Assembly: GCA_009691025.1 (NCBI GenBank)
Contig: SHWB01000001.1
Span: forward strand, 1 to 64,000
Length of the DNA stretch: 64,000 nucleotides
Origin: Alphaproteobacteria bacterium
Lineage (GTDB): Bacteria > Pseudomonadota > Alphaproteobacteria > UBA6615
Reading direction: 5' to 3'
The position numbers were made by a program, and so were the translations under genes. Under the pieces are notes generated by a model, which saw only the letters and a program-made list of their open reading frames with translations, was not told where the DNA came from and ran no database searches. Positions 1-64,000 of this stretch are shown here, one piece after another (position 1 is the stretch's first letter; every line of letters begins with the position of its first letter).

Positions 1-415
<415 letters not shown>

Positions 416-559
416 CGTCGTCGTCGCGTGCAGCGGCAAGGCCCGCTGCTCCGCGCATCCTGTCACCTCACGGGTTCCTTTGCGGACCCGGCTTCCGGCA
501 AGCCTCGCCCCGCGGCCTCTCGGCCGCGCCGGCGGGGATCCTCGTGCCTGCGTTGGCAC

Positions 560-677
560 GACCTGGTGGTCCTAGCGAGGGGGTAACACCCGATCCCATT
601 CCGAACTCGGCCGTGAAGACCCTTAGCGCCGATGGTACTGTGTCTTAAGGCACGGGAGAGTAGGTCGCCGCCAGGTC
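560..677 (+). rRNA. 5S ribosomal RNA
   Basis: The 5' GACCTGGTGG pairs with the 3' CCGCCAGGTC, closing helix I of a molecule of about 118 nt. The internal CGATCCCATTCCGAACTCGG is the highly conserved 5S loop B/C region. It sits about 145 nt downstream of the 23S end and belongs to the same rRNA transcript. Confidence 0.96.
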
Positions 678-797
678 TTGCGAACTCAGGGCCCACGAGG
701 AAGCCGTACAGCCTGTCACGATGCCGCGCCCGGCGCTTCGCCGGCCTGCGGATACAACTTCGCCGCCGCACATCGCGTGCCGCGCGAACACCTCTGA

Positions 798-874
<77 letters not shown>

Positions 875-879
875 AGAAA

Positions 880-912
880 AAGCCCGCTGACTCTTTGAGT
901 CAGTGGGCTTTT
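880..912 (+). terminator. Rho-independent terminator of the rrn operon
   Basis: AAGCCCGCTGACTC and GAGTCAGTGGGCTT form a 14-bp stem (one G-U pair) around a TTT loop, followed by TTTT. It starts six bases after the tRNA CCA end, so it should terminate the rRNA/tRNA transcript. Confidence 0.9.
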
Positions 913-1021
913 GCTTTGTGAAACGCGTGCCGCTGCCGAACTGCGCGTGCCTCATCCATGTTGCGTTGCCGGAGCGGGCAGGCCCAAATGGCCGGCGGCA
1001 CAGTTTCCGACAGGACGACGC

Positions 1022-2458
1022 ATGAACAGCGACGATCTCTGCCATCTTGGCGTGTCCGGGCTGGCCGGGCTCATCCAGCGCAGGGATGTCTCTCCCGTCG
1101 AGATCGTGGACGCATACCTGCGCCGGATCGAGCGGCTGGATCCGCATCTATCGGCCTATCTCACGCTGACGGTAGACAGCGCCCGTGAACAGGCACGACG
1201 TGCCGAGGCCGAGATAGCGGCAGGGCGTTGGCGCGGGCCGCTCCACGGAATTCCCTATGGCGTCAAGGACATCATCGAGACGGAAGGGGTGAGGACCACG
1301 CACGGGTCGGCATTCTTTCGCGACTTCGTTCCCGGCCGGGACGCCGATTGCATCGCGCGGCTGCGGCGCGCCGGCGCTATCATGCTGGGGAAGACGCTGA
1401 CCCATGAGTTCGCCGCCGCGGCGACGACCATCAACCCACACTACGGAACGGCGCGAAACCCCTGGAATCGCGAGCGAATTGCCGGCGGTTCCAGCGGCGG
1501 GTCGGCGGTGGCGGTGGCGGCGGGGCTGTGCGCCTTCGCGCTCGGTACCGATACGGGCGGCTCGATCCGGAATCCGGCGGCGCTCTGCGGCATCGTCGGC
1601 CTGAAACCGACCCATGGCCGCACAAGTTTGACGGGAGTTTGTCCCAACGTCACGACACTCGATCATGTGGGTCCAATGGCGCCTTCAGCCCGTGATGCAG
1701 CCATGGTTACACATGCGATCGCTGGCCATGACGCGCGCGATCCCGCCTCGCGCGACCATGCCATCCCGGATTTCACCGAGGGCTGGTCGCGCGGCGTGCG
1801 CGGCATGCGCCTCATCCTGTGCCCGGACTTCACCCTGGATGCCGAGATCGACGCCGATGTCGAGCGCGCCTTCGCGGAGGCCGTGGCGGTCTTCCGTTCG
1901 CTGGGGGCGACGGTCGAGACGGTACCGTTCGCGGGCGGCGAGCGGCTGGCCGGACTGTTTTCGCCCATCGCGGGGCCGGAATTCGCGGAGTTCCACCGTC
2001 CGTTCCACGAGAAAGACCCGGACAGCTATGGCGACTCCGTCAGGGAGCGCCTCGAATGGTCGTTCAGGATCACCGCGGACGAGTATGTGCGTGCGCTGCG
2101 CGAGCGGGAGCTGCTTCGGCGCGACGTCGCGGCGTTCTTCGAGGGCGTCGATGCGCTGCTGCTGCCGACCATGCCATGCGCGGCCCCGCCGATCGCCACC
2201 CTGATGGCGAGCGTGAACGGCAAGGCGTATCCGTACACCTCGCTGCATCAGCCTTTCCTGCGCCCGGGCAATGTGACGGGCTGCCCCGCCGTGGCGGTGC
2301 CGATGGGCTTCGACCGGGATGGCATGCCTCTGTCGATCCAGATCATCGGGCCAGAATGGAGCGACGGGCGCATCCTCGGCATCGCCAGCGCCTTCGAGGA
2401 CGCCACGCCCGCGATACGCAGCCGGCGCCCGCCGGAGCCGTCGGCGGCGGTCCGCTGA
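1022..2458 (+). CDS. Amidase-signature family amidase
   Basis: This is a 478-aa enzyme of the amidase-signature family (GatA/AtzF-like), which hydrolyses amide bonds in the cytoplasm. The Ser-cisSer-Lys triad is visible as K82 (GVKD), S157 (GGSSGGS) and S181 (TDTGGS), with spacings of 75 and 24 residues as in GatA. The ATG at 1022 is chosen because AGGACG lies just upstream; the longer ORF-track start at 911 runs into the rrn terminator. No gatB or gatC is adjacent, so a stand-alone catabolic amidase is more likely than a tRNA amidotransferase subunit. The substrate is unknown. Confidence 0.93.
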   Translation: MNSDDLCHLGVSGLAGLIQRRDVSPVEIVDAYLRRIERLDPHLSAYLTLTVDSAREQARRAEAEIAAGRWRGPLHGIPYGVKDIIETEGVRTTHGSAFFRDFVPGRDADCIARLRRAGAIMLGKTLTHEFAAAATTINPHYGTARNPWNRERIAGGSSGGSAVAVAAGLCAFALGTDTGGSIRNPAALCGIVGLKPTHGRTSLTGVCPNVTTLDHVGPMAPSARDAAMVTHAIAGHDARDPASRDHAIPDFTEGWSRGVRGMRLILCPDFTLDAEIDADVERAFAEAVAVFRSLGATVETVPFAGGERLAGLFSPIAGPEFAEFHRPFHEKDPDSYGDSVRERLEWSFRITADEYVRALRERELLRRDVAAFFEGVDALLLPTMPCAAPPIATLMASVNGKAYPYTSLHQPFLRPGNVTGCPAVAVPMGFDRDGMPLSIQIIGPEWSDGRILGIASAFEDATPAIRSRRPPEPSAAVR

Positions 2459-2474
2459 CCCGGACGGTCCCGGC

Positions 2475-3350
2475 TCAGGCCGGCTTCGTCTGCGCCTCGA
2501 GGATTTCGTAGACCACGGACAGATCGTCCTCGAGCCGGCCGGCCGCCTCGATCTGGCGGTAGAGGCCGGTCGCCAGACGCGCGGCCGGCGCGGCGAGGCC
2601 CAGCGCCTCGACCTGCGCCTCGATGATCTTGAGATCCTTGTAGAGAAGGCGGGCGGGGGCCGAGGGCGGCTGCCATTTGCGCGCGGCGATGACCGGCACG
2701 CGGAAATTGAAGCCCATCGAACCGCCGGCGCTGGGCCCGACCACGTCGAGCATCGTCTGCGAATCGAGGCCCATCGCGTGGCCGAACAGCATCGCCTCGG
2801 CGATCGCCACCGTGTTGGCGCCGACGAGGAAGTTGATCACCAGCTTGAGCTTGATGCCGGTGCCGTAGGCGCCGACATACATCGTCTTCGGCGCCACCAG
2901 CTCCAGCACGGGCCGAACGCGCTCGGCCGCCGCCGCGTCGCCGCTGGTCATTATCACGCCGCGCCCGGCGGCGAGCATCGGCCGAGAACCGCTGATCGGT
3001 GCATCGAGGATGATCGCCGGCGTCCGGTCGATCGCCGCCTTAAGCTCCTCCTTCAGCGCCACCGGAGCCGTGTTCATCTCGACGATGACGAGCCCATCAT
3101 GCGCGCCGGCGACGACGCCGTCCGGCCCGAACATAGCAGACCGGATGGAATCGTCGCCGGGCAGGGCCGAGACGAGGATCTCGGACGCCGCGGCGAGTTC
3201 GCGCGGGGTCGCCACCAGTTCGCCGCCGCGGGCCGGGAAATCCTCGGTCGAGGGCCGCCGTACGGCGAGGCAGCGATGGCCGTTGGCGAGGAAGGTCTCG
3301 GCGGCGTAGCCGCCGATGAGACCGAGGCCGAGTACGCCGATCGTCGCCAT
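2475..3350 (-). CDS. NAD(P)-dependent beta-hydroxyacid dehydrogenase (3-HIBADH family)
   Basis: This 291-aa protein has the full-length architecture of the 3-hydroxyisobutyrate / tartronate-semialdehyde reductase family. The N-terminus carries the Rossmann motif GVLGLGLIG, the middle has LDAPISG (substrate-binding DAPVSGG motif), and GTGIKLKLVIN contains the catalytic lysine. It is convergent with the upstream amidase (16-bp gap). A paralogue of the same family is at 39.7 kb. The exact substrate cannot be told from sequence. Confidence 0.9.
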   Translation of the reverse strand: MATIGVLGLGLIGGYAAETFLANGHRCLAVRRPSTEDFPARGGELVATPRELAAASEILVSALPGDDSIRSAMFGPDGVVAGAHDGLVIVEMNTAPVALKEELKAAIDRTPAIILDAPISGSRPMLAAGRGVIMTSGDAAAAERVRPVLELVAPKTMYVGAYGTGIKLKLVINFLVGANTVAIAEAMLFGHAMGLDSQTMLDVVGPSAGGSMGFNFRVPVIAARKWQPPSAPARLLYKDLKIIEAQVEALGLAAPAARLATGLYRQIEAAGRLEDDLSVVYEILEAQTKPA

Positions 3351-3541
3351 GGTATCCCGCGCCTCCCTGTCCGGAACCGCCGCCGGCCGTGGCCGTTGCC
3401 ATCATGGCCGTTTCCGGCCAGAGCCGCGCTTTCCTATGTGCGTCAGTCGCGCTGCACCTTGCCCTTGGTGAACGTGATGTGGTGCAGGTTGAGGTCGCTA
3501 ATGCTCCGATCTGCCCTCGGACCGGGTATGGCGGCGTTCCG

Positions 3542-4726
3542 TCAGCCTATAACGTTCATCAGGCTGTCCGGCGGCACGATGACGTGGTCGCGCGAGACCT
3601 GCGACATATCCGTGACGGCGAGCACGCCCATGGTACGGCGCAGTTCGGCGTGGAGGATTTCCAGCGCGCGATAGGCGCCGGCCTCGCCGGCCGCCGACAC
3701 GCCGTAGAGCGTGGCGCGACCGACGATCACGGCATCCGCGCCCAGCGCGATTCCCTTGAGGATGTCGCTGCCGCGACGGAAACCGCTGTCGACGATCACC
3801 GTCATGCGGTCACCGACGGCGGCGACGATGGAGGGCAGCACGTCGATCGGCGCGGGTGCCGAATCGCTGGCGATGGCGCCGTGGTTCGACACGATCACGC
3901 CGTCGACGCAGCATTCCGCGCACATCCGGGCGTCGTCCGGATGCATGATGCCCTTGACGATCATGGTGCGCGGCCACATGTCGCGCATCCGGCGCAGGAA
4001 TTCCCAGTTCAGCGTGTCGTTCTTGAACAAGAATTCGCTGATCTGCTTCGAGGTTAGGCCGGGTGGCGTGGCGATGTTGACGTAGCGCGGCAGGTGCCCG
4101 TCGGCCAGCACGTATCGGCCGATAGTGCCGAAGACCCAGCGCGGATGCAGCGCGAGGTCGAGAAAGTTGCGGGCGTTGACGCGAACCGGAAGGGTTACAC
4201 CGTTGCGGAAATCGTGCTCGCGGTTGTAGGGTATTGTGCTGTCGACGGTGACGACCAGCGCCTCGAACCCGGCGTCGCGCGCGCGCGTCACGTATTTCAT
4301 CGACGCCTCCATGTCGCGCCAGACGTAGAGCTGCGCCCATTGCCGCCCGCCGCCATCGGCGAGGATCTTTTCCATCGGCGTGTTGCCGGTATTGGCCATG
4401 GTGAAGGGCACGCCCATGCGCGCCGCCGCCTTCGCCAGCGCCGTCTCGCCGCGGTACCAGGCGAAGCCGGCCGGGCCGGTCGGGCCGATGACGACCGGCA
4501 TGCCGACCGGCTTGCCGAACAACGTCGAGCGTGGATCGCGGCCGGAGGTGTCGTTCAGCACGCGCGAGCGCAGCTTGATGCGTGTCAGTGCCGTGCGGTT
4601 ATGGGCCAGCGAGATGTCGTCCTCGCTGCCCTTGTCGATGAACTGGAACAGGCCACGCGTCAGCCGGCGACGCGCCATCTGGCGCAGATCCTCGATATTG
4701 AGCGCCGTGCGCGAAAGGTCCGGCAT
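3542..4726 (-). CDS. FMN-dependent alpha-hydroxyacid dehydrogenase (LldD/glycolate oxidase family) with altered active site
   Basis: This 394-aa protein is a full-length FMN TIM-barrel enzyme that would oxidise alpha-hydroxy acids. The FMN-phosphate motif DSGFRRGSDILK (about 313-324), IVKGI lysine K258 and catalytic H282 in VSNHG are present. The family signature SNHGGRQLD instead reads SNHGAIASD, so the arginine three residues after the histidine, which binds the substrate carboxylate in lactate and glycolate enzymes, is isoleucine. The protein may therefore use an unusual substrate. It is monocistronic and divergent from the GST pair. Confidence 0.88.
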   Translation of the reverse strand: MPDLSRTALNIEDLRQMARRRLTRGLFQFIDKGSEDDISLAHNRTALTRIKLRSRVLNDTSGRDPRSTLFGKPVGMPVVIGPTGPAGFAWYRGETALAKAAARMGVPFTMANTGNTPMEKILADGGGRQWAQLYVWRDMEASMKYVTRARDAGFEALVVTVDSTIPYNREHDFRNGVTLPVRVNARNFLDLALHPRWVFGTIGRYVLADGHLPRYVNIATPPGLTSKQISEFLFKNDTLNWEFLRRMRDMWPRTMIVKGIMHPDDARMCAECCVDGVIVSNHGAIASDSAPAPIDVLPSIVAAVGDRMTVIVDSGFRRGSDILKGIALGADAVIVGRATLYGVSAAGEAGAYRALEILHAELRRTMGVLAVTDMSQVSRDHVIVPPDSLMNVIG

Positions 4727-4943
4727 ACGCTTCTCCCACTATGCGATCCTAGCCCGCCGCGATACTTGCTTACGCTGCGGCGGCGTCGGCCAGCCGCCAC
4801 GTTACGCCCGCCGCGCCACGCCGCAACCGGTTTTGTACGGCGATGAAACGCGCCAAATCAGCCGTACGTTGTGTACCATGGGCGTCTGGTGCCTGCCGGG
4901 AGCCACCGCTACCATCGCCGCCCCCGTCCCCGCGGAGCGCACG

Positions 4944-5663
4944 ATGATCGACATCCATTACTGGCCGACGCCGAACGGCAAGAAGGTCACGATCCTGCTC
5001 GAGGAGCTGGGCGTGCCCTACACCATCGTGCCGGTCGATATCGCGGGCGGCGGGCAGTTCGAACCCGGCTTCCTCGCCGTCAGCCCCGGCAACAAGATTC
5101 CGGCGATCGTCGACCGCGAGCCGGCCGATGGCGGACCTCCGGTCTCCGTCTTCGAATCCGGCTCCATCCTTGAGTATCTCGCCGACAAGCACGGTCGATT
5201 CCTGCCGCATGATGCGCGCGGACGGGCGCGGGTGACCCAGTGGGTCTACTGGCAGGCGGCCAACCAGGGTCCGGTGTTCGGCACCGCCAACCACTTCATC
5301 ACCTACGCGCCCGAGCGCATCCCATATGCGCTCGAACGCTACGACCGCGAGGTCAAGCGCATCTTCGGCATCCTCGACCGCCAGCTCGACGGCCGCGACT
5401 GGCTGCTCGACGACTACACCATCGCCGATATCCAGTGCTGGCCCTGGGCGACCTATCACCAGCAGCTCAAGCAGGACATCGCGACCTTTCCCAACGTGGC
5501 GCGGTGGATCGACCGTATGCGCGCGCGGCCGGCAGTGGCGCGTGGCTGGGCCGTGCGCGACGATCTGCGCACCTACACCCCGGCGACGCTGACCAAGGAG
5601 CAGAAGAGCAATCTGTTCGGCGCTGCGTCCGGCGGTCCGGCCTTGTGCGGCGGCGCGGCATGA
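4944..5663 (+). CDS. Glutathione S-transferase family protein (YfcG/YghU-like)
   Basis: This 239-aa protein has an N-terminal thioredoxin-like GST domain (about 1-90) and an all-alpha C-terminal domain. The TPNGKKVTILLEE segment near residue 9 resembles the Thr-Asn active site of YfcG/YghU-type disulfide-bond oxidoreductases. VFESGSILEYLADK is the gamma-glutamyl-binding ESxxI motif. The ATG at 4944 begins the domain correctly; the ORF-track start is far too long. Its stop overlaps the next gene start (ATGA), so the two GSTs are translationally coupled. Confidence 0.9.
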   Translation: MIDIHYWPTPNGKKVTILLEELGVPYTIVPVDIAGGGQFEPGFLAVSPGNKIPAIVDREPADGGPPVSVFESGSILEYLADKHGRFLPHDARGRARVTQWVYWQAANQGPVFGTANHFITYAPERIPYALERYDREVKRIFGILDRQLDGRDWLLDDYTIADIQCWPWATYHQQLKQDIATFPNVARWIDRMRARPAVARGWAVRDDLRTYTPATLTKEQKSNLFGAASGGPALCGGAA

Positions 5664-6331
5664 GCGCGCCGCTCGCCTTCTTCGGCACCGGCCTGTCGCC
5701 CTATGCGCAGTATCCGCTGATCGTGATGGAGGAGAAGGGCATCGTCTATACCGCGACGGCGGTGGACCTCGTCAGCAAGCCGCAATGGTTCGTCGACGCC
5801 GCGCCGACCGGCCGCGTGCCGGCGCTGCGGCTCGACGACGGCACCGTGCTATGCGAGTCCGCCGCCATCGTCGAGTATCTGGAGGAGGTGTACGCGCCGC
5901 GCATGCTGCCGGCCGATCCGGTGCAGCGGGCGCGCCATCGCATGTGGGCGCAGGTGGCCGGCGAATTGGTGTCGGGTCTCGCCGATGTCTACATGGCGCC
6001 CGATGCGGCCCGGCTGGCCGCGGCGACGGAGACTTTCACGCGCCGCCTAGCCATGCTCGACAGAGGGCTTGCCGACTGGCCGGCGCCGGCGTCCGGCCAG
6101 TCGCTGACGCTGGCCGATGCGCGCAACGCGCCGTGGACCGTGCGCTACGACGCTCTGGCGCGCCTCGGTGCGCTGCATCCGCTCGCCGATGCGCGGCCGC
6201 GCCTGCGCGACTACGTGGCGCGCCTGCGCGCGCAGCCAAGCCTGCGCAGGACGACGCCAAACGGGTTTGATGCGCTGTTCGCGGCCAGCGTGAAACGCCG
6301 CGGCGGGGCCATTGCCGCGGCGTTCACGTAG
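5660..6331 (+). CDS. Glutathione S-transferase family protein
   Basis: This 223-aa second GST-fold protein follows the previous one with a 4-bp ATGA overlap. The N-terminal domain has the expected cis-Pro region GRVPALRL and the glutathione-binding ESAAIVEYLEE. The first segment (GTGLSPYAQYPLIVMEEKG) matches class-zeta/stringent-starvation-like GSTs. The C-terminal half is helical and Arg/Ala-rich. It ends in TAG. It probably acts with its neighbour on an electrophilic or thioether substrate; the pairing with FAA-hydrolase genes suggests aromatic or isomerase-type catabolism, which is inference. Confidence 0.88.
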   Translation: MSAPLAFFGTGLSPYAQYPLIVMEEKGIVYTATAVDLVSKPQWFVDAAPTGRVPALRLDDGTVLCESAAIVEYLEEVYAPRMLPADPVQRARHRMWAQVAGELVSGLADVYMAPDAARLAAATETFTRRLAMLDRGLADWPAPASGQSLTLADARNAPWTVRYDALARLGALHPLADARPRLRDYVARLRAQPSLRRTTPNGFDALFAASVKRRGGAIAAAFT

Positions 6332-6335
6332 AGCA

Positions 6336-7274
6336 TCAGCCCTTCTTCGGCGCGTATTTGCCGCTGATCTGCGGCGTGTACACGCCCTCGCCGCTCTTTG
6401 CCTTGTGCTGGGCGCGGGTGTCGCGGCCCCAGCTCCGCTTGATGTCGTCGCGCACCTTGATGGCGAGGCGCCCGAGGCCCTGCACCTCCAGTTCGACCTT
6501 GTCGCCGTCCTGGAAGGCGTTGAGGCCGCCATGGTTGGTGCCGGTGGCGACCAGGTCACCCGGCTCCAGAGTGTGGATAGACGACAGCCAGGCGACGCAG
6601 CGCGGCAGCTTGTGCGCCATGTCGTCGGTGTTGAAGTCCTGCTTGAGAACGCCGTTGACCCACAGCTTCACATCCAGCTTCTGCGGGTTTGGCACCTCGT
6701 CGGCGGTGACGAGGAAGGGCCCGATCGGAGCGAAGGTGTCGCGCGATTTCATCTGGAAGAACACGTTGCCCGGCGGCGGCAGGCCGCGGGCCGAGCCGTC
6801 GATGAAGTTGACGTATCCGAAGACGTGGCTCATCGCGTTCCCTTCGCCGACGTTCGAGGCACGCTTGCCCATGACGAGGCCGAGTTCAGCCTCGCCCTCG
6901 AAGATGACGGCCGGGATGTCGGGCAGCACCATCGTGTCGCCGTTGCCGATCACCGAGTTCGTCGCCTTGTGGAAGGCGTTGATAGGCGCCGGCTCCGGCA
7001 GCGTGCCGTATTCCATGTAGTTGACGGCCATGCAGTCGATATTGCCGGGGCGCGGCAGCGGGGGGCGGATGCGCACGCTCGCCAGCGGGACGCCCTTGCC
7101 GGCGGCGGCGGCCTTGTCGAGCTTCGCGCGATAGGCATCGAAGCGCGCGATCAGGCCGTTCATCAGGTCGCCGGGGCCGGTGTGCGGAATGTCCTGCACC
7201 TCGGCGCTGACATCGACCACCTGGTCGCCGCGCAGGATGCCCAGACGGAAATCGTCGAAATAGAGGATCTTCAT
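6336..7274 (-). CDS. Fumarylacetoacetate hydrolase (FAH) family protein
   Basis: This 312-aa protein is an FAH-family hydrolase or decarboxylase. The acidic metal-binding motif is FEGEAELGLVMG, and GNIDCMAVNYMEY begins the catalytic domain after an N-terminal domain of about 85 aa. GDLVATGTNHGGL is the conserved C-terminal loop. The ORF track starts four codons upstream (7286), but GGGGAA lies five bases before the ATG at 7274, which is preferred. It is convergent with the GST pair; three FAH-family genes occur in this window. Confidence 0.9.
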   Translation of the reverse strand: MKILYFDDFRLGILRGDQVVDVSAEVQDIPHTGPGDLMNGLIARFDAYRAKLDKAAAAGKGVPLASVRIRPPLPRPGNIDCMAVNYMEYGTLPEPAPINAFHKATNSVIGNGDTMVLPDIPAVIFEGEAELGLVMGKRASNVGEGNAMSHVFGYVNFIDGSARGLPPPGNVFFQMKSRDTFAPIGPFLVTADEVPNPQKLDVKLWVNGVLKQDFNTDDMAHKLPRCVAWLSSIHTLEPGDLVATGTNHGGLNAFQDGDKVELEVQGLGRLAIKVRDDIKRSWGRDTRAQHKAKSGEGVYTPQISGKYAPKKG

Positions 7275-7459
7275 TGCGTTCCCCATGTCGCCGCTACCGC
7301 GTCCTGCGGCCCGGCGTTACGGCCATTCTAGGATGGCGGGTGCCGATGGCCAAGGATGGGCCGGCCCACGGCTGCCCACTGCGCGGCGACAGGTGACGGC
7401 GCCGCGCGCCGGCGGCACACTGCCGCCGGCAGGCGTGCGTCATGCGGGAGGAAGAGCCG

Positions 7460-8320
7460 ATGCGACTGGTAAGTTTCGATGCGGGGACGGGCGGGCGCGT
7501 CGGCCTCCTCGTCGGCGACGGCATCGCCGATTTGAGTGCCCGGATTGGCGTCAGCTCGCTGCGCGGGATGATCGAGGCAGGTCGAATCGAGGAAGCGAGG
7601 CCGCATCTTGCCAGCCGGTCCGACCATAAAGTGGCCGACATCCGCTTTCTGCCGGTCATCCCCGATCCGGAGAAGATCTTCTGCGCCGGCACCAACTACG
7701 CCGACCATCTGGCCGAGGCGGCGGCGGTCGGCATCAAGCGCACGCCGACCGAGCATCCGCCGCTGTTCATCCGCACGCCGCCGACCCTTGTCGGCCACCG
7801 CGATCCGATCCTGCGCCCGCGTGTTTCGACCCATCTCGACTACGAATGCGAGCTGGCTGTGATCATCGGCCGGCCAGGCCGCCACATCGCCAAGGCGGAC
7901 GCGCTGTCCCACGTCGCCGGATATTCCTGCTTCAACGACGCCAGCGTGCGCGACTGGCAGTTCCATACCCATCAGGTCACGCCGGGCAAGAACTTCGCAG
8001 CCACCGGCGGCTTCGGCCCGGCGCTGGTGACGCCCGACGAGGTCGGCGACCCGCAGGCGCTCGATATCGCCACGCGGGTGAACGGCGAGGTGCTGCAGCA
8101 CGCCAACACCAAGGACATGATCTTCGACATCGTCACGCTGATTTCCTACATCTCGACCTTCCAGCCGCTCGGGCCGGGCGACGTCATCGCCACCGGCACC
8201 TGTGCCGGCGTGGCGCTCGCCCGCAAGCCGCCGAACTGGATGAAGCCGGGCGATGTCTGCGAGATCGTCATCGAGAAGGTTGGCACGCTGGTCAATCCGA
8301 TCGGCCAGGAATCTTCCTAA
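7460..8320 (+). CDS. Fumarylacetoacetate hydrolase (FAH) family protein
   Basis: This 286-aa protein is a second FAH-family enzyme, shorter than the one on the opposite strand. It has the metal-binding motif DYECELAVIIGR, the entry motif FCAGTNYADHL and the closing GDVIATGTCAG. The ATG at 7460 follows GGGAGGAAG with ideal spacing; an in-frame ATG at 7442 lacks a ribosome site. Likely roles are a 2-hydroxyhepta-2,4-diene-1,7-dioate isomerase or acylpyruvase type reaction, which cannot be decided from sequence. It is divergent from the gene at 6.3-7.3 kb. Confidence 0.9.
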   Translation: MRLVSFDAGTGGRVGLLVGDGIADLSARIGVSSLRGMIEAGRIEEARPHLASRSDHKVADIRFLPVIPDPEKIFCAGTNYADHLAEAAAVGIKRTPTEHPPLFIRTPPTLVGHRDPILRPRVSTHLDYECELAVIIGRPGRHIAKADALSHVAGYSCFNDASVRDWQFHTHQVTPGKNFAATGGFGPALVTPDEVGDPQALDIATRVNGEVLQHANTKDMIFDIVTLISYISTFQPLGPGDVIATGTCAGVALARKPPNWMKPGDVCEIVIEKVGTLVNPIGQESS

Positions 8321-8546
8321 CCCCGCAGGCGAGGGTCGACGGAAGGGCACGAAGCCGTGGCGGGTAAATATGGCAGTTACCATGCCTTAAAAGTTTCGGC
8401 GCACAATAATTTGGGTCTAGGCTTCCATTCACGGGCGCGGGAATCCGCGCCCGGAAGCGACGGAAGAAACGATCTGCTGGGAGGAAATAACAACAATAAC
8501 AGGGTCCTGGGAGAAATTCTCCTTCATTTCTGGAAGGGAGTTTCTC

Positions 8547-8978
8547 ATGTCAGACATGATCGTTGCCCTCATGCTCTGGGCCTCCTCCATCACTGGTCTG
8601 CCGTCGGCGAACGTGTTGCCGGAAGTTGCCATGGAGACATCGGATCCGCTTTATGCGCGTATCCATGGCGAGGCGCCCGGCGCGCGCGCCGCCGCCAGCT
8701 AAGTCCTCGCCGTCTACGACATCCGCGAGCGCACGGTACGACAGCGCGAAGGCTGGGACCGCGACAACATCGTCCATGTCTCGATCCTGCTGCACGAAGA
8801 CGTGCACCATATGCAGGAGGCGTCGAGCACCAGATATGCGTGCCGGGGCGCGCTGGAGGCCGTGGCCTACGACGCCCAGCACCGGTTCCTCGCCGAACAC
8901 GGCATCGAGATGGGCCCTTCACTCGGCCTCGACCCGCTGTTCCGGGCCATCGTCACCTCCTGCCCATGGGGCTTCTGA
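8547..8978 (+). pseudogene. DUF6647-like putative metalloprotein gene with internal TAA
   Basis: From the ATG at 8547 (AAGGGAG ribosome site) a 143-codon frame runs to TGA at 8976 but is interrupted by TAA at codon 52 (8700-8702). The first part reads as a secreted or membrane-anchored N-terminus (MIVALMLWASS). The part after the stop contains ILLHEDVHHMQ, a zincin-like HExxH-type motif of DUF6647 proteins, and keeps sense coding to the end. A single substitution would restore it. It is either recently inactivated or translated by readthrough. The ORF track misses it because of the stop. Confidence 0.62.
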
Positions 8979-9070
8979 GCACGCGACCGCATAGGCGCCG
9001 GTACGCGGTTCGCGCTATCCTTGCCGGCGCGGGTGCAGGTCTTGCCCCGCAGCGTAGCAGGGAGGGTTCG

Positions 9071-10174
9071 ATGGTCACTATAGTCGCCGGGCTCGGCGAA
9101 CGCGACGTTGCGGCGGCGCAGGCCGATGGTGACGACCTCTGGCTGCCGGCCGATGTCCTGCCCGCGGTCGTCGGCTTGACGCTGAAGCCCGAGGGCCTGT
9201 GCCACGACGCGCTGTGCGTGCCGGTGCCGCGCGGCCGCGAAGCGGCCTTCGTGCGGGACGGGCGGGTAAACCTCGCCGCCTTCTGGCGCCATACCGAGCG
9301 CCCCTGGGCGCGCAGCGAAGCCGGCGACCTCTGGGTCTTCGTCGCCAATGCGCGCGAGCGCGCCGACGAGTGGCTGTCACTGCAGGCGCCCGACTGCGCG
9401 CTGCCCGATCTTGCAGGCAACATGAACGCGCTTTCCGGACAGCGCGGCAAGAAGGTCTTCCTCGTTACCTGGGAGTCCTGGTGAGGCTGCCGTAATGACA
9501 TGTCCGTGTGGCAGGATATTTACGCGAGTCTGAAGGACCAGGGTTTCATGGTGTTCACCGTCGCGATGGATGCGGATGCCGAGGCGGCGCGTCCGTTCAT
9601 CGAGGGCGAGAAGCCGACGCATGTCAGCGTCAACGACCGCGATCATGTCGTATCCGGCCTGTTCAACATGGTCAACGTGCCGCAGGCAGTATGGATCGAC
9701 GAGACCGGCCACATCGTCAGCCCCGTGGAGATCGCCGGGGTGACGGAGGCCTTCCGCGACGGCCTCGACCGCACGACCGGGACGATGGCGCCCGCGGTGA
9801 TCGCACGCAACGTGGTGATACGCCATGCGTATGTGGATGCTATTCGCGATTGGGTGGAGAAAGGTGCCGCAAGCCGGAACGCCATAGATTCCGGCCGCGA
9901 GCGCGAACTCATGGCCTTGCTCGACGACCGCATTGAGGAGGCGCATGTGCAGTTTCGTTTTGCACAGGCGCTGCTGCGGCGCGGTCGCGAAAGCGAGGCG
10001 CAAGGGCCGGTCGAGCGGGCGCGTACGCTGCATCCGCAATCTTGGACCATCTGGCGCCAGACGTCGGCAAAGAACGCGCTCGGGCTCGCCTCTCATGCCG
10101 AGCTCTTTGCACGCATCGACGCAACGGCACCGGGCGGCTTCTATCCGCCGGTCGATATGGACGGCCTGCCGTAA
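9071..10174 (+). CDS. ResA-like thioredoxin-fold selenoprotein (in-frame TGA = Sec138)
   Basis: This is a single 367-aa reading frame if the TGA at 9482-9484 is read as selenocysteine. The ORF track splits it into the tail of 8357..9484 and 9500..10174, but both are in the same frame with no indel. The start ATG 9071 follows GGGAGGG. Residues 1-100 form an N-terminal domain (LTLKPEGLCHDALCVP), about 105-270 are an AhpC/ResA-type redoxin, and about 270-367 are a helical, TPR-like tail. The active site reads WESW-U-GCRND, matching the WASWCGCRxD Cys site of related redoxins, so Sec replaces the nucleophilic Cys and C140 can act as partner. NVPQAVWID carries the cis-Pro. A SECIS-like hairpin follows the TGA. 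It is probably a thiol peroxidase or disulfide reductase. Confidence 0.8.
9482..9514 (+). promoter_or_regulatory. Candidate bacterial SECIS element after the Sec codon
   Basis: Directly 3' of the TGA, CTGCC (9487-9491) pairs with GGCAG (9510-9514), and ACAT (9498-9501) pairs with GTGT (9506-9509, last pair U-G). The apical loop is GUCC, with six unpaired bases bulged on the 5' side. The loop starts 17 nt after the TGA with G then U, fitting the loose bSECIS rule (loop about 16-37 nt downstream, G among the first two loop bases) and resembling the GU loop of E. coli fdhF. Folded by hand only. Confidence 0.55.
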
Positions 10175-10216
10175 TGACGTAAAACCGTGACTGCGCGGCA
10201 CGCGGGGGAGGGGGCG

Positions 10217-11284
10217 TTGGTACTACGAATCGGCATCCTCGAGGGCGACGACATCGGCCTCGAAGTGGTTCCCGAATGCGTCAAGGCGATGAAGGCTGCC
10301 GCGACGCGCACCGGCCTCGCCATCGACTGGCAGCCCCTGCCGATAGGGCGGCGCGGCCACGAGGAACATGGCGACACGCTGCCGGCGGTGACCGACGCGG
10401 CGCTGCGCACCCTCGACGGCTGGGTGATGGGGCCGATCGGTCATGCCGCCTATCCGCGCGGCGACGAGACCTGGATCATGCCGCCGGTGCGCAAGCGGTT
10501 CGATCTGTTCGCCGCGCTGCGACCGGCGCGCCACCGGCCGCCATTGCCGGCCGTGCATCCCGGCGTCGACATCGTTTTCGTCCGCGAACTGACCGAAGGC
10601 ATGCTCGACAGCGGCACCGTCGTTGCCGGTTATCCCGAGTACAGGCCGAACGACGAGATCACCATCGCCAGCCGCGTGATCACGCGCAAGGGCGCCAACC
10701 GCGTCGCGCGCGAGGCGTTCGAGCTAGCGCGCACGCGGCCGCGCCGCAAGGTGACGGCGGCGCACAAGGAGCCAGTCTACCGCCTCGCGTGCGGCATGTT
10801 CGCCGAGGAGTGCCGCAAGGTGGCGAAGGAGTATCCCGACATCGCCTTCGAGGAGGCGATGATTGACACCATCGCCATGAAACTCGTCATGGCGCCGCAT
10901 CAATACGACGTGGTCGTCACCACCAACCAGTTCGGCGACATCCTCAGCGACATCGGCGCCGGGCTGGTCGGCGGGCTGGGACTCGCGCCCGGCCTGTGCG
11001 TTGGCGCGACGCAGGCGATGGCGCAGGCGACGCACGGCTCGGCGCCGGACATCGCCGGCCGCAACATCGCCAATCCCTACGCCATGATCATGTCCGGGCA
11101 GATGCTGCTGGCCTGGCTGGGCCGCCGGAAGGCCGAACCCCGCGCGACAGCGGCGGCCGGACTGATCGAGGACGCGGTCGGCCGCGTCATCTCCGATGGG
11201 CGCACGCTGACCCCGGATCTCGGCGGATCGGCGAGCACCCGGGCGATGGGCGACGCCGTCGCGGCGTCGATTGGCACCGGCTGA
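10217..11284 (+). CDS. Isocitrate/isopropylmalate dehydrogenase family protein
   Basis: This decarboxylating beta-hydroxyacid dehydrogenase of about 355 aa is similar to IPMDH/tartrate dehydrogenase. Recognisable elements are ILEGDDIGLEVV (the GDGIGPE start motif, with G replaced by D), RELTEGMLDSG (ExTEGxYSG), TNQFGDILSDIGAG (metal and substrate site) and HGSAPDIAG with IANPYAMIMS. The start is uncertain: the track uses GTG 10187, but GGGGGAGGGG precedes an in-frame TTG at 10217 that opens the domain correctly. The unusual D in the first motif could affect NAD binding. It lies 42 bp after the selenoprotein gene, possibly in one transcript. Confidence 0.85.
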   Translation: MVLRIGILEGDDIGLEVVPECVKAMKAAATRTGLAIDWQPLPIGRRGHEEHGDTLPAVTDAALRTLDGWVMGPIGHAAYPRGDETWIMPPVRKRFDLFAALRPARHRPPLPAVHPGVDIVFVRELTEGMLDSGTVVAGYPEYRPNDEITIASRVITRKGANRVAREAFELARTRPRRKVTAAHKEPVYRLACGMFAEECRKVAKEYPDIAFEEAMIDTIAMKLVMAPHQYDVVVTTNQFGDILSDIGAGLVGGLGLAPGLCVGATQAMAQATHGSAPDIAGRNIANPYAMIMSGQMLLAWLGRRKAEPRATAAAGLIEDAVGRVISDGRTLTPDLGGSASTRAMGDAVAASIGTG

Positions 11285-11345
11285 GCGATTGCATTACCGT
11301 GGGCGAAAGCCGGTGGCGTCCGGCGCGTGCGAGCGGGAGACAGCC

Positions 11346-12200
11346 ATGGCGACGCTGAAGGTCAACGGCCTCAGGATCAATTACGAGATCATCGGCAGCC
11401 ACGGCCCGTTCGTCGCGCTGATGCCCGGCGGTCGGCGCAGCTACATCGAATTCGTCCCGCTGGCCCGCAAGCTGGCCGGCGAGGGCTTCCGCGTGCTGCT
11501 GCACGACCGGCGCAACACCGGCACCTCCGAGATGTCGATCGCCGGCCAGGAGGTCGAGGAAGCGATCTGGGCCGACGATTTGCACGAATTGCTGCGCCAG
11601 CTCGGCGGCCTGCCGGCCTTCGTCGGCGGCTCCTCGTCGGGCGCCCGCACCTCGATCCTGTTCGGCCTGCGCCACAAGGCGGCGACGCTCGGACTGCTGC
11701 TGTTCCGCGTGACCGGCGGCGCCTTCGCCGCCGAGCGCCTGCCGGATAATTACTACGGCCAGTTCATCCGAGTTGCGCGCGAAGGCGGCATGGCGGCGGT
11801 CTGTGCCACCGATCAGTATCGCGAAAGGATCGCGCTGAACCCTGCCGACCGTGACATGCTGCTGAACATGGACGCGAAGCAATTCATCGCGGTGATGACG
11901 CGCTGGCGCGACTATTTCGTCGAGCGCGCGCACGAGCCGGTGCTCGGAGTCACGGCGGCCGATCTGGCTACGATGGCAGGCACGCCGACGATCGTGATTC
12001 CGGGTAATGACAAGGTCCACAATTCGGCGAGCGGACGCACTGCCCACACGCTCATCCCGGGCAGCGAACTGCACGAGTTGCCGATCACCGATCAGGACGT
12101 CGTCGTGGTGCCGTTCGAGGAATGGGGACCGCTTGAGCCCGAGATAACGCGCGTCTTCGCCGATTTCATGCGGCGGCACATGGAGCGCCGGGCGGCCTGA
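11346..12200 (+). CDS. Alpha/beta hydrolase
   Basis: This 284-aa alpha/beta-hydrolase fold protein has LMPGGRRSYIEF as oxyanion-hole loop, DRRNTGTSE after strand 4, and the nucleophile elbow GGSSSGART (GxSxG-type with Ser at centre). An acid is expected in IPGNDKVHN and a C-terminal His is less clear: the HELPITDQ region lies where the His loop is expected. The ATG at 11346 is chosen over the upstream start because GGGAGACAGCC precedes it. It lies 61 bp downstream of the IPMDH-like gene in the same direction. The substrate is unknown; ester or C-C bond hydrolysis is typical. Confidence 0.83.
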   Translation: MATLKVNGLRINYEIIGSHGPFVALMPGGRRSYIEFVPLARKLAGEGFRVLLHDRRNTGTSEMSIAGQEVEEAIWADDLHELLRQLGGLPAFVGGSSSGARTSILFGLRHKAATLGLLLFRVTGGAFAAERLPDNYYGQFIRVAREGGMAAVCATDQYRERIALNPADRDMLLNMDAKQFIAVMTRWRDYFVERAHEPVLGVTAADLATMAGTPTIVIPGNDKVHNSASGRTAHTLIPGSELHELPITDQDVVVVPFEEWGPLEPEITRVFADFMRRHMERRAA

Positions 12201-12211
12201 CGCCGCGGCGC

Positions 12212-12637
12212 CTATTTTTCCTTGATGATGTCGCGGATCTCCGCGAGCAGCAATTCCTGGCGCGGCGGCGGCGGTGCTGCCGCCTTCCTGTCGTCCGCGC
12301 GATGCAGGCGGTTGATCTGCTTGATGACGAGGAAGATGGCGAAGGCGACGATGGTGAACTGGATGATGGTGTTGACGAACAGGCCGTAGTTGAGCGTCAC
12401 GGCGCCAGCCTCCTGCGCCTCGACAAGGTTAGCATACCCCCCGGCGCCCTTGAGGACGATGTAGAAATCCTAGAAGTCGATGCCGCCGATCAGCATGCCG
12501 ATGGGCGGCATGATGACGTCGCTGACGAGCGACGTGACGATCTTGCCGAAGGCGGCACCGATGATGACGACGACGGCCAGTCCGATGACGTTGCCGCGCA
12601 TGGCGAAACGCCGGAACTCGTCGAGAAATCCCTTCAT
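12212..12637 (-). pseudogene. mscL: Large-conductance mechanosensitive channel MscL, interrupted by TAG
   Basis: From ATG 12637 a 141-codon frame encodes a complete Msc[27 protein letters not shown] (first helix and TM1 with the AxxxGxxxA-like gate), periplasmic loop, [20 protein letters not shown] (TM2) and the charged C-terminal helix EIRDIIKEK. One TAG at codon 56 (12470-12472) sits in GGIDF-stop-DFYIVL, where homologues have Ser or a similar residue. The ORF track shows only the C-terminal half. A single substitution would restore the osmotic safety valve. Confidence 0.85.
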
Positions 12638-12641
12638 CCCG

Positions 12642-12731
12642 ATCTTGCAGCAGGACGGCTACCTCACCATCCCCACCGGCCCCGGCCTCGAGATCGACCG
12701 CTCCGTGCTGGACACCCATCGCGTCAAGTAG
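12642..12731 (+). pseudogene. C-terminal scrap of an enolase-superfamily (mandelate racemase-like) gene
   Basis: A short in-frame tail ending in TAG reads [19 protein letters not shown] followed by RSVLDTHRVK. The pattern DGYLxIPxGPGLGxxID is the typical C-terminus of mandelate racemase/muconate lactonizing enzymes. Nothing upstream continues the domain, because mscL on the other strand starts at once. It is read as the end of a gene deleted up to this point. Confidence 0.5.
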
Positions 12732-12787
12732 CGGGGGATGGAGGAGAGGCGGGCGGACACAGAAGCCGACCGCCCCTTATCGAGGCC

Positions 12788-13939
12788 TCAGCGTTTCCAG
12801 AATTCCTTCGTCGCCAGCCTGGCGCCATCGGCGGCGGTGGCGAGCTTGGCCCAGACGATGCCGGGATCGACATTGGCGAAGCCGACGAAGGTGCCGAAGC
12901 CGCAATCGCTGCCGGCCATGACGTTCTCGCGGCCGACCAGAGTCGCGTAGCGGCCAAGGCGCTGGGCGACCAGATCCGGGTGCTCGATGAAATTGCCCTT
13001 GGATTCAAGCACGCCGGGGATGAGGTACTTGCCGTCGGGCAGCTTCACCTCCTCGAACACGGCCCATTCGTGTGCATGGCGCGGGTTGGCCGCCTCGAAG
13101 GAGACGCCCTGCGGCCGCGCCTTGAACACGATGTCGATGATGTCCTTAATAGGCACGTCATGGTGGTGCGGGCCGTCGTAATTGCCCCAGCAGAGATGGA
13201 TGCGCATCTGCTCGGGAGGGATGTTCTTTGTCGCCTCGTTGAGCGCCTCGACATGGCGCTCGGCCTCGCGGCGGAACTCGGCCACCGTGAGATGGGGAAA
13301 TTCGTTGTGCCGGCTCATGGCGAGGTCGGGGCAGTCGATCTGCAGCACGAAGCCCGCCTTCGCGATGGCCTCGTATTCCGGTTTCATGACGTCGGCGATG
13401 GCCTCGAGATAGGCATCGCGCGAGCCGTAGAACTGGTCGACGAAGAAGGCGGCGACGACGCCGGGAGAGGCGGCGCTCATGAAGCCTTCCTCGACCTTGG
13501 CGCCGGCCATCGTGGACTTCAGATTGGCGATGTCGACTTCGGCCGCCTCGATGCCGCGCGAGCGAATGGCGGCGTTGCAGGCCGGCGTGCGGCGATGCTT
13601 GCGGCCCGGGTCCATGCCGAGGCGCTTGGCCATGCCAGGAAACGCGGCGACGTCGGCCATGCGGATGTTCGACACGCTCTCGCCGCCGAAGCCGTCGCAG
13701 CGGTCCTTGATGTAGGTGGCATAGCCGACCTTGCTCATCTCGCCGTCATTGACGATGTCGACGCCGGCATCGGCCTGCCTCTACACGATCTCGGCGACAG
13801 CCGTACGGATGCGGGCATCGAGCGCGGCGCGGTCAACCGGCACGCCGTCCTCCTTGGCGAACATCATGCGCACAAGGTCGTCGGGCCGCGGCAGGCTGCC
13901 GGTGTGCGTCGTGAGAAACCGTTCCGTACTGCGCTTCAT
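12788..13939 (-). pseudogene. MetE-core-like methyltransferase, copy 1, interrupted by TAG
   Basis: This is a full-length 383-codon homologue of the two intact downstream-strand copies, broken by TAG at codon 53 (13781-13783) where the paralogues have KKQVEAG. The ATG 13939 opens MKRSTERFLTTHTGSLPRP, shared by the family. After the stop the frame is intact to TGA at 12788 and retains HLCWGNYDGPHHH and the SDCGFGT zinc-cysteine region. An internal start could make a truncated protein from about 13738, but it would lack the N-terminal active-site strand. Confidence 0.82.
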
Positions 13940-13983
13940 CGCTTTGCTATCCCCGTCGGCGGGCGCCTTGTCGGCGCTCAGCT

Positions 13984-15135
13984 CTATTTCCCCCAGAATT
14001 GCTTCGTCGCCAGCCGTGCACCCTCGGCCATCACCGCGAACTTCGCCCATACGATGCCCGGGTCGACGGCGGCCGAGCCGACCCAGGTGCCGTAGCCGCA
14101 ATCTGAGCCGGCGATGACGTTCTCGCGACCCACCAGCTTCGCGTAGCGGCCGATGCGCTGGGAGATCAACTCAGGATGCTCGATGAAATTGCCTTTGGAT
14201 TCGAGCACGCCCGGGATCAGCACCTTGCCCTCGGGCAACTTCACCTCCTCGAACACCCTCCATTCATGGGCGTGGCGCGGGTTGGCCGACTCGAACGAGA
14301 TGCCGTCGGGGCGTGCCGTGAACACCGTGTCGATGATGTCGCGGATAGGCACGTCGCAATGGTGTGGGCCGTCGTAATTGCCCCAGCACAGATGGATGCG
14401 CATGCGGTCGGTCGGGATGTTCTTCGTCGCCTCGTTCAGAGCCGCGATGTTGAGCGACATCTCCTTGCGGAAATCGGCCAGCGAGTGGTCCGGGAACTGG
14501 ATATGCCGGCCCATCGCAAGGTCCGGACAGTCGATCTGCAGGAGGACGCCGGCCCTGGCGATCGTCTCGTACTCCGGCCGCATCGCCTCGGCAATCGCGT
14601 ACACGAATTTCTCGCGCGACTTGTAGTGCTCGTCGGCGAAGAACAGCGCAACGACGCCGGGCGAGGCCGAACTCATGAACGTCTCGGTCGCCTTCGTTCC
14701 CGTGGCCGCCGCGAGGAGGTGGTCGACGTCGGCCTGCGCGTCCTTGTTGCCGCGGGCGCGTATCGGCGCGTTGCAGGCCGGCATCTTGCGGCGTGAGCGG
14801 CCGGGGTCGCCGAAGACGCGCCGGCGCAGCGAAGGGAAGGCGTCGATGTCCTGATAGCGCGTCAGAGGATGGGTCTCGCCGCCGAAGCCGTCGACACGGT
14901 CCTTGATGTAGGTGGCGTAGCTCGGCTTGCTTGCCTCGCCATCGTTGACGATGTCGACGCCGGCCTCGACCTGCTTCTTCACGATCTCGACGACCGCCGA
15001 GGCGATGCGCGTGTCGAGGGCGGCGCGATCGACGGGCACGCCTTCTTCCTTGGCGTACATCATGCGGATCAGGTCGTCCGGCCGCGGCAGGCTGCCGGTA
15101 TGCGTGATGAGGAACCGCTCGGTGCTGCGCTTCAT
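13984..15135 (-). CDS. MetE-core-like (cobalamin-independent methionine synthase family) methyltransferase, copy 2
   Basis: This 383-aa intact protein corresponds to the C-terminal catalytic barrel of MetE without its N-terminal duplicate. It has the N-terminal THTGSLPRPDD motif, zinc ligands H248 and C250 in RIHLCWGNYD, E282 in SFESANPR, and C346 in GSDCGYGT, spaced as in MetE. It should transfer a methyl group to a thiol acceptor; homocysteine is possible, but stand-alone core enzymes can use other methyl donors or acceptors. It is the second of four tandem paralogues on the minus strand, 4 bp downstream of copy 3, so they are co-transcribed. Confidence 0.88.
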   Translation of the reverse strand: MKRSTERFLITHTGSLPRPDDLIRMMYAKEEGVPVDRAALDTRIASAVVEIVKKQVEAGVDIVNDGEASKPSYATYIKDRVDGFGGETHPLTRYQDIDAFPSLRRRVFGDPGRSRRKMPACNAPIRARGNKDAQADVDHLLAAATGTKATETFMSSASPGVVALFFADEHYKSREKFVYAIAEAMRPEYETIARAGVLLQIDCPDLAMGRHIQFPDHSLADFRKEMSLNIAALNEATKNIPTDRMRIHLCWGNYDGPHHCDVPIRDIIDTVFTARPDGISFESANPRHAHEWRVFEEVKLPEGKVLIPGVLESKGNFIEHPELISQRIGRYAKLVGRENVIAGSDCGYGTWVGSAAVDPGIVWAKFAVMAEGARLATKQFWGK

Positions 15136-15139
15136 GGTC

Positions 15140-16294
15140 TCATTTCCCCCAGAACTGCTTCGTCGCCATCCGCGCGCCCTCGGCCATGGCGGCGAGCTTG
15201 GCCCAGACGATGTCCGGATCGACTGCGGCCTGCCCGACCCAGGTGCCGTAGCCGCAATCGGTGTCGGCGATGACGTTCTCGCGGCCCACCAGATTCGCGT
15301 AGCGGACGATGCGCTGTGCCACCAGATCGGGATGCTCGATGAAATTGCCCTTGGATTCGAGCACGCCCGGATAGAGCACCTTGCCCTCGGGCAGTTTCAC
15401 CGTCTCGAACAGTTTCCACTCATGGGCGTGGCGCGGATTGGCGGCCTCGATCGACAGCCCAGCCGGCCGCGCGGTGAAGACGAGGTCGATGATCTCGCCC
15501 AGCCCGACATCGTGGTGGTGCGGGCCGTCGTAATTGCCCCAGCACAGATGCAGGCGCATCCGTTCTGGCGGGATGTTGCGCGTGGCGTGGTTCAGCGCCT
15601 CGATGCGCATGGCGGCGTCCTTGAGGAAATTATCCAGCGGCTGGCCGCCGAATTCGACATGCCGGTTGGCGGCTAGGTCGGGACAGTCGAGTTGCAGCAT
15701 GAAGCCGGCGGCGGCGATCGCCTCGTATTCGGGCTGCAGGGCGGCGCCGACCGCGTGCAGGAACTCCTCGCGCGTCTTGTAGTAGTGGTTGCGGAAGAAA
15801 TAGGCGACGACGCCCGGCGTGGCCGCCGACATGAAGGTGCCGGCGACGGGAACCCCGGCGGTAGCGGTCTTCAGATTGGCGATGTCCGCCAGCGCCGGAT
15901 CGAGCCCGCGCGAGCGGATGGGGGCGTTGCAGGCCGGCACGCGGCGGCGCGAGCGCCCAGGGTCATCGCCGAACAGACGCTGGAGGAGCGCCGGGTATTC
16001 GGCGAGGTCGCTGAAATTCGTGTGCGGCTTGCTCTCGCCGCCGAAGCCATCGGCACGGTCCTTGATGTAGCTGGCGTAGCTGGGCTTGCTCATCTCGCCG
16101 TCGTTGACGATGTCGACGCCGGCGGCGACCTGCTTCTTCACGATCCCGTCCACGGCCTCGCGCACGCGCGCCGCGAGCGCCGCGCCGTCGACCGGAACGC
16201 CATCCTCCTTGGCGAACATCGTTCGCACGAGATCGTCCGGGCGAGGCAGGCTGCCCGTGTGAGTGGTAAGAAACCGATCGGTACTGCGATGCAT
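15140..16294 (-). CDS. MetE-core-like methyltransferase, copy 3
   Basis: This 384-aa intact paralogue of copy 2 has the same start (MHRSTDRFLTTHTGSLPRP), HLCWGNYDGPHHH zinc motif and DTDCGYGTW cysteine loop. It diverges mainly in the segment around residues 90-150 (FGDDPGRSRRRVPACNAP and following), which in all copies follows the DGFGGE loop. Copies 2 and 3 are separated by 4 bp. Keeping two intact and two broken copies suggests redundancy after tandem duplication, with possibly different substrates. Confidence 0.88.
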   Translation of the reverse strand: MHRSTDRFLTTHTGSLPRPDDLVRTMFAKEDGVPVDGAALAARVREAVDGIVKKQVAAGVDIVNDGEMSKPSYASYIKDRADGFGGESKPHTNFSDLAEYPALLQRLFGDDPGRSRRRVPACNAPIRSRGLDPALADIANLKTATAGVPVAGTFMSAATPGVVAYFFRNHYYKTREEFLHAVGAALQPEYEAIAAAGFMLQLDCPDLAANRHVEFGGQPLDNFLKDAAMRIEALNHATRNIPPERMRLHLCWGNYDGPHHHDVGLGEIIDLVFTARPAGLSIEAANPRHAHEWKLFETVKLPEGKVLYPGVLESKGNFIEHPDLVAQRIVRYANLVGRENVIADTDCGYGTWVGQAAVDPDIVWAKLAAMAEGARMATKQFWGK

Positions 16295-16374
16295 GAGAAA
16301 TCCTTCTGTCGTACCGTGTGATGTCCACCGTCATCGCTGTCGCAATGACGCCGATGGAGAAAAGCCCCCGATCT

Positions 16375-17525
16375 TCACCTGCCCCAGAATTACTTCGTCG
16401 CGAGTCGCGCGCCATCGGCCATCCCCGCCAGCTTGTCGAACACCACGCCGGCATCGACCGCGGCGTGGCCGACCCAGGTGCCGTAGCCGCAATCCGACCC
16501 GGCCATGAAGTTCTCGCGGCCGACGAGCTTCGCGTATCGGCCGATGCGCTGGGCGATCAGCTCCGGGTGCTCGATGAAGTTGCCCTTGGATTCGAGGACA
16601 CCCTGGATCAGCACCTTGCCTGCCGGTAGCTTCACCTCCTCGAACATCTCCCACTCATACGCGTGGCGCGGGTTGGCGGACTCGAACGAGATGGCGGAAT
16701 GTCGCGCGCGAAACACAACGTCGACGACATCATTCAGCGGCACGTCGGAATGGTGCGGGCCGTCGTAATTGCCCCAGCCCAGATGCATGCGCATCTGCTC
16801 CGGCGGGATGTTATTCGTCGCCGAATTGAGTGCTTCGAGGTTGACCTCCAGCTCCTTGCGGAGCTCCGCAACCGAGGGGTTGGGGAACTGGATGTGGCGG
16901 CCCATGGCGAAGTCGGGACAGTCGATCTGCAGCGTCACTCCCGCCTTGGCGATCGCCTCGTATTCCGGCCGCATCGCCTCGGCGATGGCGTGGATATAGC
17001 CCTCGCGCGTCTTGTAGTAGCCATTGTAGAAGAAAATGGCGATGACGCCTGGCGAGGCCGAACTCATGAAGGTCTCGACGGGTTTCACCTTCCCACCGCC
17101 GCCTTGAGGTTGGCGATGTTGCCCTCGACCGCGTTCGTGTCGCGGGCACGGATCGGCGCATCGCAGCTCGGGATGCTGCGGCGCTGGCGACCGGGATCGG
17201 CATAGCCCTTGGCCAGCAGCGGCGGGAAGTCGGCGAGATCCTGGTATTTGAGCTTCGGCTGGTCCGTGCCGCCGAAACCGTCGACGCGGTCCTTCACATA
17301 GGCCGAGTAGCTCGGCTTGCTCATCTCGCCGTCGTTGACGGCATCGACCCCAGCCTCGACCTGCTTCTTCATCACCTCCTCGACGGCGGAGCGGATGCGC
17401 GCGTCGAGCGCGGCCCGGTCGACGGGCACGCCCTCGGCCACCGCGTACATCAGCCTGATCAGGTCGTCCGGGCGCGGTAGGCTACCGGTATGTGTGGTGA
17501 TGAATCGGTCGGTTCTGCGCTTCAT
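16375..17525 (-). pseudogene. MetE-core-like methyltransferase, copy 4, frameshifted
   Basis: The frame opens at ATG 17525 (MKRRTDRFITTHTGSLPRP) and reads to LKAAVGR before a TGA at 17085. The sequence resumes in another frame with KPVETFMSSASPGV, matching the paralogues, so one base is missing near 17088. A second lesion near the end turns the conserved ATKQFWGK into ATK-TAA-FWG (16390-16392), losing about four residues. Zinc motif HLGWGNYD has G in place of the expected Cys, a further sign of decay or altered chemistry. Both lesions are absent from copies 2 and 3. Confidence 0.82.
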
Positions 17526-17577
17526 CGCGGCGCCACTTCGTTTCTCTTATTGCTTTGTCGTCTTGTCGCCGGCGGTA

Positions 17578-18648
17578 TCAGCCGGGTGACTTCGCCTCCA
17601 GCTTAGCGGCGAGCCAGTCGGCCATCACCGGGCGAACCTTGTAGGGCAGGTTGTCGCAGCAATGGTTGCCTTCGGGGAAGATCGCCAGATCGACATGCTT
17701 CGGCGCCGCCTTGCGCATGCGCTCGGCATCGGCGACGGGGCACACCTCGTCCTTGTCCGAGTGGACGACTAGCATCGGCCGGTCGAGCTTTTCCAGCACG
17801 CCGCGCAGCGTGTACTGTTTGGCCCATTCGCCGGCCTCGTCGATAGACTGGGCACCCATGCCGAAGGCGATGACTTCCTTCACGCCCGGCAGCAGCGGCC
17901 CCCACAATTCACCGAGGTCGTAGAAGCCGCCGCATGACACGCAGGCCTTGAGGCGCTTCTCCAGCGAGATCGAGCGCGGGCCGGTATAGCCGCCGAAGCT
18001 GCGCCCCCAGATGCCGAAGCGGTCGGCATCGATGCGCGGATGCTTCGACAGGGCGTCGAGCACGGCGCCGACCGGCTTCTCGAAATCGGGCCGCAGCTTG
18101 CGCTTCTGCCAGGTCGTGCTCTGGCCCGGGCCGTCGTAGCTGCAGGTGGCGAGGCCGCGGTCGAGAAACTCGTTCTCCAGCGTGTGGAACTCTTCCTTGG
18201 TCGAGTCGGCGCCGGCGTTGAGCAGCACGCAGGGTACCATGCCGGTGCCGGCGGGCAGGCGCAGATTGGCGGCGAACTCGATGCCGTCGAAGGGCACGGT
18301 GATGTGCGCGGAGGGCGGCCGCATATGCGCCCGCGCCTTGTCGTAGACCGCCTGCTGGCGAAGCTGCACGCGCAGCTTGCCGGCGGGGTCGGCGACATTG
18401 CCGGCCTGGCCGGTCTGGTAGTAGGCCGCGGCGCGCAGCCAGGCGCGGCTGGCCGTCAGCGCATTGCCCGCGGCCATCGCCTCGTCGCCGAGCTTTTCGT
18501 GAAACTCGGCCATGCTCTCCCATTGGGTCCACCAGTCGGACATCTTCTTCAGCCGGCCGAAGACGGTCGCGACATCGTTGTAGTCGACGCCGGTGGCGAT
18601 CAGCCGCGGCAGCCGGAGCTGGCGGATTTCTTCAAGGTCGCCGGCCAT
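17578..18648 (-). CDS. Alpha/beta hydrolase (FrsA/DUF1100, pseudooxynicotine-hydrolase-like)
   Basis: This 356-aa protein has a helical N-terminal region of about 130 aa that caps the fold, then an alpha/beta-hydrolase domain. The nucleophile elbow is WGRSFGGYTG, the acid is in HSDKDEVCP and the histidine in PEGNHCCDN, giving a complete Ser-Asp-His triad. The two-domain layout resembles 2,6-dihydroxypseudooxynicotine hydrolase, which cleaves C-C bonds. The ATG at 18648 has GGGAGG six bases upstream; the ORF-track start at 18783 is rejected. It lies directly downstream of the MetE-like array start and divergent from the 18.8 kb remnant. Confidence 0.87.
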   Translation of the reverse strand: MAGDLEEIRQLRLPRLIATGVDYNDVATVFGRLKKMSDWWTQWESMAEFHEKLGDEAMAAGNALTASRAWLRAAAYYQTGQAGNVADPAGKLRVQLRQQAVYDKARAHMRPPSAHITVPFDGIEFAANLRLPAGTGMVPCVLLNAGADSTKEEFHTLENEFLDRGLATCSYDGPGQSTTWQKRKLRPDFEKPVGAVLDALSKHPRIDADRFGIWGRSFGGYTGPRSISLEKRLKACVSCGGFYDLGELWGPLLPGVKEVIAFGMGAQSIDEAGEWAKQYTLRGVLEKLDRPMLVVHSDKDEVCPVADAERMRKAAPKHVDLAIFPEGNHCCDNLPYKVRPVMADWLAAKLEAKSPG

Positions 18649-18841
18649 GGACATCCTCCCGGGATTGCTTTTTGCTCGTCCGCATCGGCGCGTCCGAGCC
18701 TGCATGGTCGGACGGACGGCCAAGCGGTTGCAAGCGCTACCGGTCCCATTCGCCGGTGGGCAACCAACATATGCGGATGACAATTATTTGCAATATTGCA
18801 AGGCAACTTCGGCGCCCGCTGACGGGCCCGGGGTGCATGCC

Positions 18842-19285
18842 ATGCCATTGCCGAAACCTTTGCCGCTCCGTTGCGTCATGCCGGCCGGCATGCTGGTCCT
18901 CATCGCGCTGGCCGCGCCGGCCCTGCCGGCGGTCGCCGTCAGCCTGACGGTGGAACTCAACAAGCTCGAAGCCCAGGGCTAGGATTGCCGGGCCTATCTC
19001 GTCTTCGAGAACGGCACCGACAGCGCCTTCACGGCACTGAAACTCGACCTCGTGCTGTTCGATGCCGACGGAGTCGTCGCTCGCCGCCTGGCGGTCGAAG
19101 GCGCGCCTCTGCCAGCCAGCAAGACCGTCGTGCACCTGTTCGACATCGGCAAACTTGCCGGCGTGCGCATCGGGCGTGTCCTGCTCAACGACGTGATCGC
19201 CTGTGCCGGAGCCGCGGGAGGACGCGACGACTGCCTCGCCATCGTCGAGCCACGCTCGCGGAGGCCTGCCGGTTTCGTCAAATGA
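18842..19285 (+). pseudogene. Small secreted protein gene of unknown function with internal TAG
   Basis: The ATG at 18842 gives a Sec-type signal peptide (MLVLIALAAPALPAVAVS), then LNKLEAQG, TAG (18980-18982), and in the same frame DCRAYLVFENGTDSAF continuing to TGA at 19283. The two halves make one coherent protein of about 147 aa. In alphaproteobacteria small proteins of this kind often neighbour ExbB/ExbD-type genes, as here. The family is not named; function unknown. One substitution would repair it. Confidence 0.6.
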
Positions 19286-19437
19286 TCGCGCTCTGCGCCC
19301 GACGCATGGCAGTCCAGGTCGACGGCGCCTTGTGAATTAGTCAGCATATCCGCTGGTTCTGGGCATGTCGCACCGCCGACAGTTCGCCCGGCAGGACGTC
19401 GTATGGACGCGCGTGGCGCTCCTCGCAAAAGCGCGTT

Positions 19438-19456
19438 AATAATGATAATGACTCTT
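19438..19456 (+). promoter_or_regulatory. Fur-box-like sequence upstream of the ExbB/TolQ remnant
   Basis: AATAATGATAATGACTCTT matches the 19-bp Fur consensus GATAATGATAATCATTATC at 13 positions, with a nearly perfect left half. It lies about 36 bp before the ATG of a TolQ/ExbB-like gene, a class often iron-regulated. It stands out as AT-rich in a GC-rich region. Matched by eye only. Confidence 0.35.
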
Positions 19457-19491
19457 GATAGTGCCACTCGATCCATCGGGGACGTTCCGAC

Positions 19492-19746
19492 ATGGGCAAC
19501 GGGGTAACGGCAGGCGCGCTCGCGCCGGATGCGCTGGCGGCGGTGCCGGGCATCGGGGTGCAGGCGCTCGCGCTGATCGAGGCCGGCGGACCGGTCGTCG
19601 TCCTGTTGCTGGCGATGTCGGTGGCGGCCCTGGCGATCGTGCTGGCGAAGCTGTGGCAGTTCCATGCCGCGCGGCTGTGGCGGCACGGCGCCGTCGGGCG
19701 GGCGGTCGCGCTGTAGCGCGCGGGGCGCCGACGAGAGGCCCTGGGG
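19492..19746 (+). pseudogene. MotA/TolQ/ExbB proton-channel family, truncated N-terminus
   Basis: The ATG 19492 begins a short leader and one transmembrane helix (GGPVVVLLLAMSVAALAIVLAKLWQF), the typical first helix of ExbB/TolQ proteins. TAG at 19714 interrupts AVAL-stop-RAGRRREALG, where Trp would be expected (TGG to TAG). The rest of the channel (TM2, TM3) is absent: about ten codons later the frame enters unrelated sequence. A deletion has therefore removed most of the gene, in addition to the nonsense change. Confidence 0.65.
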
Positions 19747-20166
19747 ATGCGCCGCGGCACGCGCAGCTGCATCTTCCTGGAGGAGGCGCGTGTCAACGGA
19801 CCGGCCGGCCATCTGCGCCCCCTCGGCACGACGCCGGGCGCCGCCATCCAGATGGGCAACTTCCGCACGCGCAACTTCGACGACGAGTCCTACGCCGGAA
19901 TCTGGTATGCCTAGGACCGCCTGCCGCGCATGGCTGGCATGGCCGGCTGCATCGGCGCACGCAAGCTGGCGTGCGTTGCCGGCTGGCCCAAGCACGGCAT
20001 CCTGTACGAATGGGTATCGCTGCAGGCGCGTCTCGATGGTTTCGAGAAGACCGTCGAGTCGGCCGGCCTCGACGCCACGAGCTGGACCGCGCGGCTGCGG
20101 CGCAACATCGTAGCACGCCCCAGGCTCGCCGACCGTCGGACGCCGCATCTGGCCGCCCGTCGCCTG
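19747..20166 (+). pseudogene. Remnant of an unrecognised protein with internal TAG (possibly EthD-like alpha/beta barrel)
   Basis: In the same frame as the ExbB remnant the sequence reads HLRPLGTTPGAAIQMGNF, then NFDDESYAGIWYA, TAG at 19912-19914, and DRLPRMAGMAGCIGARKLA, KHGILYEWVSLQARLDGFE. The rhythm resembles dimeric alpha/beta-barrel proteins of the EthD/stress-response type, but this is tentative. There is no start codon of its own and it runs without stop into the region before the next gene. It is probably a broken gene fused by deletion to the ExbB start. Confidence 0.4.
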
Positions 20167-20184
20167 AAACCGGGAGATACCGCC

Positions 20185-20859
20185 ATGGCCCATTTGCCTG
20201 TCGTCACCGACGCCGACGCCGAAAGGGCACCCGAGGTCGCCGCCCTCTTCGCCGGCGCCAATGCGCTGCTCGGCCGGTTGTCGAACGCCGTCCGCACCGG
20301 CGCGCACAGCCCGCGGCTGATGCAGCCGCTGTTTGGCTTCATGGTCGCGGCACTGCGCGAGGAGGTTTCGGGCGTGCTCGACAAGCGCACCAAGACGCTG
20401 GTCATCCTCAAGACCTCGATGCTCAACGGCTGCTCCTACTGCATCGGCCACAACACTATCCTCGGCCGCGCGCTCGGCTTCGGCGAAGACACGATCGCCG
20501 CGCTGGAAGGCGATGGCTGGCGGGAAAGCGCGTTGTTCAATGCGGCGGAGAAGGCTGCGATCGACTGGGCGCATCACCTGACAGAACGCACCTATCGCCA
20601 GAACCGCGGCGCGATGGACGCGTTGAAGCGCCACTACAACGAGGCGCAGATCGTCGAGATCACGATGGTCTGCGGCTATTTCAACTTCTGGAACCGCTTC
20701 ACCGACGGGCTGGAGATCGACATCGAGCCGCCCGAGGTGAATGACCTGTTCCGCAAGTCGACTAAGATCGATGTCGGCCAGTATGTCGATTTCATGCACT
20801 CGTGCTGGTGGACCGACGAGGCGACGGTGGCCGCGGCGACGCGCGACGCCGCCGAATAG
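20185..20859 (+). CDS. Carboxymuconolactone decarboxylase (AhpD-like) family protein
   Basis: This 224-aa helical protein of the CMD/AhpD superfamily has the redox motif CSYC within NGCSYCIGHNTILG near residue 85, followed by the conserved His. VDKRTKTLVILKTS-like sequence precedes it as in other peroxidase-related CMD proteins, and AAIDWAHHLTERT and VEITMVCGYFNFWNRF are family signatures. It could act as a thiol peroxidase or alkylhydroperoxidase. The ATG 20185 is preferred because GGGAGATACCGCC precedes it; the ORF-track start lies in the upstream remnant. Confidence 0.86.
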   Translation: MAHLPVVTDADAERAPEVAALFAGANALLGRLSNAVRTGAHSPRLMQPLFGFMVAALREEVSGVLDKRTKTLVILKTSMLNGCSYCIGHNTILGRALGFGEDTIAALEGDGWRESALFNAAEKAAIDWAHHLTERTYRQNRGAMDALKRHYNEAQIVEITMVCGYFNFWNRFTDGLEIDIEPPEVNDLFRKSTKIDVGQYVDFMHSCWWTDEATVAAATRDAAE

Positions 20860-20889
20860 TGGCGGGTTACGGCGCGAGGGGAGGGGACG

Positions 20890-21807
20890 ATGGCTGACAA
20901 GGTATTGCGGTTCGGCGGTTACCAGGGGCCGCTGTCGGTGCATACACGCGCGCTGCGCGTCATAGAGCGCGAGTTGTCGGGGACACCGGGCCTTAAAGTA
21001 GAAATCGTCGAGAACGTCACCGCCGCCGGCCGCAAGGCGGGCGAACTCGCCGGCATGGCCGAGAGCGGCGAGCTGGCGCTCGCCTACATCGCCGCGAGCT
21101 ACCTTGTCGACCGCATCCCCGAGGTGGCGCTGCTCGATCTGCCGTTCACCTTCACCGATCGGGCGAAGATCTGGCCGTCGCTCGATGCCAAATTCGGGCC
21201 GAAACTGGCCGAATTGTTCGCCGCTCAGGGCCAGCTGCGGCTGGTCGGCCTGTGGGACAACGGCTTCCGCCATATCACCAGCGGCGTCCGCATGGTACGC
21301 ACGCCCGAGGATGCCGCCGGCCAGCGCATCCGCACCATGCCGACGGACGTTGCGAAGAAGCTGTTCGCTGCTATGGGGTTCACGCCCGTGCCGCTGGACG
21401 TCGCCGAATTCCCCGGCGCGATGGCTGCGGGGCGCCTCGACGCACAGGAGAATCCACTGACCAATTCCTGGGGATTCAACGTCTACAAGTACCAGAAGTA
21501 TTTCACACAGTCGGCACACCTGTTCGGCGCCACCGCTGTGTTTACCAGCGCCGATCTGCTGGCCGACCTTACCCCGGAGCAACGCCGCCGCTTCGAGGCC
21601 GCGACCGCTGTGGCGACGACGGCGCAGCGTGGATTCGCCGCCGCCGAGGATGACGCGCTGCGCGACCGGCTGATCGCCGAGGGCGTACAGTTCCATGAGC
21701 TCACGGCCGCGGAACGGGTGCGCTTCGCGGCCGCCACGGCGCCGATCGGCGCCGAGATCAAGGCGAGCTTTCCGCCGGCCGTGGTCGCCCTGCTGCCGGC
21801 GCCTTGA
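20890..21807 (+). CDS. TRAP-type (DctP family) substrate-binding protein lacking a signal peptide
   Basis: This 305-aa protein has the DctP-family fold: VLRFGGYQGPLSVHTRAL at the start, YLVDRIPEVALLDLPF, the conserved Arg site GQRIRTMPTDVAKKLFAAMG, and LDAQENPLTNSWGFNVYKYQ. It starts directly at what is normally the mature N-terminus, with GAGGGGAGGGG right before ATG 20890, so no export signal is visible. No TRAP permease genes are near. It either works in the cytoplasm, was re-started after loss of the signal, or is non-functional in uptake. Confidence 0.85.
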   Translation: MADKVLRFGGYQGPLSVHTRALRVIERELSGTPGLKVEIVENVTAAGRKAGELAGMAESGELALAYIAASYLVDRIPEVALLDLPFTFTDRAKIWPSLDAKFGPKLAELFAAQGQLRLVGLWDNGFRHITSGVRMVRTPEDAAGQRIRTMPTDVAKKLFAAMGFTPVPLDVAEFPGAMAAGRLDAQENPLTNSWGFNVYKYQKYFTQSAHLFGATAVFTSADLLADLTPEQRRRFEAATAVATTAQRGFAAAEDDALRDRLIAEGVQFHELTAAERVRFAAATAPIGAEIKASFPPAVVALLPAP

Positions 21808-21808
21808 C

Positions 21809-22003
21809 TCAGCGCAACGTGAGACCGGCCCAAGGGCAGTCGCGCGCGCCGCAGGCGGCCGGCCGGTCGAAGGCGGCATAGGCACCGCAGGCCGGGCACG
21901 GCATCACGTCTAGGCGGGCATCGCACGGGGCGAGCGCACCATTGTCGTGGCGGAAGGGCCGGCCGGGGCCGAGCAGACGGCGCAGGATCGCCGCGACCTT
22001 CAC
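21809..22003 (-). CDS. Small zinc-ribbon-like protein (64 aa)
   Basis: A GTG start at 22003 overlaps the stop of the GntR gene (GTGA), the usual sign of translational coupling. The 64-aa product starts KVAAILRRLLGPGRPFRH and has cysteines CPAC and CGARDC near its C-terminus, spaced as two knuckles of a zinc ribbon, ending DCPWAGLTLR. It lies inside a longer spurious ORF in the track (21809..22858). I do not recognise the family; it may be an accessory to the regulator. Confidence 0.55.
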   Translation of the reverse strand: MKVAAILRRLLGPGRPFRHDNGALAPCDARLDVMPCPACGAYAAFDRPAACGARDCPWAGLTLR

Positions 22004-22764
22004 AGTCGCGCCCGTCGCCCGCCGGCGGCATTGCGGAGGGGCAGTAGCATCGGCGCCTCGCCGGCGCCCGTTTCCGGGCCTTCGAAATACATTGCGCGCA
22101 CCATCAGCAGGTGCCGGCGCATTGCCTCGGAGGCGGCGCGCGGGTCGCGCGCCGCGATCGCCTCGATGATGACACGGTGCTGGGCGCTGCTCTGCCGGTG
22201 CGCGCTCGAATGCACGGGTGGCAACTGGCGACGGCCCCAGTCGTCGTGGCGGCGAAACTCGTTGACCACGTCGAGCAGCAGAACCGCGAAGGAATTGTGT
22301 GAGGCCACCGCGATGGCGCGGTGCAACGTCAGATCCCACAAATCGTAGGTGTCCCAGTTGCGCGCTGCGTCGCCATTTTCGACGTGGCGGCGAAGCTCGG
22401 CGATGTTGGCGGTGGTGGCGCTGCGTGCGGCGCTGGCGGCGATCGCCGGCTCGAACATCAGCCGCGCCTCCATCACGTCGCGCGGACTTGCCGCCGGCAA
22501 GGTGGCGGGAAAGCGGTCGCCCGTCGGCACCGGCGGGCCGCCGACGAAGGTGCCGCGGCCAACATGGCGCCACAGCAGCCCATCGGCTTCGAGAACAGCG
22601 AGGGCCTTGCGCAAGGTGCTGCGGCCGACGCCGAGGCGCGCGGCGAGATCGCGCTCGGCTGGCAGGCGGCTGCCGCGCGGCAGCCGTCCGGCATCGATCA
22701 TCCGGCGCAACGCCGTCAGGGCGCGCTCGGGAGCGCTGTCCGTCACAAGCAATTCCACGCTCAT
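22000..22764 (-). CDS. GntR-family (FadR subfamily) transcriptional regulator
   Basis: This 254-aa protein has an N-terminal winged helix (GRLPRGSRLPAERDLAARLGVGRSTLRKALAVLEADGLL) and an all-helical FCD effector domain with DLTLHRAIAVASHN carrying the metal-binding Asp/His positions, and AQHRVIIEAIAARDPRAASEAMRRHL at the end. The start MSVELLV (22764) is preferred over the longer track ORF. It is divergent from the RidA-M20-ABC operon across a 225-bp AT-richer gap and is a plausible local regulator of that operon, which is inference. Confidence 0.9.
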   Translation of the reverse strand: MSVELLVTDSAPERALTALRRMIDAGRLPRGSRLPAERDLAARLGVGRSTLRKALAVLEADGLLWRHVGRGTFVGGPPVPTGDRFPATLPAASPRDVMEARLMFEPAIAASAARSATTANIAELRRHVENGDAARNWDTYDLWDLTLHRAIAVASHNSFAVLLLDVVNEFRRHDDWGRRQLPPVHSSAHRQSSAQHRVIIEAIAARDPRAASEAMRRHLLMVRAMYFEGPETGAGEAPMLLPLRNAAGGRRARL

Positions 22765-22989
22765 CGCATTCGCGTCTCTTCCTGCCGCAATCGGCGCCAA
22801 CGACTGCCGCTGCCGCAGGCAGACCGGCCACATGACCATTCAAGATACCAATCATCACAATGGTTTTATAGCGAAATTACAGCGAAACCGGCGTTTTTTG
22901 AGGAATCTGGTTAGGCGGTTTCTGTGGCATTGACGCCAATCCCCTCTGCGGTCGAGAGTCGTGGCCGTAGCGTGGGACGGAGGACGATC

Positions 22990-24297
22990 ATGGTGCATGC
23001 AGAGCCGCTGGCTCCGGTACGGATCGGTGGGACGGACATCCTGTTCGCACAGGGCATCAAGGCCGGCGACTGGCTGTTCTTCACCGGGCACGAGGCGATC
23101 GATTTCGACACCGGCCTGGCGGCCGCGGTGGTCGGACAGGCCGGCCTGCCCAATCATGGCCTGCCGCGGCACCGTCGCGAGGGCAATTTCATCCTCAACC
23201 GCCTCTCCGGGCTGCTGAAAAAGGCCGGCAGCGACCTCGCCCATGGCGTTCGCCTCGACCAGTACTATCCCGACTACCGGGCGGTCGACGGCTACCACCT
23301 CGCACGCAAGGCCAATTTCGGCGCCTATATCCCGCCATCGACCTCCGTGCTGATGAGTGAACTCGTTGCCCGCGGCGCCGAGATAAACACTTCGCTGCTG
23401 GCGGTCATTCCGGGTGGCGGACGCGATCCGCAGCGCGTGTCGGCCGACGGCGTGCCGGTACCGCCGACATCGGGCTTCGCCGTCTCGGTCATCTCGGGGG
23501 ATTTCGTCTTCGTCGCCGGCCAGATGGCACAGGACGACGCCAACAAATTCCTCGACGCGCGCGCCACCCGCTCCTCGCCACGCGCCGTCTGGTCGGGCAC
23601 CGAGATCCGCCAGCAGACCGAGTTCCTCATCACCCATCGCCTGAAGCCGGCGATGGAGGCTGCGGGCTCTTCGCTGGCCAATGCCATCAAGGCACAGATC
23701 TATCTCGGAGACATCGCCGACACGGCGCATTGCCTGGATGTGTGGAACAGCCATTTCGCCAAGTCGCCCTGCGCGGTGACGGTGGTGCCGACCGCCGGAT
23801 TCGGCTTCACCGACGGCATCATCGAGATCAACCTGATGGGCGTCCGCGACAAGGGCGCGACGAAGAAGGAAGTGATCGACACGAAGCTGCCGGCGGGCAT
23901 GGCCTTCGGCCCCGCCGCCGTGCGTGCCGGCGATCTCCTCTGCCTGTCAGGCCTGGTGGCGGCGGGCGAGAGCGGCCCCATCGCCGGTATCGGCTCCGCG
24001 GACGGGCTCGACCGCTACGGCGCCGGCACGCGTCGCCAGATGCAGGCGATTCTCGAGACCGCGACGGCGATCTGCAAGGCGGCCGGCACGTCGCTCGCCG
24101 AGGTGACGCGGGCGCATCACTTCCTGACCGACCTAGGCGAGCTGTATCCGGCGCTGCGCGCGTGGGAGCCGCATCTGCCGGGTGCCGCGCTACCCTTCGG
24201 CGCGGTGCGCGTGCCGGCGCCTATGCCGGTGCCCGGAACGACGCTGATGGCGGATCTGTGGGCCTACGCGCCGACCCGCCTGGGGCGCCACAAATGA
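22990..24297 (+). CDS. Triple-domain RidA (YjgF) family protein
   Basis: This 435-aa protein contains three RidA-like units (about 1-145, 150-290, 300-430), whereas ordinary RidA proteins are about 130 aa trimers; the fusion could form a pseudo-trimer in one chain. Each repeat has the GDxLFxxG strand (GDWLFFTGHEA, GDFVFVAGQMA, GDLLCLSGLVA) and an AGxSLxxxxxxxxYLxD-type segment. RidA proteins hydrolyse reactive enamine/imine intermediates. ATG 22990 has GGAGGA upstream. Its stop overlaps the M20 start (ATGA), so it opens an operon with the hydrolase and transporter. Confidence 0.87.
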   Translation: MVHAEPLAPVRIGGTDILFAQGIKAGDWLFFTGHEAIDFDTGLAAAVVGQAGLPNHGLPRHRREGNFILNRLSGLLKKAGSDLAHGVRLDQYYPDYRAVDGYHLARKANFGAYIPPSTSVLMSELVARGAEINTSLLAVIPGGGRDPQRVSADGVPVPPTSGFAVSVISGDFVFVAGQMAQDDANKFLDARATRSSPRAVWSGTEIRQQTEFLITHRLKPAMEAAGSSLANAIKAQIYLGDIADTAHCLDVWNSHFAKSPCAVTVVPTAGFGFTDGIIEINLMGVRDKGATKKEVIDTKLPAGMAFGPAAVRAGDLLCLSGLVAAGESGPIAGIGSADGLDRYGAGTRRQMQAILETATAICKAAGTSLAEVTRAHHFLTDLGELYPALRAWEPHLPGAALPFGAVRVPAPMPVPGTTLMADLWAYAPTRLGRHK

Positions 24298-25571
24298 GCG
24301 TCGACGCCGCCGCGACGGAACGCGTCCTCGCCGGGATAGACCGCGACCGGCTGGTTGAGCTGACCAGCGCGATGGTCAACATTCCGAGCCCGACCGGGCA
24401 CGAGGCCGACGTCGCGCGCTACCTCGTCGACTATATGCGTGAGGCTGGGCTGAAGGCTCACCTGCAGGACATCGGCGAGGGCCGCTTCAACGCTATCGGC
24501 GTGCTGCCGGGCAGCGGCAAGGGCGTCAATCTGCTGCTCAACGGCCACATCGACACCTCCTACAGCGGCAAGGAGACGGTGCTGACCGGAGGCGGTTACA
24601 AGACGAAGTCGTACATCGTCGAGAACGAGTGGATATACGGCGCCGGCTCCAACAACATGAAGAGTGCCATCGCCGGCTATATCGAGGCGGCGCGCGCCAT
24701 CAAGGCGGCGGGCGTCACCCTGCCCGGCGACGTCGTCATCGCCGGCGTGTCTGGCGAGATCGAGACCGGACCGGTCGACGAGTTCCAGGGCTGCGACTAC
24801 GCCGGTCACGGCATAGGCACGATCCAGTTATTGCGTCATGGCCTTGCCGTGGACTGCGCCATCATCGGCGAGCCGACCGGCTTCCAGGTGACGCCATGGC
24901 ACTTCGGCACGGTTTGGGTCGCCTTCCGCACCAAGGGGACGATGTCGCACATCGCCTGGATGGATAAAGCGGTGAATGCCATCGACAAGTCGATGATCAT
25001 CTACGAGGCGCTGAAGAACGAGTGGATCGAGCCCTACCGCAAGCGCAACGCCTATGAGGGCATGCTGCCCAACGTGTCGATCTCGGCGATCCGTGGCGGT
25101 TGGCCGTGGCGCGTCTCGCGCGTGCCGGTGTTCTGCGACATCTTCATGGATGTGCGCCTGAGCCCCGCGATGACTGTCGTCGAACTGCACGAGGAACTGG
25201 CGCGCTTCCTCGCCGACCTCAAGCGGCGCGACCCGAGCCTCGACGCCGAGTTCGAGTTCTACTCGGCCGGCCCCGGCACGGCGATCGCCGCGGATTCGCC
25301 GGTGGTCAAGGCGGTCACGGCGGCGCATACGCAAGTGTTCGGCAGGGTGCCGGCCACCGGTGGCGTCAATTACTACTCGGACGCCGTCCACCTGAACCGT
25401 TACGATGTGCCGACGGTCAACTACGGGCTGTCGGGGCGGCTGCGCACCGGCGGTGACGGCTTCGACCCGGCCGAGGGCGAACACACGTCGATCAGCGACC
25501 TCGTCGCCGGCACGAAAGTCTACGCGCTCGCTACGCTCGATATTGCAGGACAGCGGCGCGGCGGAGGGTAA
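24294..25571 (+). CDS. M20-family hydrolase (ArgE/DapE/CPG2-like) with altered metal ligands
   Basis: This 425-aa protein has the M20 layout: first metal motif LLNGHIDTS (H85, D87), lid domain, and last ligand GEHTS. The bridging Asp of GxGxxDMKG is Asn here (YGAGSNNMKS, N121). The catalytic Glu is kept (GEIETG, E155), but the following metal-binding Glu is Ile. GEPTG keeps the other ligand. The site may bind one metal or act on an unusual amide. It is coupled to the RidA gene by an ATGA overlap and precedes the transporter genes. Confidence 0.87.
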   Translation: MSVDAAATERVLAGIDRDRLVELTSAMVNIPSPTGHEADVARYLVDYMREAGLKAHLQDIGEGRFNAIGVLPGSGKGVNLLLNGHIDTSYSGKETVLTGGGYKTKSYIVENEWIYGAGSNNMKSAIAGYIEAARAIKAAGVTLPGDVVIAGVSGEIETGPVDEFQGCDYAGHGIGTIQLLRHGLAVDCAIIGEPTGFQVTPWHFGTVWVAFRTKGTMSHIAWMDKAVNAIDKSMIIYEALKNEWIEPYRKRNAYEGMLPNVSISAIRGGWPWRVSRVPVFCDIFMDVRLSPAMTVVELHEELARFLADLKRRDPSLDAEFEFYSAGPGTAIAADSPVVKAVTAAHTQVFGRVPATGGVNYYSDAVHLNRYDVPTVNYGLSGRLRTGGDGFDPAEGEHTSISDLVAGTKVYALATLDIAGQRRGGG

Positions 25572-25657
25572 GGCGTGCGTCGGGGCCGCGCGCCGGGCAG
25601 GTGACGGAACGGGCGGTCGTGCGAACCGTCGGCCGGCCAGAGGGACAGGAGGCCAGC

Positions 25658-26653
25658 ATGGACGTCAGCTTGAAGAAATGGCGCACGTTCCTTGCGGCGG
25701 GTATCGCCGCGATGCTCGTTTCCGGCTCCGCGTCGGCGCAGGAGATGAAGAAGCTCACGGTATTCATCGGGCCGGTGCCGGCCTATGATGGCATCTGGAT
25801 GGCTGACACCAAGGGTTTCTACAAGGCCGAGGGGCTCGATATCACGTTCCGCGACTTCCCGTCGGGGACAACGGCGCTGCAGACTTTCATCACCGGCCAT
25901 GGTGACATCGTCTTCAACGGCGACCTGCCGGGCGTGCGCCACTGGATCACCGCCAAGAAGGACTATCGTCTGATCACGATCACCGAGCGCAACGCCGCCA
26001 GCTACGTGGCCGCCGCGCGCAAGGAGATCGCGAAGCCGGCCGACCTCAAGGACAAGGTCGTCGCCACGCGCGTCGGCTCGACCGGCTCGTGGTTCGTCGC
26101 CGAATTCCTCAACAAGAACAAGGTCAGCGGCGTCTCGGTGAAGAATCTCGACACCCAGGTGTTGCCGACGGCGCTGTGTCAGGGCGACATTTCGGCCTTC
26201 TTTATCTGGGAGCCGTTCGGCTCGCGGGCGTTGCAGGTGTGTCCGGACAAGGTGCACATCCTGTCGACCGCCGAGGGCTACATCAACGGCTACACGGTGG
26301 CCGGCGCACGGGCGAGCTGGCTCGCCACGCCGGAGGGCGCCGACATCGCCAAGCGTTTCCTGCGCGCGACGCTGAATGGCGTCGATGTCGCGCTGAGTGA
26401 TCGTGCCGCCGTCGCGGCCTATGCCAACGCGAAGTACGGGATGACCGCGGACGTCATAGAGTCGGTCAGCAAGCCCTACATCCGGTCCAACGCCTTCGAT
26501 CAGGTTTTCTACACCGACTACTGTAATCTGGCCGCCTGGATGCGCAGCGAGAAGCTTATGGAAGGCCAGTTCGACATCAAGGAGTTCATCTGGGCGGACG
26601 GGCTCGCGGCTATCGATCCCAAGCGGGTGCTGCCGCCGCCGCCGCCATGCTGA
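25658..26653 (+). CDS. NitT/TauT-type ABC transporter substrate-binding protein, copy 1
   Basis: This 331-aa protein has a Sec signal peptide (KWRTFLAAGIAAMLVSGSASA) and an NMT1/SsuA-like body: MADTKGFYKAEGLDITF, TALQTFITGHGDIVF, KVVATRVGSTGSW. This class binds nitrate, sulfonates, pyrimidines or related small molecules in the periplasm. CAGGAGGCC precedes ATG 25658. It is followed by a close paralogue, then the ATPase and permease. The ligand is not identifiable; association with RidA and M20 points to a nitrogen-containing compound, which is inference. Confidence 0.9.
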   Translation: MDVSLKKWRTFLAAGIAAMLVSGSASAQEMKKLTVFIGPVPAYDGIWMADTKGFYKAEGLDITFRDFPSGTTALQTFITGHGDIVFNGDLPGVRHWITAKKDYRLITITERNAASYVAAARKEIAKPADLKDKVVATRVGSTGSWFVAEFLNKNKVSGVSVKNLDTQVLPTALCQGDISAFFIWEPFGSRALQVCPDKVHILSTAEGYINGYTVAGARASWLATPEGADIAKRFLRATLNGVDVALSDRAAVAAYANAKYGMTADVIESVSKPYIRSNAFDQVFYTDYCNLAAWMRSEKLMEGQFDIKEFIWADGLAAIDPKRVLPPPPPC

Positions 26654-26807
26654 GATAGGTGGTTGGGTCGGCCCGAGTGCTGGCCCGGAGCTGCCTGTGG
26701 GGGAGCGGTAGCGTAGCGAATGCGGCCGGCGGCGGTGCCATCCGCGGTCAACGGTGGGTACGGGGCCTCTCGGGGCTCCGCCGATCCAACAAACAGAGGA
26801 GGCCAGT

Positions 26808-27809
26808 ATGGTCATCAGCAGGAGGTGGAAGTCGGCCGTCGCGGCGGGCGTCGCCGTGGCGTTGGCCGCCGGCATTGCCGCCGGAGCGACCGCGCAGGAG
26901 ATGAAGAAGGTTACGGTGTTCGGCGGCCCGGTGCCGAAATACGACGGCATGTGGATGGCCGAGACGAAGGGGCTCTACAAGGCCGAGGGGCTCGATATCA
27001 CGTTCCGCGACTTCCCGTCTGGCACCACGGCGTTGCAGACCTTCGCCACGGGCCATGGCGACATCGTCTTCAACGGTGACCTGCCCGGCGTGCGGCATTG
27101 GATCGTCACCAAGAAGGACTACCGGCTGATCACGGTCGCCGAGCGCAGTGCGACCAGCTACATCGTCGCGGCGCGCAAGGAAATCGCCAAGCCGATCGAC
27201 CTCAAGGGCAAGATCGTCGCGACACGCGTCGGCTCGACCGGTTCGTGGTTCATCGCCGAGTTCGTCAACAAGAACAACATCGGCAGCGTCGACATCAAGA
27301 ACCTCGATACCCAGGTACTGCCGACGGCGTTGTGCCAGGGCGATATCTCCGCCTTCTTCATCTGGCAGCCCTTCGGCACGCGCGCGCTCGAAGTCTGCCC
27401 AGACAAGGTACATATCCTGTCGACCGCCGAGGGTTACATCAACGGCTACGCCGTCGGCGCCGCGCGGGCAAGCTGGCTCGCCACGCCGGAGGGCGCCGAC
27501 ATCGCCAAGCGCTTCCTGCGCGCGACTCTGAAGGGCGTCGAGATCGCCGAGAAGGACTTCCCGGCGGTGGCAGCTTACGCGAAGGCCAAGTACGGCCTGT
27601 CCGAGGCGGCGACCAAGGCCGACTGGGACATCAACATCCGTGCCAATGCCTTCGACAAGGTGTTCTACAGCGACTACTGCAGCCTTGCCGAATGGATGCG
27701 CAGCGAGAAGCTGATGGAAGGCAAGTTCGACATCAGCGAGTTCATCTGGACCGATGGCCTCGCCTCGATCGATCCCAAGCGCGTGCTGCCCGTCCCGGCA
27801 CCGTGCTGA
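26808..27809 (+). CDS. NitT/TauT-type ABC transporter substrate-binding protein, copy 2
   Basis: This 333-aa paralogue of the previous gene is collinear along its whole length (KGLYKAEGLDITFRDFPSGT, DPKRVLP at the end in both). The signal peptide is VAVALAAGIAAGATAQ. The identical GAGGAGGCCAGT-type leader before ATG 26808 shows that the ribosome site was duplicated with the gene. Both copies share long identical blocks, so the duplication is fairly recent. Two binding proteins with one ATPase and permease would broaden or raise ligand capture. Confidence 0.9.
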   Translation: MVISRRWKSAVAAGVAVALAAGIAAGATAQEMKKVTVFGGPVPKYDGMWMAETKGLYKAEGLDITFRDFPSGTTALQTFATGHGDIVFNGDLPGVRHWIVTKKDYRLITVAERSATSYIVAARKEIAKPIDLKGKIVATRVGSTGSWFIAEFVNKNNIGSVDIKNLDTQVLPTALCQGDISAFFIWQPFGTRALEVCPDKVHILSTAEGYINGYAVGAARASWLATPEGADIAKRFLRATLKGVEIAEKDFPAVAAYAKAKYGLSEAATKADWDINIRANAFDKVFYSDYCSLAEWMRSEKLMEGKFDISEFIWTDGLASIDPKRVLPVPAPC

Positions 27810-27876
27810 ACGACGTATCGCTCCGCCGGGGTATGTCTGCCCCGGCGGAGCCGTTTCCGGTGCGGGGTTTCCGACG

Positions 27877-28653
27877 GTGCTGAAGGTCGAGAGCGTCACC
27901 AAGATTTACGGCGAGCAGGAGGCGTCCTACCTCGCCCTCGAAGACATCGCCATCGACATCGCCGATGGCGAATTCCTCTGCCTGCTCGGACCGTCGGGCT
28001 GCGGCAAGACCACGCTGCTCAACATTCTCGCCGGCTTCGAGAGCGTGACGCGCGGACGCGTGACGCTCGACAGGCGCGATATACGCGGCCCGGGCCAGGA
28101 CCGTGTGATGTTCTTCCAGGATGCCGGCTCGGCGCTCTTTCCGTGGCTTACGGTCGAGGAGAACGTCAATTTCGGCCTCAAGCTGCGACGCACACCGAAA
28201 GCCGAGCGCGGGCCGATCATCGACCGTTATCTGACGATGGTCGGGCTCGATACCCACCGAGGCAAGTTTCCCACGCAGCTCTCCGGCGGCATGCGCCAGC
28301 GCCTGCAGATCGCGCGCGCCCTGGCGATCGAGCCGGAAATCCTGCTGATGGACGAGCCCTTCGCGGCGCTCGACGCGCTGACGCGCCGGCGCATGCACAG
28401 TTTCCTCGTCGATATCTGGCAGCAGACGCAGAAGACCATCGTCTTCGTCACACATGACATATCGGAGTCGATCCTGCTGGCCGACCGCATCGCCATCATG
28501 GGCGTCGGGCCGGGATCGCGCTTCGAGGACGTGATCCGTGTCGAGTTGCCGCGGCCGCGCGACCCGGGCGATGCGGCCTTCGGCGAAATCTACCGGAGCA
28601 TCGAGCGCCAGCTTGCTCTCGAGGAGAGCAAGCTCGGCGACGAGGCCGGTTGA
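27877..28653 (+). CDS. ABC transporter ATP-binding protein (SsuB/TauB type)
   Basis: This ATPase of about 258 aa has Walker A GPSGCGKTT, Q-loop FFQDAGSALFPW, signature LSGGMRQR, Walker B ILLMDEPFAALD and switch histidine VFVTHD. A GTG at 27877 with GCGGGG upstream begins the domain (LKVESVTKIYGEQE); the ORF-track start overlaps the preceding gene. It energises import by the neighbouring permease. Confidence 0.92.
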   Translation: MLKVESVTKIYGEQEASYLALEDIAIDIADGEFLCLLGPSGCGKTTLLNILAGFESVTRGRVTLDRRDIRGPGQDRVMFFQDAGSALFPWLTVEENVNFGLKLRRTPKAERGPIIDRYLTMVGLDTHRGKFPTQLSGGMRQRLQIARALAIEPEILLMDEPFAALDALTRRRMHSFLVDIWQQTQKTIVFVTHDISESILLADRIAIMGVGPGSRFEDVIRVELPRPRDPGDAAFGEIYRSIERQLALEESKLGDEAG

Positions 28654-28669
28654 TGAGGAGGCAGGAGCC

Positions 28670-29509
28670 ATGACGACGACGAGCACCGCCGGCCGCGGTG
28701 CCGGCCGTCCGGGACCGGCCATCGCGCCGGCGCGCAGCGTGGTGGAACGCCTGCGCCCGCTGCTGATGGTACTGGCGTCGCTGGCGATCTTCTTCGTCCT
28801 CTGGCAGTTCCTGTCGACCTTCGTCCTCAACCCCTACCTCATCCCGCCGCCGACGGCCGTCGCTGCCGCCTTCGTGCCGATGGCCGAGACCGGCGAAATC
28901 TTCAAGCATGTGTCGATCAGCCTCGTGCGCGTCGTCATCGGCTTCGTCCTCGGATCGGCTCTGGCCATAGTGTTAGGCGTGGTCATGGGTCGCATGCGGG
29001 TAGTCTACGAACTGCTCGATCCGATCATAGAATTCATGCGCTACCTGTCGCCCACGGCCATGATCCCCATCGCCGTCATCTGGTTCGGCATCGGCGAGAA
29101 CTCAAAATATTTCCTGATTTTCTGGGGCACGTTCTTCTTCGTGCTCATCAACACCATCGCCGGCGTCATGCGCACGCCGATAGCGCGCCAGCGGGCCGCC
29201 GAATGCCTCGGAGCCAGCGAGTTCCAGATATTTATCCTCGTGGTGATCCCGTCGGCCGTGCCCTACATCGTCACCGGCATGCGCGTGGCGATGGCCTCGT
29301 CTTTTATGAGCATCATTCCGGCCGAGATGCTCGCCGCCGATTCCGGCCTCGGCTATCTGTTGCAGACCGCCGGCATGCTGGTGCAGACCGACCGCATCTT
29401 CGTGGCACTGGCGACGATCAGCCTGCTCGGCTTCATCACCGACCGTCTGTTTCGCCTGCTGGTCGACCGCACGCTGAGACGCTACATGGCTTTCGTTTCG
29501 GCCGGCTGA
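28670..29509 (+). CDS. ABC transporter permease (SsuC/TauC type)
   Basis: This 279-aa inner-membrane protein has about six hydrophobic helices and the EAA loop AAECLGASEFQIFILVVIPSAVPYIVTG, which docks on the ATPase. FMRYLSPTAMIPIAVIWFGIG is typical of NitT/TauT permeases. GAGGAGGCAGGAGCC precedes ATG 28670, 17 bp after the ATPase stop. With the two binding proteins and ATPase it completes the importer. Confidence 0.92.
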   Translation: MTTTSTAGRGAGRPGPAIAPARSVVERLRPLLMVLASLAIFFVLWQFLSTFVLNPYLIPPPTAVAAAFVPMAETGEIFKHVSISLVRVVIGFVLGSALAIVLGVVMGRMRVVYELLDPIIEFMRYLSPTAMIPIAVIWFGIGENSKYFLIFWGTFFFVLINTIAGVMRTPIARQRAAECLGASEFQIFILVVIPSAVPYIVTGMRVAMASSFMSIIPAEMLAADSGLGYLLQTAGMLVQTDRIFVALATISLLGFITDRLFRLLVDRTLRRYMAFVSAG

Positions 29510-29536
29510 GCCCTCCCGAACCGATCTGGAGCGACC

Positions 29537-30811
29537 ATACCGAAACGCGAGATCATCCGGCCGCGCGGCGTGCCCGTGCCGCATCCGAACTTCACGCCGG
29601 CGCTGCGCTTCGAGCGCTGGGTCTTCTTCTCTGGCGCTATCGCCACCGATTTCGTCAGCGGGCCCGCGCCGGGGGTGAAGGGCAATCCCGCCGTGCCGCT
29701 GGCCGGAGAGCACCGCATCGTCCGCGAGTCCGAGTACATCTTCGACATTCTGCGGCGCACGCTGCGGGCGGCCGGCACCAATTTTGCCAATGCCGTGCGG
29801 CTGGCGCAGTTCCCAACGTCGCGCGACGCGATGGACCAGTACGACACCCTGCCAGCGACATCATCAAGCCGCCACGCCCGGCCTCGACCTCTGTTGTCAT
29901 CCCCGGGCTGATGGTTACCGACGCCTAGATCGAGGTCGAGATCATCGCCATCCTGCCGGAATAGGGCTTCCGCAAGGAGGGCATCACCACCGACAATATC
30001 CCGCAGCCGATGGCCGGATATGCGCCGGCCATCGGGGCCGGAGATTCCGTGTTCGTCGCCTGCCAGGTGCTGTCGGATTTCCGCACCGTCCCGGCGCCGG
30101 AAGCGCGCGTCAACCCCAATTTCGGGGAAGGCAACGCGATCGACCGCGAGGCCCGCTTCATCCTCGGTCACCTAGAAGACCACGCTGGAAGCGGCCGGCT
30201 ACTCCCTCGGCAATGTCGTCAATGCGGAGGTCTACCTGACAGACCTCAACGACATTCCGCGCCTCGACCGCGTCTGGCGCGAATACTTCCCTGTCGACCT
30301 GCCGGCCCGCCTGATCATGCCGGTCGACAGCATCGTCATTCCCGACGGCCATATCGAGATCACGCTGGTCGCCGTCACCGACAAGGGCACGGCGAAGAAG
30401 AAGGTGATCCGCACGACGAAGGCACCTGTCCCACTGTTCCACGAATCGCAGGTCGTCCGCGCCGGCGAGTTGCTGTTCCTGTCCGGGCAGCTCGCCGCCG
30501 ATGCCGACGGGGTGGTCGCCGCGGCGCGCGTAGATCCCAATTATCCCTACGGCATCAATCGCCCGGCCGCGCAGATGCAGGCTATGATAGAGAATGCCGA
30601 GGCTGTCTGCGCCGCCGCCGGCACCTCGCTGCGCCACGGGATTCGCCTGATGACGATGCACACCGATCTGGGCGAATATGCCGCCGCGGTGGATGTTCGG
30701 CGGCGCTTCTTCCCGGACGGGCAGCCGGCGACGACGACCATCGCCGTGTCGGGGCCGATGCAGGTTCCCGGCTGCACCATAGCCCTGGACCTCTGGGTGG
30801 GGATTCCCTGA
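29537..30811 (+). pseudogene. Second triple-RidA protein gene, decayed
   Basis: This homologue of the 22.99 kb gene starts at ATA (29537) where ATG is expected after TCTGGAGCGACC. It reads PKREIIRPRG and RFERWVFFSGAIATDF (repeat 1), then shifts frame near 29860. It continues with two TAG codons (after MVTDA at 29926 and after IIAILPE at 29962) through GDSVFVACQVLSDF (repeat 2), then shifts again near 30176 and runs intact through GELLFLSGQLAADADG (repeat 3) to TGA. At least five lesions make it a true pseudogene. An internal start could still make the last repeat and a half (about 30317-30811). Confidence 0.8.
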
Positions 30812-31560
30812 GCGACGATACCGCGCAAGCGTCCTGGATACTGCCCTACGGCACGGCCGCCTGGGCGGCCGACCGTCTCGAGTCCGTGACTGGCGAAGAC
30901 GGGCGACGGCACATCGTCGCGCGTACGCCGTTCGTCGTCGCCGATCCGGCTGCGGCGATGCCGGTTCGTCTGGGCGATCCAGACTGGCGTTTTGGCGGCG
31001 AGCCGGACCTCGCGACCAATGCCGACACGCCCTCGCGCCTGCGCCTGCTCGCCATGGAACTGGCGCTGCACGCCGACACCTGGGACCGGTCCACCCGCGC
31101 CTTTCTCGACCTCTACATGGCGTTCGCGCTGGCAGCGACGGACGATCCGGCGCTCGTCCGCCGCGCCGCGCGTTTCGGCGGCCTGTTCGCGCCGCACGAC
31201 TGGGCCTTCGGCGCCTTCCGGCCGCTGCCGCGCGCCCAACTGCTCGCCGCCGGCACGGGCTGGGCGGGCAAGGGCGCGCCCGGCCCCGATCCTTCCGTGC
31301 CGGTCTCGGTCGCGCTGTGGACGGGACGCACGCTCGTCGCCATCGACGTGCCCGGCGCCAATTCGCCGACTCTGCGGCGGCGGCAGGCGCTGGCCCGGCT
31401 GGCCGAGGCGGGGATCGTGCTGGTGACGCTGGATGCGGCCGATATGGGCGATGCCACCGCCCTCGCCCGGCGCCTGCCGAGCGAGGTCACGGCGTTCTGG
31501 CGCGATGTTGACGCGCCGCCCAGCCCCTTCGTGCAGCCGCTGCCGGGGCTGCCGGCCTAG
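30808..31560 (+). CDS. Protein of unknown function (about 250 aa) with probable CTG start
   Basis: The frame begins with CTG overlapping the TGA of the RidA gene (CTGA), exactly where an ATGA-type coupled start would be; no ATG, GTG or TTG occurs near the apparent N-terminus SDDTAQASWILPYGTAAWAAD. ATG may have mutated to CTG. The protein has a mixed acidic N-terminal half, GLFAPHDWAFGAFRPLPRA in the middle, and a C-terminal half with VALWTGRTLVAIDVPGAN. No cysteine, signal peptide or membrane helix is visible. I do not recognise the family. Position suggests a role in the same pathway. Confidence 0.6.
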   Translation: MSDDTAQASWILPYGTAAWAADRLESVTGEDGRRHIVARTPFVVADPAAAMPVRLGDPDWRFGGEPDLATNADTPSRLRLLAMELALHADTWDRSTRAFLDLYMAFALAATDDPALVRRAARFGGLFAPHDWAFGAFRPLPRAQLLAAGTGWAGKGAPGPDPSVPVSVALWTGRTLVAIDVPGANSPTLRRRQALARLAEAGIVLVTLDAADMGDATALARRLPSEVTAFWRDVDAPPSPFVQPLPGLPA

Positions 31561-32771
31561 ACGTCGGCCTCCAGGATGTAGAGACCGCCGACGAAGCGGT
31601 CGACAGCGTAGACGATCTGGTTCTCGTCTACATAGACGTCGTTGATCTGGATGGCCAGCGCCGAGGAACCCGGCGGGTCCTTCGGCACGAAATGCGCGAT
31701 CTCTTTCGGCTGGAAGGGGTTGGATGTATCGAAGGCGCGCACGCCGCCGTTGAAGTAGCTGGCGAAGAGAATGGTGTCGGAGCGGAAGGACGGCCCCGGC
31801 CGGTTCTCGTGCATGTTGTGGGCGCCGTAGCGGCCGCCACGCGTCTTGTGCTCCTCGACCGGTGGCAGCGGAAAGGTGGAAATCGGCACGAGGTTCGATT
31901 CCATCCGCATGTCGACGACCCAGTTCAGCTTCGGCCAGTCGACGCCGTCATTGGTGATGCACTCGTCGGTGCAGATCAGCAGGTCGCGCGAGAACAGAGG
32001 CATCACCGTGTGCATCATGCCGGGGAAGGGCGGATGCGGATTCCAGTGGCCAACCATCTGCGGCTTAGACTTGTCGGAGATGTCGATCAGGCAGACACCG
32101 CCGTCGATGTAGCCCATGTACAGGCGGTCAGGATGGTCAGGATAGACGTTGGTGTTGTGCGGCCGGTAGCCGGCGTCGAACTGCGGATGGCGCGGCGGCG
32201 GCGGCGCGCTGTCGCCCTTGCGTGTGCCCGGATACCACCAGCGGCAGGTCTCCTGCGGCTTCGTCGGATTGCTGACGTCCCAGGAGCGGTAGAACTGGTC
32301 GTCGAGCCTGTGCGTCGGCTCGAAATCGGCGGCGCCTGACGAGGCGTGGATGGTCTTGCCATCGATAAACCAAACCTGGTGGACGCCGCGCGAATGCGGG
32401 CCCGAGCAGTCGATGAAGGTGATGCTCTTCGGGCTTTCGGGCTTCGAGATGTCGAACAGTTCGATGCCGGCCGGCTGCATGCCCTGCTCGACCGTCTGGT
32501 AGGCGACGGCGAGGATATCTCCGGTCACTTCCAGCGAGTTGGAGCGCATGTGGCGCTGTGGCAGGTCGGTCTGCACCACCACTTTCGGCTTGCGCGGGTC
32601 GGTGACATCGACGCCGGTAAAATTTTTCGGCGCGGATTCGTGCGCGAGATACATGATGCGTCGCCCTTCCCTGGCGACCTGGATACTCATGCCCTCTCCG
32701 ACGCCGCCGAAACCCTGTAGCGTATCCTGGGAAAGCAAGCGCATATTGAAGGCGTCGTCCCTGTCGGTCAT
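31557..32771 (-). CDS. LVIVD-repeat beta-propeller-like protein
   Basis: This 404-aa protein is made of repeated segments ending in D-[IV]-[ST]-x-P-x-x-P, e.g. GIELFDISKPESPKSI, DVSNPTKPQE, CLIDISDKSKPQMVGH and AFDTSNPFQPKEIAHF, the LVIVD pattern of a predicted beta-propeller. No signal peptide is evident. The start ATG 32771 is used because the propeller begins soon after; the 651-aa track ORF runs through a GC-rich antisense region. Its stop overlaps the convergent gene (CTAG at 31557-31560). Function is unknown; related proteins occur beside transporters and hydrolases. Confidence 0.85.
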   Translation of the reverse strand: MTDRDDAFNMRLLSQDTLQGFGGVGEGMSIQVAREGRRIMYLAHESAPKNFTGVDVTDPRKPKVVVQTDLPQRHMRSNSLEVTGDILAVAYQTVEQGMQPAGIELFDISKPESPKSITFIDCSGPHSRGVHQVWFIDGKTIHASSGAADFEPTHRLDDQFYRSWDVSNPTKPQETCRWWYPGTRKGDSAPPPPRHPQFDAGYRPHNTNVYPDHPDRLYMGYIDGGVCLIDISDKSKPQMVGHWNPHPPFPGMMHTVMPLFSRDLLICTDECITNDGVDWPKLNWVVDMRMESNLVPISTFPLPPVEEHKTRGGRYGAHNMHENRPGPSFRSDTILFASYFNGGVRAFDTSNPFQPKEIAHFVPKDPPGSSALAIQINDVYVDENQIVYAVDRFVGGLYILEADV

Positions 32772-32918
32772 GGTGCCTGTCCTGCCTGCTATGGGCGCCG
32801 AATGACGGTTTACGCCACCGGGCCTTGGGAGGGACGGTGGCGGTCGCTCTTCGCGGCGTCGCCACCCCGTCTGGTGCGTTACTATAGACCAGCGCGACCG
32901 CAGGGAGCGAGGATAGGA

Positions 32919-34010
32919 ATGGCGACGGACGCACGCGGAAAGGTCGGTGGTGGGCGCGCCGGTGGGATGATTCAGGTCGCCGTCGTCACCGGATTTCTTG
33001 GCAGCGGCAAGACTACGCTCATCAATCGCTGGTTGCGCACACCGGGATTTTCCGACACGGTCGTCATCGTCAACGAGTTCGGCGATGTGGGGCTCGACCA
33101 TCTGCTGTTCGAGACCGCGTACGATACCACCGTGCTGCTGGAGAATGGCTGCCTCTGCTGCACGTTGCGCGGCGATCTCGCGGACACGCTTGAGGATCTG
33201 GCGCGGCGGCGGGAGTCTGGCGAGTTGCCGCCCTTTTCGCGCTGCGTCGTAGAGACCACCGGCCTCGCCGACCCGGTGCCGATAGTACGCACCTTCCTCA
33301 CCGACGAGCGGGCGCGCCGCGACTGGTACCTCGACCGCGTTGTCACGATCGTCGATGCCGTCTCCGGCGCCGGCAATCTGGAACAGCAGGTGGTCGCCCG
33401 CCATCAGGCCGCGCTGGCCGATGTACTGGTGCTGTCGAAGACCGATCTCGTCGACGAGGCGCGTACGGCCGCGCTGGCGGCGCGTCTCGTTGCCATCAAT
33501 CCGATGGCGCAAATTCTGCGCTCGGCGGGTGCCGATCTGGCGCCCGAGGCCGTGTTAGATGCCGTGCCCCTGCCAGTGCACAGCCACGATCATCGCCACG
33601 ATCACGATCATGACGGCCACGGAGACGGCCACGGCCACGGAGACGGCCACGATCACGAGGACGGCGCCGCCCATGCCGGCGTCCTCTCGGTCACCGTCGA
33701 GCGCGACGCGGCCATTGCGTGGCCGGCGCTGGCGCGCTGGCTGACATCGCTGGCGGCGTTTCGCGGCAACGACCTCCTTCGCCTGAAGGGACTTGCGCAT
33801 GTGATCGGGGAATCGCGTCCGGTTGTGGTGCAGGCCGTGCAGCACATGGTCCATCCGCCCACGCTGCTCGATGCCTGGCCCGCGGGCATGGTGCCACGAA
33901 CACGGCTGGTCGCCATCGGCTACCGACTCGACAAGGCGATGCTGGAGAAGAGTCTGGAGGCTTTCGCCGGCGCAGAATCAACGAATCAAAAGGGAGAGAG
34001 AGCGCCATGA
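32919..34010 (+). CDS. CobW/YjiA-type G3E GTPase with His-rich metal-binding loop
   Basis: This 363-aa P-loop GTPase has Walker A GFLGSGKTT (25-33), the metal motif GCLCC (77-81), ETTGLADP and NKxD-type SKTDL. A histidine/aspartate stretch (HDHRHDHDHDGHGDGHGHG) sits between the GTPase and C-terminal domains, as in zinc or cobalt metallochaperones. It should load a metal into a client enzyme. ATG 32919 has GAGGATAGGA upstream. It overlaps the next FAH-family gene by ATGA, making that metal-dependent enzyme a possible client, which is inference. Confidence 0.9.
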   Translation: MATDARGKVGGGRAGGMIQVAVVTGFLGSGKTTLINRWLRTPGFSDTVVIVNEFGDVGLDHLLFETAYDTTVLLENGCLCCTLRGDLADTLEDLARRRESGELPPFSRCVVETTGLADPVPIVRTFLTDERARRDWYLDRVVTIVDAVSGAGNLEQQVVARHQAALADVLVLSKTDLVDEARTAALAARLVAINPMAQILRSAGADLAPEAVLDAVPLPVHSHDHRHDHDHDGHGDGHGHGDGHDHEDGAAHAGVLSVTVERDAAIAWPALARWLTSLAAFRGNDLLRLKGLAHVIGESRPVVVQAVQHMVHPPTLLDAWPAGMVPRTRLVAIGYRLDKAMLEKSLEAFAGAESTNQKGERAP

Positions 34011-34963
34011 AGCTGGTGACACTGGCGGCCGGCGGCGGCCGGCCCGGCGTGCTGGTCGACGACGACACGATCCTCGACCTCGGCCATCCCGGACGCCCGG
34101 ATGCGGCCCTGGCGCATGTGCCGGCCGGTGTGCGCGAGATCCTCGCGGCTGGCGCCGATGGGCTGTCGACCGTGCGAGGCGCGGTCGCGCAGATCGGGCG
34201 CCTCTCGGCCGAAGGTCGGGCGGCCCTGGTCGCCGATGGCGTGCTGGTCCGCTACGCGGGAGCGAAGCTGCTGGCGCCCTTGCCGGCGCCGGGCCTGCTG
34301 TTCTCGGCCGGTGCCAATTACAAGGCGCATCTCGAGGAGATGAAGGTAGCCTTTCCGCCGCGTCCGGCCGGCTTCGTGAAGAACACAAACACGCTGATTG
34401 GCCATGGTGAGCCCATCCTGCTGCCGCGCGCGCATCCCGACATGGTCGACTACGAAGGCGAGATGACCATCGTCTTCGGCAGCACCTGCCATGCCGTCCG
34501 CGAGGAGGACGCGCTGCGCTACGTTGCGGGCTACACCATCGCCAACGACGTGTCGGCTCGCGACTGGGTGCGCGAATTCCTCGACGCCAAGACGCCGGCG
34601 GTTTCGCGCGACGGCCATGACCGCAATATCTTAGGCAAGCAATTTCCAACCTTCTGCCCGCTCGGCCCCGTGGTCGTTACGGCCGACGAGATAGACGACC
34701 CGCACGACATGTCGATCCGCACGACGATCAACGGCGAGGTGCTGCAGGATTCGAACACCAGCGATATGGTGTTCAACGTGCCGCAGCTTATCGCCTATTT
34801 TTCGCAATGGTACTGCTTCCGCGCGGGCGATATGATGACGACAGGCTCGCCCGACGGCGTCGGATTTGCGCGCAAGCCGCAGCTTTTCTTGCGCCCCGGC
34901 GACCGCGTTTCCGTCACCGTCGGCGGCGTCGGGACGCTTGAGAACCCGGTGGTCTCCGGCTGA
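34007..34963 (+). CDS. Fumarylacetoacetate hydrolase (FAH) family protein
   Basis: This 318-aa third FAH-family enzyme of the window has the entry motif LFSAGANYKAHLEEM, metal site VDYEGEMTIVFG, NDVSARDWVREF, and MMTTGSPDGVGFARKP at the end. It overlaps the CobW gene by ATGA. The long insert between the catalytic motifs (KTPAVSRDGHDRNILGKQF) resembles bacterial ureidoglycolate-lyase-like or acylpyruvase-like members. Divalent metal dependence fits its coupling with a metallochaperone-type GTPase. Confidence 0.9.
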   Translation: MKLVTLAAGGGRPGVLVDDDTILDLGHPGRPDAALAHVPAGVREILAAGADGLSTVRGAVAQIGRLSAEGRAALVADGVLVRYAGAKLLAPLPAPGLLFSAGANYKAHLEEMKVAFPPRPAGFVKNTNTLIGHGEPILLPRAHPDMVDYEGEMTIVFGSTCHAVREEDALRYVAGYTIANDVSARDWVREFLDAKTPAVSRDGHDRNILGKQFPTFCPLGPVVVTADEIDDPHDMSIRTTINGEVLQDSNTSDMVFNVPQLIAYFSQWYCFRAGDMMTTGSPDGVGFARKPQLFLRPGDRVSVTVGGVGTLENPVVSG

Positions 34964-34969
34964 GCGGCG

Positions 34970-35231
34970 TCAGTCATCGATCACGGCCACGGCGCGCGTC
35001 CAGCCGGCCGAGGCGCTGCATGCACGTCTCGAACGCATCGTGCTCGACCATGGCGGCAGCCTCTACGTCGCCAAGGACGGGCTGATGAGCGCGGCGTCCT
35101 ACGCCCGAATGTTCCCGCGCCTCGACGAATTCTGCGGCGTGCGCGCGCGCGTCGATCCGCTGGGCCGATTCGGCTCCGACATGAGCCGGCGCCTTTCCAT
35201 TCATGCATCGCAGGCGGCGCGCGCCGCCTGA
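34970..35231 (+). pseudogene. C-terminal fragment of an FAD-linked oxidoreductase
   Basis: About 85 codons ending in TGA at 35231 read LHARLERIVLDHGGSLYVAKD, YARMFPRLDEFCGVRARVDP and FGSDMSRRLSI. This matches the C-terminus of DprE1/ALO-type FAD-binding oxidases (YLAKDxRM...YPRLDEFxxVRxxxDPxGRFxSDLxRRL). The FAD domain is missing; the frame opens right after the FAH gene stop. It is the leftover of a gene deleted from its 5' side. Confidence 0.65.
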
Positions 35232-35249
35232 TCCTGGAGGTTAGGTCCC

Positions 35250-36932
35250 GTGACTGCCACCGTTGCCGGCAGCGCCGCCGCTGCCCTGCCGGCCCGCGAA
35301 CTGATCGCGCTGTGCCAGGGCGCGCTGGCCGATGTCAGAGCCCATGTCGGCTCCGCCCACCGTAACCTCGCGGCGGCGGTGGCCCCGGACGGCCGCCTCG
35401 ACCGCAAGCGCCTGCACGAGCACCAGTTTGCCGCGCATGGCTATGCCTGGACGGCCGCCTACGGCCAGGCGCTGGCGGCGCTGCTCGGCTGGGCGGAGGG
35501 GCTGGAGGCCGGCGGCCGGCTAGGCGAGCTGGAGCGGCTGATCCTGCAGGCGGGCTTTGGCGGCTATCTCGCCCAGCTCGCGCACGGCATCGCCATGAGC
35601 CAGGACGAGGTGGTGCGGCCCGGCGATCTGGGTCTCGAGCCGGGCGCGACGCTCGCCGACCCGGCGACGCGGCGCCTGATGGACGTCGGCAATTCTGTCG
35701 GCCTGCGCCTCGCCATCGCGGCCCTGCTGCGCGAGGGCGGCACCTGCGGCGATGCCGGCCTCGACGGCGAGCACGCGATGATGCGTGCTGAGTTCCGCCG
35801 CTTCGCCGATGCGAAGGTCGTTCCCTATGCGCAGGACTGGCATCGCAAGGACGCGCTGATACCGCTAGAACTGATAGAGGAAATGTCGGCGCTCGGCGTG
35901 TTCGGCGTCACCGTGCCGGTCGAGTGGGGCGGCCTCGGCCTCGACAAGGTGGCGATGTGCGTGGTGACGGAAGAACTGTGCCGCGGCTACCTGACGGTCG
36001 GCTCGCTCAGCACGCGCTCCGACATCGCCGCCGAGCTGATCCACAAGGCCGGCACGCCGGGCCAGAAGCAGCGCTGGCTGGCAGCTATCGCCGCCGGCAA
36101 GGCGCTGCCGGCCGCCGCCTTTACCGAACCGGATGTGGGCTCAGACCTCGCCTCGGTGCGCACGCGCGCGACGCGCGACGGCGCCGGCTGGCGCATCAGC
36201 GGCGCCAAGACATGGTCGACCCACGCCGCGCGCGCTGACATGCTGACGCTGCTGGCGCGCACCGGCGCGCAGGAGGACGGCTTCCGCGGCATTTCGATGT
36301 TCCTCGTCGAGAAGCCGCGCGGCACGGTCGAGAACCCGTTTCCCGCCGAGGGCATGTCGGGGACGGAAATCCCGGTCCTCGGCTACCGCGGCATGAAGGA
36401 CTACGAGATCGCCTTCGACGGCTTCGCGCAGCCGCGCGAGGCGTTGCTCGGCGAGGTCGAGGGCGAGGGCTTCCGCCAGCTCATGACCACCTTCGAGACC
36501 GCGCGCATACAGACCGGCGCGCGCGCCATCGGCGTTGCCCAGAGCGCGCTGGAGATGGGACTCGAATACGCCATGCAGCGTCGCCAGTTCGGCCGTCCGA
36601 TCGCCGACTACCAGCGCATCGCCGGCAAGCTTGGCTGGGCGGCCGTGGAAGTGATGACGGTGCGCCAGCTCGTCCACCACGCGGCGCGCGAGAAGAATTC
36701 CGGCCGGCGCTGCGACATCGTCGCCGGCATGGCCAAGATCGTCGGTGCTAGGGTGGCGTGGTCGGTGGCGGACAACGCCGTGCAGATTCACGGCGGCAAC
36801 GGCTACGCAGAGGAATATCCCGTCTCGCGCGTGCTGTGCGACGCGCGCATCCTCAACATCTTCGAGGGCGCCGCGGAGATACAGGCCGACATCATCGCGC
36901 GAGGCCTGCTCGGGCGCGATGGCGCCAACTGA
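35250..36932 (+). CDS. mcd: (2S)-methylsuccinyl-CoA dehydrogenase-like acyl-CoA dehydrogenase
   Basis: This 560-aa protein has a helical N-terminal extension of about 170 aa (LDRKRLHEHQFAAHGYAWTAAYGQAL, IAMSQDEVVRPGDLGL) followed by a complete acyl-CoA dehydrogenase domain: AAFTEPDVGSDL, SGAKTWSTHAA, GYRGMKDYEIAFDGF, TARIQTGARAIGVAQSA, RRQFGRPIADYQ, IHGGNGYAEEYPVSRVLCDARI. This two-part length and order is that of Mcd in the ethylmalonyl-CoA pathway for acetyl-CoA assimilation. GTG 35250 follows CTGGAGG. The assignment is from recalled family architecture; no other pathway gene lies in the window. Confidence 0.83.
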   Translation: MTATVAGSAAAALPARELIALCQGALADVRAHVGSAHRNLAAAVAPDGRLDRKRLHEHQFAAHGYAWTAAYGQALAALLGWAEGLEAGGRLGELERLILQAGFGGYLAQLAHGIAMSQDEVVRPGDLGLEPGATLADPATRRLMDVGNSVGLRLAIAALLREGGTCGDAGLDGEHAMMRAEFRRFADAKVVPYAQDWHRKDALIPLELIEEMSALGVFGVTVPVEWGGLGLDKVAMCVVTEELCRGYLTVGSLSTRSDIAAELIHKAGTPGQKQRWLAAIAAGKALPAAAFTEPDVGSDLASVRTRATRDGAGWRISGAKTWSTHAARADMLTLLARTGAQEDGFRGISMFLVEKPRGTVENPFPAEGMSGTEIPVLGYRGMKDYEIAFDGFAQPREALLGEVEGEGFRQLMTTFETARIQTGARAIGVAQSALEMGLEYAMQRRQFGRPIADYQRIAGKLGWAAVEVMTVRQLVHHAAREKNSGRRCDIVAGMAKIVGARVAWSVADNAVQIHGGNGYAEEYPVSRVLCDARILNIFEGAAEIQADIIARGLLGRDGAN

Positions 36933-36935
36933 GCG

Positions 36936-37880
36936 TCACCAGACGGCGCATCGATCCCAGAGGACCACGACGCGGACGTCCTCGATCACGTCGTAGTGGG
37001 GCCACGCCGCCCCGGTGAGGCAGGCGTGAACCGTCAGGATACGCACGCGCGCACCGACTGGCAGGAGATCGAACGCCTACGGATCGGCGACCGGGACCAT
37101 GCCGTGATCCTGCGCCACGGACGTGACCGCCAGGCCCGGCAGCGGCGCGCCGTACCCTGCGTCGCAGACGAGGCCGTATCCGGTGCCGGGGCGGAACTCC
37201 TCGGCCGACACGTCTCTGGAGAGGGCGATGGCGCCGGCGTCGAGCAGCAGGTGGCCGGCGCGCCGGTTGTGGCCGATGACGCTGGCCAGCACGCTCACCG
37301 CGATCTCGTCGGTCGCGCAGACGCCGAGCGCATGCTGGTCTAGGTCCATGAACATGTAGGCGCCCGGCCGCAGCTCGTCGACGCCCGTCCAGTCGGTGCC
37401 GAACACGGCCGTCGGCGTCGAGCCGGCGCTGGCGACGGGGCAGGCCAGCAGCGCGCAGGGCGTTCGCGGCGGTGACGATGGCGTCCCGCTCCTCGGCGGC
37501 CGTGGCCGCGAGGGCGGTGGCGCCGCGCCGGTGGTAGCTGTGGCCGGCATTGGTGAGGACACCCGCCAGAGCACTGCCCGGCCCGCGATGGAGGATGCGG
37601 GCGATCTCGACGAGCGCCGGGTCGGCGGGGTCGACCCCGGCACGGCCGCCGCCGCTGTCGATCTCGACATGGACAGGGAATGTCACGCCGAGGGCGATAC
37701 TGCGTTCGCCGATCGCGCGCGCCGTGGTCGGGTCGTCGGTCAGCAGGCCCAGCCGCATGCCGGCGCCGAGCAGGGCGGCGGCGCGGCCTAGCTTGGCCGG
37801 CACGATACTTACGGCGAGCGTGATGTCGGTGAAGCCGTGGCCGGCGAAATACTCCGCCTCGGCGAGGGCCGGCACTCGAC
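36936..37880 (-). pseudogene. D-threonine aldolase / alanine-racemase-fold enzyme, decayed
   Basis: Reading the minus strand from about 37880: LAEAEYFAGHGFTDITLAVS, VHVEIDSGGGRAGVDP, LTNAGHSYHRRGATALAA (typical D-TA/DSD fold-III PLP enzyme), then a frameshift near 37440. The second frame continues with SAGSTPTAVFG, ELRPGAYMFMDLDQ and a TAG near 37078 before FDLLPVGARVRILTVHACL, the zinc/PLP-domain C-terminus, ending TGA at 36936. The N-terminal lysine region is missing. There is therefore one indel, one nonsense codon and a 5' deletion. Confidence 0.75.
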
Positions 37881-39077
37881 GGGTTCCGTGCCGCCTTGCG
37901 GCGCGATCCTGCCTCGCAGCGCGCCCGGCTGGGCCTCGCCACCGCTTATCTTCGCATTGGTCAGCCGGAGGCGGCGATCGCGCATTGCCGCAAGCTGCTG
38001 TCGTCGGATCCCGGGATCGACGGCGCCTGTGTGCTGCTCGGCGCCTCCCTGGCGCAGGCCGGCGACAACGAGGGCGCGCTGGCCGCCTATGGCCGCGGCC
38101 TCGCCGTGGCGCCACGTAACGCGGAGCTGCATCTCGGACGAGAGCTCGCCCTGCTGCGTCGGGGCGACTGGGCCGAGGGATTCCGCGAATACTAATGGCG
38201 CTGGCGCGCCGCCGCCTTTCGCGGGCAGCAGCGCAATTTCGCGCCGCCACACTCGACCGGCGACGCGCTGGCCGGCCGCCATATCTTGCTGCATTGCGAG
38301 CAGGGATACGGCGATTCTATCCAGTTCGCGCGCTGGGTGCCGGAGGTGGTGCGGCTGGCCGGCCGGGCCACCCTCGAATGCTCCGCGGCGCTGCAGCGCC
38401 TGTTCGCGGTGAGCTTTCCGGAGGTGGCCGTCGTCGCGCTGGGGCAGGCGCTGCCCGAATTCGACGTGCATTGTCCGCTGCTGTCGCTGCCGCTGCGCTT
38501 CGCCACCAGGCCCGACGTCGTGCCGTCGCCCGGCGGCTACCTCGCCGGCGCGGCCAACACACCCTTAGGCCTCCGGCCGGGCCTCGCCGTCGGCCTGCTA
38601 TGGCAGGGCAATCAGGAGCATCCGTCCGATCGCCGCCGCAGCCTGCCCTTCGCCGCGCTCCAGCCGCTGCTCGCGGTGCCGGGCGTCGATGCCTGGAGCC
38701 TGCAGCGCGAGCCCGGCGCGATACCGGCCGGCGCGCCGGCCTGGGCGGCCGCGCTGCAGACCACCCACGCCTTGCAGCGGGATTTCGCGGCGCTGGCGGC
38801 GATCGTCGCCCGCCTCGATCTGGTCATCACCGTCGACAGCGCGGTCGCCCATCTCGCCGGCGCGCTCGGGCGCCCGGTCTGGGTTCTGCTGCCGGCGGTC
38901 GGCGACTGGCGCTGGGGCATGCGCGGCGAGGCCACGTCGTGGTACGCCGCCGCCCGCCTGTTCCGCCAGGACCGCCTAGGCGACTGGGATCCACCGGTCG
39001 CGGTCGCGGCGGCGGCGCTGGCCGCCATGCCCGGAAGGCGCGTGCAAAGGCCCGGCTCGGCTGAGACGGGCGCATAG
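37869..39077 (+). pseudogene. TPR-GT9-like protein gene, 5'-truncated and interrupted by TAA
   Basis: The frame starts abruptly in a TPR (ALDGFRAALRRDPASQRARLGLATAYLRIG), continues GDWAEGFREY, TAA at 38193, then WRWRAAAF in the same frame. E to stop fits the usual YEWRWR motif. The rest is a glycosyltransferase-9/ADP-heptose-transferase-like domain: ILLHCEQGYGDSIQFARW, GLLWQGNQEHPSDRRRS, LDLVITVDSAVAHLAGALGRPVW, ending TGA 39077. The upstream TPRs and start are gone; the 5' edge abuts the truncated 5' end of the D-TA gene on the opposite strand. The ORF 38286..39077 could still be expressed. Confidence 0.75.
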
Positions 39078-39147
39078 GACGGCCGGGTCTGCTAGAGTCC
39101 GGCCAGCATCCCGCGCCAGCGCGGGTAAAGACAGGCAGGAGGCGACG

Positions 39148-39555
39148 ATGGCCGAGCCGGCGATCCGCAGGATCAAGGATATCGAGGTTTTCCAGCGCGG
39201 CGACGGCGTCGAGACGACGCTGCTGATCGGCAAGGAAGTCTGCGGCGCGGAGAAGTTCACGACGGGGCTGACGAAGTTCCCGCCGCACCGCAACGCGCCG
39301 ATGCATCGCCACAATTGCGACGAGCAGGTGACGATCCTCGACGGCGAGGGCGAGGTCGAGATCGACGGCCAGCGCACCCGCGTCGGGCCGATGGACACGT
39401 CCTTCATACCGGCCGGCAAGGACCACCGCTTCGTCAATGTTGGCGAGGGGCCGCTGACGATCCTGTGGATATACGCCACCGACCACGTGACTCGGACATT
39501 CACGGAAACCGGCAAGACGGTCGAGCACCTGTCGCCCGGCGACAAGGTGAACTGA
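39148..39555 (+). CDS. Cupin-domain protein
   Basis: This 135-aa single-domain cupin has metal motif 1 FPPHRNAPMHRHNCDEQVTIL and motif 2 GPMDTSFIPAGKDHRFVN, followed by PLTILWIYATDHVTRTF. The His/Glu ligand set is present (H-x-H, E/Q variant, H). GCAGGAGGCGACG precedes ATG 39148. The function is not predictable; such small cupins are often dioxygenase-like or isomerase-like, or bind a ligand. Confidence 0.88.
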   Translation: MAEPAIRRIKDIEVFQRGDGVETTLLIGKEVCGAEKFTTGLTKFPPHRNAPMHRHNCDEQVTILDGEGEVEIDGQRTRVGPMDTSFIPAGKDHRFVNVGEGPLTILWIYATDHVTRTFTETGKTVEHLSPGDKVN

Positions 39556-39574
39556 GGGAGGGCGGGTGACGCCG

Positions 39575-39703
39575 CGTCCTTCGACAGACTCAGGACGAGG
39601 CGTTGCCCGAAGCGTGCGCCGGAAGTGTCGGTGATACCCGCGGCCTCATCCCGAGCCCCCTCACCCTGAGGAGCCGCCGCGAGGCGGCGTCTCGAAGGAC
39701 GAG
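39575..39703. repeat. Intergenic palindromic (REP-like) element
   Basis: Outer arms CGTCCTTCGA (39575-39584) and TCGAAGGACG (39692-39701) are inverted repeats. Between them CCCTCACCCTGAGGA and an inner hairpin GCCGCC-GCGA-GGCGGC occur. The CCTCACCCTGAGGAGCCGCC...CTCGAAGG motif is a dispersed intergenic repeat seen in many alphaproteobacteria. It sits between two convergent genes and may aid termination or RNA stability. Confidence 0.7.
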
Positions 39704-39723
39704 GCCGCCGGTCGCGTTGGCGG

Positions 39724-40626
39724 TCAGCGCTGCTTCAGGCCCGACCACATCTCGGCGATGCGGGTGATGACGCCTGGATCCTCCTTCACCCAGCCCTGCG
39801 CGTAGGCCGCCTCATAGTACGGCATTGACGAGTTGAAGGTCGGCGTCGGCACGTGCAACGACTTGATGAAGTTCGATATGACGTCGTTGTCCTTGATCTG
39901 GATCGCCAGATCGGCGGTCTTGGTGTCCGGGTCGCCATAGACGCCCTTGATCATCAGCGGGCCGCGATACTCGATGACGCGGCTGTTGCCGGCGCCGATG
40001 GTCACGCACTGGTGCAGCAGATCGAGCGGCACGCCGGCCTTCTGGGCGATGGCGATGGCCTCGGCGTAGGCGGCGCCGTGGATCGAGATCAGCATGTTGA
40101 TGATCAGCTTGAGCTTCGTGCCTGTGCCGAACGGGCCGACATGGCGCCACGCCTTGCAGAATGAGGCGAAGATCGGCTCGGCCATGGCATAGCCAGCCTG
40201 GTCGCCCGACACCATGATCGACAGCTCGCCGGCCTCGGCCTGCTTGCCGGCGCCCGACACCGGCGCGTCGAGCATGACCATGCCGACCGCCTCCAGCGCC
40301 GCGCGCGCCTTCTCCTTGACCTCGATCGACAGCGTCGAGCATTCGATGACGACGAGGCCCTTCTTGCTGCTGGCGGCGATGCCATCCTTGCCGTTGACGA
40401 CGGCATCGAGCGCGGCGGCCGAGGGCAGCGAGCAGATGACGATGTCTGCGGCCGTCGCCACCTCGGAGTTGCTGGCCAGCGGCTCGCCGCCATTGGCCTT
40501 CAGCGCGTCTCGGCGGCCCCTGTCGATGTCGTAGCCGACGACCTTGTGGCCGCCCTTCCGGATAAGGTTCATGGACATGCCCGTGCCCATGATGCCGAGC
40601 CCGATGATGCCGACCGTTACGGCCAT
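39724..40626 (-). CDS. NAD(P)-dependent beta-hydroxyacid dehydrogenase (3-HIBADH / GlxR family)
   Basis: This 300-aa protein has GIIGLGIMGTGMSMNL (Rossmann), LDAPVSGAGKQAEAG (substrate loop) and GTGTKLKLIINMLIS (catalytic Lys). ATG 40626 follows AACGGAGGAAACGTC, an excellent ribosome site; the 801-aa track ORF extends through non-coding antisense. It is a paralogue of the gene at 2.5 kb. It could be 3-hydroxyisobutyrate dehydrogenase or tartronate semialdehyde reductase. Confidence 0.9.
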   Translation of the reverse strand: MAVTVGIIGLGIMGTGMSMNLIRKGGHKVVGYDIDRGRRDALKANGGEPLASNSEVATAADIVICSLPSAAALDAVVNGKDGIAASSKKGLVVIECSTLSIEVKEKARAALEAVGMVMLDAPVSGAGKQAEAGELSIMVSGDQAGYAMAEPIFASFCKAWRHVGPFGTGTKLKLIINMLISIHGAAYAEAIAIAQKAGVPLDLLHQCVTIGAGNSRVIEYRGPLMIKGVYGDPDTKTADLAIQIKDNDVISNFIKSLHVPTPTFNSSMPYYEAAYAQGWVKEDPGVITRIAEMWSGLKQR

Positions 40627-40800
40627 GACGTTTCCTCCGTTGCGCTGGAACGACGCCGGTACGGAGAGCCGGACCGGTGCGAAAAAGTGCCCCAATAAGC
40701 AGAGAAGGGCATTCCGGCGCAAGGCAGATAGGCGGCTGCGCTGTGTCGCGCCCCGCCTCTTCGCGCTACCATCGGCCTCACGGGTACCGAGGGAGGCGGG

Positions 40801-41166
40801 ATGGAGCGGGAGCCGCTGATCGACCTGGTGCCGTTTTACGGGCCGCCGGGAAGCGGGCGCACGGCGCTCGCGCGGTCGGTCGAGGCGGCCCGCCGCGACA
40901 TCGGTTTTATCGTGGTTACCGGCCATCGCGTGCCGGCGGCGACGGTCGCCGCCGCCATGGCGGCCTACCACGCCCCGCGCGGCCGGGCCGGCGGGTGGCG
41001 GATGTCCATCGTGTTCATCCACAATACCAACGAGGACGCCCTGGTGGAGTGCATCGAAACCTGCCGTTCGGCGGCGCAGCCGGCGAAATACCCGCCGGTG
41101 ACCGCCGGCGAGCACGTCATGGCCAAGTTCCGCCGCCAGCATGTCGTGGCGGGGGGGCGGTGCGCT
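40801..41166 (+). pseudogene. 2OG-Fe(II)/isopenicillin-N-synthase-like oxygenase with internal deletion
   Basis: The start MEREPLIDLVPFYG and GFIVVTGHRVP match the N-terminus of IPNS-type oxygenases. The frame then jumps at about 40985 to SIVFIHNTNEDALVECI and KYPPVTAGEHVMAKFRRQ, their C-terminus. The whole jelly-roll core with the HxD...H iron site (roughly 200 residues) is missing, yet the frame is preserved and runs into the next gene. This is an in-frame internal deletion, not a functional enzyme. Confidence 0.7.
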
Positions 41167-41544
41167 ATGAGGGGGGTGCCGCAGACCCTTTCGGCCGTAA
41201 CGCTTGCCACTGTTGACATGGCGCGCGCTGTCGCATTCTACGAGGCGATGGGGTTCGAAGCATTGTACGGCGGACGCATGGCGGCCTTCACGTCGTTCCG
41301 GTTGGGCAGGGGTTATCTCAATATCATTGCCGTGCCGGCCGAGCGCCGCCCGCGCTGGTGGGGCCGCGTCATCGTGCATGTGGACGACGTAGATGCTGCC
41401 TATGCCCGCGCCCTTGCGCAGGGCTATCGCCCCGAGGCACCGCCACGCGACGCCGACTGGAACGAGCGCTATTTCCACCTCACCGATCCCGACGGTCACG
41501 AGGTATCTTTCGCGCGGCCGCTGGGCCGGCAGGAGGATGCGTGA
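41167..41544 (+). CDS. Glyoxalase/bleomycin-resistance (VOC) superfamily protein
   Basis: This 125-aa VOC-fold protein has TLATVDMARAVAFYEAMGFEALYG at the start, GRVIVHVDDVDAAYARALAQG in the middle and ERYFHLTDPDGHEVSFARPL at the end, carrying the metal-type H and E positions. ATG 41167 restores the usual N-terminus; the track fuses it in frame with the upstream oxygenase remnant, so a read-through fusion protein is also possible. Confidence 0.85.
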   Translation: MRGVPQTLSAVTLATVDMARAVAFYEAMGFEALYGGRMAAFTSFRLGRGYLNIIAVPAERRPRWWGRVIVHVDDVDAAYARALAQGYRPEAPPRDADWNERYFHLTDPDGHEVSFARPLGRQEDA

Positions 41545-41580
41545 GGCGCGCGTGCAGGCCTGTGGCCGGCGCTGGCGGTT

Positions 41581-41757
41581 ATGTCGACGCTGACGGCCTG
41601 CCTCCCGGGTCTCCGTGAGCCGCAACAGCGCGTCGTGACGGCGCCAGCTCCGGCTCCGCCGCCAGTCATGGCGTCGCCCGCCTAGTCGCCACCTGCTGCC
41701 GCCACTGTACCCCGCCCGAAGCCTACCCAGCCGCCCCAGCCCTCGCCGGCAACCCAG
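41581..41757 (+). pseudogene. Proline-rich lipoprotein remnant with TAG
   Basis: The frame LWPALAVMSTLTACLPG carries a lipobox-like LTAC, followed by Ala/Pro-rich sequence, a TAG at 41683-41685, and more Pro-rich sequence (KPTQPPQPSPATQMPS). No good start codon precedes the hydrophobic stretch. It then joins, in the same frame, a histidine-kinase fragment. It is probably the N-terminal part of a small lipoprotein gene cut by a deletion. Confidence 0.4.
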
Positions 41758-42062
41758 ATGCCATCCCAGCATTCGCCACCCGACGGGACGGTCTGCGTCG
41801 GGCTGGCGGTCGAGGGCAACATGGCGGTGCTCACCGTCGTCGACGAAGGGCCGGGGATGCCGAACGACCGCCTGGCGCACATCTTCGAACGCTATGCGAG
41901 CTTCCGCGACTCGCGCGGCGATCCGGCAGGGCCGGGGACGGCGCATTTCGGTATCGGCCTGTGGTCGTACGCCGGAACGTCGAGGCGCTCGGGGGAACCG
42001 TCGAGGCGGCGAACCGGGAGGGTGGCGGCTTCTGCATGACGGTCCGCCTGCCCCGCGTCTGA
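41758..42062 (+). pseudogene. C-terminal fragment of a sensor histidine kinase (HATPase domain)
   Basis: HSPPDGTVCVGLAVEGN begins at the N box and is followed by LTVVDEGPGMPNDRLAHIFERY (G1/F boxes) and HFGIGLW (G2 box). A frameshift near 41965 moves the end VRRNVEALGGTVEAANREGG and CMTVRLPRV into another frame, ending TGA 42062. The sensor, dimerisation and phospho-His parts are absent. It is a remnant joined to the lipoprotein fragment. Confidence 0.68.
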
Positions 42063-42079
42063 CGCGGCGCTCGGGCGTA

Positions 42080-42559
42080 CTACTCGGCGGCCTTCGGAGG
42101 CGACACGGCCCAGCGGTCGACGGCGGCATCGTCCTCGGCGCGGGCTTCGACCCATCCGGCCCCGTCGGCGCTCTCCTCGAGCTTCCAGAACGGCGCCTTC
42201 GTCTTCAGCCAGTCGACGAGGAAGGCGCAGGCCTCGAAGGCCGCGGCGCGGTGCGCCGAGGCGCAGACGACCAGCACGATGCGCTCGCCCGGCTCCATGC
42301 GGCCATAGCGATGCACGATCAGCGAGGCGGAGAGCGGCCAGCGGCGGTTTGCCTCGGCCTCGATGGCGGCAAGCTGCGCCTCGGTCATGCCGGGATAGTG
42401 TTCGAGCGTCATCGCCGAGAGCGCGCTGCGGTCGCCTTCCGGCGCCATGTCGCGCACCAGGCCGACGAAGATCACCACGGCGCCGACATCGCGCCGGCCG
42501 GCAACCAGCGCCGCCTGCTCCGCCCCGGGGTCGAAGTCGTTGCTCTGCACGCGTATCAT
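42080..42559 (-). CDS. moaE: Molybdopterin synthase catalytic subunit MoaE
   Basis: This 159-aa subunit of molybdopterin synthase inserts sulfur from MoaD into precursor Z. Visible motifs are VGAVVIFVGLVRD, LEHYPGMTEAQ, IVHRYGRMEPGERIVLVVCASAHRAAAFEAC and WLKTKAPFWKLEE (active-site Lys residues). ATG 42559 begins IRVQSNDFDPG; the longer track ORF crosses the cupin and moaD region. It is separated from moaD by about 365 bp holding a cupin pseudogene on the other strand. Confidence 0.94.
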   Translation of the reverse strand: MIRVQSNDFDPGAEQAALVAGRRDVGAVVIFVGLVRDMAPEGDRSALSAMTLEHYPGMTEAQLAAIEAEANRRWPLSASLIVHRYGRMEPGERIVLVVCASAHRAAAFEACAFLVDWLKTKAPFWKLEESADGAGWVEARAEDDAAVDRWAVSPPKAAE

Positions 42560-42644
42560 GCGGCGAAACCTAGTACGCGGCGCGGCGGCGGGAAAGGGAT
42601 GCGGCCATGACGGTAACGGCGACGCAGATTTCTGGCCCGCCGTG

Positions 42645-42928
42645 ATGCCAGGGCGGCGCCCGCTCGACGGCCGCCTGTTCGCGGCCTTCGCCATGGACGG
42701 CGACATCGACCATTGGGAGATGCATCCCGCCGGCGATGAGCTGCTGATGATGATTTCAGGCTCGGCCGATGTGCTGTTCGACAGGCCGGCCGGCGTGCGA
42801 AAGGTGCCTCTGGCGGCCGGCCATGCCGTGCTGGTGCCGCGCGGCACTTGCATACATTCGATGTCACAAGCCCCGGCACGCTGCTTGCCATCACCCCCGG
42901 CGAGGGCACCGTGCACCGCGACCGCTAG
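42645..42928 (+). pseudogene. Cupin gene with single-base deletion
   Basis: The frame RRPLDGRLFAAFAMDGDIDHWEMHPAGDELLMMISG through PLAAGHAVLVPRGT is a cupin. Then ACTTGCATACATTC breaks the expected ACT-TGG-CAT; one missing G near 42849 puts HTFDVTSPGTLLAITPGEG into another frame, which ends with TAG 42926. The stops of this gene and of convergent moaD overlap in CTAG. An upstream ATG at 42607 in a different frame suggests a second indel. It lies between moaD and moaE on the opposite strand. Confidence 0.65.
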
Positions 42929-43176
42929 CCGCCCGTCACCGGCGGGAAGAAGGCCACCTCGTCGCCATCGGCCACCGGGTGGTCGAGCTTCACATAGGTC
43001 TGGTTGACGGCGGCGCGCACGGTCTTCAGTTCGCGGAAGGCCGCCGCATGGCCGGGCGAGCGCGTCTTCAGCCATTCGACGAGGGCGGAGACCGTGCGCA
43101 CGTCGTCCGGCAGCGTCACCTGCTCCATGCCGGTGCCGGTACGCTGGCGCAGCCAGGCAAAGTAGAGGATGCGCAT
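42925..43176 (-). CDS. moaD: Molybdopterin synthase sulfur-carrier subunit MoaD
   Basis: This 83-aa ubiquitin-fold protein ends in VTGG, with the C-terminal Gly-Gly that is thiocarboxylated for sulfur transfer to MoaE. FAWLRQRTG, VRAAVNQTYV and DGDEVAFFPPVTGG are the family landmarks. Its ATG overlaps the moeA stop by one base (TGATG), so it is translationally coupled. Confidence 0.94.
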   Translation of the reverse strand: MRILYFAWLRQRTGTGMEQVTLPDDVRTVSALVEWLKTRSPGHAAAFRELKTVRAAVNQTYVKLDHPVADGDEVAFFPPVTGG

Positions 43177-44444
43177 CAGCCGAGAACCTCGCTCATGGGC
43201 AGGAAGACTACGGGGTCGCCCGCGACGACGGATGTGGTCTCCTCGGCGAGGTCGACAAGCCCGTCCGTGGCGGCGAGCGCGCTGAGGATGCCGGCCCCGC
43301 TGCGGGCTATGCGAGTCGCCACCGGCATCCCGGGGGTATCGTGCGTCAGGCGGGCGGCGACATATTCGCGACGCCCGGGCTTCTTCGAGAAATCGAATCC
43401 GGCGCGCACGGGAAAAGTGTGTGGCCGCGTCGTGCCGGCGCCGGCGAGGAGCAGGAGTGCCGGCCGCGCGAGCGTCAGGAAGGCGACCATCATCGCCGCC
43501 GGATTGCCCGGCAGGCCGATGAAGGGCACGGCGCCGATCTGTCCCAGCGCCACCGGCCGGCCCGGCTTCACCGCCAGCCGCCAGAAATGCAGATGGCCGA
43601 GGCGGGCGAGCGCGGCGGCCACGTGGTCTTCCTCGCCGCGCGACATGCCGGCGGAGGAGATGACGACATCGGCGTCGGCAGCGGCCCGGCCCAGCGCCGC
43701 CTCCACATCTTCCCGCCGGTCGCGCACGATGCCGTGGTCGACTACGGCACAGCCGAGGCCGTCGAGCAGGGCCATCAGCCCGTGGCGGTTGGCGTCGTAT
43801 ATCTGGCCCGGGCCGACGGCCGCTCCCGGTTCGGCCACCTCGTCCCCCGAGGACAGCACGGCGACGCGCAGCCGCGCGCGCACAGCTAGGCCGGTGACGC
43901 CGAGCGATGCGGCAAGGCCGATATCTGGCGCCCGCAGGCGCTTGCCGGCCTCCAGCACAGTGGCGCCACGCGCTATGTCCTCGCCGCGCCGGCGGCGGTT
44001 GGCGCCGCGCGCTACGCCGGGCGGCAGAACTACGGCGCCATCCACGAGATGCGCGTCTTCCTGCATGACCACCGTGTCCGGGGCGCCCTCCTCGCCGTCC
44101 GGCATCGGAGCGCCGGTGAAGATGCGCAGCGCCGTGCCGCGTCGTGCCGGCTCGGCCAGCGGATGGCCGGCGGCGATGCGTCCGGCGACGGGCAGGCGGG
44201 TCTCGCCGTCGGGCGCGAGATCGGCGAACCAGACCGCGTATCCGTCGACGGCGGCATTGTCGTGCGGCGGCACATCGCGTCCGGCAACGAGTGCCTCGGC
44301 CAGCACGCGGCCCGTGGCACCGCGTAATCCTACGGTTTCCGTACCGGTCACCGGAGCCAGGCGGGCATCGAGAATTGCGCGTGCTGCCTCGACCGTCAGC
44401 GCGCCGCTATCATGGGCGAAGCAGTCGTCGGCGAGCGGTGGCAT
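43176..44444 (-). CDS. moeA: Molybdopterin molybdotransferase MoeA
   Basis: This 422-aa enzyme inserts molybdate into molybdopterin. Landmarks are PPHDNAAVDGYAVW (domain III start), RIFTGAPMPDGEEGAPDTVVMQED, VAVLSSGDEVAEPG, SSAGMSRGEEDHV (the SGGxSxGxxD loop with A for the second G) and IGLPGNPAAMMV. The C-terminal domain is complete. It lies between mobB (3-bp gap) and moaD in one operon. Confidence 0.93.
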   Translation of the reverse strand: MPPLADDCFAHDSGALTVEAARAILDARLAPVTGTETVGLRGATGRVLAEALVAGRDVPPHDNAAVDGYAVWFADLAPDGETRLPVAGRIAAGHPLAEPARRGTALRIFTGAPMPDGEEGAPDTVVMQEDAHLVDGAVVLPPGVARGANRRRRGEDIARGATVLEAGKRLRAPDIGLAASLGVTGLAVRARLRVAVLSSGDEVAEPGAAVGPGQIYDANRHGLMALLDGLGCAVVDHGIVRDRREDVEAALGRAAADADVVISSAGMSRGEEDHVAAALARLGHLHFWRLAVKPGRPVALGQIGAVPFIGLPGNPAAMMVAFLTLARPALLLLAGAGTTRPHTFPVRAGFDFSKKPGRREYVAARLTHDTPGMPVATRIARSGAGILSALAATDGLVDLAEETTSVVAGDPVVFLPMSEVLG

Positions 44445-44447
44445 CGC

Positions 44448-44975
44448 TCACACGCTCCGCATGTGCCGCGCGGTCAAGCCGCAATGGCGCTCGACGAAAT
44501 CGGCGACCGCCACCGCATCGCCGAGCGGCAGAAGGGGCAAGCCGCTCGCCTCCACGCCGGGCGATCGCTCGTCGCAGGCGATGGCGACGATGTGCGGATC
44601 GCTATCGGCGAGCAGTGGCTGGGCCAGCGCCGGGCGATGCACCTCGATCTTGTCGTGCGCATGTGCCTTGAAGCCCTCGACCAGCACGAGGTCGACCGGC
44701 GCGAGATGGCCGAGCAGTTCATCGAGGGTCGGCTCGGCATCGCCGCGAAGCTCATGCATCAGCGCCCAGCGCCGGGCCGAGGCAACGATCACCTCGTGCG
44801 CGCCGGCCTCGCGGTGGCGGTGGCTGTCCTTGCCCGGCTGGTCGATGTCGAAGGCGTGATGGGCGTGCTTGATCGTCGAGACGCGGTGGCCGCGTGCCAC
44901 CAGCACGCCGACGAGGGCCGCGACCAGCGTCGTCTTGCCGCTGCCGCTCCAGCCGGCGAGGCCAATGACGCGCAT
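44448..44975 (-). CDS. mobB: Molybdopterin-guanine dinucleotide biosynthesis protein MobB
   Basis: This 175-aa P-loop protein has GWSGSGKTTLVAAL (Walker A), VSTIKHAHHAFDIDQPGKDS (the MobB KHxxHxxxxDxxGKDS motif) and DLVLVEGFKAHAHDKIEVHR. It binds GTP and assists MobA in making the guanine-dinucleotide cofactor. It lies 7 bp downstream of pgsA. Confidence 0.94.
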   Translation of the reverse strand: MRVIGLAGWSGSGKTTLVAALVGVLVARGHRVSTIKHAHHAFDIDQPGKDSHRHREAGAHEVIVASARRWALMHELRGDAEPTLDELLGHLAPVDLVLVEGFKAHAHDKIEVHRPALAQPLLADSDPHIVAIACDERSPGVEASGLPLLPLGDAVAVADFVERHCGLTARHMRSV

Positions 44976-44982
44976 CGCGGCC

Positions 44983-45564
44983 TCAGTCGCGCGCGCCGCC
45001 GGGGCGCGGTTCCGCCGCGACGCGGCGCAGGCTTTCGGCGAGGTAGGTCCAGCCGGTCACGATCGTCAGCACGGCCGACAGCCAGAGCAGCGCGAGGCCG
45101 GCGATGGCGACGACGATTCCAGCGGCTGGCGCGGCGGCCAGCGCGGCGATGGCGACGAGCTGGATCGCCGTCTTCCATTTGGCGAGCCGCGTGACGGGCA
45201 GCTCGCCGCCTTCCCGGGCGAGGTACTCGCGCAGGCCCGACACCAGCAGCTCGCGGCCGAGGATGACGATGGCGGCGGCGACATGCCAGCCGGCGACGAC
45301 TCCGGTGGCGACCAGGCCGACCAGCACGCCGGCCACCAGCACCTTGTCGGCCACCGGGTCGAGCAGGCGCCCGAAGGCCGAAACCGCGCCGGTGCGCCGG
45401 GCGAGCCAGCCATCCGCCCAGTCGGTCGCCGCGGCCAGCGCGAAAAGGGCGGCGGCGATCCATGCCGGTGCGATGCCGGCGACGGGATCGCGAGCGAACA
45501 GCAGCAGGACGATCGCCGGCACGGCGACGACACGCATGAGGGTCAGCGCATTGGGGGAGTTCAT
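44983..45564 (-). CDS. pgsA: CDP-diacylglycerol-glycerol-3-phosphate 3-phosphatidyltransferase
   Basis: This 193-aa membrane enzyme makes phosphatidylglycerol phosphate. The CDP-alcohol phosphotransferase motif D-x2-D-G-x2-A-R...G-x3-D-x3-D is complete (DWADGWLARRTGAVSAFGRLLDPVADK, shown in part here). About five hydrophobic helices surround it. The uvrC-pgsA-mo gene order is typical of alphaproteobacteria. Confidence 0.93.
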   Translation of the reverse strand: MNSPNALTLMRVVAVPAIVLLLFARDPVAGIAPAWIAAALFALAAATDWADGWLARRTGAVSAFGRLLDPVADKVLVAGVLVGLVATGVVAGWHVAAAIVILGRELLVSGLREYLAREGGELPVTRLAKWKTAIQLVAIAALAAAPAAGIVVAIAGLALLWLSAVLTIVTGWTYLAESLRRVAAEPRPGGARD

Positions 45565-45620
45565 GGACCGATCCTAGCGATTTGCTTGCCGCGATGCATG
45601 CGGCGTGGCCGGTCTCTGGC

Positions 45621-45644
45621 TCCCTCCCCCCTTGCGGGGGAGGG
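45621..45644. repeat. Palindromic GGGGGAGGG repeat, copy 1
   Basis: TCCCTCCCCC-CTTGC-GGGGGAGGG is a short hairpin in the pgsA-uvrC gap. The same CCCTCCCCC...GGGGGAGGG unit recurs at 60.28 and 60.74 kb. It is a dispersed intergenic element; here it could attenuate transcription between uvrC and pgsA. Confidence 0.6.
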
Positions 45645-45653
45645 CGGTCGCAC

Positions 45654-47705
45654 TCAGCCGCCACCGTGGAAATGATCGTAGATGCGTTTCGCCACGGTGG
45701 CGCTGATCCCCGGCACGCGGGCGAGGTCGTCGAGGCCGGCGCGCGACACCTCGCGGGCCGAGCCGAAATGCGTCAGCAGCGACTTCTTGCGGCGCGCGCC
45801 GATGCCGGCGATTTCGTCGAGCGGGCTGCGCATGATGGCCTGGCTGCGGCGCGCACGGTGGGCGCCGATGGCGAAGCGGTGGGCCTCGTCGCGCAGGCGC
45901 TGCAGGAAGTAGAGCGCCGGATCGCGCTCGGGCAGGCTGAAGGCCTCACGGCCCGGCATGAAAAAGCGCTCGCGTCCGGCGTCGCGATCCGGCCCCTTGG
46001 CGATGGCGACGAGCGGCAGATCGTCGATGCCGAGTTCCGCCAGCACCGCCTCGGCGATGGCGAGCTGCCCGGCACCGCCGTCGATCAGCACCAGATCGGG
46101 CCAGTCGTCGCGGCCGGATTCCTCCTCCAACGCGCGGGCGAAGCGGCGCGACAGCACCTCGCGCATCATCGCGTAGTCGTCGCCGGGGCTGTAGCCCTCG
46201 GCCGCCTCGCGTACGCCAGGCCCGGTGTCGTTCGCGGCCGTCGGCACGACCGCGCGGGCGCCTCTGATGTTGAATTTGCGATAGGCGTTCTTGCGGAAGC
46301 CTTCCGGCCCCGCGACGATCATGCCGCCCACTGCATTGCGTCCGGCGACGTGTGAATTGTCGTAGACCTCGATGCGCCGCGGCGGCGCTTCGAGGCCGAA
46401 GGCGGTGGCGACGCGTTCCAGCAGGTCGCGCTGCGTGGCGCTTTCGGCGAGGCGGCGGGCGATCGCATCTCGGGCATTGGCCAGCGCATGCTCGACCAGC
46501 CGCCGCTTGGCGCCGCGCTGCGGGCTCGCGACCGCTACGCGGTGGCCGGCATGCACCGACAGCGCCTCGCCGATCAGGGCCGCCTCGGCCAGCGGATGGC
46601 TTAGCAGCACCTGCCGCGGCGGTGGCTTGTTGTCATAGAACTGGGCGATGAAGGCGGCGAGCACCTCGTCCTCCGCCAGCGCCCTGTCATGGCGCGGAAA
46701 ATAGGCACGGTTGCCGTTGTTGCGGCCGCCGCGGAAGAAGAACACCTGCACGCAGACCTGGCCGCTGGCCGAGGCGGCCGCGATGACGTCCGCCTCCTCG
46801 AGGTCGAGCCCTTCGAGGTTGATGTCCTGCTGCGCCTGCACCTGGGTCAGAGCGCGGATGCGGTCGCGGTAGCGGGCCGCGGCCTCGTATTCGCGGGTCT
46901 CGGCCGCCCGGCCCATCGCCGCCGCCAGCTCGTCCTGCACTTCGCGAGACCGTCCGGCGAGGAAGTTGCGCGCCTGCTGCACCAGCTTCGCGTAGTCGTC
47001 CGCCCCGACGCGCTCGACGCAAGGCCCGGAGCAGCGACGGAGCTGGTATTTGAGGCAGGGCCGGGTGCGACCGGAGAAGACGCCGTCCGAACAGCTGCGC
47101 AGCAGGAAGGCGCGTTCGAGCGCGTTGAGCGTGCGGTTGACCGCGCCGGCCGACGCGTAGGGCCCCCAGAACTCGCCCTCGTGTGTGCGCGCGCCGCGGT
47201 ACTTGGCAACGCCAGTCCAGTCGGCCGGCGCCGGTCCGCCGCGCGCCCGGCGCAGTCGCGTGGCCTCGCCGGCGGGGTCGGCGCCGGTCTTCATGGTGCG
47301 GTCGATGCGGCCGGTCAGCAGGATGTAGGGAAAGCTCTTGTCGTCGCGCAGTAGCACGTTGAAGCGCGGCCGCAGGCGCTTGATCAGATTGGCTTCCAGC
47401 AGCAGCGCCTCGGCCTCGGTATGGGTGGTCACGACCTCCAGCGAGGCCGTTTCCGAGACCATCCGCTGCAGGCGGATCGGCAGGCGCGGCAGTTTGGTGT
47501 AGTTGACGACCCGGCGCTTCAGGCTTGCCGCCTTGCCAACATAGAGCGCCTCTCCGGCCGCATCGAGCATGCGGTAGACGCCCGGACCCGCCGGCAGGGT
47601 CCGCACCGCGTCGCGCAGCACTTCCAGGCCACGTCCAATGTCCGGGACGACGGCCGCGAGGTCGTTCGGCCCGCCCTGCGCCGGGTCGGTTTCGAGTCCG
47701 GTCAT
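45654..47705 (-). CDS. uvrC: Excinuclease ABC subunit C
   Basis: This 683-aa UvrC, the dual-incision nuclease of nucleotide excision repair, has the GIY-YIG domain ([20 protein letters not shown], about 40-120), a UVR segment near 225-260, the RNase-H-like nuclease ([29 protein letters not shown]) and tandem HhH at the end ([34 protein letters not shown]). It is complete and first in the pgsA-mob-moe operon. Confidence 0.96.
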
Positions 47706-48184
47706 GGCACCATCCAGACGTCCTCGTACCCGCGCCCCTGCTTTTCCACCAAACTTGTGGACAAGTTTGTGTGCAGTCCCCGCCGCGACGCCGCTTCGGC
47801 CATGATTTCCAAGCCCTCATACCCATTTGCCGAAAAAATATGCAACTAGGTAACTCCCTGTTTTATAACATCTAATTATGGATGGGGCTACAGCACGTGA
47901 CGCTTGACTGGAGGCCTTGGACCGCATTGCAGAAAAGCGACAGAGGCTCTCTCGCCGTGTACACAACTCGTATCCAGCCGACTGACCAAGCCCCTGTGAA
48001 CGCAATAAAATTCGGCTTAAATGTTGGCACGAACGCAGTTTCGCCAGAGGCGATCTGCACCGGCTGACGGTCCTTGTAAAGCGCCATCGCGACGATTCCG
48101 CCGGCTTTTCGTGCGGCGGACATAAACGTCACATCGGCCCGCCGGGGGCGGATTCAAGAGCGGGCGGACCCGGCCGGGCGCGGC
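47706..48184. other. 479-bp intergenic stretch, AT-richer, no confident gene
   Basis: Part of this gap (about 47820-48060) is visibly poorer in GC than the surroundings. It holds two overlapping opposed ORFs (47872..48132 minus, 86 aa; 47882..48067 plus, 61 aa); neither has a recognisable motif, and both have codon use unlike neighbouring genes. The minus ORF from an internal ATG would read MALYKDRQPVQIASG. It could be a short acquired segment or a promoter region. Confidence 0.4.
47751..47768. promoter_or_regulatory. Palindrome upstream of uvrC (DnaA-box-like)
   Basis: AAACTTGT-GG-ACAAGTTT is an 8-bp perfect inverted repeat 46-63 bp before the uvrC start. On the minus strand its centre reads TTGTCCACA, one mismatch from the DnaA box TTATCCACA. 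It could be an operator or a single DnaA site. It does not match the alphaproteobacterial LexA box GTTC-N7-GTTC. Confidence 0.3.
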
Positions 48185-48694
48185 CTAGCGGAACGTCAGG
48201 GCGGCCGGCGAGATCAGCACGCCGAAGCGTTCGCACCAGATGACTACTCTGGCGTAGAGCGCGAGGTCGACGCCGGCGGGCACGGCATATTTCTGGCTGC
48301 CCTCGAAGGCCCGCAGCGCGCCGAGGTCGACATACATCGTGTCGGGCACATCTGCGGAACCGCGGACCTGCGCGCGCGGCACGAGATAGACGTGGAACGC
48401 CGGCCCAGGACCGACCCTGAAATCCGTACCGAGGAAGACCGTGTCCTCGTAAACGGTCACGCTGCCCTGCCCGTAGTGCACGGGGTCTGACGGATCGGCA
48501 TGGATGAAGCTGCCGGTGGCGACGATGCGCGCGCTTTCGGACGCGCTCAGCGCGTCCATCGCCGGGGGCGGCGGAAAGACATACGGGAATAGGAAGAAGC
48601 CGAGGGCGACGCCGAAGGCCATGCCGGCGACACCGCCGGTCAGTAAGGCAATGAGCCAGCGCAGCACGGGCGAACCTCGCCGGTAGCGTCTCAT
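48185..48694 (-). CDS. DM13-domain membrane-anchored protein
   Basis: This 169-aa protein has an N-terminal membrane anchor (WLIALLTGGVAGMAFGVALGFFLFPYVF) and an extracytoplasmic DM13 domain: GSFIHADPSDPVHYGQGSVTVY, LGTDFRVGPGPAFHVYL, LRAFEGSQKYAVP, VVIWCERFGVLISPAALTF. The Cys of VIWCERF is the conserved DM13 redox or haem-binding position. It overlaps the upstream hydrolase stop by ATGA and is co-translated with it. Confidence 0.86.
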   Translation of the reverse strand: MRRYRRGSPVLRWLIALLTGGVAGMAFGVALGFFLFPYVFPPPPAMDALSASESARIVATGSFIHADPSDPVHYGQGSVTVYEDTVFLGTDFRVGPGPAFHVYLVPRAQVRGSADVPDTMYVDLGALRAFEGSQKYAVPAGVDLALYARVVIWCERFGVLISPAALTFR

Positions 48695-49782
48695 AGCCGC
48701 TCCAGGGCTGTGAAGGCGCGGGCGGCGAAGTCGCTGCCGAGCGCCCAGACGCGGGCCTTCCATTCCGCATCGTCGCCATAGAAGGTCTCGCGCATGCGCT
48801 GGCGGATGGCGCGGGCCGTGTGGCTGGTGGATTTGCGGTCGCTGGCGAGCCAGGCGTCGGCGCGGATGGCGTCGAGCGTGTCCTTCACCGGCACGACGCC
48901 GAATTCGAGCGCCAGAGAGGTCCACTCGGCCCAGGGCGCGGCGAATGCGATGCCGTCGTCGAGCGTGCCCATGACGGCCGCCGAAGTCGAATTGCCGGCT
49001 GCCGGGTTCGTCACCTCGCTGCCGAGAATCTCGCGCGCGCGCCGGTCCGCGGCACTGTCGGGCGCGTGGCAGGAGATCGGCTTGCCGTAGCCGCGCGGCC
49101 CGAGGCCGGTGTGGAAGTCGAGCAGGACGGCGTGGCGCGCCGAAGCCAGCTCGTCGCAGCAGATCGCCTCCAGCGCTCGGAGCGACCATGTCGCCGCGCG
49201 CCCGCCGTAGAAGGCGCCGTCGGGATGGCTCCACTGGCTGATCGAGATCGCGCCCTGCAAAGCGAACTGGCTGTGGGCCTCGCCATAGGCATCGAGGCGC
49301 CGGTCGGCTTCCGCCTTCGCCGCGTCGCTCCATTCGGCGAGCACGATGGCGCCAGCGAGTTCGTCGTAGCCCGGGTTTGCCGGCCAGGCGCCCGCGCGAT
49401 GATCGACGAAATTGCGGTTGAGGTCGACGTTCTCGTGCGTTGTGCGCGACAGCCAGGCGAAGCCGAACGGGTTGATGGCGTGGATCAGTACCAGTGCCGT
49501 GTCTGGCGCGTGCGGTCGCGGGGCATCGCGTTCGGCCAAGAGGCCGGTCTGCACGCCCGAACCGCAGAACCCTTCGGCGCCATGCGTCGCCGAGACGATG
49601 ACGACGACGCGCCGGGAGTTGGCCGGGCAGAGGCGGGCGACATCGACGGCCAGCGTCTCGCCGTCCGGTCCGCGTTCGGGGTGGATGCGTCGGCGGACGC
49701 GCGCACCGGCATCGAGCGAGGCGGCGAGGAACCTGGCGCGCGCATCGGCGTAGCTGGCGGCGAAATGGACCTCCGGGGTCAT
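48691..49782 (-). CDS. DUF2817 / M14-like metallohydrolase
   Basis: This 363-aa DUF2817 protein is related to M14 carboxypeptidases and AstE. Zinc-site candidates are SATHGAEGFCGSG (HxxE) and LDFHTGLGPRGYG (second His), with HENVDLNRNFVDH supplying the conserved Asn-Arg. ATG 49782 gives the standard N-terminus EVHFAASYADARARF; longer track ORFs are antisense extensions. The substrate is unknown, presumably a small amide or peptide. Confidence 0.86.
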   Translation of the reverse strand: MTPEVHFAASYADARARFLAASLDAGARVRRRIHPERGPDGETLAVDVARLCPANSRRVVVIVSATHGAEGFCGSGVQTGLLAERDAPRPHAPDTALVLIHAINPFGFAWLSRTTHENVDLNRNFVDHRAGAWPANPGYDELAGAIVLAEWSDAAKAEADRRLDAYGEAHSQFALQGAISISQWSHPDGAFYGGRAATWSLRALEAICCDELASARHAVLLDFHTGLGPRGYGKPISCHAPDSAADRRAREILGSEVTNPAAGNSTSAAVMGTLDDGIAFAAPWAEWTSLALEFGVVPVKDTLDAIRADAWLASDRKSTSHTARAIRQRMRETFYGDDAEWKARVWALGSDFAARAFTALERL

Positions 49783-49854
49783 CGTCGGTCTCCGGCAACG
49801 GCCGCGCCGCCTCCAGGCTTGGCGGCGGGTGCGGGCGGGAGGATACTCGATCCC

Positions 49855-50415
49855 ATGGCGAATGGCCTCTTTCGCATGGCGGTTGCCGCCGCGCTTCTCG
49901 TCGCCGCGTGCGGCCACGCCGCCGCCGACCAGACCGACCCGCGGCTCTAGGGCCTGTTCGCGGTTCTCCATACCTCGCACGATACCGCCGAGATCCATAT
50001 CACCGAACAGGAGATCTGGCGTCTCTGGATGCAGTCGGACGACTCCGAGGCTGACAGCATGATGGCCTGCGGCCTCGCGGCGATGCATGTGCGCGATCTC
50101 GCCACGGCCCTCGCGATCTATTCCGCGCTTGTCGAGCGGGCGCCTGATTTCGCCGGAGCGTGGAACAAGTGCACGACGGTCTATTTCCTGATGGGGGAAC
50201 TCAAGGCGTCGCTCGCCGATGTCGAACGGACGCTGGCGCTGGAACCGCGCCATTTCGGCGCGCTCAGAGGGGCCGGCCAGATCCATCTGCAACGCGGCTT
50301 GCTTCGCCAGGCCTACGAGGCGTTCCGGCGCGCGCTGGAGATCAACCCCCACCTCGACGGCGCGCGCATGTTCATCGAGATGCTGCGCGACGAGGTCCTG
50401 AGCAAGGAACTCTAG
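49855..50415 (+). pseudogene. Exported TPR protein gene interrupted by TAG
   Basis: From ATG 49855 a lipoprotein-type signal (MAVAAALLVAACGHAAA) leads to DQTDPRL, TAG at 49948, then in frame GLFAVLHTSHDTAEI and two TPR units (ATALAIYSALVERAPDFAGAWNKCTTVY, LADVERTLALEPRHFGALRGAGQIH, FRRALEINPHLDGAR) to TAG 50413. Homologues have DPRLDxLF at the stop site, so one substitution explains it. The C-terminal 128 codons form an ORF but lack export. Confidence 0.78.
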
Positions 50416-50500
50416 ACGGCGTCGCTATTGTGCGGCGCGCGCGGGCGCGAGACAGTGAAGTGGGCACCGCGGCCAACGCGGGCCTCTCGGAGGAGGGTCC

Positions 50501-51745
50501 ATGGGTGGTATGGCGGAGCGCCGGGCGGCGCTGGTGGTCGGGGCAGGCGCGGCGATTCTCGCCATCGCCATGGGCTCGCGCCAGACGATGGGCCTCTATT
50601 TGCCGCCGATGACGCTCGATCTCGGCCTGTCGCACGAGACCTTCGGCCTCGCCATCGCCTTGCAGAACCTGCTCTGGGGTGCCTTGCAGCCCTTCACCGG
50701 CGCGCTGGCCGATCGCTGGGGCGCCGGCAAGATGATCGCCTTCGGCGCCCTCTGCTACGCTGCCGGCCTGGTCGGCATGACGGTGTGGATCGATCCGGTC
50801 GGGCTGATGCTGTCGGCCGGCGTGCTGATCGGCATCGGGCTCGCCGGATGCGGCTTCGCCATCGTCTATGGCGCGGTCGTCCGCGCCGTGCCGCCGGAGC
50901 GGCGGGCCAGCGCCATCGCCACGGTGAGTCTTGGCAGTTCGGTCGGGCTGTTCGCCTCGCCTCAGCTCGCCCAGATCGCTATCGGCGGCAGCGGCTGGCA
51001 GGTCGGCCTGTGGATCACCGGCGGCGTGGTGGCGCTGGTGCTGGTGCTCGCCGGAATGCTCGGTGTCGGCGCGCGCAAGGTGCCGGCCGCCGCGAATGCC
51101 GCCCCGCCGCCACTGCCGACCGGCGGCGACGCGATGTCGATGGGCACGGCCCTCGCCACGGCCAGCCGCAACCAGGGCTTCCTCTATTTGACCGCCGGCT
51201 TCTTCGTCTGCGGCTTCCACGTCACCTTCATCGGCACGCATCTGCCGGGCTTCGTCGCCTCCTGCGGACTGGCCCCAGAGGTCGGAGGCTGGGCGCTCGG
51301 CGTCATCGGCCTTGCCAACGTCTACGGCACCTGGGCGGCCGGCTGGTTCGGCGACCGCTACCGCCAGAAGCACATCCTGTCGCTGATCTATCTCGGCCGG
51401 GCCGCGATCATCGCCGCGCTCGTCGTGGCGCCGAAGACCGAGGTGACGATCTATGCCTTCTCGGCCGTGTTCGGCCTGCTGTGGCTGTCGACGGTGCCGC
51501 TGACCGGCGCGCTGGTGGCCCGCCTGTTCGGGGCGAAGCACGTTGGCATGCTGTTCGGCATCGTCTTCTTCAGCCATCAGGTCGGCGCCTTCCTTGGCGC
51601 CTGGCTGGGCGGCCGCGCCTACGACGCCACCGGCAATTACGACGCCATGTGGATAGCCTCGATCCTGCTCGGCCTCCTTGCCGCCGCGTTGCACTGGCCG
51701 ATCCGCGACCAGCCGGCCGGCACCCGTATCGCCGCCACCGCGTGA
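50501..51745 (+). CDS. MFS transporter (OxlT/monocarboxylate-like)
   Basis: This 414-aa inner-membrane transporter has about 12 hydrophobic helices. The loop 2-3 signature is GALADRWGAGKMIAFGALCYAAG, and MGSRQTMGLYLPPMTLDLGLS is the typical first helix end of the oxalate/formate antiporter group. AGGAGGGTCC precedes ATG 50501. It is a single gene between the TPR remnant and msrP. The substrate is probably an organic anion. Confidence 0.9.
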   Translation: MGGMAERRAALVVGAGAAILAIAMGSRQTMGLYLPPMTLDLGLSHETFGLAIALQNLLWGALQPFTGALADRWGAGKMIAFGALCYAAGLVGMTVWIDPVGLMLSAGVLIGIGLAGCGFAIVYGAVVRAVPPERRASAIATVSLGSSVGLFASPQLAQIAIGGSGWQVGLWITGGVVALVLVLAGMLGVGARKVPAAANAAPPPLPTGGDAMSMGTALATASRNQGFLYLTAGFFVCGFHVTFIGTHLPGFVASCGLAPEVGGWALGVIGLANVYGTWAAGWFGDRYRQKHILSLIYLGRAAIIAALVVAPKTEVTIYAFSAVFGLLWLSTVPLTGALVARLFGAKHVGMLFGIVFFSHQVGAFLGAWLGGRAYDATGNYDAMWIASILLGLLAAALHWPIRDQPAGTRIAATA

Positions 51746-51840
51746 GCGAACTCCGGACCGGTCAAGCATGCGTGAGTTGATTTGACCGCCGCCGCTGCCC
51801 ATCGTTCTGGACGGGGTGGACGAATGCGGAGAGGACCGCG

Positions 51841-52812
51841 ATGCTGACGAGGACGCTACGCGGCTGGGAACTGCCCGAGCGGGCGGTCACCCCCGAACGA
51901 ATCTACCACGACCGCCGCCGGCTGCTCGCCGGCATGGCCGCCGGGCCGCTGTTGGCCGCCGCCGGCCCCCTGTTCTCCGCGGCGCCGGCCTACGCCGCAG
52001 ATACGCTGGCGGGACGCCTGCCGGGCCCGCGCAACGAGACCTACAAGGTCGATCGTGCCCTGACGCCGGAGAAGGACGCGACCACCTACAACAATTTCTA
52101 CGAGTTCGGCTCCCACAAGGAAATCTGGCCGGCGGCGCAGAAGCTGAAGCGGCGCCCGTGGATGGTGAAGCTCGCCGGCATGGTCGAGAAGGAAAAGACG
52201 CTCGACATCGACGATTTGCTGGCGAAAGTGCAGATTGAGGAGCGCGTCTACCGTCATCGCTGCGTCGAGGCCTGGGCGATGACCGTCCCGTGGTCGGGCT
52301 TTCCGATGAAGGCACTGGTCGACATCGCCCGCCCGCTGTTGGGCGCGAAATACGTGCGCATGGAGACGCTGGCGGACAAGGACCAGATGCCCGGCCTGCG
52401 CCAGTTCTGGTACCCGTGGCCCTATGTCGAGGGGGTGACTATGGCCGAGGCGACCAACGACCTCGCCTTCATGGTCGTCGGCCTCTACGGCAAGCCGCTG
52501 CCGCCGCAGAACGGCGCGCCGCTACGCCTCGCTTTGCCGTGGAAATACGGCTTCAAATCGACGAAGTCGATAGTCCGCCTGACCTTCACCGACCAGCGCC
52601 CGATCTCGTTCTGGGAAAAGCTGCAGGACGCCGAGTACGGCTTCTGGGCCAACGTCAACCCCAAGGTCGACCACCCGCGCTGGAGCCAGGCGACGGAGTG
52701 GGTGCTGGGCAAAGACCGCAACAACCGCGTGCCGACCCTGCTGTTCAACGGCTACGCCGAATTCGTGGCCGATCTCTACAAGGGCATAGAGGGCGAGAAG
52801 CTCTACATGTGA
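51841..52812 (+). CDS. msrP: Protein-methionine-sulfoxide reductase catalytic subunit MsrP (YedY)
   Basis: This 323-aa periplasmic molybdoenzyme repairs oxidised methionine in envelope proteins. It has a Tat signal (HDRRRLLAGM, cleavage near AYA-AD at about 52) and the molybdenum-ligand Cys C141 in YRHRCVEAWAMTVPW. Other landmarks are MPGLRQFWYPWPYVEG and LPWKYGFKSTKSIV. The usual membrane haem partner msrQ is not adjacent. It links with the Moco genes at 42-45 kb, which supply its cofactor. Confidence 0.93.
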   Translation: MLTRTLRGWELPERAVTPERIYHDRRRLLAGMAAGPLLAAAGPLFSAAPAYAADTLAGRLPGPRNETYKVDRALTPEKDATTYNNFYEFGSHKEIWPAAQKLKRRPWMVKLAGMVEKEKTLDIDDLLAKVQIEERVYRHRCVEAWAMTVPWSGFPMKALVDIARPLLGAKYVRMETLADKDQMPGLRQFWYPWPYVEGVTMAEATNDLAFMVVGLYGKPLPPQNGAPLRLALPWKYGFKSTKSIVRLTFTDQRPISFWEKLQDAEYGFWANVNPKVDHPRWSQATEWVLGKDRNNRVPTLLFNGYAEFVADLYKGIEGEKLYM

Positions 52813-52833
52813 GCCAAGCGCCTACCGCATGCC

Positions 52834-52863
52834 GAAAAATGGCCGGACCCGAAGGCCCGGCCA
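52834..52863 (-). terminator. Terminator-like hairpin, minus direction
   Basis: TGGCCGG (52840-52846) pairs with CCGGCCA (52857-52863) with an inner CC/GG and a CGAA tetraloop. On the minus strand it is followed by a run of T (AAAAA at 52834-52838 on plus). It may be a back-up terminator for LysR or a bidirectional barrier at the end of msrP. Confidence 0.5.
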
Positions 52864-53020
52864 GTGGAACAGGGAGGCTTCACGTCTCGAAAGACGCGCT
52901 GGCCGGCCCTGAGCCGGCCCTTGTGCGATGAAGGTATGGAGGAGTTTCATCGCACGAAAGCGGTGCCGCAGGACGGCACCGGCTTGGTCAATACGTAGTC
53001 GCGACCCTCCCCGGATCACT

Positions 53021-53069
53021 CCGAAAAATAGTACTCCCAGCCATGCGCATAGCGCATGGCTGGGAGTAC
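53021..53069 (-). terminator. Strong Rho-independent terminator of the LysR gene
   Basis: GTACTCCCAGCCATGCGC and GCGCATGGCTGGGAGTAC form a perfect 18-bp stem with a 3-nt loop (53031-53069). On the minus strand the stem is followed by TATTTTTCGG. It lies about 60 bp past the stop of the LysR gene. Confidence 0.85.
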
Positions 53070-53128
53070 GCCAATCCGCTCCGCGTCATGCGGTTGCAGC
53101 GGGCGGCCCAACGGAGCCCGCAGATGTC

Positions 53129-54028
53129 TCAGAAACGGGTTTCCGCCACCTTGCGCAGCAGGAAGTCTCGGAAAACCGCGATACGCTGCGAGTTGCGCAA
53201 CTCCTCCGGGTAGACGAAGAAGGCTGCATAGGACGGCCCCTCCATCTCCGGAAGCACACGTACCAGAGTGCGCGCCTCGCGGGCGAGGAAGTCGGGCAGG
53301 GCGGCGATGCCGACCCCTAGTTCCACGGCCCGGAAGATACCGTAAAGGTTGTTGAGTAGCAGAACCGGCCGGATTGGCTCGTTGGCCTGGCACTGGGCGG
53401 CCTCGAGCAGCCAGTTGACGGTCGGGACCGGGCGCCGCACGTCCTCGCCATAGCCGATCAGGCGGTGTCGTGGCAGGTCGGAGACCCGCTCAGGCATGCC
53501 GTACTGCTTGATATAGTCCGGTGCGGCGAAGATGTGGGTGTGCACCTGCGCCAGCCGGCGCTGCACGAGGTTGTGCTGCGTCGGCGGCGTCAGGCGGATG
53601 GCGCAGTCAGCCTGTCGCATCGACAGGTCCAACTCCTCGTCGATGGTGATCACCGTGACCTGGATGTCGGGGTAGAGGTCTAGGAACTCGTGGATGCGGG
53701 GCGTCAGCCACAGCGAGCCGAGGCCGACGGTGGTGGAGATTTTCAGCGGTCCCTGGGGGTGCTCCTGCGATTCCGTCAGCAGAGCCTCGACCATCGACAG
53801 CTTGTGGAAGACGTCATGCACGGTCCGGTAGAGCATCTCGCCCTGCTCGGTGAGGATCAGGCCGCGCGCATGACGGTGGAACATGGTGCAGCCGAGCGAT
53901 TCCTCGAGGGCACCGACCTGCCGGCTGACTGCCGATTGCGATAGGTGCAGCGCCTCGCCGGCATGCGTGAAGCTGCCCGCTTCCGCAACCGCGTGGAAGA
54001 CGCGCAGCTTGTCCCAGTCCATTGGCAT
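53129..54028 (-). CDS. LysR-family transcriptional regulator
   Basis: This 299-aa regulator has an N-terminal winged helix-turn-helix (LRVFHAVAEAGSFTHAGEALHLSQSAVSRQVGALE) and a periplasmic-binding-like effector domain. A second possible start is Met3 (54022). It lies downstream of trxB in the same direction, an arrangement common in alphaproteobacteria, and may respond to redox state, which is inference. A strong terminator follows it. Confidence 0.92.
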   Translation of the reverse strand: MPMDWDKLRVFHAVAEAGSFTHAGEALHLSQSAVSRQVGALEESLGCTMFHRHARGLILTEQGEMLYRTVHDVFHKLSMVEALLTESQEHPQGPLKISTTVGLGSLWLTPRIHEFLDLYPDIQVTVITIDEELDLSMRQADCAIRLTPPTQHNLVQRRLAQVHTHIFAAPDYIKQYGMPERVSDLPRHRLIGYGEDVRRPVPTVNWLLEAAQCQANEPIRPVLLLNNLYGIFRAVELGVGIAALPDFLAREARTLVRVLPEMEGPSYAAFFVYPEELRNSQRIAVFRDFLLRKVAETRF

Positions 54029-54188
54029 GTTTGGAACGGCTCTGCCCTCCCGACGGCGCGCAACCCCCGTGCCGAACGCCTAGATAGTATGCGTGGCGCG
54101 CATGTGAAAGCGTAACCGTGGCGGGTTTTCGGCAGGTGTAAAAGCAGGGCGGGTCGAACCGGGATTCCGATACCGCAGTACTGCGGGA

Positions 54189-55154
54189 TCACTCCGCGGC
54201 GGCGCGATGATCTTCCTCGGTGGCGAGGAAGCGCTCGGCTTCCAGCGCGGCCATGCATCCCATGCCGGCGGCCGTCACGGCCTGGCGGAAGACCTTGTCC
54301 TTGACGTCGCCGGCGGCGAACACGCCTGGCACGTTGGTCGCCGTCGAATCCGGCTGGGTCAGCAGATAGCCATCGGCGTCGATGCCCAGCTTGCCACGGA
54401 ATATGGCCGTATTGGGATCGTGGCCGATGGCTACGAACAGGCCGTGACAGCGCACGTCCTGCGTCGCGCCGGTCTTGACGTTCTTCAAGCGCACGCCAGT
54501 CACGCCACGCGGCGCCTCGGCGCCGAGCACCTCGTTGACCACCACATCCCAGATCATCGCGACTTTCGGATTGCGGAACAGCCGGTCCTGGCCGATCTTC
54601 TCGGCGCGCAGGCAATCGCGGCGATGAACCAGCGTCACCTTGCTGGCGAAATTGGTGAGGAACAGCGCCTCTTCGACGGCGGTGTTGCCGCCGCCGACCA
54701 CCACGACCTCCTTGCCCCGGTAGAAGAAGCCGTCGCAGGTGGCGCAGGCCGAGACGCCGAAGCCTTGGAAATGCTGTTCCGACGGCAGGCCCAGCCAGCG
54801 CGCCGACGCGCCCGTGGCGATGACCAGCGTGTCGGCGAGGTAGATGTCGCCGGAATCGCCCTCGCAGCGGAACGGCCGGTGCGTCAGGTCGACGTCAACG
54901 ATGATGTCGTTGTGGATGGTCGTGCCGACATGCTCGGCCTGCTTGACCATCTGCTCCATCAGCCACGGGCCCTGGATGGGCTCGGCGAAGCCCGGATAGT
55001 TCTCGACCTCGGTCGTGATGGTCAGCTGGCCGCCGGGCTGCAGGCCCTGCATCATCACCGGCTTGAGGTTGGCGCGCGCTGCATAGATCGCCGCCGTGCA
55101 GCCGGCCGCGCCGGAGCCGAGGATCAGGATGCGGGCGTGGTGCGTCTCGCTCAT
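54189..55154 (-). CDS. trxB: Thioredoxin-disulfide reductase
   Basis: This 321-aa low-molecular-weight TrxB has the FAD site ILGSGAAGCTAAIYAARA, redox centre CATC (C137, C140) in SACATCDGFFYRG, NADPH site VVVGGGNTAVEEAL and C-terminal FAD motif GVFAAGDVKDKVFRQAVTAAG. It reduces thioredoxin and indirectly could feed electrons to the thioredoxin-fold selenoprotein at 9 kb, which is inference. Confidence 0.96.
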   Translation of the reverse strand: MSETHHARILILGSGAAGCTAAIYAARANLKPVMMQGLQPGGQLTITTEVENYPGFAEPIQGPWLMEQMVKQAEHVGTTIHNDIIVDVDLTHRPFRCEGDSGDIYLADTLVIATGASARWLGLPSEQHFQGFGVSACATCDGFFYRGKEVVVVGGGNTAVEEALFLTNFASKVTLVHRRDCLRAEKIGQDRLFRNPKVAMIWDVVVNEVLGAEAPRGVTGVRLKNVKTGATQDVRCHGLFVAIGHDPNTAIFRGKLGIDADGYLLTQPDSTATNVPGVFAAGDVKDKVFRQAVTAAGMGCMAALEAERFLATEEDHRAAAE

Positions 55155-55250
55155 GGCCGGACTCGCAGGCAGAAGGGGAAGCGCCGCTTCTAGATAAGGG
55201 TGCGGCGGGGGGCTGGCAACCGGCGGCGCGGGGCCGCCGGTGCCGTGCCA

Positions 55251-55925
55251 TCACAGGGCGTGTGCGTGGTCGCGCAGATAGGCCGCCACGCCGGCCGCGT
55301 CCGGCTTCATGCTCGCCGAGACCTTGCGCCATCCGGCAGGGCAGACTTCGCCATGCTCCTCATGGAATTGCAGAGCGTCGAGGATGCGCACCGCCTCGTC
55401 GGCGTCGCGGCCGAGCGGCAGGTCGTTGACGATCTGCTGGCGCACCACGCCATCGCGGTCGATGACGAAGGTGCCGCGAAGCGCCACCGCGCCGCCGGTC
55501 AGCACGCCGTAGTCGCGCGAGATCGACTTGGTGACGTTGGCGACGAGCGGGAAGTCGACCGCGCCGGGCCCGCCGCGCTCGACCGGCGTCTCGCGCCAGG
55601 CATGGTGCGCGAACTGGCTGTCGATCGACACGCCGACCAGCTTCGCGCCGCGCTCGGCCAGCGCGCCGACGCGGGCGTTGTAGCCGAGGGTCTCCGACGG
55701 GCAGACGAAGGTGAAGTCGAGCAACCAGAAGAAGACGACGCCGTAGCTGCCGTCCAGCCACTTGCCAAGGTTGAACGCCTCGTCGATGGAGCCGTCGGGC
55801 AGCACCGCGGCGGCGGTGAAATCGGGGGCCTTGCGGCCGAAAAGATTGTCGTAGCCTTCAGGTCGATCTGGAGCGTCCGCCGGCCATACACGTCGAGGCC
55901 ACCCTGCCCCTCCACGTCTAAACAT
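55251..55925 (-). CDS. 2-Cys peroxiredoxin (AhpC/TSA family), start codon uncertain
   Basis: This AhpC-type peroxiredoxin has peroxidatic C75 in FTFVCPSET, the catalytic Thr position changed to Ser, and resolving C195 in GEVCPAGW. The domain begins at NLFGRKAPDFTAAAVLPDGS, but no ATG, GTG or TTG occurs at that point; the only in-frame ATG (55925) adds about 27 unusual residues and has no ribosome site. Homologues start Met-x-N-L, so the native start (now TAC GAC AAT) may have been lost. Otherwise complete, 224 aa as tracked. Confidence 0.8.
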   Translation of the reverse strand: MFRRGGAGWPRRVWPADAPDRPEGYDNLFGRKAPDFTAAAVLPDGSIDEAFNLGKWLDGSYGVVFFWLLDFTFVCPSETLGYNARVGALAERGAKLVGVSIDSQFAHHAWRETPVERGGPGAVDFPLVANVTKSISRDYGVLTGGAVALRGTFVIDRDGVVRQQIVNDLPLGRDADEAVRILDALQFHEEHGEVCPAGWRKVSASMKPDAAGVAAYLRDHAHAL

Positions 55926-55964
55926 AGGGGAGGGCGGGGTGGCGGTGTTACCGGCAGGGGCCCC

Positions 55965-56802
55965 CTACTTCGCCGGCAGGCTCCGCAGATAAGCGACGAT
56001 GGCGTCGAGGTCGGCCGGGGCGATGTTGGCGTAGTAGGGGATACCCATCGGCGGCAGCAGCTTGCTGCCGTCCGGCCGCACGCCCTTGGTGATGGCCGTC
56101 TTCACCTGCGCGTCGGTCCATTTGCCGATGCCGGTCGGGGTGATGTTGGAAGCGACACTGACGCCCCACGGGCCCTTGAACTGCATGCCGCCGGCGCCGA
56201 GGCTGCCGGCGAGGTCCGGCGCCCCTTGCGGGCCGGGGGTCGAGTGGCATTCGGTGCAATGGCCGGCCGGGCTGGCGAGATAGGCGCCGTAGGCGAGCTT
56301 GTAGGCGCGGTTTGGCTCCGGCACCGCGGCCACCGGCGAGCCGTAATTCGGCGGCAGCGGCACGTTGTATTTAGACTTGTCTGGGGTGTTCTTCACGGGC
56401 TCCGAATGGCGCAGATAGGCCACAATTGCCGCGCTGTCCCCATCCGATAGGCCACGGTAGAGACCGATCGGCATGGGCGGGCCGATGATCGTGCCGTCGG
56501 GCCGCCTGCCCTCGCGGATGGAGGCGACGATCTGGGCGTCCGTCCAGCCGCCGATGCCGGTCTGCACGTCCGGCGTGATGTTCGGCGCGACGGCGACGAA
56601 GGCCGGCGATTCGTCGAACACCAGCCCGCCGGCCAGCTCCATGCCAGGCACCGGCCAGTTCGGCCCGGCGGCGTGTGCAATTGCCGCAGGCGACGATGGA
56701 CTTCATCAGGTAGGTGCCGCGCTCCAGCGGCGTCTCGGCCGCCGCGCCCGAGGCGACGGCGGCCAGCGCGACGGCGCCGGCAAATACGCGATTGATCGCC
56801 AT
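55965..56802 (-). pseudogene. Diheme cytochrome c gene with single-base deletion at the first CXXCH
   Basis: ATG 56802 opens a signal peptide (VFAGAVALAAVASGAAAE) and GTYLMKSIVACGNC; then one C is missing (TGC-AC instead of TGC-CAC near 56676), destroying the haem His. In the corrected frame the protein continues PGMELAGGLVFDESPAF and reaches the second haem site HCTECHSTPGP and NITPTGIGKWTDAQVKTAI to the end (about 279 aa). It resembles the cytochrome subunits of membrane alcohol dehydrogenases. The frame 55965..56651 is intact. Confidence 0.82.
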
Positions 56803-56927
56803 GGAACTCTCCCCTTCCGCGACGCCGGCTGCCGACCGGCGACGCCTTCCCCGTGACTGAATCGAATGGTCCGGCGCGATTTATCCGCGCCTTCGAGCGT
56901 CGTGCAAGGGGTTGTGCGCGGGTCGCC

Positions 56928-58037
<1,110 letters not shown>

Positions 58038-58116
58038 GTCTCTCTCATGCGTTACGGACGACGCATCGAGTTTGGCAAGCGGTCGTCGTGCCGCGCAAGC
58101 GCGGCGGCGGGCCGCG

Positions 58117-58860
58117 TCAGTGCGTACCGCCCAGCTTGCGGGCGTAGAGGGCGAAGATCTTCGTCCACGCCGCCTCGGCCGCGTCGGCGTGGTAGTCGCC
58201 GCGCCGCTTGGGGAACTGGAAGCCGTGCACCGTGCCGGGGAAGGTCTCGATCTCGTATTTCAGCCTGGCCGCGACGAAGGCGGTGCGCAGCGTGGGTACC
58301 ACGGTGTCCGGCACGGTGTGGTCGGTCTCGGCGAAGGCGCAGTACAGCTCGGCTTTCACCGTGCCGGCTAGCCTGTGCGGCGAGTCCGGCGCGTCGGTCG
58401 CCATGCCGACGCCATAGAGTGTCGCCCCGGCGACGAATTCGTCGGGATGATGGCCGACCGCGCCGAGGACGTATTGCCCGGACATGCACCAGCCGATGGC
58501 GGCGCTGCGCCCGTGTTGCAGGTCGTCGCGCCCGCGCATCCATTCGACGAGGGCGCGCGTATCGGCGGCGACCGAGGCGTTGTCGATGGTCGTCATCGCG
58601 CTGAGGAAGACCTTCAGCATCGCCGCGTCGCGGTTGGGCACGTCGAAGCGCAGCCGGCCGAGCTTCCAGTAGAGGTCGGGCAGAAGCACGGCGTAGCCGT
58701 GGCCGGCGATGCGGCTGGCGAAGTCGCGCAGCTCCTCGCGGATGCCCGGCGCGTCCATGTACATGACCACGCAGGGCAGGCGGCCGGCGCCTTCGGGCTT
58801 GCAGAAGAACGCGGGGATGGTGGCGCCGTCGCGCGGGATGGCGATGTCGGACTCGATCAT
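58117..58860 (-). CDS. Dienelactone hydrolase family protein, copy 1
   Basis: This 247-aa alpha/beta hydrolase has nucleophile Cys in IGWCMSGQY, oxyanion region YMDAPGIREELRDF, acid in CAFAETDHTVP and His in TFPGTVHGFQFP, the Cys-Asp-His triad of dienelactone hydrolases. ATG 58860 starts IESDIAIPRDGA. It is paralogous and adjacent (23 bp) to the next gene upstream. Confidence 0.9.
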   Translation of the reverse strand: MIESDIAIPRDGATIPAFFCKPEGAGRLPCVVMYMDAPGIREELRDFASRIAGHGYAVLLPDLYWKLGRLRFDVPNRDAAMLKVFLSAMTTIDNASVAADTRALVEWMRGRDDLQHGRSAAIGWCMSGQYVLGAVGHHPDEFVAGATLYGVGMATDAPDSPHRLAGTVKAELYCAFAETDHTVPDTVVPTLRTAFVAARLKYEIETFPGTVHGFQFPKRRGDYHADAAEAAWTKIFALYARKLGGTH

Positions 58861-58883
58861 GGTGATTCTCCGGTGCGGGCGCC

Positions 58884-59645
58884 CTATTGCGCGGCGGCGG
58901 CGACAGCCTTGCCCTGCAGGCGGCGGCCGAAGAGGGCGAAGATCTTCTCCCAGGCGCGCTCGGCGGCGTCCTTGCTGTAGACCGCCGTGCGCTCGGGGAA
59001 CTGGAAGCCGTGCTCGGTGCCGGGGAAATCCTCGATCTCGAACCCAGTCTTCGCCGCCGTCAGCGCCGCGCGCAGATCTGGCACGACATTGGCTGTCACC
59101 CAGCGATCGTGCTCGGCGAAGGCGCAGTAGAGCCCGGCCTCGATGCGCGGCGCGAGCAGATGCGGCGAGTCCGGCTTGTCCGTCACCATCGCCACGCCGT
59201 AGAGCGTCGCCGCGGCGCCCACCTCCTCGGCAATCTCGCCGGCGGCGGCGAGCGTGAACGAGCCCGACATGCACCAGCCGACGATGCCCTTGGGCGTGCG
59301 CGCGACATCCTTGCGCTCGCGTGCCCAGGCCAGCACGGCGCGCGTGTCGGCCACGACCCGGGAGTTGGTCAGCGTGCGCATGGAGGCGAAGATCACCTCG
59401 CTCATCGCCTCGTCGCGCCGCGCGAGGTCGAATCGCACGCGTCCGATGCGCCAGTATAGATCGGGGAGCATCACGGCATAGCCCTGGCCGGCGATGCGGC
59501 GGGCGAAATTGCGTAGCTCCTCGCGGATGCCGGGCGCGTCCATGTGCATGATGACGCCCGGGAACGGCCCATCGCCGTCCGGCCGGCAGAATAAGGTGGG
59601 GATGGTGGTGCCGTCCGTGGGAACGGCGGTTTCGAATTCGAGCAT
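58884..59645 (-). CDS. Dienelactone hydrolase family protein, copy 2
   Basis: This 253-aa tandem paralogue of copy 1 has nucleophile GWCMSGSF, MDAPGIREELRNFARRIAGQGYAV, acid AFAEHDRWV and His FPGTEHGFQFPE. GCGGAGGAGGACACGCC precedes ATG 59645. Its first eight codons are duplicated at the start of the hicA remnant 0.5 kb away. Together with frmA and the cytochrome it forms a small oxidative-detoxification neighbourhood. Confidence 0.9.
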   Translation of the reverse strand: MLEFETAVPTDGTTIPTLFCRPDGDGPFPGVIMHMDAPGIREELRNFARRIAGQGYAVMLPDLYWRIGRVRFDLARRDEAMSEVIFASMRTLTNSRVVADTRAVLAWARERKDVARTPKGIVGWCMSGSFTLAAAGEIAEEVGAAATLYGVAMVTDKPDSPHLLAPRIEAGLYCAFAEHDRWVTANVVPDLRAALTAAKTGFEIEDFPGTEHGFQFPERTAVYSKDAAERAWEKIFALFGRRLQGKAVAAAAQ

Positions 59646-59646
59646 G
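59623..59646. repeat. 24-bp direct repeat, copy A (start of DLH copy 2); copy B at 60180-60203
   Basis: ACGGCGGTTTCGAATTCGAGCATG occurs identically at 59623-59646 and 60180-60203 in the same orientation. It covers the first codons (MLEFETAV) of the dienelactone hydrolase and of the hicA chimera. It probably mediated or resulted from recombination between the two sites. Confidence 0.85.
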
Positions 59647-59720
59647 GCGTGTCCTCCTCCGCGTTTCGCGGATCGTTTGTCGAGGCAATCATCGGTCGAC
59701 CATGCCGGGGAAGGGCAGGA

Positions 59721-60071
59721 TCACGCGCTCGCGTCTTCCCGGTCGAGGTACCGGCGCAAGGCGTCCGTAACGACGGCGTTGAGATTGAGACCTTTACGAG
59801 TGGCGAACAGGGCGTCCCGGCGATGAATATCCCGGCCGGGACGGACGTTGAAACTGCCCTTCAGAGGCACGTCTGGCTTTCGTGGCTGCGCGGCACAAAG
59901 GTCTAGGTAGTCGTCGACTGCCTCGCGAAACTCCTGCTTCAGACTTCGTGCATTTGTACCCTCGTAGGTGACCAGGTCACGAATGAACTCCAGGCGGCTA
60001 TGGAAAACCTCGTCGGCATCGCTGAATCAGATCTAGCCATAGTAGCCTTTGTATTCGAGCAGATCGCTCAT
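59721..60071 (-). pseudogene. hicB: HicB-family antitoxin with TAG and TGA
   Basis: ATG 60071 opens MSDLLEYKGYYG, then TAG (60033-60035), Ile, TGA (60027-60029), and FSDADEVFHSRLEFIRDL, SLKQEFREAVDDYLDLCA, PLKGSFNVRPGRDIHRRDALFA, LNLNAVVTDALRRYLD in one frame to TGA 59721. This is the HicB partial-RNase fold followed by a ribbon-helix-helix. YGSIxFS is the expected motif at the stops. Its ATG overlaps the hicA stop (ATGA). Confidence 0.82.
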
Positions 60072-60202
60072 ATCAGTCCGCTTTGCGTCAGTAATCTGAG
60101 TACATCATCGACGACATAGGCACGAACGATGTTGCCCGGGTGTGGCTTGTGCAGTACGATCAGCGGCGCCGTTGCGTGCACGGCGGTTTCGAATTCGAGC
60201 AT
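60068..60202 (-). pseudogene. hicA: HicA-like toxin fragment fused to the start of a dienelactone hydrolase
   Basis: The 44-codon frame reads MLEFETAV (identical to the start of the hydrolase 0.5 kb away), then HATAPLIVLHKPHPGNIVRAY and LRLLTQSGLI. The second part resembles the C-terminal half of HicA toxins (HKPHxGN...L...L...AGL) and precedes hicB as expected. The N-terminal half of HicA is replaced. It is unlikely to be an active toxin. Confidence 0.6.
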
Positions 60203-60282
60203 GAATGTTTCCTCTCCCGCCAAGCGTTGGCCTTGTCGTTGGGGGGAGAATAGCGTGACCCATGCCATCCGCACGACCGAAA

Positions 60283-60318
60283 CCATCCCCCGTTCGCGGG
60301 GGAGGGTAGGGTGGGGGT
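60283..60318. repeat. Palindromic GGGGGAGGG repeat, copy 2
   Basis: CCCCCGTTCGCGGGGG followed by AGGGTAGGGTGGGGGTG matches the repeat at 60740-60790. It flanks the DUF559 gene on its 3' side, the other copy on its 5' side. Confidence 0.65.
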
Positions 60319-60344
60319 GCTACCTGCTACCACGGTGATCTTGT

Positions 60345-60698
60345 TCAAGCTCCAACCGTATCGCCTCGACCACCCCCCGCGACATTTGCCAGCACTTCGT
60401 TGTTCCAGAAACTCAGGACGCGTAGGCCTTGAGATTCCAGCCAAGCAGTACGGTTCGTATCGGCAGCTTCCTGCGTCGCGTGCTGGCCTCCGTCGATCTC
60501 GGTGACGAGACCTGCCTCAACGCACAGGAAGTCCACGATGAACGGCCCGACCGGCGTCTGACGGCGGAACCGATAGCCAGCCAGTTGCCGTTGCCGCAGA
60601 TGGCGCCACAGTGCGCGCTCCGCGTCCGTCGGGTGGCGACGCAGGTCGCGTGCACGCCCGACCAGCGTGTCGACCGGACGGGGGCGTGGCGGCTCCAT
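60345..60698 (-). CDS. DUF559 (Vsr-like endonuclease fold) protein, C-terminus frameshifted
   Basis: This 117-aa protein has LRRHPTDAERALWRHLRQRQLAGYRFRRQ, VGPFIVDFLCVEAGLVTEIDGGQH and LRVLSFWNNEVLANV, the DUF559 core with restriction-endonuclease-like D-ExD/Q-H residues. The usual ending NNEVLxNxxGVxExIxxxL is reached only if one G of a six-G run near 60366 is removed; the protein would then read VVEAIRLELE and end at 60320. It is flanked by two copies of a palindromic repeat, hinting at mobility. Confidence 0.8.
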   Translation of the reverse strand: MEPPRPRPVDTLVGRARDLRRHPTDAERALWRHLRQRQLAGYRFRRQTPVGPFIVDFLCVEAGLVTEIDGGQHATQEAADTNRTAWLESQGLRVLSFWNNEVLANVAGGGRGDTVGA

Positions 60699-60739
60699 GC
60701 CGGCAGATTGCCACAGATTTCGGCCGAGCGTCTCGGGAG

Positions 60740-60790
60740 CACCCCCACCCCACCCTCCCCCGCTTGCGGGGGAGGGTGGGGTGGGGGTGT
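60740..60790. repeat. Long perfect palindrome of the GGGGGAGGG family, copy 3
   Basis: CACCCCCACCCCACCCTCCCC and GGGGAGGGTGGGGTGGGGGTG are perfect 21-bp arms around CGCTTGCG, which itself can pair. It is located between the DUF559 gene and the large unknown gene. G-rich runs on one strand could also form a quadruplex. Confidence 0.8.
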
Positions 60791-60809
60791 TGGCAGCGCG
60801 CTAGATTTC

Positions 60810-62804
60810 TCAGAACCCGAACATATGATCGAGGCTGAAAGCGCCGCCGCCCTTCGTTTCGAGGCCGTGATAGCCGAACAGGCGGCAGGTCGTGTCGCGG
60901 ATCAGCACATAGGCGCTGCCGGCGCCGTTATTGGCGATGGCCGCGCGGCGCTCGGTCTCGTCGAACATTTCCGAGACCGTGAATAGGCGCGAGCCGCTGC
61001 ATGGAATGGCGATGTAGCGCGCCGCCACCTCGCGGCCGGCGCCGTCGTGCAGCGCGAGGCGGGTCTGCGAGTTCGCGTGCCACGGCGTCGAGGCCGGATA
61101 GATGAGCTGGCATAGGGTTTCCGCGCCGACGCTGCTGTCGGCCGGGTCGGCGCCGAGGCCGAGGCCGGGGGCGGCGCGCAGGAACAGCCGCGTCGACAGG
61201 CCGGGCGGCCGGCCGACATATGATTGCGGCTCGCCCGCGAAGGTCAGCACGGTGTTGAAGACATGCGCGCCGAAGCTGGTCTCGGCGATGTGGCCGCTCG
61301 CCCGGTCCTCGTAGCGGAACAGGCCGTGCAGCCAGCCATCGACGCCGCGCTGGGCCGCCGTGCCGCCGGCGCTGAAATCGTAGACCATCTCCATATGGCC
61401 GCGGAAACCGGCCGGCGCACCGGGGAACAGATCGTCGAACTCGACCGCGACGCTGTCGCGCCGTCGCAGCTCGCCGAGCGCGCGCCGCGCCACCTCGGTG
61501 CCGGCGCTGTCGTAGACGATGACGGTAACGGGCAGGTGGTCCTGGCTGCGCGCCATCGGCGTGATCAGCGCCGTCGAGCGCCAGCGGTCGCGCGGCAGCA
61601 CCGGCGCTGGCAGGATGTAGCCCTTGCCGAGCGTGGCGCCGAGCGCGGCAATGCGCAGATCGGGTTCGAGGTCGGTGCGCTCGACATTGGGATGGGCGAT
61701 GCGCAGGCGGGCGGGCGGTCCCGCCTGCGCGATCTCGTAGCGCGGCCGCACGAAATGCTTGCCGGCGCGGATCTCGATCTGCGCCGGCCAGGCGAGGCCG
61801 GGCAGCAGCGCCGCGACATCGAGCGCGGCGGTGCCGAAGGCCGGCACCGCGCGGTCGAGGAAGGCGGCCTTGCCGTCCTCGCCCATCGGGTTGAGGCCGA
61901 TGGCGCCGGCGGGGATCGGGCAGGGGTGGCTGTTCTGCACCCACAGCACGACGCGCTCGCCCACGGCCGGTGCCGGCAGTCCGGCGTAGAAATCGGCCGG
62001 CCAGGCATTGGCGTCATGGGTGCAGGACAGCACCGTGCCGTCCTCGCCATAGGTGTCGAGGGCGTATTTGACGATGTCGTGGCCGGCGACGCCGATGGCG
62101 TGGATGAACAATTGCCCGGTGAAGTCCGCGAGGCCGAAGCGGCGGCGCACGGCGCGGCTGTCGATCGCCACGCCGGCCGGGGAATCGGGTAGCGCCTCTT
62201 CCCATTCGGCCAGCCGCATGCCGTCCGCGCCGAGCAATTGCAGCCACAGGCGCACGCCGCGTGCCTTGTAGCCGTGCCAGTAATTGGCGGTGACCACGCG
62301 CGTGTGATGCGCCGTGGGGCCGGAGCCCGTGTCGCGGAAGAAGGCGAAGTTGGTGGCGAAGTTGAGATTGTGCAGGTAGGTGCCCGGCACGGTCAGCTTC
62401 GCGTCGGGCAGCCGCATGGCGTCGAGCGTCACCACTTCGCAGCCCGCCGGCACGATGTGGCGGACATGCGCGACGATGGTGCCGGCGTCGAAGGCGACGA
62501 CGAGCAAGGCCGTCACCTTCGCCCGCGCCAGCACCGTCACCGGCTCGGCATTGCGGCCGAGCAGTTTCTCGCCGATGCGCGCGACGTCCTGCACGAAGAC
62601 ATGGGCGAGTTCGAGGCCGGCGAGGGGGTGCAGTGCCGCGAATGGCACGGCGAAGCCCAGCGGGTCGTAGACGCCGACCGGTCCGGCGGCGGCGAGGCGC
62701 GCGATCATCGCCCCGGCCTGCGCGGCGACCGCGGGATGGCCGGCCGCCTTGAAGAAGGAATAGCCGCCGCTGCGGTTGGAGAAGGTTTCGATGTCGAGGG
62801 CCAT
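60810..62804 (-). CDS. Large protein of unknown function (664 aa)
   Basis: ATG 62804 (MALDIETFSNRSGG) starts a 664-aa soluble protein without signal peptide or membrane segments. An N-terminal alpha/beta part (about 1-110; LGFAVPFAALHPLAGLELAHVFVQDV) precedes beta-rich sequence with FAFFRDTGSGPTAHHTRVVTANYW, ITPMARSQDHLPVTVIVYD and AETSFGAHVFNTVLTFAGE. I do not recognise the family. It is followed by (upstream on the minus strand) a 2OG-Fe(II) oxygenase separated by 11 bp, so they share a transcript. Confidence 0.82.
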   Translation of the reverse strand: MALDIETFSNRSGGYSFFKAAGHPAVAAQAGAMIARLAAAGPVGVYDPLGFAVPFAALHPLAGLELAHVFVQDVARIGEKLLGRNAEPVTVLARAKVTALLVVAFDAGTIVAHVRHIVPAGCEVVTLDAMRLPDAKLTVPGTYLHNLNFATNFAFFRDTGSGPTAHHTRVVTANYWHGYKARGVRLWLQLLGADGMRLAEWEEALPDSPAGVAIDSRAVRRRFGLADFTGQLFIHAIGVAGHDIVKYALDTYGEDGTVLSCTHDANAWPADFYAGLPAPAVGERVVLWVQNSHPCPIPAGAIGLNPMGEDGKAAFLDRAVPAFGTAALDVAALLPGLAWPAQIEIRAGKHFVRPRYEIAQAGPPARLRIAHPNVERTDLEPDLRIAALGATLGKGYILPAPVLPRDRWRSTALITPMARSQDHLPVTVIVYDSAGTEVARRALGELRRRDSVAVEFDDLFPGAPAGFRGHMEMVYDFSAGGTAAQRGVDGWLHGLFRYEDRASGHIAETSFGAHVFNTVLTFAGEPQSYVGRPPGLSTRLFLRAAPGLGLGADPADSSVGAETLCQLIYPASTPWHANSQTRLALHDGAGREVAARYIAIPCSGSRLFTVSEMFDETERRAAIANNGAGSAYVLIRDTTCRLFGYHGLETKGGGAFSLDHMFGF

Positions 62805-62815
62805 CGCTGCCGCCG

Positions 62816-63436
62816 TCAGGACGCGCGCAGGAGCTTGGCGAAGGCCGACAGCGAGTGCCGAGCCTGCTCGCGCCACAGATAGGCGCGCCCCGTCACCCAG
62901 TTGAGCTGCAGGGACCGCCGCTCACCTTCGAAGGATTCGTGGCCGTGCCAGGCGTTCTCTGTGCAGCGGAAGGCCAGCAGCGTGCCGGCTGCCGGCGGCA
63001 CTTCGAGGATGTAGTCGTCGAGGCCGCGGTCGTTGTTGAGCAGGCGCAGCCTGCCGCCCGCGGCGTCCCACTCGCTGTTTAGGTAGAACAGCGCCGTCAC
63101 CAGCTTGCCGGCGGAATCGGTGTGGATGCGGCCGTCGGTGGCGCGGCAATGTCCGCGCACCGTTAGCATGGTCGGCCGGCCACCGAGGTCGACGCCCAGC
63201 TTGTCGCCCACCAGGCGCGCGAGGTCCTCGCCATCCAGCGCGGCGACGAGACCGGCGAATCCCGCCCCGTAGCCGAGCGCCCACGACGGAAAGCTGCCGG
63301 GCCCGTCAATGGCCGGGAAGTCGCGGTGGATGGCGGCCAGGGCGTCGGCGCGGATGGCCCCGGGCACGACGAAGTGCGGGAAGGGTGCGGCAAGAGCCGG
63401 TGCCGAGGCGATGGCGGCGAGGTCGAGCACGGACAT
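62816..63436 (-). CDS. 2OG-Fe(II) oxygenase (prolyl-4-hydroxylase-like)
   Basis: This 206-aa double-stranded beta-helix dioxygenase has the iron site HTD in GRIHTDSAGKLVTALFYLN, the distal His in ENAWHGHESF and the 2OG-binding Arg in GERRSLQLNW. VTALFYLNSEWDAAGGRLRLL is typical of small bacterial P4H-type hydroxylases. It is coupled with the 664-aa unknown gene, which could be its partner or substrate pathway. Confidence 0.87.
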   Translation of the reverse strand: MSVLDLAAIASAPALAAPFPHFVVPGAIRADALAAIHRDFPAIDGPGSFPSWALGYGAGFAGLVAALDGEDLARLVGDKLGVDLGGRPTMLTVRGHCRATDGRIHTDSAGKLVTALFYLNSEWDAAGGRLRLLNNDRGLDDYILEVPPAAGTLLAFRCTENAWHGHESFEGERRSLQLNWVTGRAYLWREQARHSLSAFAKLLRAS

Positions 63437-63484
63437 GTCGCGCCCTGTTTACGGCCGGCAGGGGGTGATTGCAATTGCGCCACC

Positions 63485-64000
63485 TCAAGGCGCTGGCGGC
63501 GCAAGCCCCAGTCGCTCGGCCACCGCGCGGGCGACGCGCGCCGTGTCGTCGGGCGGTGTGTAGGCCCAGTCTTCCAGCCGCCCGGCGAAGGGCCGCGTCA
63601 CCCCGGCATCGCGCATCGCCCTGTGGAAGCGGCGGAAGCGGGTCGTGCCGCCGGGCAGGTCGATGACGTGGACGGGCCGGCCGGTCCCTGCCGCCTCGCT
63701 AACCATGTTCACCGAATCGGCCGTCACCAGCACGGCATCGGCCAACGCGAGGAAGCCCAGATAGGGGTTATCGCCGCTGCAGTCCCAGACCGTGGCCGGG
63801 CTTCCGGCCAGCGCCGCCGCGACGGCCTGCGTGGCGGCCGGCGGCGTGCGGCGCGACGGCGTGACCATCAGGCCGGCACCCTGCGCGGTGAGCGCCGCCA
63901 GCGCGGCGGCGATCGCCCTTGCCTCGCGCTCGCCTAGGGCATAGGCGCGGTTGCCGCCGCCCAGCAGCACCGCGACACGTGGCCGTGGCAGGTGTTGGAG
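63485..64000 (-). CDS. ELM1/DUF1022-like GT-fold protein, partial (5' end outside window)
   Basis: The minus-strand frame runs off the right edge at 64000. The visible 171 codons are the C-terminal half of a mitochondrial-fission-ELM1-like protein: VLLGGGNRAYAL, LMVTPSRRTPP, VWDCSGDNPYLGFLALADAVLVTADSVNMVSEA, GRPVHVIDLPGGTTRFRRFH. The family has a glycosyltransferase-B-like fold with unclear function in bacterial envelopes. Confidence 0.86.
   Translation of the reverse strand, partial: LQHLPRPRVAVLLGGGNRAYALGEREARAIAAALAALTAQGAGLMVTPSRRTPPAATQAVAAALAGSPATVWDCSGDNPYLGFLALADAVLVTADSVNMVSEAAGTGRPVHVIDLPGGTTRFRRFHRAMRDAGVTRPFAGRLEDWAYTPPDDTARVARAVAERLGLAPPAP

Follow-up and report, generated by a model that had tools for sequence, protein, structure and literature searches.

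Does the TGA at positions 9482-9484 of this alphaproteobacterial DNA terminate a protein, or does it specify selenocysteine (Sec) within a redox active site? In the window, by which the whole analysed stretch of 64,000 nucleotides is meant here, the open reading frames 8357..9484 and 9500..10174 share one frame, and this TGA is the sole break between them, as the preliminary description had pointed out. When the TGA is read as Sec from the ATG at 9071, the joined frame runs to a stop codon at 10172-10174 and encodes 367 amino acids, with U138 in the motif W-E-S-W-U138-G-C140-R (Table 1). Homology spans both sides of the TGA, with matches to the NCBIfam profile NF041054 (aa 26-331), to Pfam AhpC-TSA (105-216) and to the ResA structure 4nmu (93-219), which bears out the placement of the codon at the redox-Cys position of a thioredoxin fold that continues on either side. 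We infer Sec incorporation at U138 and judge it very likely, because the source genome encodes the Sec machinery, 88 of 92 homologues carry TGA at the matching codon, a downstream RNA hairpin is conserved among them, and the codon pattern of this hairpin is lost in the Cys-containing forms.

Table 1. Coordinates of the features of the selenoprotein locus and of the Sec machinery genes in the source genome.
Feature	Position	Strand	Basis
Probable ribosome-binding site, GGGAGGG	9060..9066	+	Sequence; precedes ATG 9071
Predicted selenoprotein gene, 367 aa with U138; UGC-containing ResA/TlpA-like, NF041054-type	9071..10174	+	Joined translation, NF041054 match, homologues
Family-specific N-terminal domain (about aa 1-107), LKPEG-C motif, invariant C44 and C49	9071..9391	+	Alignment, model, searches
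Thioredoxin-fold AhpC-TSA/ResA-like domain (aa 105-216), W-E-S-W-U138-G-C140-R	9383..9718	+	Pfam, PDB sequence match, AlphaFold2 and Foldseek
In-frame TGA read as Sec (U138)	9482..9484	+	Joined translation and homologue alignment
Apical hairpin of putative bacterial SECIS; stem 9501-9504/9510-9513, loop CGUGU 9505-9509	9501..9513	+	Starts 16 nt past TGA; family conservation
C-terminal helical, weakly TPR-like tail (aa about 241-367)	9791..10171	+	AlphaFold2 secondary structure; sub-threshold TPR_14
selA	contig C14, 4163-5503		Over cut-off
selB	contig C14, 5545-7413		Over cut-off
tRNA-Sec, anticodon TCA	contig C14, 11081-11175		71.8 bits, over cut-off
selD	contig C14, 12429-13331		Over cut-off

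The source genome is an alphaproteobacterial metagenome-assembled genome (61% complete, 27 contigs), and its sel genes lie on a contig other than that of the selenoprotein gene. selA, selB, tRNA-Sec and selD are all found within 9.2 kb, each above its curated cut-off, and the absence of selB and selC, which the preliminary description had named as a possible objection to its reading, is thereby removed. Furthermore, each of the 12 TGA-bearing genomes tested has a selB above the cut-off; in the genome of the relative L058 the best tRNA-Sec match is marginal, at 49 bits.

A search of 190 genomes from the class of the source genome gave twelve strong NF041054 matches, the window protein included, and each of them contains a single in-frame TGA, always at the UGC position. 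A single-sequence query of the public genome set found no relative, and a search of public genomes that used the family alignment as its query yielded 446; the best 80 of these have TGA at the UGC codon in 76 cases and a Cys codon in 4. No relative was found in viral contigs and plasmids. The 12 class members and the best 80 public relatives together form the set of 92 homologues, which are not all independent because several records, though not all, are shared between the 80 and the class genomes, and their exactly matching codon is TGA in 88, TGC or TGT in 4, and a codon for any other residue in none. The closest relative, L054, is TGA-bearing, shares 62% identity with the window protein and pairs with it in the tree with full support.

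The Cys forms belong to one Pseudorhodoferax and three Myxococcaceae (L084, L089, L103 and L104) and are nested among Sec forms in the tree, a position that suggests two Sec-to-Cys replacements. Neither selB nor tRNA-Sec is over the cut-off in the Pseudorhodoferax genome, and both are over it in the three Myxococcaceae genomes. Some taxonomic labels in the tree call for comment in their own right. Two sequences labelled Chloroflexota (L091 and L110) are placed inside a gammaproteobacterial group, which suggests horizontal transfer or a binning error, and two bins labelled Bordetella parapertussis (L063 and L083) carry a gene nearly identical in form to that of uncultured Burkholderiales bins, so that these labels look wrong.

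The RNA downstream of the TGA is constrained throughout the family. The 78 distinct TGA sequences all retain the hairpin consensus UGYC-(CGUGU or AGKUU)-GGCA, and pairs 19-31, 20-30, 21-29 and 22-28 (numbered 0-based from the TGA) occur in every one of the 78 distinct 48-nt sequences. One step further out, the next pair is formed in 76 of the 78, including one C-G to U-A double change, and the following outward pair is formed in 49 of the 78, which exceeds all 1000 shuffles. The codons past UGC are restricted, as counted over 77 distinct 45-nt TGA sequences: the Leu/Met/Val codon invariably ends in TG, Ser is TCC or TCA, Trp is TGG and Gln is CAG in 75/77. The Pro codon is CCC or CCA in 52/52, yet CCG and CCT make up 57% of the Pro codons in the same genes (CCG 48%), and the Val codon is GTG or GTT in 67/67, yet GTC and GTA account for 41% of their Val codons (GTC 36%). 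In addition, the loop codons covary without exception, CCC/TCC occurring only with GTG/GGG and CCA/TCA only with GGT/GTT. These codon and pair counts are inflated by kinship, as the sequences are not independent. The four Cys forms carry GCG-CTG, CCC-GTC, CCT-GTC and CCC-GTC, and have thus lost the hairpin codon pattern.

The support for the hairpin comes from this conservation in 78 homologous TGA sequences and not from folding of the window sequence alone, which gave z = -0.97 against shuffles and was not significant. The apical stem of the window is weak (-1.5 kcal/mol), and its outermost conserved pair is broken because Leu became Met (ATG). The preliminary description was right that a SECIS-like hairpin lies downstream of the TGA; the GU-starting loop that it assigned to the hairpin comes from pairing in a different register (9500-9505/9514-9519); for the window sequence this register gives the more stable fold (-6.1 kcal/mol), but it is not the conserved one. 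A placement just 3' of the UGA agrees with what is generally stated about bacterial SECIS elements. SelB together with Sec-tRNA(Sec) would decode UGA 9482 through this hairpin.

Two other explanations would dispense with Sec altogether. In a draft metagenome bin, a nonsense mutation or a sequencing error might in principle turn a Cys codon into a lone TGA, which would make the locus a pseudogene or an assembly error, but exactly this TGA codon is shared by the 88 TGA-bearing homologues from unrelated assemblies, including L054, both halves of the protein around it stay conserved, and the source genome encodes the machinery for its decoding, so that such an origin is very improbable. The ATG at 9500 might instead start a separate protein after an upstream one that ends at the TGA. 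Against this, the thioredoxin fold would be cut within its active-site motif, nearly all homologues have a Leu codon (CTG/TTG) where this ATG stands, and the four Cys relatives have a single uninterrupted frame, and we regard a pair of genes as scarcely credible. TGA 9482 is very likely decoded as Sec.

To which family does the selenoprotein belong? Its match to NF041054, 'WAxxUGC_long' (ResA-like WAxxUGC motif-containing protein), aligns aa 26-331 with positions 9-316 of the 354 in the profile at 215.9 bits (E 9e-64), which is below the equivalog cut-off of 300 bits, and because this cut-off is not reached the protein is best regarded, from its sequence, as a divergent homologue or as belonging to a subfamily. 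Of the 12 class members with TGA, just 5 reach the cut-off, and L054 itself scores 275 bits. The window protein resembles the family in length, architecture, UGC motif and TGA position, and differs from it in reading WESW instead of WAxx and in leaving the last ~38 profile positions unaligned. It is therefore very probably a selenoprotein of this known UGC-containing ResA/TlpA-like family, as a divergent member. The profile takes in not only the UGC domain but also the N-terminal LKPEG-C domain before it and most of the helical tail after it, and UGC-containing Prx-like selenoproteins were listed from GOS metagenomes in 2008 (PMC2398784), named again later (PMC9312934) and entered under the name 'UGC-containing TlpA disulfide reductase family protein' in PMC13188914. 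The earlier suggestion that this combination of domains may not have been described thus fails, because NF041054 already models the long form with both flanks and such selenoproteins already appear in these listings, which describe their proteins by domain and motif and share with the window protein the AhpC-TSA/TlpA domain and the UGC motif. A literature search found no paper on the NCBIfam motif name or on 'ResA-like' selenoproteins. The SelL-related redox protein profile NF040769, named by NCBIfam after the selenoprotein SelL and likewise thioredoxin-like, was matched by one of the 12 members, weakly.

At the domain level, the ResA/AhpC-like assignment was correct. Among Pfam families AhpC-TSA ranks first, sequence comparison with solved structures gives ResA and DsbE-like proteins as the nearest, and the AlphaFold2 model, built with the 12-member alignment, has a mean pLDDT of 87 and finds its best Foldseek matches in the PDB among ResA/TlpA/DsbE-type proteins. 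Family-invariant residues include C44, C49, U138, G139 and C140. The selenoprotein has the thioredoxin fold and the active-site position in common with the ResA/TlpA/DsbE thiol-disulfide oxidoreductases, and it differs from them by having UxC instead of CxxC, an extra N-terminal domain, a C-terminal helical tail and no obvious export signal. Identity with ResA of cytochrome c maturation was considered and rejected, since the protein has UGC in place of CxxC, and no hydrophobic N-terminal segment that could anchor an extracytoplasmic domain is seen by eye in its sequence; it is probably cytosolic.

U138 would take the place of the first Cys of the ResA/TlpA CxxC motif with C140 as its partner, and for this reason the protein is most likely, with moderate confidence as to its chemistry, a thiol/selenol-disulfide reductase. 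It may cycle through a U138-C140 selenenylsulfide or through mixed selenenylsulfides with its substrate, the former being the most economical proposal for the reaction. Its rival is a protein that acts mainly as an AhpC/PrxQ-like peroxidase, a reading favoured by the top Pfam family, by the name 'Prx-like' given to the group in PMC2398784 and by the frequent service of Sec in peroxidases. The AhpC/PrxQ peroxidatic motif PxxxT/SxxC is absent, however, as the protein reads VFLVTWESWUGC, and by both sequence and fold its closest matches lie among ResA/TlpA/DsbE-like proteins, which makes a mainly peroxidatic function rather unlikely.

Clustering of the neighbourhoods of the 92 loci found no gene kept beside the UGC selenoprotein family. 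Shadow frames overlapping the gene aside, the best neighbour cluster occurs at 13/92 loci and consists of scattered catabolic genes that, on visual inspection, include acyl-CoA dehydrogenase, SDR and tricarboxylate-receptor types. Upstream in the window, the 143-aa frame at 8563-8994 (+) lacks an NCBIfam match, and an alternative frame of the same segment reads HEDVHH (HExxH-like), so that either may be the coding one.

For the 107 residues of the N-terminal domain, a separate model built from 34 sequences has a pLDDT of 92, and searches found no PDB sequence relative, no PDB fold match at E <= 0.001 and no convincing Pfam match for the window sequence. Among 181 class genomes, the domain was found only at loci of the UGC selenoprotein family. 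It is conceivable, if doubtful, that C44 and C49 form an unusual in-protein redox partner or a metal/cofactor site that feeds electrons to U138-G-C140, and if this were true, the selenoprotein would carry its own reductant relay.

To conclude, a Sec-decoding system and one target of it are confirmed in a poorly known alphaproteobacterial lineage. Many TGA-bearing members fall under the NF041054 naming cut-off and risk being annotated as two truncated reading frames. Furthermore, the Sec-to-Cys replacements, with their matching loss of the hairpin codons, offer a natural control for the SECIS constraint.
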